Shown here: positions 1 through 64,000 of the stretch, in pieces
Position numbering within the stretch: the first letter of the stretch is position 1
Layout: each line of letters starts with the position of its first letter
From: Zarea fungicola
Taxonomy: Eukaryota; Ascomycota; Sordariomycetes; Hypocreales; Cordycipitaceae
Assembly: GCA_900169235.1 (NCBI GenBank)
Contig: FWCC01000028.1
Location: 91,957 to 155,956, forward strand
Direction: 5' to 3'
Length of the DNA stretch: 64,000 bases
Notes under the pieces: model-generated
Told to the model about the DNA's origin: nothing
What the model saw: the letters and a program-made list of their open reading frames with translations, nothing else
The model's database searches: none
Program-made: the position numbers and the translations under genes

Positions 1-702
1 ACGGCACAACCCACCAACCCCCCGTGCGTCCTGCGTCTTGCGTGCGTCGCTTGCCTGCAGATTTGTGCCATTTGTGCCATAGTGCCATTGTCGCTACACA
101 ACCACTCCTGCTCTGCTTTTGGCCTCTTGTCAAATCCTCCCATCATCAACACAGACGCGCCGTGTGCCCTTCCCACACACAGCACACACCTAGGCGCCCT
201 TGTGCTTTTCGTCTCCTTGCTTGACGACCTCCTCACACCCCTGCTCGCTGCGCCTTCTCCCACACCGAGTACTCCTACGCACCCTCTGCACTCTTACCTG
301 CAAACAAGTTCCAGTCCACGCCATCCGCATCGAAAAGCCACATCCCACCCCGGCTGGGCACAGCTCAATCTTGATTCTTTCTGCACACGCCTGCTCTCAC
401 GCCTGCTCTCTGTGCCTCCTTCCTCGTCCTAGCGCGCACTGCTTTGAACATCTAGTCTGTTCGCCAGTCTGTTCGCCGCTTCCAAGCTCCAATACCCGAC
501 CACGACTCCACGACTCCCTCTATACCATTACCGTTTATGCAACAGCCCTCTCTTCCACCGAATTCACTCGAGTGCTTCGTCTTGCCAACTCTCGAAATTC
601 CCAGACGCCCCTGACAGCTTTACCTGCCACCACACGGCCACTCGCCGGCCTCGATACCCTCAACTGGTTTGAACCCGGCCCCCGGCCCTCAGATCGACAG
701 AC
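1..702. other. Upstream leader/promoter of the LIM-RhoGAP gene
   Basis: This stretch is rich in C and T (many CCTC/CTCC and ACAC runs), as is usual for long 5' leaders of filamentous fungal genes. The open frames inside it are low-complexity Pro/Ser/Leu/His translations with no recognisable domain. I treat it as promoter plus 5' UTR of the gene starting at 703 and see no separate gene. Confidence 0.5.
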
Positions 703-3700
703 ATGACTTCCGTCGTCGATGAATATCTCGACGGTGCCCTCGATAATGACGACATTTTTCCCTGCAAAGGTTGCGGAGAGGTATGTATTCTACATCCTAC
801 ATGCAATGCCACTGGCCGGCCGTCCACCTACTAACCAACTCTCTTCCCCTCCAGATTCTCGAAGAAGGAAAGGCTTTCGAATTAGGTATGCAGCTATTCA
901 CCTTGCCGTTTTACCTGCCGTTTTACCTGCCGTTTTACCCTACCCTAATGCTACCCACTTGTTACCTGCTAACACCATTCAGCTGGTAACCGATGGCATC
1001 TCGACTGCTTCCGCTGCCACTCCTGCGGCACCCTCCTCGATTCCGACGCCAACCTCCTCCTCCTCGGCGACGGCTCCCTCATCTGCAACAACTGCACATA
1101 TACCTGCAACGCCTGCAACAACAAAATAGAGGACCTCGCCATCCTCACCGGAGATCAGGCCTTTTGCTCCACATGCTTTCGCTGCCGCAACTGCAAACGC
1201 AAAATCGAGAACCTGCGTTATGCGCGCACATCACAGGGCATCTTTTGCATGGACTGCCACGAAACCCTCATGGCTCGCCGACGGAAACGCGCCAAGGCCG
1301 CTGCCGCTGCAAAGGCCAGAGACAAGGAAAACTCACCCATGATCACCGACAAGTCCCTCCCTGCTCTGCCTCCAGAGAGTACCGCCGGCCAAGACCCTGC
1401 TGACCGGCACGATCCCGACTCGGACGCGGCCGGAAACACCTCCCCTCGCCCACACCATTCAGGCAAGAGCTCCAGAGCCGCCGCTCCCATCCCGGCCCGA
1501 TCGCCTGAGCGCCCCTCCATCGACGCAGCCGCCAGCAACAAGGAGACTCTCACCTTGCCCTCAAGCACCTACAGGAAGAATCGCAACTCCACCATTCTTC
1601 CCCCAAGCGGCCATGCCAGCAACCAGAATGACTCTCCCGATGGCTTCTACATCTCCGTCGCCCTCGATCCTAATCCCAGTCCAAACGGCTCCGCCAGAAC
1701 CCCGACAGAGGCTTTTGCTGATGCCTCCTTCAGAAAACCCAAGCCCGCCGCGGACAGGCGCCCTGATCCCGCCGCCTCGCCTCACATTGCATTCCAGGAA
1801 AAGAACCACCAGCAGTCTGCAAACCACATTGCGCAGGCCATGGCTCCCTCTCGCAAACTCTCCAAAAACGACAGGGATTCCATCAAGGCCTCGCCCGACA
1901 CGGATGAATCTCGACCCCCCGAGCCACCTCGTAGCAAGCGTCTGCCCGCCACACGCACCAACAGCTCCCAATCTTCATCCATTGACCAGCCAAACGGCAC
2001 ATCCCGGCCTCGCGCATCTCAGGATACTAGGCCCGCAGACGATGATGATGCCCCGGCCTCACCTGAGCCCAAGTTGCCTCGATCAGGCCCGGCCGGCCCC
2101 ATTCCCCGCAAGGAGGTGCCCTCTCTCACCCGTCCTCGTAAGTTTCCATGACCAACATCGGTTTCCCTCTTCAAAACATGTTGCTAACTCGGGCTCCAGC
2201 TATAAACGCCACAGAAAAGCCTGCACTAAGTGATACCTACATGCAACCCCGGGCCGCTCCCGCGCCTCCGGGCTCAAGAGGCTCTGTTGGAGCCAGAGAA
2301 GATGGTCAGTCTCCCAAAGTCTCGCCGAAACTACCTAGATGGAGTAGCGGCGCCGACTTTACGTTGGACGAGGACATGGCTAGAATCCTTGGCACGGATG
2401 AAGGCTCGTCCTCGCTCTTGCGTCGGGTTTCTAACGCGGTCCGACATGGTCGTACAGGCAGCATCGAGTCTAGCCACAACCCCCGGCAGAGCCACACTCG
2501 CAGCATAAGCGAGACTACGCGATCGACCCTCTCGCCCCGATGGTCTCGAACGCCCCTCGTCGACGATCACCTCGCCCACGACATTAGCGGCCCCATTGCA
2601 TTCAACAAGGGTGAGGATCCTGCCATGCTGAAGCGCCAGCTCAGAAACTCGGAACAGCGCGTCGCCGAGCTCGAGAGGCAGTTCAACACGGAAAAGAACC
2701 TGCAAACCCTCGACAAGAAGCTCGTAGAGAAGCGCAAGACTGTGTCCGTCTTGGATACCCAAGCTGAGATTATGATCCGTCAGCTGGAAGTCCTCGCCGG
2801 ATACGTCGAAAAGGCAAAGGAAACCAAGGCCCCCATTGACGTCCAGGAACTCGAAGACTCGGCCATCAAGGACTTTGTCAATAAGCTCGAGCGCGTCAAG
2901 GCCGCCATGTCGTCGGAAATCGAAGAGCTACACGAAGAACGCGATAAGCTCATGGAGGAGAGAAGTCAGGCAGTGGCCGACCGTGATCGCGCTCTCATGG
3001 AATTTGAGCAGCTTTCCTCCAAGAATGCCCAGCTGGCCGACATGAACAACGAAATGACGCATCAGATCCAGGAGCGTTTCAAGTCCCAAGTCGGCGGCAC
3101 ATCCAACGGCCTTGGCATCTATGGCCACCGCGGCGCCGCTGGCTCCAACGTCAACCTCGACACGGCCAGCATGACGACGGGTGCCACGCTTGTGCCGGAT
3201 GACGATGCCATTGTCGAGACTGGGCCTACCGTCGTCCACGTGCGCAAGGGCCAGGTCAAAAAGTTCAACTGGAAAAAGGGCTCCAAGACCATGGCGCAAA
3301 ACGTCGCCAAGGGTGTCAACCGTGCCGTCGTTGCCTTTCAGCAAAACGAACGCGAGCGCGGCCAGATGGGTGGACAGCCTGGCGGCCTAACTGCCGATAA
3401 CATAGGATTGCCATACAACATGACGGTCACCCAGGCAGACTTGTCCAGCACCATGCCTCTGGCGCACCCTGGCGCCGGCGGTCCAAACGCCGCCGCCAAC
3501 AAGCAGCAAGGCTTTGGCTTCTTTGGAAAGAAGACCAACATGCCCAAGTCGGTCTCTGCCAATGCCGTCATGGCTCCCGTCGCAGCTGAGCCCCCCACCA
3601 CATTGTTCGGCTCCGAACTCACCGAGCGCGCAGACCACGAGCGCCGACAAATACCAAGCGTAGTCACTCGCTGCATCGAGGAAGTCGAGCTGCGTGGCAT

Positions 3701-4260
3701 GGACCAGGAGGGCATCTACCGCAAGACTGGCGGCAACTCTCAGGTGAACCAAATCAAGGACGGCTTTGAAAAGAGCGAAAACTTTGACATTTCCGATCCC
3801 GATCTGGACATTACTGCCGTGACCAGTGTACTGAAGCAGTACTTCCGCAAGCTGCCGATGCCGCTGTTGACGTTTGATGTCTATGACCGTGTCTTGGAAT
3901 CAAATGGTACGTTTAAATTTTCCAAATATTATTAGTATTATTTGGATTATTTGGATTCTTGAAGCTAACAACTAGACAGCCATTTCCGACGAAGCAGAGC
4001 GCTGCTCGCAACTACGCAAGACGTTTGACATGATGCCTCAGAGCCACCGCGACTGCCTCGAGTTCCTCATGTTCCACTTGCAGCGTGTCGCCCAGCGCGA
4101 GCCGGAGAACCTCATGTCGCCCAAGAACCTGGCCGTCGTCTTTGCGCCCACGATTATGCGCGACTTGAGCATTGAGAGGGAAATGACTGACATGCATGCC
4201 AAGAATATTGCCGTGCAGTTTGTCATTGAAAACAGTCATATTATCTTTGAAGAGGCGTGA
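703..4260 (+). CDS. LIM-LIM-RhoGAP protein (Rga1-type Rho/Cdc42 GTPase-activating protein)
   Basis: Predicted GTPase-activating protein for a Rho/Cdc42-type GTPase, acting at the cortex in polarity and septation. Exons 703-780, 855-885, 983-2137, 2200-3906 and 3980-4260 give 1083 aa; all four introns have GT/AG ends and phases that join. Two LIM zinc modules fill the N terminus (CKGCGE, WHLDCFRC, CNNC, then CNAC, CFRCRNC, CMDC). A long Ser/Pro-rich low-complexity linker and a coiled coil (around 2620-3080) follow. The C-terminal RhoGAP domain shows the arginine-finger motif EGIYRKTGG and the block LMSPKNLAVVFAP. Two LIMs plus RhoGAP is the known layout of yeast Rga1/Rga2. The start was chosen because it places the first LIM cysteines in frame just after it. 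The specific target GTPase is inferred. Confidence 0.93.
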
Positions 4261-4897
4261 AACGACAAAAGAAGAATGGGTTGAATTTATATAAAACTGG
4301 TCTCTTTATGTTGGCATTGTGAAGCTTTGGGATGCCGTACTATTTTGTTTTGGTCGTTTCTGTTGAAAAGGGTGGGCCATGGGAGTTTTTTGCAATGCAG
4401 GTGAGAGATGGACAAAGATATCTCTCCAAATGCGCATTTCATGTCTTTTTTCTTCTTCTGTTGGGCTGTTGCTACTTGACGTTGAATTTCCTCGTTTGCG
4501 GCTACTTTTTTTTCTTATTCTTTTCTGCTTTCTCAGCGGCCCGACTGTTTCTTTTTTTTTTCATTCTTGTTTCTCATCTTTCTTTTTTTTTGGCGGAAAT
4601 GATTTGATTCTTCTTCGTGTTCATCTTGGCATTCGTCTTGCGTGAGTAGCAAAAACCTACCTAGTTATGATTTGGGTTTTTTATAAAGGAACATTGACAA
4701 ATACAACTACAACTACCTCTGATACTGTGATGAAAGTAGAAAGAACACAAGTTTACAATGTTTTTATATCTAATGATTCCATACATGATGATTTTCTCTC
4801 CCATTTACATATTTACATTCTCCCAGCAAGACGAAAACCTCCGGCGCCAAAAACACGACGAAAAATATACACAATTTTTAATCTCAAGGTGGTAAAG
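4261..4897. other. Convergent 3' intergenic region
   Basis: The RhoGAP gene (+) and STU1 (-) converge here. The stretch is T-rich (long T runs at 4500-4590) and would serve as 3' UTRs and polyadenylation regions on both strands. Open frames here are short and low-complexity; I see no gene. Confidence 0.5.
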
Positions 4898-7800
4898 TTA
4901 CGCCTGCTGCTCACGCTGACGCTTCACAATATAATAAGTAATCAGGCTCTTGGGATCATCCTTGACACCGCTGAGGGCTTCCCAAAACGTCACCTCGCCG
5001 ACACGCGCATGCAGCGCCACGCAAAACTTGACGGCATCCATGCGCACGCCCGAATCGGTCGACTCGAGGCAGTGGCCCGCCAATCCAGTCAGCTGCGCAA
5101 GCTCCGTCGCCGTGGGCTGAAACTCGGTGCGCTTGTCCAGCATCTCCTTAAGCACATGCAGACCCATGCTGAGGGTGCGGCACCCCTCCGTCGTCGCGTC
5201 CGTCATGTCCTGCAGCTGGCGCGTCAGCACAACCACAATCTCGGAGCCGTCGCCCAGGCCGACCAGCTCATCGGCCAGCAGCTCCAGGCCGCTGACCACG
5301 TGTGCCCGCGCGTCGTAGGCGCTGCGTGTCTGCAGCAGCGCCTCGAGGCCCTTGGAGATGTGTGGCTGAAAGTTTTCCTTTTGGTTCTTGAGCAGAAGCT
5401 TGATGGTGGCAAGAATCTGCGCCTTGATGTCTTGGGCCTTGTCCGCGGCCAGGCTGCTCAGAGGATTCTCAAGATACTTGAACAGCCCAAGTAAGAGGGC
5501 CTCGAACTTGTCATCCGTAAACACCGTCTTGCTGTCCCTGATGAGAGACTGCAGCTTGCGGAATCCGTGGACTTCAAGAGACATGGCCTTGATCTTGGCT
5601 ATGCCACTATCAAGGAGGCGAGAGTTTTGTCGCGTCTTGTCGGGAGAATCGGGCTCGGCAGGAGCGGCAGTCACTTCGGCTGCCTTTTGAAGCCTGGCCG
5701 CATCCTCGTTGACAGGCTTGTCCTCCAAAACAGGAATGGACAGCTCAGGCTTGGGCGTTGTCTGCATCTCCGTATCCGGGTCCTCATACACTGTCAGGGG
5801 CTCAGCATGGCGCTGTGGCTCGACTTGGCGTACGATTGTGGCCATCACTGGCGTTGGTGAATCAGGGACCTCCGCATCAACGAGATCATCTGTATCGACC
5901 ACAATGGTAGAGGCTGATTCAAGGCTGGGCATGCTCGGCACGACGAGGCTAATATCCTCGTTGCCCTTGGTAGGTGAGGGTCGTAGCGCAAGGGGTCTTC
6001 CAGGGCTAAGGCGTGCTGGGCTTGAACCGAGCATCTCCTCGTGAGGCATTCGTGGCTTCCCAGGGCTAGTCCGGGGCGAGACGACTCTCGGCTTGGCCCC
6101 GGTTCTCGAAGTCGGCGAAGGAATACTAGAGTCACTATTATGGGAAACATGGCCAGGGCGGGTGCGGGAGACGAGCTTCTTTGGCGTCGTATCCTTGACT
6201 CTCGGTGTCTGGCCTCTGGTTTTGAGCAACTCGGGGCTATTGATCTCTATTGATCCAGGTTGGTCGCGCACGGAATACGGGCCGGCAGTGGCAGGTCGGG
6301 TCATCTCTGGACGTCTCCTGGACGGTCGCATTGGTGCAACGGACATGCCACCAGCATTGACAGATATGGTGGATTCCGGTCGTGTTCTTGATACTGGCTT
6401 TGGTGCGGCGGCCGAATGCGTGGAGAGTGTGGATTGGCTGGACGAGTGTGAGGTAGGGCGAACGGGTGATAGCTGGGCCATTGCAGAGCCAGGACGAGGC
6501 GGTAACTTTTGGGCAGCCATGGCCCTTTTCTGCGCCAGCATTGTCTCGCGAATGTTGGGTCTGCTGGTCGTCTTTGACCTGGAAAGGCTGCTGCCGGGTC
6601 GAGCAGCTTCTGTTTTCTTGGGAGAGTTTGGATTGCTGGGGTCCTTGTTGAGAAGCTTCTGCGCTGTGGCATCCAAATCTTCCATTATACTAGGCCAATG
6701 AGATTAGTTTGATTCGTCAAAGAGGTAGACAAAACTCACGCATCAGCTCGGGCAGGCCACACTGCCCAAAAGGTCCAATATGTAGCACGCATCTTTTCTC
6801 GAACACCTGGGTTGGCATCGGCAAGGCCCTTCTTCAGACACTTTTCCATGAGGTCGACTCCGCCCGTATGCTCAATATGGTGCTTGTTGCCCTCGACCTT
6901 TCTGATCATTGTCTTGAGCCAAACGGATGTGTACAGCCGAGGCTGAACATTCTTGTCCTGGCATGCGCCCCAAATGTGTTGCATCAGTCGAGGAGTGTAT
7001 GAAAGGCGGCTGAATAACGTGTCAATGGTGGTACATGCCATTTGTGAAGCAATCTTCTTGGTGGCTGCAGTCATCTTAAGGAGAGCCTGCATCAGCAATT
7101 CGGCCATGGGTTCCATGGCGGGGCCAAAGGTAAGAGCAATGTCTTCAATCAGGGCGCAGGCTTCCTTGGACAAGCTTGTTCTGAGCGAAGTCAGAGACTT
7201 GAGAATGCCGTCAAGCATGGCGCGCAAGCCATTGAGAAACGTGTCGTGAAAGTCTGACGCGGCGTTTCCGGCATTGAGTCGACGCAAAGTAGTCATGCCC
7301 TGCTCTCGCTTCTGCCAATTCTGCTCTGTTTCACGACCCTCGTACTCCCAAGCCATGCTTTTGAAGACGTCGTCCAGCTCACGGTTGGTGTTGACATATT
7401 GGGGTTCGACAGGGTCTGACTGGGACTCGGTGACAGCGGGAGTGATTGGGCGCTCAACCGATACGGACGAAACACTGGCGGCAAGATGAGGCCGGCTCGT
7501 CGTGGTGGGTGGAGCGGGCGCAGACGGTGTCTCTGAGCGGGTTCCGCCGGGAGCCAGTTCCTTAACAATGGCTTGCTCAATGGCTGGACGGACTTTATAG
7601 TTTTTGAGTTGTCGCTTCAGATCCGACTTGGCGGTATTGGGCGCATTTCTGCATGGCAGTTAGCATGATGCGGCAGAAGAATGTGACTACCCACGTACCG
7701 GAAGAGCTCGATAACAGTGTGCTTGGCGGCATCGCGAACCATGCCGTCGGCATCCTCGAGCAGCTCCATAAGCAGTGGTACGTAAGTGCGGAACTGCAGT

Positions 7801-8336
7801 CCATGCTCTTGGTGCATCTGCGCACGATTAGCTACAAGGTTTTTAAGTCTGACAGTGGTCGCATTGCCTACCTCTAGCAGCCACTGCAATGAAGCTTCTT
7901 TGGCGCGGGGATTCTTTCCAGACATGGCCATGGTGCGAACCATGCGCTCAACCTCGCCAGGATTCACAGCATATATGGTGATGAGGGCCTGTGACGCAAG
8001 GGTACGGTACTTGTCCTTCTGGTCGCCAAGCTTCTCGATAATGACGGGCAGCGTGCGAACGGCCTCCTTTCCAATGTGCTTGGGTTCCTGGCGCGAGAGG
8101 CGAGTCAGGAGATGACCGAGGGCAGTGAAGCCGGCATTGACGAGGGCAGCGTGCTGTGAGGTGCTCGCAGTGCGCAGGCCTTCAAAGAGCTGTGCGATGC
8201 AGGGCTCGGGGACATTGTGCTGTTTGATGGCAGACTTGACGGCGGTCACCATCTGGACCTTGTTGTCGAGAGCGGCATCGCTGCGTAGAATGGTCAGCAA
8301 GTCGGCGACCTGCTTATCGGTGAGCCGGTCAGCCAT
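4898..8336 (-). CDS. STU1: STU1 / CLASP-family microtubule plus-end stabilising protein
   Basis: CLASP family protein that binds microtubules and stabilises the mitotic spindle. Exons on the minus strand are 8336-7872, 7817-7699, 7648-6740 and 6689-4898, giving 1094 aa; intron phases agree and the introns are about 50 nt. The N terminus (MADRLTDKQVADLLTILR) matches the start of fungal Stu1 proteins and leads into HEAT/TOG-type helical repeats (ALVNAGFTALGHLLTRL, PVIIEKLGDQKDKYR). A second helical CLASP_N-type domain is followed by a long Ser/Pro/Arg-rich basic region (microtubule binding in the family) and a C-terminal helical repeat domain. An upstream in-frame extension is open, but the chosen ATG fits family length and sequence. 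Antisense open frames across this gene are shadows. Confidence 0.92.
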
Positions 8337-9670
8337 GGCAAGTGGCAGTGGCACGCGAGTTTCTCCTTGACAATGTCGAGCTGCAGTGGTGTAGAGTTGA
8401 TGGGCGGTCTTGAGGTCGCAGCGCGAGCTGACCTTGTCGGTGCGACAGCTGGGCCAAACGGTCAGCAAAGGACAGGCAAACAATTAAACGGCAGGAACAG
8501 CTAGGCAATGATGATATCTGCATGCACCTGCCGGGAGCAGCCAAGGGTGCTTTTCCAGATTCGAAAAGCGAGACACGCCGGGGTCGTATCAGGGGGGAGA
8601 TTAAGGGTGCTCACTTAAAAGAAGGAGGGGTCGGTTCCCGTTCCCGCCTTGGTTGGTTGGTGGTTTTGGTGGTTGTGCACGCGGGCGGACGTTGCGCTAC
8701 GTGTCTAAAGCTAAATGTCAGAGACTCGGGCAAGAAAAGTGAGTTTGTTTCGCGACTGGTGCTGTCATTTGGGAAATCGGCAGGATCTTGGGGCCGTGTG
8801 AATGGGCGACGATGCCAGCAGGACGTTGTTGCGCCTAAAAGGCGGCGAGCCAATATTTACTATTTGGTGGTTTACATACTGGACGACGCCAGGACAACCG
8901 GTACCTGGCGCAGCCACTAGGGGACCTGTGTGACCAGGAGATGGAGGGGCATTGGCCATGTACCGAGCAGGTACCCGCCGTCCCACAACCGTCCAACGCG
9001 TTTGTTGCTGCCCGTCGCCCCGCCAATCCAAAGCTTTGTGTACGCCTACCCTATACTGCATCCTTTGACACGGACGCAGACCTTGCAGGCCCTGAGGCAG
9101 GAGAGGATAAAGTTGAGTTGAGAATAAATGTGGTTTAAGGACTGTATTTGTGGGCAAACAAAACCAGGTTTATTGAGGTATGCTCTTGGCAGAATACCGA
9201 CATGGTGGGGATCGTCTTCAACAGCGTCCAACCTTGTTGACAACCCCTCATATAGTAAACATCAGCATGACTGAAACTCTGTTTCCCGCCGACAGTAGAC
9301 GCTGTTAATCTACGAGAACGAAGTGCTAAGCAGTCAAATAAACCGACATTCCAACCTCACCCAATTCACTGTCCGCGTCGGCTTACTCTACATCTAATTG
9401 ACATGACACACTGGAGAAACACGGCTCTATCGTTGTGACTTTGATAATTTATTGATCCAAGCGAGACATTCGACCCAATAATCAATATGAACCGTTTGTA
9501 TTGCCACTGATGCATGTTGAATTCATCTGTGTAAGTGCTCCATCACCCTCGCAGTACGTGATGGATAGACTTTGAATTTTTTTTTTTCTTTTCGTTGTTC
9601 TTTCTTCCTTTTCTGAACAAATAAATGTCAGTATTCCTGCAAAATTCATCGGATAATTGATGTTGAATCC
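8337..9670. other. Intergenic region upstream of STU1
   Basis: About 1.3 kb between the STU1 start and the 3' end of the epimerase-like gene. It should hold the STU1 promoter and 5' UTR near 8337-8700. Open frames at 8522-8920 and 8765-9157 overlap on opposite strands and have no domain-like composition. A T-run lies at 9578-9590. No gene is supported. Confidence 0.45.
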
Positions 9671-10639
9671 CTATTCGCTGCCTTCCCTTGCTGCCTTCCA
9701 GGCAAGCACAATCTGAGGCAGGTTGCGCACAAAATCACGACGAAGAGGGGTCCAGCCGAGCTGGGATCGCGCCCTGTTGGACGTCACATTGGAAACCAGC
9801 GCCAAAGCCTCGAGGAACGGATTACCCATCGTGCCCAGATAGACAATTTCCCCCTTGGCCCCGAGCACACGCTTGCTCTCCTCCATCACGGTGGTAATCT
9901 CGACCGTCTCGCCCACGAGGTCAAAGACGGGCCAGGACCCAAGACGTCCGAGCTGACCAATGGCCGCGACAAAGCCGCCCGCCACGTCGTCCACATGCGT
10001 GACACCCGTGCGGGAGGTCTTGTCCGCCGGCACCTGGATGGCAGTATCGGTGCCGGCCGTGGCGGCAAGCAGCGGCTCCCACCAGGTCGACCAGGCCCAC
10101 GAGCCGCGGCCGTAGATGGCACCGGGGCGCAGGACGGCCACGTCCAGCACGTCCTGGGCGGCCACGACGGCCTGCTCGTGGGCAGGGCGCCAGGACACGG
10201 CGGTGGCGGGCTTGTCCGCGGCGGACTTTGTGCCTGGAACCATGGTGTCGTCGACACGCACGTCACCCGACGAGCCATGCACCCAGACGCCGGAGCAGTA
10301 GACGAGACCGAGCTTGGGGCCTACGGCGCCGTCTGCGGCGAGGTTTTGGCGGCGCTCTTTGGCGGCCTCGAGCACCTGCTGGAGGACAAAGCCGGCGTCC
10401 TCGTAGCCCTGGGAGGCATCGACAATCACATTGATGCGATGCTCCGCAATGGCCGACTTGATGAAGCCAGGATCACGAAATTGCCCGACAAGAGGAGTAA
10501 TCTCGTTTTCTAGAAGCTTGTTGCTCTTCTTCGCATCACGCGTAGTGGCAAAAACGGCGTAGTTGCCGGTACGGAGAAGGGCCTGGCCAAGTGCAAGGCC
10601 AAGGTAACCGGCACCACCAAGAATGAGAACTTTGGACAT
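9671..10639 (-). CDS. NAD(P)-dependent epimerase/dehydratase-like protein (extended SDR fold)
   Basis: A single-exon gene of 322 aa. The protein opens with MSKVLILGGAGYLGLALGQA, a Rossmann dinucleotide-binding loop (GGAGYLG, the GxxGxxG pattern of extended or atypical SDRs). It continues with conserved blocks such as LVYCSGVWVHG and AVLRPGAIYGRG, typical of NAD-dependent epimerases and dihydroflavonol-reductase-like proteins. No strict YxxxK motif is apparent, so it may be an atypical SDR; substrate is unknown. The ATG at 10639 was chosen because the Rossmann strand starts three residues later; the open frame extends 26 codons upstream. It lies between STU1 and a tRNA gene, which gives no functional hint. 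Confidence 0.82.
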   Translation of the reverse strand: MSKVLILGGAGYLGLALGQALLRTGNYAVFATTRDAKKSNKLLENEITPLVGQFRDPGFIKSAIAEHRINVIVDASQGYEDAGFVLQQVLEAAKERRQNLAADGAVGPKLGLVYCSGVWVHGSSGDVRVDDTMVPGTKSAADKPATAVSWRPAHEQAVVAAQDVLDVAVLRPGAIYGRGSWAWSTWWEPLLAATAGTDTAIQVPADKTSRTGVTHVDDVAGGFVAAIGQLGRLGSWPVFDLVGETVEITTVMEESKRVLGAKGEIVYLGTMGNPFLEALALVSNVTSNRARSQLGWTPLRRDFVRNLPQIVLAWKAAREGSE

Positions 10640-11544
10640 GATGAGAATGTGAATTTGATGTATTGCTTGAGTTGATAGTGTGTAAATTGCTGTTGTTTTT
10701 GCTACGGAGGAGGGCACTCAAAGCCCTTCTTATATGCCTGTAGACTGCACACTTGCGCCTTTAATATACCTGAAGCTGAAGCTGAAAGTATACTTGCCTA
10801 ACCTCTGAAGAGGTTCCTTTGATGCCTCTCGTAGACATTGCCGCCACAGCGTGCTACGTACATGATAATCTCTCAAGGTGGCAGGCTTACAAATATCAAG
10901 ACAACGGAAATGTTGCCACTATTCGCTCTCAAAATCCGACGTAGCAGCAAGGGAATTATACACGTCTTGTTGAAGCTTAATCCGTTTTCTTGCTTCTTCG
11001 GCTTAATCGTGCCGTGTGGCGGGCTCCGTTGGCTTTGGTGCAGTGGGTGGTGCAATTACCAAGATTTTGGGCTGACAAACTCGAGGAACCGGTCGGATAT
11101 ACTGGCGCAACTCCGACATATGATAATAGTTAATTATTGTCCACCTAATTTTTAGAAGAGCTGACCATCTTGCCAACGTAACAGATGCTGCCTTGTTTCT
11201 CGTTTACTTCGTATGTAAACGGGTGTTTCTACAGTAAGCAATTAATTTCATGGCGCCAGGGCTGAACTATCGCCGCGGTCGAGATCCAATAAGAGTTGCG
11301 AATGCTTGTAGTAATGCTGCTTAGTGGCAACGAGAGCCACGATGCCGGGCTTGTCATTTTTAATATCAATTACATAGTCTCGACCTTATTCAAGGCGGAG
11401 ACTTCCGTCCGCCTATTAGAGTTCCTGTCTCGAGTTTACTGATCACTCGACATGCCAAGCAGCTCTTTAGAATCAATTCAAGAACATTATCAAGTAAGCC
11501 AATAATTTTGTACATTCAACTACAGTACGAAAAATAAAAAAAAA

Positions 11545-11576
<32 letters not shown>

Positions 11577-11674
11577 AACAACACCAAAGTCCAAATTCCA
11601 CTGATTGACTTGCGCGCGACGAGCCAAACAGGGAGTGGCTGCACCAAAAGGCGCTAACACAAGAATTGAGGACC
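10640..11674. other. Intergenic region with an (A7-8 T)n simple repeat
   Basis: Promoter of the epimerase-like gene lies at the left. The rest has no coding signal. Near 11528-11578 there is a short tandem array of A-runs separated by single Ts, a simple-sequence repeat. The Pol III trailer of the neighbouring tRNA gene begins at its right edge. Confidence 0.5.
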
Positions 11675-11681
11675 AAAAAAA
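11675..11681 (-). terminator. RNA polymerase III terminator of tRNA-Trp copy A
   Basis: Seven consecutive T on the minus strand, about 20 nt past the mature 3' end of the tRNA at 11702. A T-run of four or more is the standard Pol III stop. A short hairpin (CACC/GGTG) lies between tRNA and T-run and is also present at copy B. Confidence 0.75.
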
Positions 11682-11701
11682 TAGCACCGAAAGGTGGGAA
11701 T

Positions 11702-11837
11702 TGAACCCAAGGCGATTCGAACGCCTACTGTGTGGATGTTAGACAATGCCTCGCAGAAAGTCTCAAGAGTAGAAACGTACACCTTCAGGAAATTCCAGGA
11801 ACTGGAATCTGACGCGCTACCGTTGCGCCATGGGTCC
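11702..11837 (-). tRNA. tRNA-Trp(CCA), copy A, with anticodon-loop intron and a GT-AG type intron in the variable loop
   Basis: Read on the minus strand: acceptor GGACCCA (11837-11831), D arm GCGC-AACGGTA-GCGC, anticodon stem TCAGA and loop TTCCAG with anticodon CCA at 11805-11803. An 11-nt intron at 11801-11791 sits at the usual 37/38 position and can pair with the anticodon. The 3' anticodon strand CCTGA and variable-loop AGGT follow. Next comes a 53-nt block (11780-11728) beginning GTACGT and ending CTAACATCCACACAG. The last part is T, T arm AGGCG-TTCGAAT-CGCCT, TGGGTTC pairing with the acceptor (one G-U), and discriminator A. Without the two inserts the molecule folds as a standard tRNA-Trp with a five-base variable loop; the only defect seen is an A-C mismatch at the anticodon stem end. 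A TATAAAA-like box lies about 30-40 nt upstream. The B box lies intact in the T loop. Whether the variable-loop block is spliced is inference. Confidence 0.85.
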
Positions 11838-12345
11838 TGAGTTGAAATTGATGACACTATTTTGTTTTATAAAGTAATATTGCCCCTCTCATGCGACACA
11901 ACAGTGTCAGAGACGTGTTTGCTGAATTTGATGCTGAGATACTTCAAAGACATGTACTGTTGGTGGATTCATGTATCTTCAGCGATAGTTGGTTTTGTTT
12001 TCTTACTATAGAAGTGACATGATCCTTTGATTGTTCTACCGCCTCGGCTATGAACTGATGGCGTTGGCAGAGCGTCTGTTCATGTTGTCGCAAACTGTGA
12101 CTGCAGGCTGTGTATTGCCTGGCCCTTTCAAGAGACTATTTTTCTTCTCATTCCGTCGGCGACTTGGTAATGTTTGCTCATTATGACCCTGCCAACAGCC
12201 ATTAATTAAATGGCACGCTCTGTTAATCCTGCCTGGTTGCCTTCAAGCCGAGACATGACGCACTTCAACCCCCACCTTTCAGTACCACGCACCGAAACCT
12301 CAACGACACCACACCATCTCGTCACCAACACACACACACACGGTA
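11838..12345. other. Intergenic region between tRNA-Trp copy A and the BSP-like gene
   Basis: Holds the upstream region of the tRNA gene (left) and the presumed promoter/5' UTR of the BSP-like gene (right), including an AC-repeat just before 12340. No open frame of note. Confidence 0.45.
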
Positions 12346-13131
12346 ATGCAATACGTCAGAGCCGTCTTCCAGTCCACCGGAACCATGAGTCTACCACCGG
12401 CCACATCCTCTGCCGTACCGGAAGGCCTCCTCCACCCGGAGCCCATGTCCCGCCCCAATGGCGACCACCACGTCTCCTTCCTGCTGCCCAAGCTGCGCCT
12501 CGAGATCCGCGACCTCAAGGACCAGGCCATTGTGCGCGCGCTGTCCGCCGTCAATTTCAGCGAGTGCCTCACCGAGTGCACGCAAAACGTGCTGCGCCAC
12601 CTGTACCTGCACCCCGAGGAGGCGTCGACCAACGTGCCGCCCACGCGCTCCGTCACGCTCATCCTGCGCGACATGGAGGGCGTCGCCTACACCACGGGCT
12701 CGGAGCTCGATAACGACCACAAGGAGATTCACTTTTCGACGCGGCACATGGGGAACACGAAAGCCGAGAATCTGCGCAGCGAGCTGTACGGCGTCGTCAC
12801 GCACGAGCTCGTGCACTGCTTCCAGTACAACGGCCTGCACAGCTGCAACGGCGGGCTGATTGAGGGCATCGCGGACTGGGTGCGGCTGCGGTGCGGGCAT
12901 GTGCCGCCGCACTGGTCGCCCAAGACGGAGGACAAGACGTGGGATGCCGGGTACGAGACGACGGGGTACTTTTTGGACTTTTTGGAGAGGCAGTGCGGCG
13001 AGGGCACGGTGCGGCGCATCAACGAGAAACTGCGGCTGGAGCGCTACGAGGAGAAGACGTTTTGGCCGGAGCTTCTCGACGACACGGTAGAGAACCTGTG
13101 GTGCATCTACGCAGCATCGTTGGCCAAGTGA
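12346..13131 (+). CDS. Basic secretory protein (BSP)-like zinc metallopeptidase
   Basis: A 261-aa protein with a clear metallopeptidase centre: VVTHELVHCFQYNG (HExxH at about residue 150) followed by GLIEGIADWVRLRCG, the downstream block of the plant basic secretory protein/peptidase family (PF04450 type). Family members are thought to be secreted or periplasmic proteases in defence or nutrition, but no N-terminal signal peptide is visible here, so location is uncertain. Translation may start at 12346 or at the next Met (12385, MSLPPATSSA); I cannot decide. Strong G/C use in third positions supports real coding. A GAGAAT microsatellite follows the stop at about 13137-13165. The gene converges on the M18 aminopeptidase, 204 bp away. 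Confidence 0.82.
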   Translation: MQYVRAVFQSTGTMSLPPATSSAVPEGLLHPEPMSRPNGDHHVSFLLPKLRLEIRDLKDQAIVRALSAVNFSECLTECTQNVLRHLYLHPEEASTNVPPTRSVTLILRDMEGVAYTTGSELDNDHKEIHFSTRHMGNTKAENLRSELYGVVTHELVHCFQYNGLHSCNGGLIEGIADWVRLRCGHVPPHWSPKTEDKTWDAGYETTGYFLDFLERQCGEGTVRRINEKLRLERYEEKTFWPELLDDTVENLWCIYAASLAK

Positions 13132-13335
13132 TGCCAAGTGAGAATGAGAATGAGAATGAGAATTAAAGGCACTGAGTTGCTTGTATAATAATTATAGCGG
13201 CTTGCTTTTGTAAAATTTAATACTAAAAATAGATACTCGCCTTTTTTTTTTTTTTTTTAAATCTCGAAAAGGCCCAGGTTTGGGGGGGGGAGGGGTCTTG
13301 CTTTTCTTGTTTTTGGTGGAAGAAAAAAAAATCGC

Positions 13336-14950
13336 TCATGGGGCATATTCACCATCAATCTTTTCCCAGTTTTCCAAAAATCCCTTGTAAAACAATACGC
13401 CCAGCCCAGGATCCAGCGCGCCCGTCGTCGCCCGCACGGAATGCATACTAAGCTGCACCAGCCCCGCGTCCGTCGACCGGCATCCCATCATGGTCGACAT
13501 GACGGGACCGATGCTGCCCCCCGCGCGGACGTCGTTGCGCGCCTGGTACGGCTGCGTCTTGGCGCCGATGAGCTCGCCGACGCGCATGAGCACCGACGCG
13601 GACACGGCGTCGGTGCTGAACCCGCCGTTGGGGTCGTTCTTGATGGCGATGCCCGTGTTGAGCTGCGGTACGTGGCCCTCGGCGTAGTCGTCGAGGAAGT
13701 TGGGATGCCCCGCGTGCGACACGTCCGAGGCGATGAGGAACGACTTGGCGTACGTCTGCGCCAGGAGACCGGCCGCCTCCCCTCGGGGGACGTTGGACGA
13801 CGCGGCGCCGGCTAGGGCTTCCACCGCGCACTCTATCGTGGAGGACAGGAAGTTGCTCTGGGCGCCCTGGCGCGTCTTGTTGCCAATCTCCTCATTGTCA
13901 AACAGGCTCACCAGCTTTATGTATCCATCGTCCTCCCGCTGCTGCGAGACGAGCAGGCCCATCATCGCCGCCCACGAGCACAGCTTGTCGTCGAGGCGGC
14001 CGGCGGTGATGAGCTCCCTGCGCATGCCAAAGACCTGCGCCGGCTGAAAGTCGTACAGCTCGAGATCCCAGCTGGTGATTTGCGTGTACGAGATGCCAAG
14101 CTCCCCCGCAATCAGCTGCACCAGCTCCGGCGGCTGCCCGTGGATGAACGAGTCGGGCCTCCCCAGCGGCTGCCGCTCCGCCTCGGTGTACGCGCTGGCC
14201 AGGCCGATGATGGGCGCGGTCCTCGTCTCCAGGTTCCCGTCGCCGAGGAACTGCTGCCGGTCGAGGTGCGCCGCAATGGTGGCCACCTTGGCCACGGGCC
14301 AGTCCAGCTTGACCAGCCGCGTCGAGCATTTGCCCGTGTCCGGGTCGCGCACCACCACGCGGCCGCCGATGCCGAGGTCGCGGTCCCACCACGTCTTGTT
14401 GAGCCCCTGCGCGTACGGCGCGACGCCGAGCTGGATGCACCCGGCCTCGTTGATGGGCTTGGCGCTCACGGGCTTGAGCTTGGCCGTGTTGGCGTCAATG
14501 TGGCCGGCGACCATGCCGATGCCGTTGCCCGGCTTGTAGGCGCGGCCGACGATGAAGGCGATGATGGCGCTGCCATTGCGCGTGGTGAAGTACTTGCCGC
14601 CAGGGCGTATCTTGCCGGCCCACGATTCTCTAGACGGGAGCTGCCAATTCAACTTGATTAATTTTCGGGGTAATTCCTCGCGTAATGTTTCGTCAAAATG
14701 ATGACATGATTGTGGGACTCACCTCTTCGAAACCACCCGCGTCGAGCCTGGCCTTGCAGTAGTCGACGACGTGAAATACTGTAGGACATTGCCTCATAAA
14801 GTCGCAAAATGGCTGTGTGAATTGTTCTGGCTTATAGTTCTTGTCCTCGTGACCGGCTGTCGTCGCGATCACCGGCTGTCGGTGAACCAGTCCCAGAGAG
14901 TTGGCAGAGGCCACGGAGCCTGCTATTGACGCTGTTCTGTTTCGTGCCAT
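13336..14950 (-). CDS. Aspartyl aminopeptidase (M18 family)
   Basis: Cytosolic/vacuolar metalloaminopeptidase that removes N-terminal Asp or Glu. Exon 1 is 14950-14723 and exon 2 14652-13336, joined in phase 0 across a 70-nt intron, giving 514 aa, close to the usual 450-510. Family blocks: GMVAGHIDANTAKLKP (first metal-binding His), ITAGRLDDKLCSW (bridging Asp), VSLFDNEEIGNKTRQGA (catalytic Glu pair), VSHAGHPNF and GLVQLSMHSVRATTG (metal ligands near the C terminus). All expected catalytic and metal residues appear present. The N terminus has a short Ser/Ala-rich segment that could be a targeting extension. It is transcribed toward the BSP-like gene. Confidence 0.92.
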
Positions 14951-15552
14951 TTTGTTCTTTTATCGAAACAACCCAATACTTGTCTTGTTTCTTGTCCTTC
15001 CCGTGGTTAAATAAATTATTTCCGCTAAACGGCGTGAAAACCAGACTAACTGGTGCGGGACGCTTTCTGGGGTTCTTTGCCGGTTGCGGGGTTCTTTAAA
15101 CGATCAAACCAGTCGAACGCCTTTGATTCCCATTTTAGGCTTGTCTAATCTGTATGCCGTGGGAAGCGCCACTCAGCCTGAATCCCAGCTGATTAGAAAC
15201 TATGACCTTATTACAACCTGCCCAGCAAAAGGTCTGCGGCCGGGAGCTGCACCCGCTCGTTAACGTGAAGAAAGCGGAACCGTTCAAAAAGACGAATCGA
15301 AAACTGGCGGCTTAAGAGGGCTTGTCACGGTGAAATGTTGAGATTACAACGATACTGGGCTGCTGTAGAGCGAGGATGTATGGTGCCACGCGTCTCACGT
15401 TCGGGTAGTTACAAATTTAAATCGTGTCATACTTATTCGGATAACGATTAGGCCGATTTGCTAAACTAACTGATACGATACGCGGAAACGGAGACATACA
15501 CGACTCGTACGCATTCCAAGCCGTGCAAAAGTAGAAACTAACCCATTTAGGC
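14951..15552. other. Intergenic region
   Basis: Promoter side of the aminopeptidase gene and 3' side of the sugar transporter. No supported gene or RNA. Confidence 0.45.
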
Positions 15553-17521
15553 TTATTGTACCTCTCGATGCTGAATCGAGGTGGCGCTTTGCTCGATATC
15601 AGTCTTGTTGGCCTGGAGAGATCCAACTGCTTTGCCACTCTCTGAATCAACGACCTGGTCGCCAAACGACGCAGCAATTTCTTCCAAGGTCTGTCGACGC
15701 GTCTCACTGCGCCGCAAAATTAGCAAAAAGTTTCTCGAATCAATGACATGGCAAGGCGTACGGAAAGAACATGTATGCAATGACGAGGAAAAATGTCGTG
15801 CAGCATACAAAGACATAGTAGTAATTCTCCTTGATGGTAGCAAATGCAGTCGGGCCGGCCTCGGTAACTAGAATTATCAGAAAATACCACAAAATATAAT
15901 AAATATTTTTTGAACAACTAACTGGCAACGTTGACGATGAAGTGGGATGCAGAGGCGACACCCATGATTTTGCTGCGTAGGGCAATGGGGAGGACCTCGG
16001 CACCGTAGAGCCAGGTTGTGCTGTTGAGCATGCCATCTGTATTGGTCAATATTCTCTCAGTTTTTTTTTTCAGTTTAAGAAACGATAAAAGCGCTCACAG
16101 TAAACCACGGCAAATAAATATATGCCCAAAATTGTAAAGCCCTTGCCGACTTTGTCATCAGTGTGCTGAAATTGTCGCTGCATGACGGCTGTATAAATCT
16201 CGACAAGAATCACACCAAAAAGACCAGTGAGAATCATTTTACGACGACCCCATTGATCAGTCAAGAATCGGGTTGTGATGACGTTGGAGACAAAGGTGAC
16301 GGTGCCATACACGCCAGCCAGGGCAAGAATGGTCGCCGGCTTCATCCCGAGACTCTTGTAGAGGATTGCTACCGTTTTGTGAATAAAAAACGTGGCGTAA
16401 AAAGGACGGCGTGAATACATACTTTGGTAATATTGAATTACATTGACACCCGTCAACGACGTCATGGTCTGTACAGCAATTGATCTGCTCACGTTAAACA
16501 GTGCTTCTTTCGTCGAGGATGGCCGACTTACACCAGTGCACGACGCCGAAACAGCCGAAAGATTTCCTTGTACGAGGTAACCTCGCGTTCCATTTCAAAC
16601 TGAATTTGTGATTTCATGGCCAGAAACTCGTCTTCTGCATCTTGAAGCTTTAATTCTCGTCGAATTTTGCCAAAATTCCTCCGCGCCTCCTCGACGCGAC
16701 CCTGCCGGATCAACTGTCGCGGCGAGTTGGGCATGAATGTCGCCAGGCCAACAAACAGGAGCACACCCCACGGAATCTGCAGTCCGAGAGGAAGACGCCA
16801 CTGTCGCTGGCCGTAGGGCATGAATGAGCAGCCGTAGCCGACCCAGTTGGATGTCATGGTGCCAAAGGAGATGCCGCACCCCGAGATGCCACCAATCATG
16901 CCGCGCTGGTTCGGGGGCGAGATTTCGCTGAGGTAAATGGGCACGGTGGAAACCAGGCCGCTTTTTTTTGTCAGAGTAGCTAAGATGAATGGATATATAT
17001 GGGAATGATTCATACCCGACCGCAAAACCCGCCAATACTCGACCTGCGAGAAACATGCCAACATTGACCGCGCCGGTCTGGATGGCTGTTCCGATCGTGA
17101 CGGCGACGCACATCATCTGCATGAAGCGAATACGACCCATCCGATCGCCGACAGCGGTTTGTGTGAGGGCACCAACTGCTTCACCGGCAATGTATACGGC
17201 TACAACCTATCAACAGATTTATTAGCATGTATTGTGTACATGTCCATTCTCGTCTTCAGCGCATACTGCACCAGTCAGACCGGCCGATGGATGCTTCATG
17301 TAGTCAACCCAGCTCTGATGAGCAATTGCTAAAATAATCAGCAAGAAACACCATCCTCAGAATCTTTAGCTTATTAAGCTTACTTGTCGTCGCGATACCG
17401 GTATCAAACCCCTGGAAGTGGTTAATGCGGGGAAGGCAGGTAGTCAGTGGGAGTGACGTACAAAGAGAAAGGTGCCGATTGCTGCAAAGAGCGCGACGCC
17501 AAAAGTATACCCGCTTCCCAT
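15553..17521 (-). CDS. MFS sugar transporter, ten exons
   Basis: Plasma-membrane hexose-type carrier of the major facilitator superfamily. Minus-strand exons are 17521-17462, 17411-17384, 17328-17267, 17206-17016, 16960-16532, 16484-16423, 16368-16099, 16036-15923, 15867-15762 and 15706-15553, all phases matching, total 491 aa. Sugar-porter signatures: GFDTGIA in helix 1, GDRMGR between helices 2 and 3, PIYLSEISPPNQRG after helix 4-5, QTMTSLTGVNVIQYYQ in helix 7, TDQWGRRK between 8 and 9, and FFPETRRQTLEEI at the end. The order resembles fungal HXT/quinate-type carriers. Nine introns in under 2 kb is dense for the window; the other sugar carrier (59908-61581) has none. Substrate cannot be told from sequence. 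Confidence 0.88.
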
Positions 17522-18435
17522 TCTACTTGATATGTGACTAATTTATTTCACATGTATTTTAACAACAGGAAGCCCGAGTTCTTGTCTAAATGACCCAAGA
17601 AGATGGTTTGCCAACGGTGATGGTGTAAGTGAGAGGATCTGCCTCCACCTCGCTCCAGATCGGGGACATGAGAATGCGACTGATACTCCCACCACAAAAG
17701 CCATCAATGCATAGGGAATGGGGCATTGGAAACTGCCGGACTTGACGAAATCATCCTTCGGATAGCTGTCCGCGGTAGTTTTGCCCTAAATGGCAGACTT
17801 CGTGCGGGGGAAACGTGGGGGTGGGGGCACACCGTCGATCCGTACTCTGTAGAAGAAGCCGACTTGAGGGCGAGAATTCCCAAGGGAGGACTGATACTGG
17901 TATATCACTGATAATTTTGAACAAAGCGCGGCTGTGGTAGAGCACGGCGGGGGAATCAGAAGAAGGCACACTGGGCCGCCACTTGTTTCGATGTGGCGTT
18001 GGCCCATGGACCTCTAAAGGCTGAAGGCACTTAATAAACATGCAAAACGCAACAATATTTCCCAGGCCGTGAGTGAGTCCACTTCCATCGGGAATTAAAC
18101 GGCTGATTTGAGCGCCACATTTCACAGGGCATGGTGATTAATCAGGTTGAAACCAGGTGTGGCGTGAAACTGTATATTATTGGCTGCGTTTTCCTATTAA
18201 TTTTTATTACTTAGTTATCCTTAAAATTAGTTATCTTATTAATTTTGTTCAATTTCTTAAATTTATAGTTATTTTCACCCTCATCCTTATTGTGAGCTTG
18301 GCATGTTATCTCAAGCTTTGTAGGTGGCAGGTTGATAGGTGCCCGACTGTACATGTTTGGTGAGAAGAACTTCTATATAGTAGGCAATGGATACATATTC
18401 AGCATAATAATAACGGTTTTATTATTTGAAAATAA
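17522..18435. other. Intergenic region
   Basis: Upstream of the sugar transporter and downstream of the hexosaminidase. AT-rich at 18180-18300. Open frames here are short and overlap on both strands; none is supported. Confidence 0.45.
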
Positions 18436-20259
18436 TTAAGAGTCTTGGTCATCCAAGTGTAAGATGCTGCCAGAACAAGCATCGCTCTCCGCTTGATCAC
18501 ACCAAAGTTGCGTGATGGGTGCCCCTTTAACTCCCCTGGACAGCATCCTCTCCCTTTGCTCAGACAGACGGATTCGAACGTCGATAATTGACCTATTCTT
18601 GCCGGTATCAGGCTCTGTGCTGCCGGACCACCAAGCCTCGCCTGCTGCCGCGGCCCTCGGCCACACAATGGAATCAAGGTTGGCGCCATCAATGGTTTCC
18701 GACCAGAGCGGGGTTTCACCTCCGATAACGAGCTTCGCAGATTCGGCCGATAGGCCAGCCATGGGATCATGGGAGTAGATCAAGCGCCAGTTCTTGACAG
18801 GCGAACACCAGTCCACAAATGGATAATTGGCCTGGTAGATTGGCCCGTTTGGATAGTCGATAAACTCGCCACGCCCGCAGTCAAGATAGGTATAATCGTT
18901 GCTAGAGTCAATCACTTTATAGCCTGCTTCTGTAATGGGCTTGATTGCGTCCGCTCCAAGCCAAGTCTGCACTACAACATCTTTCTCAAGCGTCAGGTTC
19001 CAGCCGATTATCATTTCCTCCCAGACAAAGGGGATCAAGCCGTGGCGACGCAATCGATCATGGGTAAAGGTTAAAAAGTCCTGCAAGAGCGGCTGGATAA
19101 CTTTTGGATCATTGCTTCTGATGTTCGGATCAATGAGCGAGTTGTTGGCCTTGTATTCATCGCCTCCGGTGTGAAAATAGGCTGAATAAGGAGACACGCG
19201 GGGGAGCAAGTCGTCGAATAGTTTTTCGACAAAGGCATTTGTGTCCGAGTTGTTGAGCCTGAAAGACCCGCATGGCGGTTGAGAGCAGTAGTACTCAAAC
19301 GGCTTCTTCGCATATGCCACTGATATATTCGGATACGCCTTGTCAATGCCGACATGGCTGGGCATGTCAATCTCCATTATTATCTGCACGCCGCGGTGAA
19401 TCCCATATTCGTATAAATGAGCGATATCACTGGGCGTATAGACCAAGTCCGCGCCGTAGGCGTGATATTTTGTAAGTCTTGGGAGAGCCGGTATTTCTAG
19501 TGGCCATGACTGCGTATCGGTAATGTGCAAGTGTAATACATTCATTTTGTTCATCGCCAGCCCGTCGATTGTGCGTTTGATGTCCTCCAACGGGTAGAAG
19601 TGGCGACTGACATCTAGCAAGAGACCACGATGCGCAAATTTTGGCTTGTCAGTAATGGTCAGCGGTGCCCGAGTAGTGTACCAAGATGTGCCGGAGCTGT
19701 GCTTGAAGAATAGCTGGGAAAACGTCTCTAATCCTCGGAGCACACCGGTGGATGTTGCTGCTTGGATTAAGACGTGCCCAGTGTCGGTTAAATTGAGTGT
19801 GTATGATTCATCCAAAGTCCCGGCAACGGGTTTGAACGTGTTGGTAGTGTCTTTGCTAGTCTGAATGATTTCAAGTGTCGAAATTCGGCTTGTGGAAGCC
19901 AAATCAGGCTCATAATTGGAATCTCGTGGCCTCAGCATCCATGGGACAAATCCTTTCTGGAAAATAGCATCGAATGCCCGTGAGACTCCGCCTTGAACAA
20001 TATCTTTACCGCTAAAGCTGTAGCCAGATTGGGGCTCGTACCCAGCCGTATAGGAAATCTAGCGGGACCATTAGTGTTGTAAGCGAATCTCATGATACAG
20101 TCGGCTACGTACCTGATTTCCATTATAAGTCACTCTGACCGTTTGGTCAATAGTGATGGCTTTTTCACCAGCCTTGGATGAGGCCGGAACCGGCCAGAGT
20201 GCGTTTGTAGGGGCCGCGGCTCCGGCGGTTAGGATTAGAAGTACGTTGCGCCAATACAT
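18436..20259 (-). CDS. Secreted beta-N-acetylhexosaminidase (GH20)
   Basis: Extracellular enzyme releasing GlcNAc from chitin oligomers. Exon 1 20259-20113 (49 codons) and exon 2 20058-18436 join in phase 0 over a 54-nt intron, giving 589 aa, the usual fungal GH20 length. Signal peptide MYWRNVLLILTAGAAAPTNA precedes LWPVPAS, the typical start of the N-terminal GH20b domain. The barrel domain opens with FAHRGLLLDVSRHFYP; HLHITDTQSWPLEIP follows, and YFHTGGDEY carries the catalytic Asp-Glu pair. Several NxS/T sites (NNS, NLT, NRS) fit a glycoprotein. ATG 20259 was chosen since it begins the hydrophobic leader. Role in chitin recycling or attack on insect or fungal walls is inference. Confidence 0.93.
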
Positions 20260-21215
20260 TGTCAAGATCCTTCAGTCTCGCCTGCAAATCAAGAAAAGAC
20301 CATTGGCATACTAAGTTAGTACTTTATATGCGAAAAACCATTCTTCTCAAATACTTTGTTTCCCGGCGGAGACGGCTATCGTTCCGGTAACGTTACACAT
20401 GCATGGAAGCCAGAGTTGCCATAGTTCCCCGGGGTTTTTAATGCATGTAATTCAAGGCGTTGTGCAAAAAAAATATTAGGGACGTTGCATTGGCCGGCAG
20501 TTTGGAGATCTGCAAGTTGGGGGGCGGGGATGCTGTCAAACTACCCCCGTAACCGACGCCATTTACCCTTTCTGGACTTGCATGGCGGAGGGCGCCGAAA
20601 GTCAACGCTTGTACACCGCGATTTCTCGGTAGTTATTAAAGCCCGACGGTAATAGTACTGCAACCTTGGGTATAAAATAATGCGGACATCACCGCTCGCC
20701 CTCCAGGCAAGTTGTAAAAATAACGTTGGCTATCTGTTCTGTAGGGCTTGCGCATGTTTCTATTGCTTGACTGTCCTAACGTTACTTTTTGTTGGTTACA
20801 CCAGTGCCACTGTGGAAATTATTCCAACTCTTCATCCAGGGACGGGCAGCTTTCAGCTGATTGTACGCCTTACATGTACGACGTAGGGCGCTTGATAACC
20901 ACTGGACTACAGAGACCCCAAAGATCAAGCATTAGCTAGTAGTAACTGGACATCTGTCGCCTCTAATTCACTCTTTCTAGATCCCAAAAGTTACACCACT
21001 ATATAACGATGGCTTAATCAGCGCAAGTCACAGTTAGGGTATACTCTAAAGCAAGCTAGGCTATTTAAATAATATACTTTGTAAATATTATTAGGAGATT
21101 AACTCTTGATAGAAAACTATTACTTAGATTAATTAATAGAGACCTAAACTATCTAGACTAGCTACTAGAATACTTCTAACTTAAGTACTCATTCATTGCT
21201 CTATTAGATCCCACG
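20260..21215. other. Intergenic region passing into AT-rich decayed DNA
   Basis: The left part should hold the GH20 promoter. From about 21040 to 21200 the sequence becomes very AT-rich with many TA steps, as in RIP-mutated repeats. No gene recognised. Confidence 0.45.
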
Positions 21216-21345
21216 CTCACTAGTGATCGGAGTAATCGGTCAGATGACCTCTCACTTACTTCCTAATCAGGCTTCACGTCAAGGCGCCCGTCACTAGGTC
21301 TCCTTCGGGCCGTCTCAGCCTTCCTATGTCATAACACAATGCTCT
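21216..21345 (+). repeat. Dispersed repeat, copy 1 (partner near 44905-45005)
   Basis: Contains CACTAGGTCTCCTTCGGGCC preceded by CAGGCTTCACGT and followed by TCAGCCTTCCTAT. The stretch near 44910-45005 has the same order of words with mostly C/T or G/A differences (for example TTCGGG versus TTTGGA). The two are diverged copies of one dispersed element; its class is unknown. The transition-type differences fit RIP. Confidence 0.6.
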
Positions 21346-21459
21346 CAAGTACACATGCGACGTAGTATTTTCGTAGCTACATGGTGAGAAATCCAAGTCC
21401 GATGCGTTGTTATGAGACAAAACAAACGGTGAAAAGTTTCAGTGATCAACGCGAAGGAC

Positions 21460-21685
21460 AGCTTTGGATGCCGGGGAAAGCGCCAGCAGCTGGCTTGGGG
21501 GCTGCGGCGTGATATGGCAGCGTTTGGTATAATTCCGACTCCTTTGTAGAGGCATTGATATTATCAAACATTTCAACAAATTCTCTATACATTAATTGGT
21601 AAGAGAAACAAACTCAGCTTGAATATAACATGACAGCTTCAGACGAGGTTGTGGAGATCGATGGTTGCCCCTCCTGTTTACCAAG
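21460..21685 (+). pseudogene. Duplicated gene tail, copy 1 (C terminus LRRDMAAFGIIPTPL plus 3' flank)
   Basis: Encodes a C-terminal piece LRRDMAAFGIIPTPL followed by a stop, then a non-coding flank ending near GAGATCGATGG. The same protein tail (LRRDMAALCINPGPL), stop and flank occur at 27813-27980 on the same strand. Upstream of the tail the two copies do not obviously align at DNA level. I read this as the remnant 3' end of a duplicated gene. Confidence 0.6.
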
Positions 21686-21689
21686 TATA

Positions 21690-23397
21690 GCAGAGGCTCA
21701 ATGCGTAGAACACGTCTCTTTTTATCCCCTCCAATAAGTCCCGAGGAACGCCTGGCAACCACATGCATACAGCTGGTCATTTGCTGCTTGGATGCCTTTT
21801 CCAAGAAGTGCGCTTGACTATCTACGTGCGCCTCGCTAGAAAGTGAAAGCCATACGTGCTTGAAGTTTTTTTGGCCATGCCCAGCAAGGGCATTCGGCGA
21901 ACTGGCGGGCTAAATCGGATCGGGCTATTTAGTTACATATTCATGCCTTACAAGGCTTCTACTTGGAACGCCAATTATGATTAGTAAATATTGATTCCCA
22001 CTGTCCTCTCCGTTTTTAGATAATGGCCTTTCTTAGTTAGTGGGATGCTTACTATAGTGGCTGCTTATGTTGGCCGCTTATAGTGGGCTGTTTCTAAGTG
22101 TTGTCGCATAGCACTTTCTATATGTACCGCTGCAGCATCTTTTACTGGTTGAGTACGTGCTTTCAACTTGTATCACGCCACAGGCTAGGTATTCGTCACG
22201 ATGAACTCATTATGTAGTTTCGCCGCTGTCTCAGTCTGACTCGCCAACACGACAAATCGAATTTCGAACGCGGGTTTTTGAAAGACCCACAGTATTCAAG
22301 TCAATCAAATCCATAATACCCTTAATATGCAAGTTAAAAAAGTACCTTAAATGTTAACCTTTCCTATTTCCCTTAACCTCCTCTTTGGACTTGAACCCTA
22401 CTACTAGCCATAAGCCCTATTGCTGGTCCCATTGCTAGCCTTGTTGCCGACTTGAAGACTGCTGAGCTGGTGTTGCTCCTGGCTTTATTTTTTGTATGGC
22501 TGCCTTACCCCTTGGTAGGTTCCTATGCTTGGTATGTCCTGTTGCGGACTTACCAAAATGAGGTCTGCAAAATTGGCAACTCCACCAACACACCATTGGA
22601 TTTAGAAAGTGAGGGGACTTGTGGCGGCCTGCCAGATATAGCACAATTAGCTCCCGCTGGCGGGTTAACAACGCGCCGTTGCTGACTTCCATTCCTGCTC
22701 TCCACATTGCTTATGCCTCGTTCCACCGATAGTTCCTGGGAGTCATGGGCGCTCTTTTCATTACGAAGCTGTGCGCAAGCAATGTACCTACACGGAAGCC
22801 TTTGCAGGTATGTAGTGCGATTACGCTGTTTGAGCGTCGACGTTTGGAATTTCATACATGACCAGTGCATGGGACTGTTTATAAGCCCATGCTGTAAGAT
22901 AGAACCATTGCCTGGCTCTTGCCAAGCTCAGCGACTCACTGTGCTCCCTGTAAAGATGCGGAATCTTTACCATGCTCCAATCAGACCTTTTAGGAATATG
23001 GTCAGAACTTTGGGAATATGGATCTGGCTTATGAACTTAGTGGCACGGGTAGTTACTGGAGTCTATGTTTCGCTTTCCATCGTTATGTGCTAGTCATGAC
23101 TTGCTCTCCGGCATTGGCTAGTGTTTGGTAACGACAAATATGGAGAGGTGAAGAACTTTTGTCTACCCACCGTAAGTGACAGCGGCAAGGTTATTGACTC
23201 GGGTCGGAGTTGATTATCTTTTTTGCATTTCTCTTGTCTAGACCGCTTCCCTTATCTATAGCAATGAACGATCAGTACTTAAACATGCCTTCTTCCTGGA
23301 AATCGACTTGACGTTTTCACTACCCAACCTCAACATTCTATATTCTACCAAAAACATTTATCAGAACCTTACTCAAAACCAATCAGCACCCATCAAG
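21690..23397. other. Gene-poor accessory DNA
   Basis: Low-information sequence of mixed composition. Open frames at 22435-22870 lie on both strands over each other with no domain or codon signal. The last 200 bases should be the promoter of the secreted protein at 23398. Confidence 0.4.
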
Positions 23398-23814
23398 ATG
23401 GTTCAACTTGTCGCAAATGTGGCTTCACTAATGGTGCTGATGGCCTCAGTCGTCGGTACTGTCGCACAGCCCACGAAGGAATTGGCCGAGCCTCGCGAAG
23501 CTGAAACGGCCTCGACTGCGGCGGCTCCGAGCTGGGCCCTCGCTGTTTTTGCTCAAGGTCCCGGGCCTGCAGCTTGTTCTTTTGCTACAGTCCGTCAAGT
23601 CGACTCTGGTACACAGGGAAGAGGCTGCAAGAAATTTGCATCTGGGCCTAAAGCCATCCAATTCAATGGTGATGGAAAATTCAGACTCACTGTGTGTCCT
23701 GGCGGCATCACAGGCCCCGACGTATGCGATGACCCCCGATGCGTGACCCAAGAGTCTACAGGTGTCCTTCCATGCACTCGCATGTCCGGATTTGAGTTCT
23801 ACAAGGTCGAATAG
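23398..23814 (+). CDS. Small secreted cysteine-containing protein (effector-like), unknown function
   Basis: Predicted 138 aa. A clear signal peptide MVQLVANVASLMVLMASVVG with cleavage near VAQ is followed by an acidic/Ala-rich stretch of about 30 residues that could be a propeptide. The C-terminal domain of about 85 residues has six cysteines (AAC, GCKKF, TVCPGG, DVCDDPRC, LPCTR), consistent with three disulfides. The upstream in-frame extension is not needed; the Met at 23398 begins the hydrophobic leader. No family recognised. It stands alone in an accessory region. Such proteins are often host-interaction or antimicrobial proteins, but nothing here proves that. Confidence 0.65.
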   Translation: MVQLVANVASLMVLMASVVGTVAQPTKELAEPREAETASTAAAPSWALAVFAQGPGPAACSFATVRQVDSGTQGRGCKKFASGPKAIQFNGDGKFRLTVCPGGITGPDVCDDPRCVTQESTGVLPCTRMSGFEFYKVE

Positions 23815-24202
23815 GCTACAGTCCATCAGAAAGCACGGGTCAAGTTGTAAAATTGGTGGCACGAGCTTTGGGGCGTGAATCTTTATCAAATATTTTGCCC
23901 CTCACGCCAGGTTACTTGAGAGTCTCTGCTCCTTGCAATGGTTATGAGCTGGGTTTGTTGAAAACTGGTTCTATCTGGATCGCAAGACAAAGTTGAGAAC
24001 AGCTTCTTGCGCTGTCGAAATTGCTGGAATGCGGTTAGAAATATGTAGTTGATTTATAGCTTGAAATACAACCACAGATAAATTCCAAATTTGCCAGTAT
24101 GGCTTTCACTCTTAACCCGTCTATCCTCCAAAACCTTTTGGAGCCAGTTGGCTGGACTAACTGCAATTCAAAGTTTAAAGAGTTGGCCAAATGCCTTAAA
24201 GT

Positions 24203-24540
24203 TTGGCATTATAGTGACCAGACAAAGAATTTTTCTTAGAGTCATCTTTATCCTTGACCACTTCCTCTGGCATTTCGTGAGCCTCCACGCTTGGCGTGTC
24301 ATCCGCGGTATCGGTTTCCGCTTTCGTCTCAAGGGCGCTCATTTTCGGGTTTATCCATGCTTGTGGGTGTTCGTTTTCCGTACTCAGTGCTATCCCACAA
24401 TTCTAACAGCGGGAACTCCTGGCAAAGAAGCGGTAGGGATGGTAGCCGTGGCACCCGGGACTATGACGAGAGATCGCAGGCTTTTTCTTTTGTATGAGCC
24501 AGGACAGAGCAAAGAACAATGTTAGTTTGGAGAACAAGGA
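24203..24540 (-). pseudogene. Possible decayed C-terminal coding fragment
   Basis: On the minus strand one frame reads about 110 codons with a single internal TAG (near 24406). The last ~60 codons (INPKMSALETKAETDTADD and EAHEMPEEVVKDKDDS) are acidic, hydrophilic and protein-like, ending in a stop near 24200. No start, no domain and no upstream partner exon was found. It may be the last exon of a lost gene, such as a transporter tail. Weak call. Confidence 0.25.
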
Positions 24541-24934
24541 TCTTGCCTTCATCCAGCAGGTAGGCGTTCTTACTAGAATGTCATGCCTTTAGCATTAGAA
24601 CATGGGGGTATTGATTGCAGACAGTGTTACAATTAGACAGCAAGGAGATTCAATTTAAAAAAGACTAGTATTACTACATGTTCTTGAGTGCAGTTAAGCA
24701 ACTTGTACGATTAACCTGATGCGCCGCCGATACGTTATTAATAATTCTTTAATGCGTCATTCTATGCGGCGAGAAGAAGCCGATTTTAATAGAATGAGAG
24801 CTTTCCATCTTTAAATCGGGATGTCTAATTGTCTACGTATAAGCAGCTACGCTGTCGGTTGTCTTCATATGTGTTGCGGGGTGTAGCTTTCTTCATTCAT
24901 AATATGAAATAATTGCTCGAAAAACACCACGCTA

Positions 24935-25128
24935 GGACCCATGGCGCAACGGTAGCGGTTAGTACCCTAGACTCGCAGCTGTTAGATCAACTGTACTAAC
25001 TTCCTCATCAGCGTCAGATTCCAGTTACAATGGAGTTTCCTGAAGGTGTACGTGCTAGCTAAACGAGTACCTCCAACACACATGTGCCTAACATCCACAC
25101 AGTAGGCGTTCGAATCGCCTTGGGTTCA
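24935..25128 (+). tRNA. tRNA-Trp(CCA), copy B, with three inserts including two GT-AG type introns
   Basis: Acceptor GGACCCA (24935-24941), then D arm GCGC-AACGGTA-GCG. A 54-nt block follows at 24958-25011, beginning GTTAGT, with TACTAAC at 24994-25000 and ending CATCAG. The tRNA resumes CGTCAGATTCCAG, as in copy A. A 13-nt anticodon-loop intron (25025-25037) comes next, then TCCTGAAGGT. A 55-nt block at 25048-25102 begins GTACGT and ends CTAACATCCACACAG. T, T arm AGGCG-TTCGAAT-CGCCT, TGGGTTC and A finish the molecule. With all three inserts removed the product is identical to copy A. The first block separates the D stem from the anticodon arm, so the unspliced transcript could not fold as a tRNA. 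Alternative: a dead copy. But intact acceptor, D, T and B-box elements and a terminator argue for a working gene if splicing occurs. Confidence 0.75.
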
Positions 25129-25150
25129 ATTCCCACCATTCGGTGAACAA

Positions 25151-25159
25151 TTTTTTTTT
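25151..25159 (+). terminator. RNA polymerase III terminator of tRNA-Trp copy B
   Basis: Nine T in a row, 22 nt past the tRNA 3' end, after a trailer nearly identical to that of copy A (CAATTCCCACC then TTCGGTG). Confidence 0.7.
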
Positions 25160-25175
25160 GATTCCCCCATCTAAT

Positions 25176-25217
25176 AATGGAGTTTCCTGAAGGCTAGGCT
25201 TGAATGCCTTGGGTTTA
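25176..25217 (+). pseudogene. Partial, damaged tRNA-Trp 3' half lacking the variable-loop GT-AG block
   Basis: Starts with AATGGAGTTTCCTGAAGG, the end of the anticodon intron plus the following exon of copy B. It continues straight into C-TAGGC-TTGAAT-GCC-TTGGGTT, the T arm and acceptor. The 55-nt block found at this point in copy B is absent at the exact junction. The T loop has lost a base and the last acceptor bases are changed, so it is not functional. The homology runs on through the trailer (AATTCACACGTTTCTGTG) to another T-run. Confidence 0.7.
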
Positions 25218-25326
25218 ATTCACACGTTTCTGTGACTTAATTTTTTGTTCCTCGTTTTTGTGTTTTTGTACCGCCTTTCGCATTCTACGCATGTGTTATA
25301 GGCTGGGTGGTTGGGATGCTGTAAAA

Positions 25327-25573
25327 CTACCGTAGCTTATAAGGAGATGAGTTGCCAGAAAACGCATTTTGGAGTTGCCTAGGAGAAAAGGGAGAGTTTG
25401 ATAGAGCCGAAAAGAAGGTAGAATACGCGTTGTCAAAGTGATTGAACCCAGCGTTGATTCGCCAGAGGAGCATGGCATTCATTACAGTTGCGAATACACC
25501 GCCGAGGTAATCATAGTGGTGGGAAAGAAAAGGCGCCAACAATAAATCAACAGCGGCGCCAACTCCGTATAGA
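25327..25573 (-). pseudogene. C-terminal piece of an unidentified membrane-protein-like gene, cut by the assembly gap
   Basis: The minus strand is open from the edge of the N-run (25573) to a stop at 25327. It encodes LYGVGAAVDLLLAPFLSHH, then YLGGVFATVMNAMLLWRINA (two likely membrane helices) and a short polar tail. The rest of the gene would lie in or beyond the gap; nothing to the right of the gap clearly continues it. Family not recognised. Confidence 0.35.
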
Positions 25574-25627
25574 NNNNNNNNNNNNNNNNNNNNNNNNNNN
25601 NNNNNNNNNNNNNNNNNNNNNNNNNNN
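25574..25627. other. Assembly gap (54 N)
   Basis: Run of N. The true length may differ. It truncates the membrane-protein-like fragment on its left. Confidence 0.99.
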
Positions 25628-25746
25628 CAATAGATTGAAGTAATAAATCACATTAGGAAATGTCTCTGGCTTTCAACTTTATTGGTACCAAGTAGAGAGG
25701 GCGACAAGTAGACAAGTCAGAATTGGACGTAGGTGTAAACTAGCCA

Positions 25747-25977
25747 CTATGAGGTCTTGTCTGTTTCCAGGCGACTATTCGGTGGAAGCACGCAGAAACC
25801 AAGGTCTTCTTGGTGCGCAATCATGTCACTCCAGATGATGCGATCCAGGCGGAAGCTGCACGTCCCCCAGTTGTTTTGCGTGTAGTCATGTGGTGCTGCA
25901 GCCGCAATAACAGCGCCGCACCAGTCATCTGGTGGATCGTGCAATGCCCCAAAACGCCTTGTGTAAAACCCAGCCTC
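25747..25977 (-). pseudogene. Possible C-terminal coding fragment, unknown
   Basis: A minus-strand frame of about 76 codons bounded upstream by a TGA near 25978 encodes FYTRRFGALHDPPDDWCG, then APHDYTQNNWGTCSF and SDMIAHQEDLGFCVLPP. The Trp/Cys/Asp-rich composition is protein-like and unlike random frames, but there is no ATG and no convincing upstream exon. It may be the last exon of a lost or gap-interrupted secreted protein gene. Weak call. Confidence 0.3.
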
Positions 25978-25989
25978 ATGTCAGCCTGC

Positions 25990-27426
25990 TAGACATGCAA
26001 GAAGCGATCCAAAAGTGGAATCCAAAAATGGCAAAATAGACACTCGCCAAAAGTGGACACCCAGAGTTGGGAACTCACCCGGAGTGGACGTATACCATAC
26101 ATGACAAGTACAGAAGTGAAAAACCAAACCTTATTGGGCAACGGCTGTTTGAATCGTTGGACACAGTACGTTTCTTGGCGCTGGCGTGGCGTAGAGGACG
26201 CCTCTCTCCTCATATGGAGGAATTGACTTGCTGGTGGCAGAATTATCAAAAAAAAAAAAACAAAGCTTCTGCCAGCAGAAAACACAATTTCAAATAGCCA
26301 ATGACAGGTTTGTTTTGTGCCAACCATTCTATTCCTAGTTGAGACATTGCATGTCGATGGTGTGCCTTCTAGGTGCTCAGCAAAAGCAAAAAAGGTTCAA
26401 TATGTGGCTTGGCGGCTTAGCGTGGGCTTCCAGTGTTAACGGAGTGCAGGCGCCATCAAGTTGACCATTTATCGAGAAAGCTGAAACTATACGACGGGCT
26501 GTAAGATATCTCCTGTCACTTAATGAAACGGCTGCAACTTTAGGGTTTAAACTATCGAGAGAGAGCTGAAACGGAGTTTCGCTAGGGATAGTCAGCTGGT
26601 GGAAACACCTTGCTATCATTATAGATATGTAGATAAAGAGTTGGAAAAGTATAGAAGTGATGAAATAATGGCTTTCTATATTTCCTCGTGGTCTCACCGG
26701 AAATGAGGACTCATTAGTTAATATGTAATTCAAGTCTATAGGAAAACAAGCAAGAAATATATTACTACATTATAAGCATGAGTTTAGAAAAGAATGCAGA
26801 GATTATAATAAGGTAAGTAAACTGCCTGCAATGCCATTAGAGTGTATATAATGCTATTTAATGCTGCCAAGAATGTAGAGCTTTAGAAAGTTAGAGAGCA
26901 ATTTAAGTTCAATCTGACGAAACTTTATTGTGGCAAACAACCAGCTCAATTTCATATGGTGGCGGTTGGCCCTTTGTCGAGGCGGCCTTGCACACGCCAT
27001 GCAGTTTACAGGTGATCCATCCACGGGATAAATGTCTGCTCCCATCGCGAGTTCACGCAGCCACTTTCTTCATTTTCCTAAAGGAGCTACTGCAATACAA
27101 TCCCTTGGTACTTGAGAATCCAGCGGATGGCCGTCCTCTACGCGCCATACATACAAAATGCCATCAGACTCTGGCTTTACGTTTTTGAACATGACAAATC
27201 CACCCAAGCTATTCAGTGCAGATGCAAAGCAGGCACGAAGTCACAACACAAGCACGACGTGGAGCAATTACAGGGCGCGCAAAGCCAGGGGCCATGGACA
27301 TGGAGCTGACAATGCTGTCTCTGGACCACAAAGGGAGACAACAAATTACAACTTGGCCGCAATCTTTTCTGACTTCTCTTCTGAAAGCGATGACTTTGCG
27401 GAGCTGCGTGAGTAAAAGTACACGAC
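25990..27426. other. Gene-poor accessory DNA
   Basis: No supported gene. AT-rich at 26600-26900. At 27200-27420 fragments of open frame precede the pseudogene at 27427, but I could not join them to it across the GTGAGT...TTCAG segment at 27409-27435 without meeting stops. Confidence 0.4.
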
Positions 27427-27858
27427 TTGTTCAGAGTCTGGAGAGTTGACAGCCACCAACTAGTGGATTCGCTCCGCCAAATTGTGTTGAGCACAAACTT
27501 ATCCAGCACTGGTGAACAATGTACAAATGCCCGACTGGACAGGAATGTGTGCAGCATCGTGTCTGATCTGGCGCTTTCTACTAAAGAACTGCGCCAACGC
27601 GTTCGGTCGCTCCAGTCCAGGGGCACCGGGTCGATAGATATGCCACCAAAAATAGTCCGAGAATGCATGAAGTTGGTGATGAAGATGCAGTTCTTACATT
27701 GGGGGGACAATCTGTATATAAAAGCGGTGGCACAGGGTTTAGAGCTGTGTCTGCATTTGACAGTGTTTGATCAGGAAAAAATAAGCAGGATTGGACATCT
27801 GACTGAGGATTTGCGGCGCGATATGGCAGCACTTTGCATAAATCCGGGTCCTTTGTAG
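27427..27858 (+). pseudogene. C-terminal part of an unidentified conserved gene (duplicated tail, copy 2)
   Basis: Open for 143 codons to a stop at 27858, mostly helical and protein-like: SDLALSTKELRQRVRSLQ, DMPPKIVRECMKLVMKMQF, HLTVFDQEKISRIGHLTEDL, ending LRRDMAALCINPGPL. The tail and 3' flank recur at 21516-21680. No good start or upstream exon could be joined, so it is probably a truncated copy of a longer gene. The family is not recognised; the regular helices would suit a regulatory protein C terminus but that is a guess. Confidence 0.45.
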
Positions 27859-27980
27859 AGTCATGGATATTATTAAACATTTTAACTAACCGTCCATAAG
27901 TTACATAGTAAAAGAAATCAAAATCAGCTCCAATATTCACATAACAGTTTCCAGACCGGGATGTCGAGATCGATGGCTGC
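27813..27980 (+). repeat. Duplicated gene tail and 3' flank, copy 2
   Basis: Aligns with about 21516-21680: GCGGCGYGATATGGCAGC, then CCTTTGTAGAG, GATATTATYAAACATTT and GAGATCGATGG in the same order and spacing. It covers the last ~15 codons of the gene above and about 130 bases after its stop. Confidence 0.7.
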
Positions 27981-28313
27981 CCACAGGGCAAAGAATGTAT
28001 TCTTTCTATGCTATTCTATATAATAAGGAAGAAAAAACCTATATTAATCGAATAAACGTCTTTTATCGTAAATAACGATGTCTACTTATAAGCGGCTTGT
28101 TTTCTGTGCCTTTTGAGCCGCAGACTCTGTATCCACTTGCCAACCACCACCTTTGTTTGTTACACAAAAGGGACAAACACCCACGACCAATCCACACTCC
28201 GCTGGTAAGTTTGTCCTGCTGCATTATTGCTTTATGGTTGTCCGATAACAGATTACATTCGAATTTTAACTATTATGTACATTACGCAAACAATCTACTG
28301 AAGTCAATCGCGG

Positions 28314-30514
28314 ATGTCTCGTTACCGCCTTTTCGGCTGCCTGGAACTTGATTGCCCGGAGAATCATCTCGACGATACGCAATTGCAACGATTACGCGAA
28401 CTAGAGCCCTACTTAAAAGATTTGGAAGAACGCCAGAGCGGTAAGACCATGATAGAACGGAACCAGGATAGAGAGCGGTTTCTGACCGGAAATATGAAGA
28501 TGAACGTCAGAATTGGGACTATAATGCCGCTTTCGAACTCGCAGCAGGCGAAGAGACGGCCGCCTGGCGCCATCTTGGTGTCGCTAGAGAGCGCCGATTT
28601 GCCATACCTCCGGAAGGGCCTCTCAATGCTCGCATTGCTTGTCACCTGCATAATCCGACATTCTCTGTTCAAGATCCATTCAACCAAAAAACTTGCGACG
28701 CTTCGAATATGTGCATCAGCCAACTCCTGCAAATTGGCTTCTCACCCGATAACTGTCTCTTTTACGATCACCTCTTCCGTAGGGAGAAGACTCTTGAGCT
28801 CAGAGTATATCCTGAGCCAATATTCAACATTCACGAAAGATTCATCTTCAGCTTAAGAAAAGAGATGCATGCGGTAGTGGAAATTGTGTGGGGGAGTTAC
28901 GTCCGTCGTAGGTTGGAAAAGACCTGCAATTTGGAAAAGTTGAGCCTCTGGGGTGAGTTCAAAGACGTTGATATATGGCTTGAATAGTGCAAATCTGCAG
29001 AACCAGGTTCAATGCCAAGTGTCAAACGCTTCGTGGTTTGTGTTATGCATCCTCAGGCAATGGTATATTTACCGCGGGGGCCGAAGGCTGTGATACAAGA
29101 TCGCCATCTTACTGCAGCAGCACGATTTGGGGGCATTACAATCAACGAAACCTTTTATGAGAAAACTCATAAGAAGAATACGTATGGTCGCCTCTGTGGG
29201 TTTCAACGCGAAGTTCAAAAGAGTTTAGAGAAGAAAGCGAAGGTTGAGGTTGCCACGGCGATCGAAAACTGGCATGGAAACTTGAGCGGTGTTGTTTCAA
29301 TGTCGATCGCTAGCAGTGAAGTTATCAATGAGAAATCCGATGAACCTAGCGAAGAACTCTCAGCAGAAACTTCTGCCGATCGCGCACGCAGCCCGACCTC
29401 GGAGGTAAGGACAATTCCCGGCTTCCATGCTTTATGCTCTGCGACCCAAGACTGATCGACTGGTTCACAGCAATTTGCGATCGAGAGTGGCTATATAGAC
29501 CCGAAAGTTGATGAAATAATGCTGAGTTCGCTTGGCATAAAACACTTTGCCACTGGATTGATTCGCGATGATTTTACTGCCGACGATGCGATTGCGCTCG
29601 TCAGCGACGCTCTGAACGACGAGTTCAATACCTTCAATGGTCAAACCTTTGAAGATATCCCCAAACCCTTTCGCCGATGGGTTCAAGAGCAGGATGGCCT
29701 CAAGATATCTGGCCAACCTATTCAATCTCTTGACCAGCTTTCAACTACCTATCAGCTGCTTTCTCGCAAGCCTGCCGGTTTGGCAGTCACCCAGATGAAA
29801 ATGAACAGTACTAAATTGATTTTCGACATTGCAAAAAGATACTTCAAGCAGGTTCTTCGATTTAATTGGACACTGAGTAAAATCGCAGCCGTCACTGTCC
29901 AAGGCCAAACACCGCTGGCTAGGAAATGCGGTTCTTACGGGCAACCGCTATTGGATGACCCATATCCAAGATTCAAGAAAGCCGAACCGACGCGCTATGT
30001 GGCCCGGTATCTGAAGCATGGATGTGGCCGCGAAAGCTGCTGTCCTAGGGCTACAACGGTATATGCTCTGCCGCTTGACCCATCGCGAACCTGGAGTCCG
30101 CAGGACAAAAACCTCCTATCGCGTCGGCCACAAGTTGCTGACTGGAAACGCCATTTCATTCGGCAACCTCATATAGCAGAAAAACTTGCTCGTGAGGTAA
30201 CCTGCGTATGTAGACCTTGCACAAAACGAGGACTCGAGTGCATGAAACGTGTGGACAAGAACCCGGAGTGGACCGTCGAGAGCCACCCACGGTACGTCAC
30301 AAAAGGGTACAGATGTCAAGTTTGCGGAGCCTCAACCAAGTGGATTCCCTTTGACGAAGCTGTTGGCTACATTGATAGAGCGCTCCTTACAAAGTCGTGG
30401 AAGACTTTTGTAAATCAGAATGGTTCTCTGAAAGATCTTCGCGATCATCCTGATTGGTTTTTTCCCAAGCGGGCCGCCGATAGGAAGAGGCAATGTCGCA
30501 AAGATACGCAATAA
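28314..30514 (+). CDS. Conserved-looking protein of unknown function with Cys-rich C-terminal region
   Basis: Exons 28314-28440, 28500-28952, 29001-29404 and 29471-30514 join in frame to 675 aa; donors are GTAAGA, GTGAGT and GTAAGG, and the first intron has a CTGAC branch-like site. The N-terminal third is helical and charged (LQRLRELEPYLKDLEERQ). The middle has mixed alpha/beta character (KRFVVCVMHPQAMVYLPRG). The C-terminal third has clustered Cys/His (HGCGRESCC, CVCRPCTKRGLEC, CQVCGAS) that could bind zinc. It ends with a basic tail (PKRAADRKRQCRKD), which suits a nuclear protein. No known family recognised. The long frames without stops argue it is not a decayed copy. The first intron is the least certain boundary. 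Confidence 0.6.
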
Positions 30515-31424
30515 ACCCATGTGGCACAGTCTAAGAGGCCCAGAGTGGTGAATTGGGAAGAAATCCATGTTTGACTAGTGATTGAGCTACAGCAAGGGAC
30601 ATGACGGCGCAGATTAGAGTTCTTGTACATTAATGGATAAAACCTGTACAAAATTTTGGCTTCTGCAGGTAGCACACCTCGCCGGGTAATAATGAGCCAT
30701 TCGAAGCAGCGGGCCAACTCAAATCCCCTACAGCCCGTTACATTTTGGCAAAGGAAAGAGGGCCCTGCAGCTGCTATCGACATTTTTGTTTTCTGCTGTT
30801 GGGGTTAAGAAACAACACTCAATAGCTTATATTAGAATTGAAAATAATAAGCTTTCTGCTCCGACATCTTCAGCTGAGTGGCAAAAGCCATGTGTCGTCG
30901 TCATGCGCGCTCTGCCTTATGAGGCCAACAGCAGGTACCCAGGTACCAACCTGAGTGGTGGTGCGTGCTGCTGGCGCTGTTGCGGGGTGCCTACAGGCGG
31001 GCAACAGGGGACAATAGGGCTGCGGCCTCCTGAGGGCCATGCTGTAGGGATGCCGTAGGGGGCTGAGGTGGCGAATGATGTGGCGCATCCCTCCGCCTTC
31101 CCCTCCGCCCTCCACGACAGGGCATACGCAATCAATCCCTCTGGCCACATTCGACTTATTTTCTTTCTTGCAACACGTTTTGCCATGTGAGAAACCTACG
31201 CAAGCCTACGTAGGCCATCTTCTTGCATCTCCCTTTTTATCGAGACTAGAACCCTCACACCTATTTTCTTATCCTTTCCCTCTCCTTCACCTTTTACGCG
31301 GCCGCAGGATACAGAAGCCCCGCCTGTCGTCATACAGCACCCCACTGTCTCGAATCGACAGCCACAGTCTGATTAGATTTCTCGATACAAATCAGTTCCG
31401 TTGCATTTTATATAGAAAAACACG
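30515..31424. other. Intergenic region
   Basis: GC content rises at 30940-31090, then a pyrimidine-rich leader (31075-31420) typical of a promoter/5' UTR runs into the gene at 31425. No separate gene supported. Confidence 0.45.
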
Positions 31425-32654
31425 ATGCCCGCCGTCAACCATGTCATCCTCGCCTCGGGTGCCGTCGTCGCCGTCTCCGCCGTCATAGCAACCGCCATCG
31501 CCATCTACGAGTCCCCCGAGCTGCGCCGCTACACCGACGACGTCCGCCGCCGCATCGCCATGGCCCTGCAGTCCCTCGGCCAGGGCATCAACCCGCCCGA
31601 CCGCGAGCCCATGTTTAACAGGCCCGAGGACGCCGAGGGCTTTCTCCAGTCGAGGCGCGGAGCCGGGGCTGAACCCGGTGTGGATGCTGACGAGGCCACC
31701 CGGAGGAGCCAGCGGGAGGAGCTCATATACTGGAACTCGGTCAGGCTGCAGAAGCAGGTCGAGGAGGAACTCAACAAGCATGCCGAGAAGCAGCAGGAGG
31801 CCGAGGCGAGGGCACTCACAGAAGCCGCTGCCCCGGCAGCTATTGAGGCGCCTCCGCTACGAGCAAGAGGGACCTCGTTTGACGACTTTTTGAAGCCCTC
31901 CCGCGGCGACGGGATCGAGTCTGGTGCCTACGTCGTCAGCGGCGCACAAATCAATGAGAGTGTAGGCCAGCTCCGTCATCGTGGTGAAAATGGTGGTGCT
32001 GCTGCTCGAGGTTTCGCTGCCGCCGCCATCTACTCGAACCCCTTTGGCGATGAGCACCACATTGACCCGGCCGAGTTTGGCAACATGGGCCTCGGCACGG
32101 GAAGGCTGATGCAGGAGAGCCACAGCGACATTTACAGCGCCACCACGCGCGAGGAGGATCGCAAGGCGAGCACCGTTGCTTCGACGGCAACCATGGAGGC
32201 GGCCGAGGCGGCCGAGTCACAGCCGTCCCTGATTGACTTTAGCACCGACACCCTGCCGAGCCCGGCTGCCGTGCAGAGAGCGCTGGAGGAGCAGGCCCTC
32301 CCCGAAAATGAGGTGCCCGCTGAAGCGTATGCCTCCATCCAGGCCTGGGCGCGCGACTCGGGCTTCTACTCGCCGTTGCCCGTCACACCGGTCGCGCCCG
32401 TCTCCGAGGCCGAGGTGGTCAGCGACGATGGCGAGCTGACCCCGACGGACTCGGTGTCGCTTGTTGGCTCCGGAGAGGATATTGGAGCCGGTCTCGAGTG
32501 GCAATCGTCGCGTGCCGAGTCGTCACACAACGGTGAGACTGGCAAGCCGTACGACGTCTTGAGCGAGACGGACGGCATGCTGACACCTGCGAGCTGGTCC
32601 GAGGTGGGCAGCCAGATTAGCGAGAGCGACCACCCTCAGGCCCAGCATGCCTAA
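31425..32654 (+). CDS. Single-span membrane protein of unknown function with acidic Ser/Thr-rich cytosolic region
   Basis: Intronless, 409 aa. Residues 5-28 (NHVILASGAVVAVSAVIATA) form one hydrophobic helix; next comes a helical charged segment with ESPELRRYTDDVRRRIAMAL. Further on are a Glu/Gln/Lys-rich likely coiled coil (LQKQVEEELNKHAEKQQEAE) and a long low-complexity acidic region with repeated TPTDS/TPAS motifs that look like phosphorylation sites. GC-rich third positions and length without stops support a real gene. The pattern resembles uncharacterised tail/anchor proteins of ascomycetes; no function can be given. Its 3' end converges on the sulfotransferase-like gene. Confidence 0.7.
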   Translation: MPAVNHVILASGAVVAVSAVIATAIAIYESPELRRYTDDVRRRIAMALQSLGQGINPPDREPMFNRPEDAEGFLQSRRGAGAEPGVDADEATRRSQREELIYWNSVRLQKQVEEELNKHAEKQQEAEARALTEAAAPAAIEAPPLRARGTSFDDFLKPSRGDGIESGAYVVSGAQINESVGQLRHRGENGGAAARGFAAAAIYSNPFGDEHHIDPAEFGNMGLGTGRLMQESHSDIYSATTREEDRKASTVASTATMEAAEAAESQPSLIDFSTDTLPSPAAVQRALEEQALPENEVPAEAYASIQAWARDSGFYSPLPVTPVAPVSEAEVVSDDGELTPTDSVSLVGSGEDIGAGLEWQSSRAESSHNGETGKPYDVLSETDGMLTPASWSEVGSQISESDHPQAQHA

Positions 32655-32929
32655 GTGTCTGACTTGCACGCTTTTCGAGGTTTTTGTAATTTATTTCCAC
32701 ATGGGCTTGTTGCTTTCGTGTGCTTTGTAGCCAATTGGCCGGCGTTTTGGTGGCGAAATTCTTTGCAAGCAGATACTCCCCTGGTTTACGCAGCTGGCTT
32801 TTTTAAATAGAGTCAAATCAAAATACATTTTACTCATTCATAATTCATCATTCATGATGCAAGTTTTTTTTGCCTGCCTACCATACTGAACTGCCTGTAT
32901 TTCTGAACTCCCATTTCCTTCTTACGTTG

Positions 32930-33998
32930 TTACATCTTCTTCGCCCTGAGGTAGTTGTAATCAACCAGATTCTCCTCGGTCAGATTGACCAGGTAATCGC
33001 CCACCTCATCCCCGTACAGCTCATGCCAGCTCTTGTACTTGGCCTCGAGGTCCAGAAACTTGGCGCTCTTGGACGTGTCGATCCCCGTCGACTGCCATAT
33101 CCCCTCCACGTAGCTCTTGTCAATCGGCACCATGCCGTCCGTCGACTTTTTTTCCCACCGGCTCAGCACCTGCGCCGGATCCATGCTAATCGTCTCCGTC
33201 AGCCGCCTGACCGTGTCGCCCTCGAGAATGTCGTCTGCGTCGACGACGATGGGATACCCCACGTCGCCCGGCGCCGCTATGGAGGAGGAGGAGGAGGAGG
33301 TGGTGGTGGTGTCTGATTTTCTAGCGAGGCGGTCGGCGTACCAGTCGTACAGGATGCGCGCGATGCCGAGGCCCTGGCTGAGCTCCCTCGTGCGCAAGCT
33401 AATGTCGGGCGCCATGCCGACGCGCGCTTCGGTGCGGTACCACGAGTCGATCATGAGAGCCGGGTGGCGGATGAGGAAGAGCGGCACAAAGGAGGTGAGG
33501 AAGCCGTCTGGGAGCATGGTTGGGTTGGTGTGCTGCGCTGTGGATTCGTCGGACATGGTGAATTCGGAGGCAAACTCGCCGTGGCAGGTGGCTTCAAAGA
33601 TTGGTGAGGGTTCCCAGATTTGGCAGATGTGGCTCTTGAGGAATATGGAATTTCCCTATATTTTAAAACGTCAGAGATATGATGATGAGGCCTCAAAAAG
33701 ACAAATCACAATTGACATGTGTTGGGAAAAAAAGTACATTTGCGTGTGCCGTCTCACGAGCGGCCAACATCTCGGCATAGCCCTCGCGAAGCTGCTTTAC
33801 AAATTCCTGTCGGTCTTCTGGCTCCGCCTTTGCGTCCACTGATGTGCTAAAGTGCTGCAGGCCATAAAGATAGGCACCGTGCAAGTGGTACCCCGACTCC
33901 TCCCAGCCGTTCTGCTTTGAGAGCAGCTTGACGAGGAGGTTTGAAAGTGTCCGCGCGCAACTGAAGAAGAAGACGTCCTTGGGGCGTGTCTCTGCCAT
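32930..33998 (-). CDS. Sulfotransferase-like P-loop protein
   Basis: Exon 1 33998-33738 and exon 2 33655-32930 join in phase 0 over an 82-nt intron, giving 328 aa. The start MAETRPKDVFFFSCARTLSN resembles the beta-strand-to-loop of PAPS-binding sulfotransferase-like P-loop proteins, in which fungal copies often have the loop C/PRT/S. A central FVPLFLIRHPALMIDSWYR matches the IRHP block that binds the 3'-phosphate in the family. YPIVVDADDILEGD follows. A homopolymeric Thr4-Ser6 tract encoded by a trinucleotide repeat (about 33283-33312) interrupts a loop. Substrate unknown. I am fairly sure of the fold, less so of actual sulfotransferase activity. Confidence 0.75.
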
Positions 33999-34970
33999 TG
34001 TATGCTCCGTTTTTGGCCTCCTGTCTAACCCAAAGTTTTAATCAAAACTTTGCAGAAACTGCAGTTGAACAAGTTGAGTGTAATGTTGCGAGGATAGTGG
34101 TAAGAAGCGCTCGCTGCATCTCTTGAGGGACGGAAATTTACAAATCTCTCGATGGTGACGCAGTCGTATCTAATAAATGGCTCTACAGTCGTTGAGCAAG
34201 CCTGCGGGCCTTGCGCGGGGGTTCCTAGGCAGTAGTTGGTTCCCAGTTGGATTATGAGACAAAATTAACCCAGTAACTAGAAGATCGACCCCGTCCTCCC
34301 GCAATCTTCTACCTTTCGGAACTGGGACTTGGCCGATTTGGCCGACTTGACCGACAAGGCGGAGAAGGCGCCACATTTCAGCCTTTCCATGTTGGATGAG
34401 TTATGAGGACCAGCATGAGGCCTTCGCCAAGTCACGGTATTCTTATTGACGATATGCAGGACTGTTGATTTAGTCAGACATTATGCCGTGACTCTGCAGC
34501 TCGGACATCTTCAAAGTCCTTCTCGGTAATGAGGCCGTGTCCGAATGTTACGCCAAGAAACGGAGCCGAGCTAATGTCGGACCATCGCGTCTTCGGTCGA
34601 GATGCGAATGCTACCTTGCCTGCCGTTTGGGAATTATTCTTTCTCCCCTTTGCGTCATCTTGCATTCGATGGAGGAAATGTAGTACTGAAAACAACTCTA
34701 TTTAGAATTGAACATCAGCTTTCCTCGGCCCTTCGGTCTTGGAGCGTCTCGGCCCGTCGTCGCAACAGCATCATCCAGGTCTAGATTTAATATTATGAAT
34801 GTATAGAAACAATGTGTATAGTGCTACATCAGCAATAACAACCCTGACTCGGAGAGGCCACATTATAGAGACCGCCCTCCTTTGACCCTGTTCGCCACCC
34901 CTTGGGTCTATCTCCTCGGCTGCGCGAAGAAACTACTTCCACCCGGCCGAGAGCAGTCTTTCCGGCCATC
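33999..34970. other. Intergenic region with a possible short coding relic
   Basis: Mostly non-coding. On the minus strand 34474-34695 a 73-codon frame ends with protein-like text (RWSDISSAPFLGVTFGHGLI), preceded by a TTTTCAG acceptor-like site, but no upstream exon could be attached. I do not call a gene. Confidence 0.35.
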
Positions 34971-35810
34971 TCATTGAAAGCCGAGGCTTGCAATCAATTT
35001 ATCATCAAGCTCCTTGAGCTCTCTCCTCTTGCTCTCCACTGCAGGGGTTTTAACCGGCAGCCTGGGTGATGTGATTTCCAGCCCGCGCAGCTCCTTTAGC
35101 TCGCGCAACGCCGCGGCGATGTCGTCCGCAAAGCGACTCCAGATGCTCTTTTCCATGTGCCACTCGCAGCACGCTCGATTGATCCGCAGATGCCGCACGC
35201 CGGATGCCGGCGCAATGGCCCGGATGAAGTGCAGCTGTTCGTAGTCGGACCACACGTAGATGGCCATGCTCCGAATCGCCTCCCTGCGCGTTTGGCTGAC
35301 GGTGCTGAAGAACACGCCCGCATGGGCCGAGTTTGGCAGCTCGAGGCGGTTCACCCGGTAAAAGATGGGCTCGGCCTCTGCGTGTATGCGCCGGCACGTC
35401 TCCAGCAGCATGAGGACCGTCACCCGCTGCCTGTACTTGCGCAGGAAATGCGGTGCGACCAGCAAAACGGTTTCCCGCTCGACTGAGAGTGCGTGCTCAT
35501 AAATTTGCAGTCGGAGCTCGGCTGGTAGGGTGAAGAGTACGGACTGCGACTGGGAGTTCGCGCGGTGGTGGCGTCCTGCGCTCGTTCGGTCCTGGGGCAG
35601 TTGATACTGTGCAAATGTGTAGCGACCGTTCAGCCAGCCGTTCGGTGCGCTGTAGACTACGGAGTTTTCGAGGCCGTATGGGAATTGGAATCTTGCTTGC
35701 AGTGTTGCAGTGTATTGTTCGTTGGCATCCAGTGGTTCAATGACCTCCCCGACATGACCACTGCCGCCGCTGGGCTCGGCAGTCGAATTCTCATCGCGTT
35801 CTGACGACAT
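34971..35810 (-). CDS. F-box-like (2EXR/DUF7730-type) protein
   Basis: Intronless, 279 aa. The central SVLFTLPAELRLQIYEHALS is the F-box-like start motif (LPxELRxxIY) common in large fungal families of uncharacterised proteins. Next comes VLMLLETCRRIHAEAEPIFY, the second conserved helix of that domain, and a C-terminal part with SMAIYVWSDYEQLHF. The N-terminal 60 residues are low-complexity and acidic. These proteins are thought to be substrate receptors or degenerate relatives; no target can be inferred. GC-rich codons fit the neighbouring active genes. Confidence 0.78.
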   Translation of the reverse strand: MSSERDENSTAEPSGGSGHVGEVIEPLDANEQYTATLQARFQFPYGLENSVVYSAPNGWLNGRYTFAQYQLPQDRTSAGRHHRANSQSQSVLFTLPAELRLQIYEHALSVERETVLLVAPHFLRKYRQRVTVLMLLETCRRIHAEAEPIFYRVNRLELPNSAHAGVFFSTVSQTRREAIRSMAIYVWSDYEQLHFIRAIAPASGVRHLRINRACCEWHMEKSIWSRFADDIAAALRELKELRGLEITSPRLPVKTPAVESKRRELKELDDKLIASLGFQ

Positions 35811-36118
35811 ATTTGGGCACTTTCATTCGCAGACGCAGTTAGGTAATTGTTGGTGGGTTGAGTTTTAGTTTGAATGGATTCATTGGCGCCAGAGTCGAGC
35901 AGAGTATTTATACTCGGCAGCTTGGGCGTGGCGCGCGTGGCGTTTAAACATGCCGTATTATAGTTTGATGGCCTTCACGATGAATCACCAGAATAATGTT
36001 GGATTTTGGTTGCGAGCAATTAAATTACATAAAACGTGCACTGCAATGAGATCTGACAAAAACGGGTGCTATTGGTAGTCATGCAACTACCGAACCTGAA
36101 ACCAAATGCTTGACACCG
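35811..36118. other. Intergenic region
   Basis: Promoter of the F-box-like gene (minus) and 3' end of the FTA2-like gene. No other signal. Confidence 0.4.
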
Positions 36119-37072
36119 TTACTTCTTGATTTTTCTTGGGCGTAGTTTGTCTGTGTAGTCGAGGTTCTTGAACCGCCTCCAGCTAATTAGATACCCTTCA
36201 TTGTCGGCAATCTCCTCCAGCGCAACTACGTCACCTACTTTGACCTCATCAACCTCTTTAGCATTTATAGTATTCATGCAGCAATATGGTTCTGTCCATG
36301 CGGAGCCAAAGTCCACCAGTTTACCATCCAGGAAGTTATCCATGCGAGCATCCCTATTGTATACGTGGAGTCGGTTCAGAGCCAAGATATCCCTTCGCAT
36401 TTTATCTATGCTCCGATAATTGACACCTGAACTAGAAGATGCAAGTGCCTTGACTATGCCACGGATGGGCGCTTTGGAGGGATCTCGAGTTCTGGGTGGT
36501 GGTGGTGTTGCAGACTCGGACGCCGTGGAAACCCAGTGTTCGCGGAGTAGGCAGTCCTCTTCAAGATCAACGCCGCTCTCTAGCAAGATGGGCAAGTACT
36601 TCTCGTCTACGAAAAGAAACCCAAAACACGCTATCGAAATGGCTTGTTTAACTTGTCCCTTTTCCGTCGCCTCGTTGATTCTTCCGTATGCGCGACACTC
36701 AGCGTAGAAGGGATCCTTGTGCAACTCAACTTGTCGCCTGGCGTTGGGTCCTTCCACAATATCGTTCCAATAGTTGAAGCTGTCGTCTGGATTGAAGAAC
36801 TTGAACTAAAACAATATTAGCCGTGTTGGTACACAACGTATCCCTAGCAGACAAGAAAAAAAGAGCTTTACCACTTTCAAAGCATAGAGCTTTGATTTAA
36901 TCTTGACTTTGAAGACGTACCCCTGTCTTCCCGATTCGGAATGATCTGGTAGATGGCTGTCCAGCCGACCCAGCCACTCGATGGGTGAATTCCAATGCGG
37001 AAAGGGGCGGAGCTTTGGCCCATCGCAGGGGGGCAGCTCCTTGGGCGGCCGAGGCCGTTTTTTAGCACCCAT
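36119..37072 (-). CDS. FTA2-like kinase-fold protein (kinetochore Sim4 complex subunit family)
   Basis: Exon 1 37072-36872 and exon 2 36805-36119 join in phase 0 over a 66-nt intron, giving 295 aa. Family blocks: LPPCDGPKLRPFPHWNSPIE, YVFKVKIKSKLYALKV (beta-3-like Lys), FYAECRAYGRI, IACFGFLFVDE, then VYNRDARMDNFLDGKLVDFG with a degenerate catalytic-loop/DFG-like region. This resembles the PF13095 FTA2 family, which has spread in filamentous fungi well beyond the single kinetochore subunit. A kinetochore role is therefore not assured for this copy. The frame is open 57 codons upstream; the ATG at 37072 was chosen because conserved sequence begins soon after. It faces away from the gene at 37547. 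Confidence 0.75.
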
Positions 37073-37546
37073 ACTGTTGTTTTGAGCAGGCCATCGGCCA
37101 TCAGGATGCTGGAATTTCCGTGAACATATATGGGAAGTTGAGTGGCGAAGGAATCGGAGCAGCGGAACAAGGATATTGGAATGGCGGCGGCCCGACCCGT
37201 CTGACATGCAGCAGGAGGCTGTAGGGGGGTCGGGCGGAGCCACTGATACGCGGCCAATGATATTGGGCTTGTCATTTCATATTGGTGGTCACGTCATGCT
37301 AGTTCGCGTGTCGCACCCGGATTGGCTCTTTCTTCTCAGCTTGACATCTGTAGTGGTGTTGTCCTTGGCCTAACGGGCGCTAAAGGACATCAGGGAGAGA
37401 ACGGCGGGGGCCAGCCAGCCCTCCTCAACGGATAGGATTTGGATCAGATGGCTGTCGCCCTATTTTATCTCCTTTATCTTACCTTGCTTAATTTTTTCCC
37501 TTCTGCAGCGTCATAAGAACACGCCAAACATCAAACTCATGGTACA
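37073..37546. promoter_or_regulatory. Shared divergent promoter region
   Basis: 474 bp separate the start of the FTA2-like gene (minus) from the start of the unknown gene at 37547 (plus). No other gene is visible, so both promoters must lie here. The pyrimidine-rich run at 37440-37510 fits the leader of the rightward gene. Confidence 0.45.
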
Positions 37547-39224
37547 ATGCCAGAGCCTAATGCAGTAACAGTACTTGATTCATTAATGTGGGAGAACCCC
37601 GAGGTTCAACTCAAAATTCCTGCGAGTAAAAGCCTTACTACAAACCGGGATTACATTTTTCCTGCTAGACTCCAGGAATGGGAAGATTTCAATTTCGAGA
37701 CTCTCAAGGAACTGAATCTACTTGATCTCATTCGCGAAGCGAGAACTGGTCTGAGTGGCCCTCCTTACCTTGGCCGAGGGGAGCGTTTTGTAAAAGCAGA
37801 GCCTCAAACCCTTCATATTCTTACCAAATGGAGCCACAGTATTGTTCAAGCGGGTCTGGATGCTGTGGAAAAGAAAATTCCAACCTGTACCTGGAATGCT
37901 GCAGTGACGAAAGAAGACAAAGCATCCAGCACACATCAAAGCACGCCAGCGCCCACGGAGTCCAGCCCATCGTGTCCCCCTACCCCATCCAAGAAAGGGC
38001 AACATACAAACAAAAGAGGGCGAAAAAGGCCCAGATTTAACCCAGATGGAGGTGCGACGGCCATTTGTCGCACTCATGGAATTTCATGTCCGGCGAGCGA
38101 GGTTGAGCTGCTGCCAAAAGATTACAAACCCTCTACTAAATGGAAAAGCAAACAGGTTCTGCAAAAGTTTATTAAAGAAGATGGGTCATGGATAAAAGGA
38201 GCTACCCGAAACTCGATGACACTCCCTATACAGCAGGCATTCACCTATAGCGTGGAGTTTGGATGCCGATACGGATGCGTCTTGACGACGGAGGAGGCCT
38301 TCATCTTCCGTGTGCGCCCAGGTAAGGCATGATGTAAATTCATGTGATGCCTTTGTTTCTGCAGAGAATTATGCACTAATTTGCTGGAAAGATTTGAAGC
38401 CCGGCGCCTCGACGAAGTCGCTCAAACAAGTGCTCAGAGACGATGCGTGTCTGGAGTATGTTGTTGTTCCATGGTCAACTAACGAGGAACACTCAGACGA
38501 GGTACTTACGCCATGCACCTGCGAGATTGCCCAAGAAACTTGAAAAAATCTTCCATGGCTTCGTTAAGATTTCAATATGGCGAAGTGCGGTGAACCCTGG
38601 ACAGCCAGGCAACTGCTGTCTGTAGTTGATTCTCGCTAATAGCATCTTGACAGAGCGGGAATGTGACCGGTTCACCGTCGTCCGGTCTGACATTTAACTT
38701 GGCTTTGTGGTTCATTCATGTTCTAGCTTCTGCGGACCACAGAATTCAATGGGAATACGGAAAACTATCCGACTTGAGTATGGCTATTAGGGAATGCGAC
38801 ACAATCATGACCCCTGCCACGCCGGACAGCCATTCTCATACACGGAAGCGAAAGGGTGCCAGGTCAACCACACCGAGAGACCACTCCAGAGAATCTTCAG
38901 TTGAACAAATTAGTCACTCCTTTATAAGTGAAAGTACACAGTTTGGCCCAAAGCCTCCGGTATGTGTAGCGCCTCTACTCATAACTTTCACATCTACTTC
39001 CATCATCTGACAATAAGAGCTAATGGGCATAGCTTCCTCGAGGGATTTCATCATCAAGCGATGCTACCCTACTTAATGGTGAATCATCCCTCCAATTACC
39101 TACCACTAGTTTTGCGGTTGGCGATGAACGAGTCGTCGACACCCAATGCCAGGACACTGGGCAGGACGATGAACGGGAATTGAGAAGGTCGAAGCGAGTT
39201 CGAGCTCGATACGATGGCTTATAA
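37547..39224 (+). CDS. Conserved fungal protein of unknown function with nuclear-type C terminus
   Basis: Exons 37547-38321, 38365-38501, 38654-38959 and 39033-39224 join in frame to 469 aa. The core has SVEFGCRYGCVLTTEEAFIF, then ALICWKDLKPG, LEYVVVPWS and LTFNLALWFIHVLAS. These resemble fungal proteins with a restriction-enzyme-like core often found near kinase-fold genes, but I cannot assign activity. A Pro/Ser/Lys-rich linker (THQSTPAPTESSPSCPP) precedes the core. The last exon ends with RELRRSKRVRARYDGL, a basic nuclear-localisation-like tail. The first intron is only 43 nt and the second 152 nt. The intact frame through four exons argues that the gene is alive. Confidence 0.6.
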
Positions 39225-42200
39225 ATTGCAAAAATTTAAAGAGACACAGTGGGTCACGGTGAACCAGTAAACTTTTATTGAAAGGCATTAATACATTTGG
39301 AGGCTCAAAGTTGGGGATTACCGTGATGTCGCTGCTTACTTTGATGTTGACTATGCATGGTGTTTGTGGGCAGTTCTGACTTTGAACGGCTGAGTAGCTG
39401 AGACTGGCACCCCTTTGCAATTTTATAATGTACAATGGCATCATAGCCAGACGTTATTTTATTCTAGCAACACATTACAGTTGACGTGAACAAAAACAGT
39501 AATGTAAAGCAATATATTATGTTTAAATGAATTATTATTTAATGCTGATGATAAAGTCAGCTACCCCATACCCCCTTTTGATTATCCGCCAGACCATAAC
39601 ATCCAAGTGCTTCGCTCGTACAGCTCAGAATTTCGAAGAAGAGCTTCATCTCAGCTAGCACATACAGAAAAGCCGAAAGTTGGAGGAATGTCATGCTACC
39701 CAGCCCAGCGTTATGCCATTGAGAGCGAGTTCTTCTCTACAGATGTAATAATATACTGGACGATTTATTTTGGGTTGGAAGCAGTCCATTTACCGCAAAC
39801 AGGTGCGACACCACATGACAGCAGTACAAATAGCCAACCGCGGTGATTTGGTAAAGGACAATGTTACCTGGAACCCAAGACAGCAAGCCATGGCGGTAAA
39901 AAGTCATGAGAGGACTTTAGCAGAGAGGTCAGGATACGATATCCACCGTTATAGCAGCCTTTTCGCAAATTTTAAGTGCTGTAATCGCTACTACTCCTGC
40001 CTGGAGCAATTGAATATCTGCCAAGCGCGTTGAGCCTTCTTCCAAAATATTGGATCATACCCCGTCACTATATAATTATCCACATTTTCAGAGATGATGT
40101 AGATATTATGAACAGGTAGCAATGCATCAATGGTCCCTCTGAAAAAGCCCTGTACTGAAGGTCGTGGTGCAACTTCCACGGAGCTACTGCTGCTTTGGTG
40201 ACGTGGGTAGGGCTGATGCAATGGCGAGAGGTCCAGGTTTAATACCCCACACGTTGCCCAGTTTGTGAAGAAGATTATAGTAGCATTTAGGGTGCTAAAA
40301 AAGGGAGGAATATGTCCTGGCATATTCCTCTAGAGAGCCATATATGCCCTAACTTGCCTTAGGGTCTTTATAGACGAGATCAACCTTCTCACCTCTATAG
40401 CAACGTATTAATACAGCCTAAGCAGATGCAATCATTAGAATGATAGCAATAGTATTTCTAGTGTACACCTTGTCGTCTAATATGCTACTTATAACTGCCT
40501 TTTTAAAGCAATGCGCATTGTCGGTTATGGTAGCGTGTTTTAGGTTAGGGGCTTTGCATTTTATAGTGGTTTTAGTCCACTAGGCATAGAGAATATTATT
40601 ATTAGAAAGAAATAATGTCTTCTTAGTACTAGTCACCTACACAGCTTCTTTACGGGCTATTTACCTTCTGCTCTTTGTAAAGATTTTAGGAACGTAAATC
40701 CTATGGGGTTGGCCACTCTTTAGTGCTGTAGGTCTAGCGCAAAGACCATGATTAGAGAAATACGTCTTAAGAGGTATAACGTTTGCAGTGTGTAAATGGG
40801 TTTCTCTACGGCGATGCTAAAACTAGAAAATAGATTAGTGTTAATGCTAATGGCTCTTAACATTAAACTAGACTTACTTTAAAGAACACTCTACTATTCG
40901 CTAAGAAGGTCTATAAAACCTATAAAATCTATTAAGACACAAGGCTAATAAAAGCTTAAAAAGGTTACATGACGAAAAGAAACAGTATATAGACTAAGAA
41001 GAGGCCACTTAGTTCTAATATAGTTCAGTAGACTTCAAGGACAAGGCTTGGGAAGGAGATCCTAGTCGCAGTCATAAAAGCCATATATAATTTTAGAGTT
41101 TGTTAGCTCTCTTTTTAGAGGCCCTTATAAATGCGGTGATCTATGACACTTATTAGATGAAGAGTATTAGAGTGCTTTATTGTAAGACTGTTCTCTAAGA
41201 ACATTTTAGAAGTGTATTGCTTTAGGTGGCTTTTCTGAGAACTATTAACAAAATAAGAAGTAAAGGCTGAGATTTGTTAAAATGAGTCTTACTATATAGT
41301 AAATATGTAAACCATATGTGTTCCATCCTTCACAATTAATTATGCTGCTAAAAGATAATTCAAGTAGACGTTGATCAATTACGTGTAGAAGCTAGATTAT
41401 TGCATACACAATTATAGATTGATACATTGGGTTACGATCTAGGACACGCAATCTCCACCACTTATCACTTGCGCTAGACACTTTCCTTTGGCTCAAGTAT
41501 CGAAATATAGTCAGTGCGGCGTAAACACGCGACTCTGTTCCAAGGACGGGTCATTCTTTACGTGCTGGCGTGGCTGAAAAAAGGATAGTCATCTGTCCTG
41601 GCAGGTTAGGTAGGGTTCTATTCATAAGCTCTGGTTGCTATTCCTAATTATCTTATCGAATATCCATCATAATTATGATAATTGTCTTGGACAGCCGCCA
41701 AAACAGGAACTTCGTCTCACCAATAAACCCCTGCGTAGTCGCTTTGGTCCCAAAGGCAGGACTATTGCAGCCGCTATACAACACATACCACTAAGATCTA
41801 CTGTCAGTATAGTTGTTTGATTCAGCCAGAGTATGATAGCGAGTGGGCAGCTAGTGATGTTGCAGCTTGTCCCTGGTGAGTCAAACACATTGGCTGGCAA
41901 CCTGTTTCATAGCTGCTACAAGGTCGCAAACCTTTTATTTTTTACTGTTATAGATCTTTTATAGTTGCTAGTTGTTCTTGCAGTTGGCTGATTAGGCTCA
42001 CAACTAAATGAAGTACTCCACAGCAGTTCCAGCGGGGCTGGCAGTAACTATTGTGCGAGACCGTGGTCTTGCACTTGAAAGTCGTCTAGTACTTCACATT
42101 TTGTTGGTGTCAAACTAGCGTTCGCTGGCTGCTTCGTGTTTGATAAGATAGCTGTCTCCTAAATAGTCACTATATTGCTTAATGAGTACAGGTGCACAGA

Positions 42201-42424
42201 GCACAGGGAAATGTTAGGTAATTTGCCCCAAATCCGGGCTACGCTGACCTGAGACAAGTTCTGGGGCGCTTCTTGCCCGCACAAATTGATTTTCTTCACA
42301 GCTTGGTTTGTATTCCTGTAGATAACTCTGCCTACTATTGACTTGGTAGCGTCTCAGTGTCATGTTGACAAACTTGTGATATGCGCAGGCCTCTCGACCA
42401 TCACCTCTATTACCTAGCCAAGGA
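39225..42424. other. Decayed AT-rich region, no intact gene
   Basis: From about 40300 to 41400 the sequence is AT-rich with frequent TA and TAG/TAA in every frame. This is typical of an old mobile element altered by C-to-T changes. On the minus strand between 40760 and 40350 one frame gives protein-like segments separated by TAG/TAA (NLKHATITDNAHCFKKAVIS), but I could not name a transposase family. 39225-40300 and 41400-42424 show nothing supported. Confidence 0.45.
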
Positions 42425-43338
42425 TCACGAAATGGTTTCTACTGCTCTATTTAGAAGCATCTCAAACATGGCCCTTTTCAGTCCCTCCGCCTCGTCAACC
42501 TGTTCAATCATTGCCCGTACATCTCTCGCCCACTCCAGTGCAAACATACCCTCGCCAGCTTCTCCAGCCTTGTCCTGTAGTTGCTGGTACTCTCCCAGGA
42601 CCATGAGTATTTTCTTCGACTGCTCTAGGTTCTTGGGTGTTGCCAGGTTTAGTTGATGCAGAGCTAAAGTGGCAGGGAGATAAAATGAATAAACCGGCGT
42701 GTTGAGGGCGTTACACGCCTGGTCGCACATGGCCGACTCAGTCACGGTAGCGCCATGTTTAGGCAGCCGACCGAGCTGTGTCTCAAGAGAAATTTCGTGA
42801 AAAAGTTCGACAAAAGAGGTATACGACGGATGGGTACGGAAAAACTCCGCCAGGAGAATATAAATTGCAGACTCGAGCATACTGGCGTCGTTGATGGCCA
42901 TCAGGCCGACGCCTTTGGCTCGATACCAGCAGACCTTACCGTGGCGAGTGGCGCTGCTATTCTTAATATCATCGCATACACCAAAAACGCTCTGAAGGAG
43001 CTCAATCATCCATCCAAGAGTGGCGGCGTCAAAGTACTGCTCGTCTGATAGAGCTGTGCCACCCTGCAGAAGGAGGACGCAGTCCGGCACGGAAACTCCA
43101 AAAATACAGGAGCTGCCGAGGATATTATGCTCAACATTCTTGAAGCTCAGTCAGCAACTTTTCGGTAAGGTGAACTTTGCATGTTGGAATAGTATACATG
43201 AAGGAATCTCGTCTTGAATGGCTCGGGGAGCCTGTACTTATTGACCCGCGCGAGCAATGCACTTTCGAGTCGGGGGTAGATGGACCTAAACCTTTGTAGG
43301 GGAGTGACTTGGGAACGGACACTAGTAACGGCTGCCAT
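42425..43338 (-). CDS. Farnesyl-diphosphate-synthase-like protein lacking both Asp-rich motifs
   Basis: Exon 1 43338-43198 and exon 2 43138-42425 join in phase 0 over a 59-nt intron, giving 284 aa. Family blocks: FRSIYPRLESALLARVNKY, SVPDCVLLLQGG, LGWMIELLQSVFGVCDDI, GKVCWYRAKGVGLMAINDA, FVELFHEISLETQLGRL and YSFYLPATLALHQL, close to fungal FPP synthases (about 347 aa). The first Asp-rich motif DDxxD reads DDIKN. The second region, normally GxYFQxQDDYxD, reads GEYQQLQDKAGEAGEG, so the second DDxxD is gone. About 60 residues are missing overall. The frame is still open. It is either a recently dying paralogue or a protein with a changed role. It lies next to a terpene-synthase pseudogene, so a former job supplying FPP to that cluster is likely. 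Confidence 0.75.
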
Positions 43339-43871
43339 CTTGCACTAGTAGGGAATAATTGAAGGTTCAATACTATGTTTTTCCGCAGTTATAGAAATAA
43401 CGCCGACTGCAATGCCGAGCGGTTAAACGAGGTTCAAATTAGATGAAATACCCAGAAAATACTTTGCAATGCGATCTATCCATCTAATAAAAAATGCAGT
43501 AAAATGCCTAATGCAAGGAAAAAGAAAGTAGTCTACATAAATACTAGTTCCATTATGTTTACAATCACACATGTGTTCATAATCATAAATGTGTTCATAA
43601 TCATAACTGTGGTCATAATTATGTATGTGTTAGTACAAAACTCAATAGCACCAGTATTTTCCAAGCTAATTGCAGTCCCTTTCCCATCGATAAGCTAGCA
43701 AAGAGTGACATAGAGGATAGTGTAAGACATGGTCGAGGACACTCTATTTCTAAATTTTGGTCCTTTTAGGCATCCTCCTCCACGAGCCGTTGTGGCGGTT
43801 GGTCTTCATCTTTAAAATTGAGCCACATCCCTCATCAAAAACCAACAAAAGTAGCACTCGAGCTTATAAAA
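43339..43871. other. Intergenic region between the FPPS-like gene and the terpene-synthase remnant
   Basis: AT-rich, with short direct repeats of ATAATCATAA-type words at 43560-43625. No supported gene. Confidence 0.4.
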
Positions 43872-44899
43872 TCAAATACAATGAATAACGCTACTGTAAG
43901 CCCGAAATACAATCTTTCCCTGTTTATTCTTTCCAACAGTTTCATAGTACTGACTGCCAAAGTCTACCGCGACTATCCGAGACATCATCTCGTACTTTGT
44001 AGATGACGTTACTGGCGGATCCCAAGTCGACGAGGATGCATTGACCTTGACATCCACCTTGAAGCTTCGTGAATTGGTCGTCTCAGAGTTAATGAATTCG
44101 AGTCTCAGTCAACATCTGGATGTTGTAGACGCCAAAGGGCAGCTTATGTTGGCATGCTAGTCGCAGCTGACTTTGCAGCGTCGCACCCGCTCGAATATCA
44201 AGCCATGGTAGCGCAGCTCACCATCTTCTTTTCCATGCCGAGAATATTCTCGAGGACAAGCCAGACGTTCGAAAAGATCTGCAGTTGAATGTGTCCACAG
44301 GTCAGCCGTGCGGTGATCCAATTCTCGACTGGTTTGCCCGCGAGCTGACACCTCGACCGTGGAAGCACTTTGAACCTCTCATTGCAAACATGATCGTCGT
44401 GGCCTGCTACGACTTCGTCAACGGCATCAGCATTGAGACAATCACCAAAGACGCCAGCGACCTCGCAAATACGCGAGACGTTCTGTACTGGCTGCGTTTC
44501 AAAACGGGCTTATCGCCAATCTATTCTCTCCTGGCACTGGCACGAGTCGCAGAGGTAGAGCATCCCACTGGTTCTGCAGAGAAGTTCATCCAAGTCGTTC
44601 CAAGCGTCATAGCATTTACAAATATTGTCAATGACATCATCTCGTTCTTCAAAGAGTTTCTAGCCGAGGAGAAGGGCAATTATATTGACATGGTTGCCCA
44701 AAGAGATGCGGTTGATCTGCTCGTTGCGTTGCGCAGCACGGCCGAAGAGGGTTTACGCGTAACGAAGAGCATTGAGCTGGCTCTCGCCAGCGAACCTCAA
44801 TATGCTGCAAATTTTAATGTATATGCTAGGGGAATCACTCATTTTCATACGCCCTCTCCTCGCTATCGCATGAGGAAGCTATTCGAGAGCACTACATAA
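43872..44899 (+). pseudogene. Trichodiene-synthase-like terpene synthase, N-terminal half destroyed
   Basis: The last 204 codons (44285-44899) are open and resemble trichodiene-synthase-family (PF06330) class I terpene synthases: WKHFEPLIANMIVVACYDFV, VLYWLRFKTGLSPIYSLL and the metal-binding NSE motif as NDIISFFKEFLAEEKGN. Upstream, pieces such as KSTATIRDIISYFVDD (near 43965) look like the N terminus but lie in other frames, with stops at several points between 44000 and 44285. The first Asp-rich metal motif was not found. I infer a broken gene; a rescue by introns was tried and not found. The neighbours suggest a former sesquiterpene cluster. Confidence 0.65.
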
Positions 44900-44904
44900 A
44901 TTCT

Positions 44905-45005
44905 AACCGGGCGCTCACCACGCTCACTCCCTAACTAGGCTTCATGTGAAGCCCCCATCACTAGGTCTCCTTTGGACCGCCTTAGCCCCCCTATATCACA
45001 GTGAT
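44905..45005 (+). repeat. Dispersed repeat, copy 2 (partner near 21216-21345)
   Basis: Contains AGGCTTCATGTGAAG, CACTAGGTCTCCTTTGGACC and CCTATATCACA in the order of the copy near 21216, with mostly transition differences. It directly follows the terpene-synthase remnant. Confidence 0.6.
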
Positions 45006-45187
45006 ATGTTCGCAACACCTTGGTGTCACGCCTATAAAGAGTGCTATAGGAATAGATAGATGTCAGACTAATGATATAGCTACTAGCTGGGAGTGACTGG
45101 CAAGAGCTATATATGACTATCTAGCGTCAAGTGTGGCTACCAACAAATAGGCTATCTACACAAGACCCATTTATCACAACACCCTAG

Positions 45188-46383
45188 CTAGGCTGCCTGC
45201 TTAATGAGCTCAACATACTGCCCCGCGGCACTGCGAACCTGCTCCTCAAATGTCTTGAATTGAATTCCAAAAACTCTCTTGGCCTTGGAGTTATCAACGG
45301 TCATCGGAGTTGTAATGGCTGTGCCCTCAAAGTTAAATATGCCATCTGCACATTCCTTAGGGAAGAATTTCTTGACTATTTCGGCTGCCTCAGACCATTG
45401 TGCGGGCTCTCCAGATGAAAGATAATCCTCGTTTCCAGGGATTGATGGATCAAGAGCTTGTACGTGCATTGCAGCTACGTCATCAACATGCACTTGAGCG
45501 CCGGCCGAAGGCGACGAGCTTCGGCCAAGAGCGGAAGATAAGACAAAGTCATTAGACCCCTTAAGAAAACTCGCGACATTAGTGGCCGTTTCGTCTCTGC
45601 CAATTACAAAAACAGGCGCAATGTTAATAACATCGAAGTAGTGCGTATTCTTCATTTGCCATTCCTTTGTAGCTTCAAGAGCCGCAACTTTAGAGGACGC
45701 ATATGCTTCCAACCAAAAGTTCCACGGTCCCTTGGAGCTACCAGTACGGGTGGTTTCTATTATTAAGGGTATTAACCAATTAGTACAGCTATAAGCCACT
45801 ATATACAAGGTAAGCTTGAATAAGATTACATACCATTAATGCAAATTGGCTTGGTAAAATCTATTAGTGATGTAATAGATAAGGCTGAAGCAGTAATGAT
45901 GACCCTTTTAACTTGAGGTTCCTTAGAGGCAGATTCTAGCATGCCAATGGTTCCAGAAATGGCTGGCTGGATGTAGCTGGCCTCATATTCCTCGCTGCTC
46001 ATAACAGCAGGGTCTGCGAACGGGGACGCTGTGTGAATGACATACGTGACTCCCTTGATAGCTTCATCGTATGCGCCTGGGATAGTGATGTTAGGTACCA
46101 GGATGTACTCCAGCTGAGAGGCGTAAGAGGCCGCGGAATTGAGGGCCTTGATTTCCTCGAAACCTGCCACGGTTCGCACGGCACAGCGAACCTTCCAGCC
46201 CTGTTCAAGAAGTAATGCTAGAGTTCGGAATCCAATAAAACCGGTAGCCCCGGTGAGCTGAGACAAGTGTTAGCGTAGTAATGGCTTTATTCTCTTTGTA
46301 TGTGAACTGATGCAGTAACAGTTTGATGTTGTGCCAACTTGATTCGGCTAAATCCTTACTAGAACGACGTTTTGGGTGGACAT
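45188..46383 (-). CDS. NADPH-dependent ketoreductase / GRE2-like extended SDR
   Basis: Exons 46383-46360, 46257-45834 and 45756-45188 join in frame to 338 aa. The very short first exon supplies MSTQNVVL, completing the Rossmann motif VLLTGATGFIG. The catalytic YxxxK sits in AYASSKVAALEAT. Other blocks are GVTYVIHTASPFADP, VKRVIITASALSI and VHVDDVAAMHVQALD, as in methylglyoxal reductase/dihydroflavonol-4-reductase-like enzymes. All expected SDR residues are present, so it is probably active. It lies beside the terpene-synthase remnant and may have tailored the product, but such reductases are also common outside clusters. Confidence 0.85.
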
Positions 46384-46591
46384 TATGTCAATATACCTAA
46401 TGTAGGTATTTATATATCAGAGCAGGCGCCGATTTCAGTGGACTTGAAGATATGGGCTGTTATTACCGGATGTGTTTGGTTTAGGGATGTTGCTGATGCC
46501 ATTTATTCATATACGCCCTTTAGAGCTATATATGAGTTTCAACATTGCCATTAGCCTTGGCTGATTTATAAGCTATTCTAATAGTAATAAA

Positions 46592-46719
46592 NNNNNNNNN
46601 NNNNNNNNNNNNNNNNNNNNNNNNNNNNNNNNNNNNNNNNNNNNNNNNNNNNNNNNNNNNNNNNNNNNNNNNNNNNNNNNNNNNNNNNNNNNNNNNNNNN
46701 NNNNNNNNNNNNNNNNNNN
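46592..46719. other. Assembly gap (128 N) flanked by a direct repeat
   Basis: The word AAGCTATTCTAATAGTAAT occurs immediately left (about 46570) and right (about 46725) of the N-run. The gap therefore sits in a repeat, which is probably why assembly failed. Confidence 0.95.
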
Positions 46720-46739
46720 TTTCTAAGCTATTCTAATAG

Positions 46740-47769
46740 TAATATCTAATCTAGTGAAAAGAACCCGGGCGACTCGGAGTCTTTATTTCTGACAAGCTCT
46801 ACACAGTTCGATCGTGGCTCCACCGCTGACTCGTGCGAAGTTTGAATGGTAAGTTTTCTTGTTTTCAGGGTTGACTGGCTCCTGGCTCTAATGCTTAAAA
46901 TGAGTGGCGCAGCGATGGAGAAAATCCGTAGTCAGTTGTGTTATTGATGATGATAAAAGCCCATCTACTAAATGGTGGTGGGACCTCCACAGATCTTGTG
47001 TAGCCCCACTTATTTTCCACGTACAGACCCCAAAAAGGGAAGGCGACAGGTGTGTCCTTGCTGCCTAACCAGTAAACTGGAAAATGCTAGGACACTACAT
47101 GATGCAGCAAGGCTGGCAAATGTTGGAGCAATATATTTTCTCCACCTAAATTTCCAGGGATTATTTGTATAGTAATAAGCTTAACATGGAATTTAATGCT
47201 AATGTGATGAAGCTAGCCAAATTAGATGCGTGGGAATTTTCCATGCGCTACTGTGCGATTTAGGCATTGGCTTTCACGGCCACTGACCCTGCCTTCCCCT
47301 TCTACTAGCATTCATCCGCCGACCAGATGTTCAGCATTAATAATCAACGGAGATGTTATAGGGTGCTGACATGAGGTGTTAAAGGGCGGCGGGAAATTAT
47401 CTGTAACACCGGCGCATCATAAGTACTCCATAGTCACACCCGCATTGGTATACCCAAATCAGTTAGAGGGGGATGGTGGAGTAGCGGGCGGCCCGACTAC
47501 GACTACGCGGCATGCACCACATGTGGAGACAAAAAGTTATTCACCGAGCAGTTAGCAGCATCCTAGTCACATAATACCTCTGGGAAAATGGCTCCCTGCC
47601 AAGTTCTAGTCTGGTGCCAAATTGGGTAAATGGATGCGGCTCCGTCCGTCCGAACGGCCAATATTTATAGTTGCACGGCGCTCACATGGTATCAGCACAT
47701 CTATTTGTTGAGAAAAAGTCTACGTTCTGATATTAATACTATTAAGAACTAGGAAGAATAATTTACGTC
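46740..47769. other. Intergenic region upstream of the GST gene
   Basis: No supported gene. 47280-47760 should contain the GST promoter. Confidence 0.4.
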
Positions 47770-48545
47770 ATGACAGATCAGACTCCTGTATTTATCTACT
47801 TTGCCATTGGCCGACTAGGCCGTGGCGAGCTTATAAAGTATGTACTCCTTTCCCTTAAATAAATCTGAAGTTTTTTGCTATTAGATTATACTATTTATAA
47901 TAATAAAGTTAACTTATCTAATCGCTTATAGTCTCCTCCTTAAGGATGCGTCAGTTAGGTTTGAGGACGTGCGCTATGCGTATGACTCGACATGGAGAGA
48001 AACGCACGCCCCTGAACTGCAGAAGCAAGGTCTAACTAGAACTGGAAGCCTGCCTGTTCTCCAATGGCAAGGGCATAATTTACGCCAGCACCTCCCTATA
48101 TTGCGGTATCTAGCCCGAGAGCTCGGCAAGTACGACGGCGAGACGAGTTTTGAAAAATACGAGATTGACACCGTCGCCGATCTTTACAATGACTGGGGCG
48201 TATGTCTTTATTTAGGCTTATATCACGATTATATGATGATTTTATTGGCTGACGCGTATATAGTATAAATTTGCTGAACAGCTCATAACTCAGACCGACG
48301 ACTTTAAGACTAATGTTGTGCCTGAATACTATAGAGTGCTGTCCCTATACTATTCTGACCACCTAGATGGGCCGTATCTCTTAGGGGACAAGGTTACATA
48401 TGCGGACTTTGCTACATACCAGGTCATTGACAATAACGAGAGAATTGGCGTTGTTGTGCCCCTTCCTGAAAGTCTTGTCAGGTTCCGTGAGGCGTTTGAA
48501 GCGCGTGAGAATATTGCAGCGTATATAAAGGAGCATAGGGTTTAG
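47770..48545 (+). CDS. Glutathione S-transferase (sigma/nematode-type architecture)
   Basis: Exons 47770-47837, 47932-48199 and 48264-48545 join in frame to 205 aa, the normal GST size. The N-terminal thioredoxin-like domain has FIYFAIGRLGRGELI with the catalytic Tyr, LLLKDASVRFEDVRY, and GSLPVLQWQGHNLRQHLPIL (the cis-Pro LPVL and the QS-like glutathione-binding segment, here RQ). The C-terminal helical domain has GPYLLGDKVTYADFATYQVI, the usual N-capping/DxxxY block. Role could be detoxification or a tailoring step of the neighbouring terpene locus. Confidence 0.85.
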
Positions 48546-49600
48546 TTTGGCCTATGCATGCACTCTATCCCGACATTTATGGTTTGATGGTTTGGGATTA
48601 GGTTATCTAAAGCTACCTTATTAAGGATTTATGTTTTAGTTGTATCTGTTACTTAAGCTTAGTGTTATAGAAGCTATGACTTTTAAGAGTAGTATGACTC
48701 TAGTTGTAACTATGGCTTAATCGATGGATCACCCATCGATCACTACGATAATGTTGACTGTGCATAATGTTAAAACTCCGATACGAGTATCTACCACCCG
48801 ATTCGCGGTTTGTGATGACCAAACCGTTGACTAATGCTTGAACCGAGTGGCCCATAACCGGGGTACGTGTTCTGGAAGATGGAGACATGACGAGAGCAAA
48901 CGTTGACGACAATCAAGGCAGGGAAAGGCTGATAATATAGCAAGGCTTTACATACATCGCCATAGTCAACGCAGCATGTTTGATGGACCCGATGCACGCG
49001 CAAACGGCCTTAACCGTCTAATGAGCACTCAACACACTCGTGGGCGGCTGTTCATTCTTTTCATCTTGCAGTGTCCCCATCCCCATGACTCTCGCTTAGT
49101 CGCAGTCAGCTCTTCAACGAGCGGCTCCCTTGCATTGCCGAGCTGAATGATTGTCGGGCACGCTTTTGCTGTGCATTGTCCGCGCTGAGATTCGAGGTAA
49201 AGCCAAAGTCGGCCATCCGAACTCTGGACACACCCCATCTCCGGCTAGACGGTCTTGAAATTATCCCCCCTTGAGTCCCAAAACGTATTCCATAACACAA
49301 TCTCTGTCCACCCCTTAGGATGTCATCAGATGATGAGCCGGTAGCAGCCTCACGTTCGGCAATGCCGGATAGCTCGCCGCAAACATACTGCAGCTTAGCG
49401 GGCGCATCACTACAGCCTTCAAAACCAACCTTTGGAATGTTTGGTTGTCTGCTTTCGAGGGATATTTCCTGCAATGCGATTCAGGGAGTGCCAGTGACGC
49501 CGTTGAGCTGTTCCTTGGTTTTTCAAAGTAGGAACTTGGGCTATGAAGCCGGGAAGTAAGACTGACATTTTGTATGTTCTGGACTAGAGGCTAAGTGTAT
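48546..49600. other. Intergenic region
   Basis: Overlapping open frames on both strands at 49029-49559 are not domain-like. Nothing else seen. Confidence 0.4.
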
Positions 49601-50618
49601 TTATTGATTGCCATTAAACTCGCCCGCGGACTTGTCGCTATCTTGTGTCGTGGTCCTGCTTGGCACATCCATCTCATTCTGGTGCCCCTGCTTTTCGAGC
49701 AGGTCTCTGAGTCGATAACTTGCCGGCCGCTCCCACTTCAGGTACGGCTCCTCCAGCCTAATCAAATCCCGCCGCATTAAAATCACACGAGACTTCATTT
49801 CTCTGCCCGTGACCGCCCCGTCAGGCCCGTACGTCAGTGACGGTGCGGTTGGCGGATCGGGCATCAACGGCCACTGGAGCCACGTTTCACGTTTCAACCA
49901 GCTTGAATTCCCGCGTCCTTCTCTTCTCAACCCACGCATCCAGCACTTTCCGAAACTCGTGCACCTCACTATCTAACTTCATATCCGGGTGCTTTGTCCA
50001 CTCCTGTCGCAGCAAATCCTCAGCGTCTTGCTCGACATGAGGTACGTCTCGGTAATGCTCATCCAACGTCATTATTTCATACAAGGTGAAGATGACGCCT
50101 TTCATATCATCACGGTCTGGGTTATAGTGCTCGCTGATTCTGCCAGAAAAATTGAAATCAAAGATGCGGAGATTGTCGTCCATGTCGACGAGGAGATTGC
50201 GCGCCGCAATGTCCTGGTGCATAATGCCATAGCGATAATTCAGATCGTCTACAACAGACAGAAGCTGCTGGAACCATGCCAAGCGAATTCCCAAGACATC
50301 CGCACCAAGGTCGTCAATGTGCCGTCGCAGCTGCGCCAGGCATATATCTTCTGTTCCCTCAAGGTCTTCGTCTGCTATCGGAGCCGGATTGCAATATGTA
50401 ACTGAGAAATGCCTTCGCTGATCGAAATCAGTAATGTACCATGTGTAAGGCCCTCCACGAAGCAAGTTGCCGCTTCCAGCCCAGAGTCGATCTTCGGGAC
50501 GGATCATAGCGAGCTTCCAGATGGCGTTACAGGGAGGGAAAATATCAGAGATCCAGAGCCGAAAGAATGAGTTGAAGATGAAACTCGAAGGTGACTCCAG
50601 ACGCTGCTTGGGTTCCAT
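49601..50618 (-). pseudogene. Kinase-fold gene with a frameshifting 7-bp tandem duplication
   Basis: The minus frame from ATG 50618 runs 243 codons to a TGA at 49889-49887. It has kinase-fold features: YGIMHQDIAARNLLVDMDDN (HxDxxxxN catalytic loop) and LRIFDFNFSG, where DFG is DFN. Immediately at the stop the minus strand reads GAAACGT twice (plus 49882-49895). With a single GAAACGT the frame would continue into the next open frame, which reads WLQWPLMPDPPTAPSLTYG and about 75 further residues to a stop at 49601. The tail continues the protein naturally, so the duplication looks recent. An intron of useful size is not available at that spot. The kinase-like core itself is undamaged, so a C-terminally truncated protein could still be made. 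A further in-frame ATG lies at 50726. Confidence 0.7.
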
Positions 50619-51270
50619 TTGCGCTAAATTGTGGTGTATCCGAACAGGCAAACAGGAAATAAAAGCTGAGGGTGTTGAGCCCACCGTGCACGAAGCAGAT
50701 CGATGTGACGTGGCGCTACGAATCAAGATCTCATAGGACTAATTTGGGGCTCTGCGCCACTGATCCGGGTTAATTCCCAACCATAGAGCGAAGCCCGCCA
50801 GGGCACCATGAGCCTGAACTGTGAAGTCTTCAAGACAGGAGCATCAACTAGACTCTGGCAAATGTTTCGGTTACGCGCCCCAGTAGCAGCCAGAGTAGGG
50901 TGTGGGATAGAATAGCCGCTGTCAGTTTGCCCGACTTTTCTTCAGTTTCTTCGATGCTCGCTTCATTATATGCTACAGCTGCCTTTACTGGCTCTAGTTG
51001 TAACGCTACCTATCATGTCATTCAGGCATTAGTATAACGGTTGATGAACGTAATTGCTGTTTTAAGATACTGATCACCACGTGAATCTCTAATCTAAAAC
51101 ACCTCTGCCACGTCCCTAACGGATTTTTATTTACAGCTCGCAAAAACACAGGCTTGCGTATTGCCAACCTTAAAAGCAAAATAGCTTCAAATAAAAGTCG
51201 CAATACAACTGACACCATGGTACTATTTATCCACGAGATACACTTGTAAGAATAGCCCCAAACCTGCCTG
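50619..51270. other. Intergenic region
   Basis: 5' region of the kinase-fold gene and 3' region of the subtilase. No other gene supported. Confidence 0.4.
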
Positions 51271-52675
51271 TTACTGGGCCTGGTCGTTCTGCGCCAACAA
51301 GTTCTTGGTTCCGTCATGCACGCCGGAGATGACATCCTGTAGAGAAATGCTCTGGAGATAATCACATAAACCAGATGCCGACTTGCCCAGTCCCATGAAG
51401 TAGGCAGCAAGACCAGCAATATGGGGCGTAGCCATGGACGTGCCTGACATGGTGGTAGTTCCACCTCCAATTTTGAGACTGACCACATCGACGCCAGGGC
51501 CGTGAATATCCACCACGGAGCCATAGTTGGAGAAGCTGGCAATTTGGTCATTCTTATCGCTTGCACCGACTGTGCACGCAGATGGCTCCGAAGCGGGCGA
51601 GACATCTCCGGCATCAATCGGGTTGTTGAACTCGTCGCCATTGCCGGCGGCGACGGCGACAAAGATGCCCTTGCGGACCAGAGCAGCAACAGCATCGTTG
51701 GAGGCCTGGGAAAAGCCGCCACCGAGACTCATATTGACGACGACGCCGTTGGGGCAGCTGCGGCTGGCTGCATCCTGGGCGACGTATTCGAGACCGCGGA
51801 TGATGCCGTCATTGGGGCCCTCGCAGCGGCCAGTGTTGCGGTTGTAGTCGAGCACCTTGACGCCATAGAGAGACGTCTTCTTGGCGACACCATAGGTGTT
51901 GCTGCCGATGGTACCCGCAACATGGGTGCCGTGCCCGCAGGTATCGGTACCTTGACCAATGAAAGACTTGACCTGCTTCGCTCGGCCTCCAAAGTCCTGC
52001 CAATATAGTTAGAATCGATTAGTTTCCCTGTTAATTTTACGAGTACCTACAGAATGCGAGGCGTCAATACCACTGTCAACAATGTAGCTGCAAGTTCCAG
52101 CACCTGTGGGAATGTGTTAGTACTTGCAATTGCTTGGTTCCTTGAAAGATGACCCCGATCAACATTTCTCTGACTCAATTGAATGCAATGAAACTGGATA
52201 ACTGACCTGCGGATGAGTCGTAAATGTAATTGCCAGCTCCTGTGTTTTTGTGGGAAATACGGGCAAGACCCCAGGTCGAAGGATTCTGGCTGATGGGGCT
52301 GAACGCAACCATCTTGGCGTTTTGCTCAACATATTCGACCTATATGACATGTTGGCAATGAAATATTATGAAACCAATTGATTGACTTACATCGGGATGG
52401 CCACGGATGAGTTCTAGGGTGGCCGAGTCGAGGTGGCCGGCAAAGCCATTGAAAACCTCGCTGAAGATGTCGCTAGCCTCGGTGGGTAGAAGTTTCATGG
52501 CTTCTTCAACGGCAGCAAGAGGGCTTCCTTCCTTGAACTTTACGACATATTGGTCGGCAACGAGACTCTCAGCGGCAACACCACGTGGAATCAGAAGAGG
52601 AGCAGGCTCTGATCGCTTGGGGGTAGGACCGGCCGCAGCCAAAGGTAAGATTGTGAGGAGGGCAGACAGACGCAT
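51271..52675 (-). CDS. Secreted subtilisin-like serine protease (proteinase K type, S8A)
   Basis: Exons 52675-52391, 52339-52207, 52103-52051 and 51996-51271 join in frame to 398 aa. Order: signal peptide MRLSALLTILPLAAAG; an I9 propeptide with YVVKFKEGS; then the catalytic domain. The triad is visible as SYIVDSGIDASH (Asp), GHGTHVAGTIGS (His) and GTSMATPHIAGLAAY (Ser), with the oxyanion region VAVAAGNGDE. Length and introns fit the cuticle-degrading/proteinase K group of fungi. It is autoactivated after secretion in this family. No sign of decay. A role in host or substrate protein degradation is inference. Confidence 0.93.
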
Positions 52676-52761
52676 GGTAAATAGGAAGACGAATGGTGTT
52701 GAGATTTATGACTTTGATAGGAGCTGGAGCTGGTGCTGATCTGAGTGATCTGGATTCAAAT

Positions 52762-52791
52762 GTTTGTGGCGGCCACAAACCCATCTTTATA
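52762..52791 (-). promoter_or_regulatory. TATA box and adjacent inverted repeat upstream of the subtilase
   Basis: On the minus strand TATAAAG (plus 52791-52785) lies about 110 bp before the subtilase ATG. Immediately downstream is an 8-bp perfect inverted repeat, GTTTGTGG/CCACAAAC with a 3-nt centre (plus 52762-52780). This is a candidate binding site for a dimeric regulator near the transcription start. The factor is unknown. Confidence 0.4.
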
Positions 52792-52794
52792 CCG

Positions 52795-55061
52795 GCCATG
52801 GGGATTGAGACTCTGTGATGGATGACCAAGATACTACTAGAAATGAGATTATAGATCCATAACAGAATGGGTATGCGGACTGTGACCATCTTCTAAGCTG
52901 GTATTTTACCTCTTTGGGAAGGTTGCCAGTCTGTAGCCCCATGGGGAAGCTACTAGTAACATTTGTTCAAGTTGGCCGACGTTGGATCCGCTAACTGACC
53001 TTGAGAGGTGATGTGCCATTTAAAATGAGATAATGTTTTGAATAATAGATTGGATTCAGAGTGTCTTTGGTGGATTTCTCGATTCAGAGGTGAGTCCTAG
53101 CCAGCATTGGAGGGGCGATCATTGTTGGATTCAGCAGCTCGCACCGGAGTCATCCGTTACACCAGCCAAAGTAAGACTAGTATGCCAAGATATTGGTCTA
53201 TACGCTCCATGCACTAGTTAGTGAGAATTGGGAGACATCTGGGTGCTTGGTATCTCCAGCCTGCTTTGTAGCACAGAATCCGACATGAAAGGGTAAAAGG
53301 TGGGCCATAAACTCGGAGGTCTCGCCGCGCCAGCCTGATTTTGGCAATTCTACATGTCTGCTATCTCTTAAAACCCAAGTAGTAAATATCCGCGGTAATC
53401 GGCAGTTGAGCTGGTTCAACTTAAAATTACGCATACTCCTAGCTTTGGCTTTCTAACTGCTTGTTTTGTGAATGATCAACAAGGACCTTCCTAGCTTGGT
53501 CCAGCGTGTCTCAGGTCTCCATTCTCCGATACAGAGGTGGTAGGGCTGGCATTGTCGTCGGCGCCTTGAATCCGAATTTTAGTCATAGTAACTCTTTAGT
53601 CTTCTTCAGTAATGGTGTTGCGTTCGTTGAAACGCCGTGCTTCACTTTGAGAATTTATCCGAACTTCTACGGCGCCACATCTGCCGTCGCATCGCATGAC
53701 CGGCAGCCAGTCATCGATTCAAATTTAGCTCATATAAGTCGGGCTACTAAGCTTCATCTCCGCATACACAAGCAATGCTACTAGTTTCTCTTACAGATGG
53801 TTATTTATCATTTTTATCAATTTATTCAACCATTGATAATAGACGCCAGAGTCAGGCAAGACCCTTTTGCAGCTATCTGGTACCATCCTATTTCCTACTC
53901 ACTCACTACAGCCCCAAGCCCGTCCCAGCCCGAACGTGGTTGTTAGATTTTCCGTTTTCTGCTGTGAGGGACTATTGAATGTAGCTAACATTTTCTATAC
54001 TCACGTGAAATCTTGCAACCGAACTGATCGGCCTGCCCTCCTCCGCAGGAAAAGACGCAGTTTCCTAAACAAAAAAGAAAGAATTAATTTAACAATCACT
54101 TAGTATAGAAAGCAAACTATTTTGTTGGAGCCAGCATGTGGCTCCGCCCCGAATTTCGCTTTCATCCTCGACCAGCCTGCCAGCTCTCGCCAGGCATACG
54201 TGGCTAGGCCTGTGCCCAAATCTAAACTGTCTTTCACTTCTTCTGCATTCCGTTGACAATCACGAATGTGCCCCTTGCGGAGGGACAAAATAGGTCATTC
54301 AGGTGAGAGTTAAGACTTGAGGCCACTTGCTTGGGTTATGAGACACGCAGGAGATTCTGCTGCTGGAGTATTGTTGATATCTGCCTTCCAAGTTCCTCGT
54401 TTTACATCGCTAATTAGATTCTACGCTAAGCCGTATATTAGCGGTGGCTGTAGATCGAGTGGCCTCCAGTAATACAACCGCACCGATATGTGGCTGAATC
54501 TGCATCCACGGCCAGATTCCTGGAGGATAATTGAGGTGATACTTGTTTTCCGTCCGTAGAGTTTAACCCTGCTAGCTATGACATACTTGTGAGATTGGGC
54601 TCCTTACAGTACTTTCTGGGCATCACGTAGCCGCTAAGTCATTAGAAATGTTCCATACGTTATAGCCATCTGGCACCAAACAAAATTGGATATAACATGA
54701 AGCTCACCGTCAACGGCCAGGCTATTCTCTGACTGTTCTTAAGCCTAGAAGTGTAAAATTTTGATATGATGGTTGATTCTTTTCGTCTAATAATTAAAGA
54801 CTTATCAATATATAGACAAGATGCCAAGCGATGAACTTCAACATAATGCTGCCAAGGATTTATGCTGCCGAATAGCTCCAATTTGACAGCAGCGGTAGTG
54901 AAGTAGCGGTAGTGAAGGGCATATATGTCCTCAACTTGGTTCAGTCAAGGAGCTCTCGATCCTTACCTGCCAATGGGTCAGGTTTCCATGCGATTGAATG
55001 TTGTAAAGCCTTTAACGACAGATCCGAAACCTACTATCCGTTTTGCCTTGCACTGTCTGGT
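52795..55061. other. Gene-poor region
   Basis: Upstream sequence of the subtilase and then unassigned DNA. Open frames are short, overlap on both strands and lack domain-like sequence. Confidence 0.4.
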
Positions 55062-55253
55062 TTAGAGATCAGACGCTTGGCAGCAGGTTCCTTTGCAAAA
55101 CTCAAAACCGATATCGCAGAAACCCGCGGGTCGGAAGAAGTAGCCCTCCTTACAAGCTTGGCAGTGGTGGATTTGGGATCCAAAGTTATCGATGCTGTAG
55201 CAGTCTTGGCTTACTACCAACGGCGCAAGAAGTAGCGAAGTGCTCAGAAGCAA
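55062..55253 (-). CDS. Possible small cysteine-rich secreted protein, start not resolved
   Basis: The minus strand encodes LLLAPLVVSQDCYSIDNFGS and a tail CKEGYFFRPAGFCDIGFEFC then CKGTCCQASDL: a hydrophobic leader end followed by about 48 residues with eight cysteines and a stop at 55062. The spacing looks like a disulfide-rich mature peptide. There is no in-frame ATG; the frame opens right after a TAG at about 55259. An ATG in another frame lies ten codons upstream (ATGTATATTAG), so a frameshift or an upstream exon is needed. Either an intron-containing gene I cannot complete, or a recent pseudogene. Confidence 0.35.
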   Translation of the reverse strand: MLLSTSLLLAPLVVSQDCYSIDNFGSQIHHCQACKEGYFFRPAGFCDIGFEFCKGTCCQASDL

Positions 55254-57698
55254 GTGCTAATATACATAGTGATGAGTGGAAGCCTGATTTGTAAAGAAAA
55301 CTGTAATAGTGCAGATGCTGAATGCAATAATGTAGGATAATATCTATATTGGCTCACAGGAGTAGAACGGCGGAACCTAGACTCTATATAGTCCTTAAAT
55401 TCGTTAAGACGAAGGGTTTAATTACATACTGACTGCTATACTCCTCGGTTTTAGTTTTGGTAGCATATCATCTTCCGCTAAATGCATTTCATACGGCATG
55501 TTGATGTCATCCCATAACGATGCATGACAACTCATCAAGTTTGCTCCACTGATCCAATATTTCAAAAACATGCATGACATATTACTAAAGGTGCATCTGC
55601 AGCAGATTTCAAGCAGTTCAAAAGCTGCATCTTCGATTGGCAGGGTAACAGACCGTCTCTTTTTTCTTCTGATATTGAACTGACTTACGGCCATTCGCTG
55701 CAAGCCAATGCACTCCAGAAAAGAGACTTCATGACTAAATAAAAAAAACGCAGTGCCTCGATCCTTGAACCTTGAAGAGCGGCGACCGGTCATTTCACAG
55801 TTTTCGTCAGGTTTTAAAATGCTCGAGACGAAACAAGAATAACCGTGATGTCATAAGCGAAGCTGTTCTGTGTATCAGCCGCAGTTGTGAGGTCCAGTTT
55901 AGAAGAATAGCTGCTATGGGCCTCTGAAATACGATGCAGTCGATGTCCACATCCTGACGCCACTACACTAGTCAATCTGGTGGGGACGTCGCAATTAGAG
56001 AGGTAAAGCAGCCTTTGTTAACTTGATTCATACGTCAGATTCTCGGGCGTGTTCTGTTAGCTACAGGAATGATTACGACACAACCACGGGTGTACACCGG
56101 TTCATGGTTTAGGATTTTCTCTTCATGCGCCACTTGAGGCATCCGTGTGCAAAGGAAGCATCACATATTTGATTGGTGATGATGGAAACATGCCGTTGTA
56201 TACCAATATTTATGAGATAAAAGCAAAACTAGATGCAGGTCTCGAAAATATTGGGGTCGTTGTCTTGGTAATAGTGGAAATACGCCTTCCCAACAAGTCT
56301 GATGGGACAACACGGCTTGGGTCTCCGGTACTTAGGCCCCGACAAGCCAGCTACGCCACTGAAACGCTCACCATCAAACTGGCGCTCCTTTTCGTATCTT
56401 TATTTCTTTTCTTTTTATCACTTTACTTTTCTTCCTCTGGCTGCCAAGTATTAACCCAAGAGGCCGCTACTGAGTTGCATGGGTTTGGCATCTTTACGCA
56501 TGACTTCGGATGAGACATCACTAAAACTAACTAGTTAGTTTATAAATTTAATAACTAATTGTAGTCTATCCGTGGTCTGGTGGGAGAATCAGATGGAGCT
56601 ACTGCAGCGCTCCGACGGGTAACAGCACCCGACAACGACACATGGTTCAGTTGACGAGATACATACGTCAAAATGTGCTTTAGCCCACCCAGTTACATGT
56701 GGCGCAATCTTAGAGGCTGGCCCAGCAGCAACAACAAGCCTTGTTGTAGCTCTTTTTCTTGGCGCAGCCGGTTTTACGGACACAGTTAGCGTCACTGTAG
56801 ATAAGATTCCAGCATATCGTCGGAGTATGTTCTAACTAGTCAGGGAAACAAGCGAGTACTCGGGGCCTACAGCAGCTGGGGGTATAGTGTGGCGGCCATG
56901 ATCGGCGTCGTTCAGACGGCCCGCGCCGCTATTGCCCCACCGAGCGGGATGGAACTGAGTGATCTGAGTGACTCTAGAGATGATACAAGAGGCCAATACG
57001 TTTGCATTTGACATTAAATAGGCCACTTTATGCTCATATAGCAAAAATATTGAATGACTCAACCCGCCCATAGCATGACAACTTGTAATGCAAGGCACTC
57101 AATGAAGATTATTTCCTGTGACCAGTCTATCCAACTCTCCGTGTCGACCGTCCAGAAGGAAGTATTCATAGTGGGCCAAAGAAAGTGACGGTAAAAAGAA
57201 AAACAGAAGCTCGCTGATAGCGCCATTGACAGAGTGACAATTCGTAGCTATCTGACTATCGTGCAATTTGATCTGTTTACAAAGTTCGATCAAAATAGTA
57301 TTTACGAGCGACATTCATCTTCGTAAAGATGACGGCTGTAAATGGAGCTCCACCCTTGTAAGCTCGTTCTAGTGATTTGAAGCTCCAACTGCCGCGAGTT
57401 ATATCTTGGATCATCCAAAAAGGCATATCGTATAGAACTGCCTACTTTCGGAGCCGATTACCGCGTCGTCTTGTTTCAATGTCCAAGATACAGTCAAGAA
57501 ACCAGCTCATCTTTGAAATCAGAAAATAGGCTGTGTTGCTATACTTTAGAAGTTTAAAATACAAGAAAATATTATCCAAAGCCATCTACTCTAATTCCTT
57601 CTTCTGTTTGGTGGTCTTGTTATAACAACAATTGTCAAATGAGCGCAGTAAAGGAGACCCCTGAAAAGCCACACGGAACTATCCTGCGTCCTAGCTGA
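55254..57698. other. Gene-poor region
   Basis: No supported gene. A frame at 56145-56513 (plus) and one at 55422-55793 (minus) lack domain-like character. 56589-56795 (minus) has a somewhat protein-like frame (VKPAAPRKRATTRLVVAAGP) but no start context or partner. Confidence 0.4.
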
Positions 57699-58121
57699 TC
57701 ACTTGCAGGCATTTGTGTAGCAAACAAATCTTTCCGTAAATGAAATGCGGAATACACCTCTGAAGCATGAAAACCCGTGTCCACCATCGTTGGGGTCGCA
57801 CCAACCCCAATTGAATCCATTCACATCGTAGAGGTCATATCCGCCACCATTTCGCTGTCTGAAGTCGAACGAGATTCCACAAATTTGGCCATTGGATTGA
57901 AAAGATGCCGGCCAATGAGAGTCTTGGTTGGCAGGCTTGCCCTTGATAAATTGATTGGTAGTGCCTCCACAGAAGTACTTGTTTGACGGCACTGCCACGT
58001 TTTGATAGTATTCATAGTCGACAATTGTCCCGACAGTAAACAAATTTCCCAAGTGAAAGTCTGCAGAGGCGGAAGATATGAGGGCAAGCCCTGCAAATCC
58101 AGCCAAAATGGGTGAATACAT
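57699..58121 (-). CDS. Small secreted cysteine-containing protein, unknown function
   Basis: Predicted 140 aa starting at the Met of MYSPILAGFAGLALISSASA, a good signal peptide with cleavage before DFHLGN. The mature part has six cysteines (KYFCGG, QICGISFDF, GWCDPND, FSCFRG, FVCYTNACK) and many Gly/Asn/Tyr, typical of a compact extracellular beta-rich protein. The frame is open 16 residues upstream (first Met at 58169); the later start gives the better leader. No family recognised. Different from the secreted protein at 23398. Single exon, alone in a gene-poor region. Confidence 0.65.
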   Translation of the reverse strand: MYSPILAGFAGLALISSASADFHLGNLFTVGTIVDYEYYQNVAVPSNKYFCGGTTNQFIKGKPANQDSHWPASFQSNGQICGISFDFRQRNGGGYDLYDVNGFNWGWCDPNDGGHGFSCFRGVFRISFTERFVCYTNACK

Positions 58122-59907
58122 GATAAAAGCGAGAAAGAGACGTAGGATAAGCGTGAAGTGCTTAGGCAAGTTCTAATGAGGGGGAAGACCAGTGAGAAGC
58201 GTGTGCATGCAGACGTTCATTTATATTGAATTACATACACTTGAAAAAACATGCAGTTAGGAGTGGAGCAGAGCTTTAGCAACAAAGGAAACAAAAAGTG
58301 CAATAAATGGTCATGTTTTAATTTAAGACTGGGTCTCGGGCAAAAGTTGCGTCCTCGTGTGAGCTCCTTGTCGACGATGGCAATCCCGGTCACGAATCAC
58401 TAAGCACTCCACAAGTAGCAGGCCAGAGTTCGTACTACATTTAATACAATGCTAAAAGATAAAATTACTTCGAAATAATAAAGAGAATATTCTATCAAGT
58501 GCCAAAACTTTGATGTCTCTCTTTCGACTACTACTGTATCATCAAGTGACGACCCCTATTACTCCCTCGACCTGACCGTGCGAAGTTCAAACTTTACCCA
58601 ACTTTCAAGGGACCTCTGTGACCGCCGTTGCATGGGCAGGCCAAATCCCACCTCACGGCTCATCTAAAATCTGACTGGCGTACGGTGAGCAAGGAGCCCT
58701 ATTTAAAGTATTGTTCAGTAGGGCTATCTGTCGGAAAGACAAGCTCCGATTTCTCGAACAATCTCCGAATGGGGGATCCAATTTGGCTGACTGCTATGGA
58801 GTGGCGGATGCTACCACCCAGGTGGTCATCCAGCTAACTTGAGGGTTCGGCCAGGAGCTAATTGACTGACTAGTCTGCTCTATTTACCGGTAAATTCCGA
58901 CGGATCTTAATTACAATGACGCGTAGGGCGGACCGTCCATCGACGAATTGGAAGTTTTTAAACTACCGGAACAAGAAAATGGGTTATGCCCGAAAGTGAT
59001 TCGTAAAAACCTTCTCAGCCCTCAGCCCTCAGCGTCGCATATATAGTAGAATAGTGGAGGAAAAGATGCTACTCTGAACCGAGATCCACAAATTGCGCGT
59101 TGCCGTATCGATATTGTAATCTGCGAGCATGCAAGCGAAGGAGAATCAATCGGTGCCAGTAATGCTGACTTCTGGCACACCTACAGCCGTCTGCTTTTTA
59201 TAGCTGGGTTCAGCTCAGACAGCAATCTCGTGTAAACACAGTTGAGAGTAGACCTCTCCACAGAAAGACCGGCATAGATTGAGCATTGAGATCTGAGCCA
59301 TGTACCTTTGGTCTCTTCTTCCTTTATATGCTTGTTATGATCTCTACTTTTTGGTGCTGCTCAACGTACTCTATACCAACCGGACGGACCTTACCGATCA
59401 GACCGAACCGCTATCTCGTCATCGATCTTCTTCTTGAATGGGTGACACAGGCTGCGACATGGTGGCCTCTTCCCCGTCGAGCTCTTTGCGATCTAGCATT
59501 TGTAATAAAATGGTACGAGTATATCCGTCTGCTAATCAAATGGTATTTAAAATGTAAGTTGCGCAAGCCTGTGTCTCTCCTCCGGGCACCCGAATGGTAT
59601 GTGTCTTCTGAACGAAAAGAGTCAGTCTAATTTCACCCATGTTACTAATGCCACAGCACTCCAAGCCGCAATAATCAGTCATCAGCAGCCATAAGCGCCA
59701 TATACAATCGGTGATCACAAACGAAAATGCTGATTTATTAAAATATGGTCAATGAAAAGCGCGCCAACTATATGGCTTATAGCTATGCGCGGGTAAGGAT
59801 GCTGCGACTAGAAATATCGCGTCTTTGAACCTTTTACCGTTTTGCAGTTAATTCGTGTTCTCGGCCTCATGCCTCTGTAATTGCTTCCAGGACAAAATGT
59901 CTGTTTC
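58122..59907. other. Gene-poor region
   Basis: Contains the promoter of the secreted-protein gene at the left and the 3' side of the sugar transporter at the right. No other gene supported. Confidence 0.4.
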
Positions 59908-61581
59908 TCAACATTTTTCAACCTCGGTCACACTTGGTGCATTAACGGTCATGCTTTCCTCTGTGGTACTATCCAGTCCAGCGACCGAATCTGGGCTCAA
60001 GTAGCGTAATGATGCCATACGAGGGCTTTTCTGGGCAAATATATAGTTCAGCTCCTCTAGTGTTCGTCCTTTGGTTTCGACCATGGTCAAGTAGTAGTAG
60101 ATGGCCTGGAGAGAACATGTTACAAGCCAGATGCAATAAGTCTTCCAACCAATTTCCTTCAGGGCAATAGGCGTTATGAAGAGGTTGAAAAGAGAAACAG
60201 TACTACCGCCCAAATGGGCGAGAGCCATGCCCTTGGCGCGCTGCTCATAGCTGAGGCATTCCGCAGGGTACAGTTGCTGCATCGGTGTGTAGGCGGCCGA
60301 AAGCAGCATGGTTACAAGAAAAATAAATGCCAGGGCGGCCCTTGCAGCATGGCTGTTGGCATGGTCAGCTGTGAATTGCTGGGTCGAGATGATTGTCCCA
60401 ACCCACGACAGCACCAGAGCAATGCAGCACCCAATCAGCATTCTGCGTCGGCCAAACGTGTCAAGGGCGCTTGCACCGGCTAACGAGCACACCCCAGATG
60501 CTAGAGCTATGCCGATGTTTATGTTCATGACTTGCGCCGGCTTGGAGATGCCCATGGTCTTGAGGACTCCGGGCAAGAAATACGAAACCGCGCCCTGCCC
60601 TGTCAACTGAGCGAGAGCCGGAACGGCTACAGCACAGAGGAATGCGCGATAGAATGCGCCCCTCGAGTTGACGAGGCAGCGGTAGTCCCACCAGCGTTTA
60701 TCGGATCCCTGTGAATCCAGCTCCTGCTTGAACTCCCGCATCTGCAGTTCCACAAAGAGCGACTCTCTGTTGCCATTACCATGATACTTGGTGAGAACAG
60801 CGCGGCACTCTTCCTTTCTTTTATGCGTAAACAGCCAGCGAGGCGACTCCGGCATGAAAGGGCAGGCGCACAGTATGAAAGCTGGCAGCGCAATCTGGAG
60901 CCATGTCGGGACAAGCCAAGATCTATTGTTGTTGTAATGGAGGCATCCACGAAGAACCACGGCTGCCATGAATGAGCCAGCATAGTAGAAGCAATTGAAA
61001 AGGCCGGTTACCCTGCCTCGATAGCGCGGATGAGCAATCTCTACCACATAGATGGGGGCACCACCCGCGAGACCACCGCCAAAGCCGAGGAAGAAACGCC
61101 CGGCAAGGTACAGGGGTAAATCTGCAGACGTTCCTTGTATGATGGATCCCAGAACAACGAACGAACAACCAATCATGATGCCAATGCGCCGGCCCCAGGT
61201 GTCGGTGAGTGGACCAAGAAATGGGATGCTACATGCATGGCCAATTGCCATCATGGCGGTAATGAGACCAGTCTTGGCACCGATAATGGTGGCACTGAAC
61301 TGCGACTGAAAAGAAGGTAGGACCAGGAGCACTCCCATGAGCGACGCATCATACCCGAGGATAGTTGCACACATGAACATGATGAGACAAAGGCCACCAA
61401 GACGTATCATGCCGCCGTCGAGGATACTGACCCGCTCGTGTGCTACTGCATACTGAAATGCCTCCACACCGTGAAGCTTGCGAAGGTCTTGAAGGGCGCG
61501 ACTCGACTCTGGTATTTGCTCAGGTGATATTTCCTGCTGCAGAGGGCAAGGTACGCATTTCTCGTCTGTGGTCGTATGCAT
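59908..61581 (-). CDS. MFS sugar transporter (lactose/hexose permease-like), intronless
   Basis: A 557-aa, 12-helix carrier in one exon. Signatures: a ~55-residue hydrophilic N terminus, MCATILGYDASLMGVLL in helix 1 (the GYD of the sugar-porter family), LTDTWGRRIGIMIG between helices 2 and 3, LAGRFFLGFGGGLAGGAPIY in helix 4, VVEIAHPRYRGRVTGLF, PFMPESPRWLF before the central loop, LTGQGAVSYFLPGVL in helix 7, LDTFGRRRML, and VETKGRTLEELNYIF at the end. Signature order is complete. The lactose/cellodextrin branch is my best guess from PESPRWLF and AHPRYRG. No introns, unlike the carrier at 15553-17521, so the two are not recent duplicates. Confidence 0.9.
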   Translation of the reverse strand: MHTTTDEKCVPCPLQQEISPEQIPESSRALQDLRKLHGVEAFQYAVAHERVSILDGGMIRLGGLCLIMFMCATILGYDASLMGVLLVLPSFQSQFSATIIGAKTGLITAMMAIGHACSIPFLGPLTDTWGRRIGIMIGCSFVVLGSIIQGTSADLPLYLAGRFFLGFGGGLAGGAPIYVVEIAHPRYRGRVTGLFNCFYYAGSFMAAVVLRGCLHYNNNRSWLVPTWLQIALPAFILCACPFMPESPRWLFTHKRKEECRAVLTKYHGNGNRESLFVELQMREFKQELDSQGSDKRWWDYRCLVNSRGAFYRAFLCAVAVPALAQLTGQGAVSYFLPGVLKTMGISKPAQVMNINIGIALASGVCSLAGASALDTFGRRRMLIGCCIALVLSWVGTIISTQQFTADHANSHAARAALAFIFLVTMLLSAAYTPMQQLYPAECLSYEQRAKGMALAHLGGSTVSLFNLFITPIALKEIGWKTYCIWLVTCSLQAIYYYLTMVETKGRTLEELNYIFAQKSPRMASLRYLSPDSVAGLDSTTEESMTVNAPSVTEVEKC

Positions 61582-62134
61582 GACAGTTTTTGATGAATTG
61601 TAGAGGGAGGAATATATTTTTTTTTAACACCAAAGAGATGCCAGGTGAGGGACAAAGTTTAATCGACAAGCTAGGGATGGGGCCGACCGCCATATTTACA
61701 GAGCTTTTTTTCCCTCGATACGTGCAGCGAGTATTGTTTTAGTCCAAGACATGCAGTAGCGCCCTGCAAAGGCGAATAGCTGGCATTTCTCGCCCTTGAA
61801 ATCACCTTGTTAGGCTGCGCGATCGCGGGCTCAATACTAAGACAACTTCGCCATGTACATGAAGAAGGGTGCATCTTTCTCGACCACACTACCAGCCCCG
61901 TGCGCCTACATGTACCGCAATCTGTAGTTAATTAGTGGCTGCACGCCACACCGAAAAGTATTGACAGCTATACCTTTGAAAAAGTACTCTCTTTTGGTTG
62001 CGTGGCTCTGAAAAAGTACCTGGCAAAAAACACTCTTCCGCCACCCTTCTGCAAAAGCATTCCATTTCAAACTACGCGTGATACCCACCACATTCTGTAG
62101 TGGGTGCTCACCACCTTCGTGACCACCCCACCTC
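61582..62134. other. Intergenic region up to the transposon
   Basis: Transporter promoter at left. Just before the transposon the word CGTGACCACC occurs at 62119 and again at 62135, where the inverted repeat begins. No gene. Confidence 0.4.
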
Positions 62135-62167
62135 CGTGACCACCTTGTCGCGACCTTCTGACTTCGA
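62135..62167 (+). repeat. Left terminal inverted repeat of the pogo-like element
   Basis: Begins CGTGACCACCTTGTCGCGAC. Matches the reverse complement of the right end over 33 bp with one C/T mismatch. Confidence 0.85.
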
Positions 62168-63940
62168 CGCGTAATTGCCACCGCAAATCATAGAAAACGA
62201 CGACATAAGTGACGAAATTTTCATCGCCTCATGCCTGCAAGAACTTAAGGAAAATCCTAACCTGCCAATTAGCACAGTTACAAAGGAATATAGCGTTGAC
62301 CGATCAAAGCTCCGACGCCGTATAAAGGGAATTTCAGCGCCTAGCAGTAAACATCACCTCAATGCCAACCTTTTAAAAGGTAAAGAAGCCGGGCTTTTGG
62401 CTATAATTAAGCGCCTTAATGACCTTAATCTTTCTATACAAAAGAATTACATTATTTCCGCTGCCTGCCGAATTATAAAGCACTAGCTTCCTAAAGGTAG
62501 TACTGAAAATCCAACCGTCAAAAAGAACTAGGTTGACCGCTTCATTTCTCACCATAACCTTTATATTTAAAAGCAGAAAACTCAATGCCAAGATAGACAA
62601 GTAGCTAAAAGCAAAGAACCTATTAAAAAATACTTTTAAAAGCTTTAAAATATCATCTAGGACTATAGAATTACCTAGGATGCTATCTAGAACATAAACA
62701 AAATAGGCTTTCAAATTAGTACATTAAAAGGTAACTATGTGGTTACTTTAAGGCATAAGAATACTTCTTTATTAGGCATTCCAACTAATATAGAATATGC
62801 CACTTATATTAAGTCTATATTGGCTACTAGAGAGCATATTCCAGGCTTTATTATTCTTACTAGAAAGGTCCACCAATCAAAGTGGTTTAAGACGCCTAAT
62901 CTGCCTAATAATTACATTATTAGTATATTAAAATCTAGCTATATAAATAATTAATTAAGCCTATCCTAGCTATAGCATTTTAAGAAACATATAAAGGCAA
63001 AGGCTTTAGGAGATACACGGCTTCTAATTATTAATAGCTATAGTTCACATTACATAAGAGAATTTATTAACTACGCCTTTAAGCATAATATCATTCCTTT
63101 TAGGCTTCCACCACAGTTAATATACCTTCTTTAGCCACTAGATATAGTAATATTCTCTCCTATAAAGCATTAGCATTCTAATGCCATTAATAATATAGTT
63201 TAGAATAAAATTAACACTATATAGAAGGAGGATTTCCTAGCCATCATTAATAAGATATACGCTAAATTACTTAAAATAATATCTATTATCAAGGCCTTTA
63301 AAATAATAGGAATTTATCCTATAAATCCTTAGGTTATCCTTTACTAGATTAATTGCCTATACCTAGCTTTAGAGTTAGCGCCTATAACTAAAGCTATTAA
63401 GGATCTTTTTAATTAAGAAGATAGAGCGCTTTCTAAGGAGTTAAATTCCTTAATTCTAGGTACCCCATTAAATTCTAGAAATTTTAGAAAAAGTTTTAAG
63501 TTAATTAAGCAATTAGAAAAATAAATTCAAAAAGACAATAATAATTACTATAAAATCCATTACCTAGGCGTAAAGATTAAGAAAATAAAGAAGGGAGCCA
63601 CAGCGCTAGTTATTAAGTTTAAGGAGCTTTCTAACCACTTTAATAAGATAAAAAAAGCTCAAGAAAAACATCGCAAGGAAAAAAATCAACATAATTACTA
63701 TATTCAGTCTAGAGGAGTTATTTCTATTGAAAATGCGCGTATAATGACGGCATCGCGAGATCAATAAGAGCTTCAAAAGGCCCAACAGCACGTCAAGCAT
63801 AAGAAGAAAGCCGCGGAACAAGAGCAAAAGCAGATAGATGCAGAACTTAAAAAACAGATGGCAGCAGAGAAGCGAAGAAGCCATACAAAATGAGCTAGAA
63901 AATATATTTTTCCTATTTATTGTTATTTTTTAATTTCAAT

Positions 63941-63973
63941 TCGAAGTCAAAAGGTCGCGACAAGGTGGTCACG
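63941..63973 (-). repeat. Right terminal inverted repeat of the pogo-like element
   Basis: Plus-strand end GGTCGCGACAAGGTGGTCAC; complementary to the left repeat with one mismatch. A clear TA target duplication is not seen next to either end, so the exact outer boundary may shift by a few bases. Confidence 0.85.
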
Positions 63974-64000
63974 TGTTACAAATGAAGAAACGCAAGACAC

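Follow-up and report, generated by a model that had tools for sequence, protein, structure and literature searches.

Two interrupted tRNA-Trp genes in one window

The stretch of DNA analysed here (64,000 nucleotides, hereafter the window) contains two of the four tRNA-Trp(CCA) genes found in this fungal genome, each of which carries, besides the ordinary anticodon intron between positions 37 and 38, one or two further inserts with the outward layout of a spliceosomal intron. The features of the two genes, copies A and B, and of the surroundings of copy B are listed below, with tRNA positions throughout numbered by hand.

11702-11837, minus strand: tRNA-Trp(CCA) gene, copy A, without a D-arm intron
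11728-11780, minus strand: spliceosomal-type intron in the variable loop of copy A, 53 nt
11791-11801, minus strand: anticodon intron of copy A at the ordinary 37/38 site, 11 nt as delimited
24935-25128, plus strand: tRNA-Trp(CCA) gene, copy B, with three inserts (D arm, anticodon 37/38, variable loop)
24958-25011, plus strand: spliceosomal-type intron in the D arm of copy B, 54 nt, between positions 24 and 25; GTTAGT ... TACTAAC ... CATCAG
24994-25000, plus strand: branch-point-like TACTAAC of this D-arm intron, 11 nt before the intron 3′ end
25025-25037, plus strand: ordinary 37/38 anticodon intron of copy B, 13 nt as delimited, with TGG complementary to the anticodon CCA
25048-25102, plus strand: spliceosomal-type intron in the variable loop of copy B, 55 nt, between positions 47 and 48; GTACGT ... 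CTAACATCCACACAG, 3′ end CAG
25088-25092, plus strand: branch-point-like CTAAC of this variable-loop intron, 10 nt before the intron 3′ end
25129-25145, plus strand: 3′ trailer of copy B, 17 nt, ATTCCCACCATTCGGTG, the same in all four tRNA-Trp copies except for one A/T position
25151-25159, plus strand: run of nine T, resembling a Pol III terminator, 3′ of copy B
25176-25249, plus strand: degenerate 3′-half copy of a tRNA-Trp gene in which the variable-loop intron is missing and the end of the anticodon intron is kept

The original prediction had described two blocks in copy B, one in the D arm with GTTAGT, TACTAAC and CATCAG and one in the variable loop starting with GTACGT, and both are present in the sequence where it had placed them. 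Its statement that copies A and B share a product also stands, as deletion of the blocks and of the 37/38 intron leaves one identical 72-nt sequence from either gene. The variable-loop block of copy B has a single possible placement, and the D-arm block can be shifted by one base, with one of its two placements being GT-AG. A run of 54 N bases lies at 25574-25627.

Four tRNA-Trp loci with identical exons

Protein comparisons point to a Cordycipitaceae-like fungus within the Hypocreales. NADH dehydrogenase 4, encoded on the mitochondrial contig C218, shows 97% identity to an unnamed protein, 94–96% to proteins of Samsoniella and Cordyceps and 93–95% to those of Beauveria, and the best matches of a nuclear hexosaminidase are an unnamed protein (73%) and one from Purpureocillium lilacinum (70%). 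The genome searched (43.1 Mb in 456 contigs) returned four loci only for the copy-A query: A and B in the window, copy C on contig C341 and one copy on contig C318. Exons are identical in all four, and each gives the same 72-nt product. The variable-loop insert is present in every copy, its last 15 nt identical throughout; the D-arm insert is present in three of the four and absent from A, and the 37/38 introns of all four keep the TGG complementary to CCA.

No insert-free tRNA-Trp gene was found in the genome by the copy-A query, by a spliced query or by a D-arm motif. The 73-nt spliced query matched the first 42 bases of copy A only, leaving the exon segments of the three further known copies undetected, while the 14-base D-arm motif GGCGCAACGGTAGC has four zero-mismatch occurrences; no tRNA lay at the 17 of 17 one-mismatch sites and nine two-mismatch sites examined among the matches listed (317 near matches in all). 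Because the spliced query missed three known copies and the near-match sites were checked in part, this census is not proof of completeness. If it is complete, every UGG codon would depend on spliceosomal processing of tRNA-Trp. These genes are also poorly recognized by tRNA finders: ARAGORN with its intron option labels one of the four loci as Trp, and Rfam at its gathering threshold finds one of the two tRNA-Trp genes of the window.

Three structural details of the Trp loci may be recorded here. The trailer, which reads ATTCCCACC(A/T)TTCGGTG in all four copies, could fold as a small CACC/GGTG hairpin directly 5′ of the T run. The anticodon stem as drawn contains an A–C mismatch (31/39) in all four copies. 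In the D-arm inserts (24958-25000 in B, and those of the C341 and C318 copies), the 5′ splice site is complementary to the branch site (GTTAGTA/TACTAAY), with a G–T pair kept in one copy.

Inserts of the same layout in other tRNA genes

A genome search for like inserts in other tRNA genes, which the original prediction had proposed, revealed them in genes for Pro(AGG), Leu(AAG), Leu(UAA) and Thr(CGU), as follows.

C98:27449-27604 (L116): tRNA-Leu(UAA), one copy, insert of 58 nt at 34/35, among the Rfam tRNA matches
C172: tRNA-Thr(CGU), one interrupted copy, insert of 69 nt at 35/36, from pattern search
C299 and C305: tRNA-Pro(AGG), two copies, inserts of 58 nt each at 13/14, from pattern search
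C123 and C276: tRNA-Leu(AAG), two copies, inserts of 57 nt each at 18/19, from pattern search

The total thus comes to 13 GT-AG inserts in ten genes of five tRNA kinds, at six positions (24/25, 47/48, 13/14, 18/19, 34/35 and 35/36), none of which is the canonical 37/38. The Trp, Pro(AGG), Leu(AAG) and Leu(UAA) genes carry a 37/38 intron in addition; these 37/38 introns, 11–18 nt as delimited, are without the GT/CTAAC/AG layout. A run of at least five T follows all ten interrupted genes. The Leu(UAA) insert (L116) contains CTTTTTC, at which Pol III could stop inside the gene, and the two Pro(AGG) copies (L127 and L128) have upstream blocks in common, AAGCCAACATA and TTTCAACAA.TGGAATAT, perhaps promoter elements or a sign of shared origin.

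The Rfam tRNA search scored 63 of 1,250 candidates, 14 of the 63 being on the mitochondrial contig C218, and the pattern searches, which sought CTAAC...AG ahead of a T arm, gave the Thr, Pro(AGG) and Leu(AAG) genes. Other branch motifs and positions were sought in part, and further interrupted tRNA genes may exist. For the five Thr, Pro and Leu(AAG) inserts, the search pattern itself contained CTAAC and AG; what is independent of it is the GTAAG start at a junction defined by the tRNA, the length and the clean tRNA that remains.

Yields of the pattern runs exceeded those of reversed controls in four cases (18 versus 6, 13 versus 8, 11 versus 4 and 12 versus 10) and fell below them in two (64 versus 139 and 8 versus 12), so it is the tRNA context, and not the number of matches, that carries the case. 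The 18-match run contained four Trp genes and one Thr gene as real cases, seven ordinary tRNA-Glu genes by their matched strings and six others (three inspected, no tRNA). Five of 13 matches in another run were real (Leu(UAA), two Leu(AAG) and two Pro), two were tRNA-Val genes with the motif upstream only, and six were others, of which five were inspected and held no tRNA by ARAGORN. The 12-match run gave no real case as judged on matched strings; the 11-match run gave none judged real either, on the basis of two inspected loci, of ordinary tRNAs or of matched strings. Among eight matches in a further run, one was the D-arm intron already identified in the Trp gene of C341 and the rest were rejected on their strings, with one leading to a tRNA-Pro(UGG) gene. 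The 64-match run held the four Trp genes and the Thr gene; three more matches were inspected closely and 56 were not read as loci.

That these genes are pseudogenes or tRNA-derived repeats, the real tRNAs coming from other copies, has some precedent: as described in the accessible portion of PMC4090602, arm insertions in eukaryotic tRNAs mostly affect one of many synonymous genes and were supposed to mark pseudogenes, and the Thr(CGU) gene here does have an intact paralog. The Trp genes behave differently, their exons being identical in all four copies while inserts and flanks drift, with no intact tRNA-Trp found. The anticodon-complementary TGG retained in all four 37/38 introns and the T runs behind ten of ten genes likewise speak against decay, and we regard a pseudogene origin as highly improbable.

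Junctions defined by the tRNA

The junctions can be compared with uninterrupted relatives in the same genome. Removal of the insert from Thr(CGU) gives a sequence identical to the uninterrupted Thr(CGU) paralog on C170 over 72 of 72 bases. The tRNA-Pro(UGG) gene on C326 has an uninterrupted D arm, GGTCTAGCGG, which is exactly the junction predicted for spliced Pro(AGG).

With the GT-AG inserts removed, ARAGORN recognized a tRNA in all ten genes, eight with the right isotype and two with the label ‘???’ (Trp A and C); unspliced, it found nothing in four, a wrong isotype in four and the right one in two (Trp A and Thr). Copy B in particular was called tRNA-Trp once its two GT-AG inserts were removed and not when unspliced. 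When all GT-AG deletions of 40–90 nt were enumerated in six single-insert genes, some tRNA was called in 3/25, 3/20, 6/16, 8/18, 13/20 and 14/22 of them; the predicted deletion always gave the right isotype, as did some neighbouring deletions in Pro, Leu(AAG) and Thr. ARAGORN is too permissive for its readings alone to prove much, and they are no proof of unique junctions.

Splice signals shared with mRNA and U6 introns

All 13 inserts are 53–69 nt long, start with GT and end with AG (CAG in 11 and AAG in two, the latter being the 3′ splice sites of the Leu(AAG) inserts). The branch-point motif is CTAAC in 12 and CTAAT in one, 10–11 nt before the 3′ end of the insert, and the 5′ ends read GTACGT (four), GTTAGT (three), GTAAGT (three) or GTAAGC (three). 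GT and AG stand at the junction set by the tRNA structure in every case, with the D-arm and some other inserts shiftable by a base or two.

As a yardstick, a mechanical scan of the window for mRNA introns, with script limits of 45–109 nt and CTRAY required, produced 13 candidates of 50–97 nt, some of them surely false. The lengths of the tRNA inserts fall inside this range, false candidates included, and the distance from CTRAY to the 3′ end is 10–14 nt in nine of the 13 candidates and 6–35 nt overall. Two mRNA introns of one gene in the window, the removal of each of which joins an open frame, have the same layout as the inserts. One of these two served as the local comparison.

3907-3979, plus strand: mRNA intron of a RhoGAP-like gene (domain recognized by eye); GTACGT ... 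GCTAAC + 10 nt ... CAG

Its removal continues the RhoGAP domain, again by eye, and it is laid out like the variable-loop intron of tRNA-Trp. The U6 snRNA gene of this genome (C377:4441-4540, L046) is likewise interrupted, by a 59-nt insert GTAAGT ... CACTAAC ... CAG between GGAT and GACACGC, as delimited by eye. This U6 insert contains a B-box-like GTTCGAAAC.

Thirteen inserts in ten genes of five tRNA kinds give strong support to the original prediction, which took these blocks to be GT-AG introns that selection maintains for splicing. Chance can hardly be the explanation, given a variable-loop block whose last 15 bases are identical in four of four copies and four further kinds of insert of the same layout in other tRNA genes. 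On the strength of sequence layout, the inserts are very probably U2-type spliceosomal introns inside nuclear tRNA genes. This reading is supported by the layout itself, by the identical Trp exons, by the failure of the genome searches to find an insert-free Trp gene and by the exact insert-free Thr paralog. The D arm of Pro(UGG), the U6 insert and the fragment at 25176-25249, in which the variable-loop insert is missing at the junction, point the same way. Pol III would transcribe each gene as a whole up to the T run; the spliceosome would then read GT..., CTAAC or CTAAT, and AG and excise, still in the nucleus, the introns of the D arm, variable loop or anticodon loop, after which tRNA endonuclease and ligase would excise the ordinary 37/38 intron. 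For fungi generally, removal of the 37/38 intron by these two enzymes is established.

Alternatively, all inserts might be substrates of the tRNA splicing endonuclease, which would recognize structures akin to the bulge-helix-bulge motif, in which a 4-bp helix lies between two bulges that hold the splice sites, at positions other than the usual one. Non-canonical nuclear tRNA introns are known from nucleomorphs and Cyanidioschyzon merolae (PMC4090602 and PMC3978253, as far as their accessible text goes). The inverted repeat of the D-arm inserts could form a terminal stem, and under a lenient check a four-pair central helix is possible in one of the 13 inserts and three of the four pairs in five. 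Bulge-helix-bulge pairing exceeded that of shuffled sequences at the 0.05 level in none of the 13, in a test that only one of eight control 37/38 introns passed, and with the same reservation about the controls (one of eight passing) the four variable-loop inserts fell below the shuffled mean. No unusual fold was detected in the inserts (shuffle z from −1.6 to 1.3), and this alternative leaves unexplained why GT, CTAAC or CTAAT at 10–11 nt, and AG occur in 13 of 13. We consider it very unlikely. That an insert is kept as a long variable arm was rejected, in view of the lack of an unusual fold and of the drift in sequence.

The spliceosomal signals could also be real and yet matter little, if the RNAs were made by Pol II or rarely spliced and the interrupted copies contributed little. 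As a rule the spliceosome works coupled to Pol II transcription, and the Pro(AGG) insert splits the consensus A box. Against this stand the T runs behind ten of ten genes, the lack of any other source found for Trp, and U6, which is normally a Pol III RNA and which carries the same kind of intron here. An explanation along these lines seems extremely unlikely. Some features nevertheless weigh against spliceosomal introns in Pol III-transcribed tRNA genes: the split A box leaves transcription of Pro(AGG) unexplained, the CTTTTTC in the Leu(UAA) insert could stop Pol III, the 3′ splice site of the Leu(AAG) inserts is AAG, and the GTTAGTA/TACTAAY inverted repeat of the Trp D-arm inserts offers another possible reason for the conservation of those two blocks.

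Gain, loss and age of the introns

The original prediction held that the interiors of the variable-loop blocks of A and B do not align, which is true of that pair (p 0.12, not above shuffles) but not overall, as other pairs do align. For the variable-loop blocks, three of six pairs exceed shuffles (p 0.000, 0.003 and 0.010) and three do not (0.057, 0.103 and 0.123); for the D-arm blocks, two of three pairs exceed them (p 0.003 and 0.013) and one does not (0.160). With interiors alike beyond shuffles in five of nine Trp pairs, the introns seem older than the four copies, and the Trp inserts look like old homologous inserts that have since drifted, as judged by these alignments.

Copy B had further been taken as a sign of ongoing intron gain, a view that the wider comparison does not support: the D-arm intron is present in three of four copies, and A shares flanks with C, which has it. 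Flank likeness extends to both sides between A and C and to the upstream side between B and C (p 0.010), and the sequence beyond the fragment at 25176-25249 matches the downstream flanks of A and C; in flank comparisons with the C318 copy, no pair stands out at 0.05. As A, B and C are related and B, C and the C318 copy have the D-arm intron, its loss from A is no less likely than a gain. The clearest case of presence and absence is tRNA-Thr(CGU), with an interrupted and an uninterrupted paralog, which could reflect a change in either direction.

The fragment beside copy B differs from the spliced variable-loop junction by one substitution. It may derive from an RNA with the spliceosomal intron out and the 37/38 intron still in, or it may be older than the intron. 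The 37 bases directly behind copy B match C (score 12, with 0 of 300 shuffles as high), and with this match, which perhaps arises through the T run, a reading of the fragment as the original gene end is tentative.

Introner-like elements of fungi would explain presence and absence between paralogs, and such mobility had been raised by the original prediction. These elements occur as many near-identical copies, whereas the Thr insert, the sole one tested, has a single genomic match, itself; no mobile source of it was found. For relatives, scans of viral contigs for intron–exon junctions and tRNA bodies returned either no match or 17 contigs, none with such a tRNA-Trp in the 160 bases at each match, and two scans of other genome contigs for such introns returned no match.

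Implications and comparison with known systems

We think it likely that nuclear tRNA genes are ordinary hosts of spliceosomal introns in this fungal lineage. After transcription by Pol III, processing by the spliceosome would be required of, or open to, the whole of tRNA-Trp and no less than a part of the Pro(AGG), Leu(AAG), Leu(UAA) and Thr(CGU) tRNAs, and one gene could hold as many as two of these introns next to a 37/38 intron; translation of UGG would be spliceosome-dependent, and gain and loss at new positions would be continuing. Conventionally, the spliceosome handles the introns of mRNAs, and the tRNA endonuclease those of nuclear tRNAs. If our reading is true, this division between mRNA and tRNA splicing is broken and an essential tRNA is tied to the spliceosome, so that the mRNA splicing machinery would be needed just for reading the tryptophan codon. 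U6 would then not be the sole Pol III precursor open to the spliceosome, which would work on these tRNAs while they fold or before they do, and the inserts would explain how essential tRNAs can be missed by tRNA finders (ARAGORN labelling one of four Trp loci, Rfam finding one of two in the window).

Spliceosomal introns in fungal U6 genes offer one comparison, for which Tani and Ohshima 1989 and Canzler 2016 are reportedly the primary papers. As in the tRNA genes, GT-AG ends and a branch site there lie in a short structured Pol III RNA, and one such intron is present in this genome; the host differs, being U6 and not tRNA. According to the part of PMC5832005 available, introns are so far known to be frequent in just two small structured RNAs, U3 and U6. 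The introns of fungal U3 snoRNA genes are of the same class, GT-AG in nearly all (136, two exceptions, as printed), with copies that have and copies that lack them; their host is a snoRNA, and tRNA introns are not mentioned in that part of the source. No report of spliceosomal introns in tRNA genes was found in the open-licence papers searched, and the accessible sections of PMC6726248 and PMC2441463 contain nothing on them.

The tRNA introns of nucleomorphs and C. merolae resemble the present ones in occupying several positions, with up to three per gene in Guillardia (PMC4090602 and PMC3978253, from the text available). They differ in that the C. merolae introns are tied to bulge-helix-bulge motifs and the Guillardia inserts are 3–24 nt long, and none is described with GT, branch and AG signals in those portions of the two papers. 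Canonical 37/38 introns co-occur with the present inserts in the Trp, Pro(AGG), Leu(AAG) and Leu(UAA) genes. They too are distinct: eukaryotic tRNA genes are limited to one intron according to the portion of PMC8450103 available, and the canonical class has one per gene, at one position and, here, without the GT/CTAAC/AG layout. What is known already is thus the intron class and its presence in U6; what is new, relative to the literature found, is the host RNA class only, nuclear tRNA.
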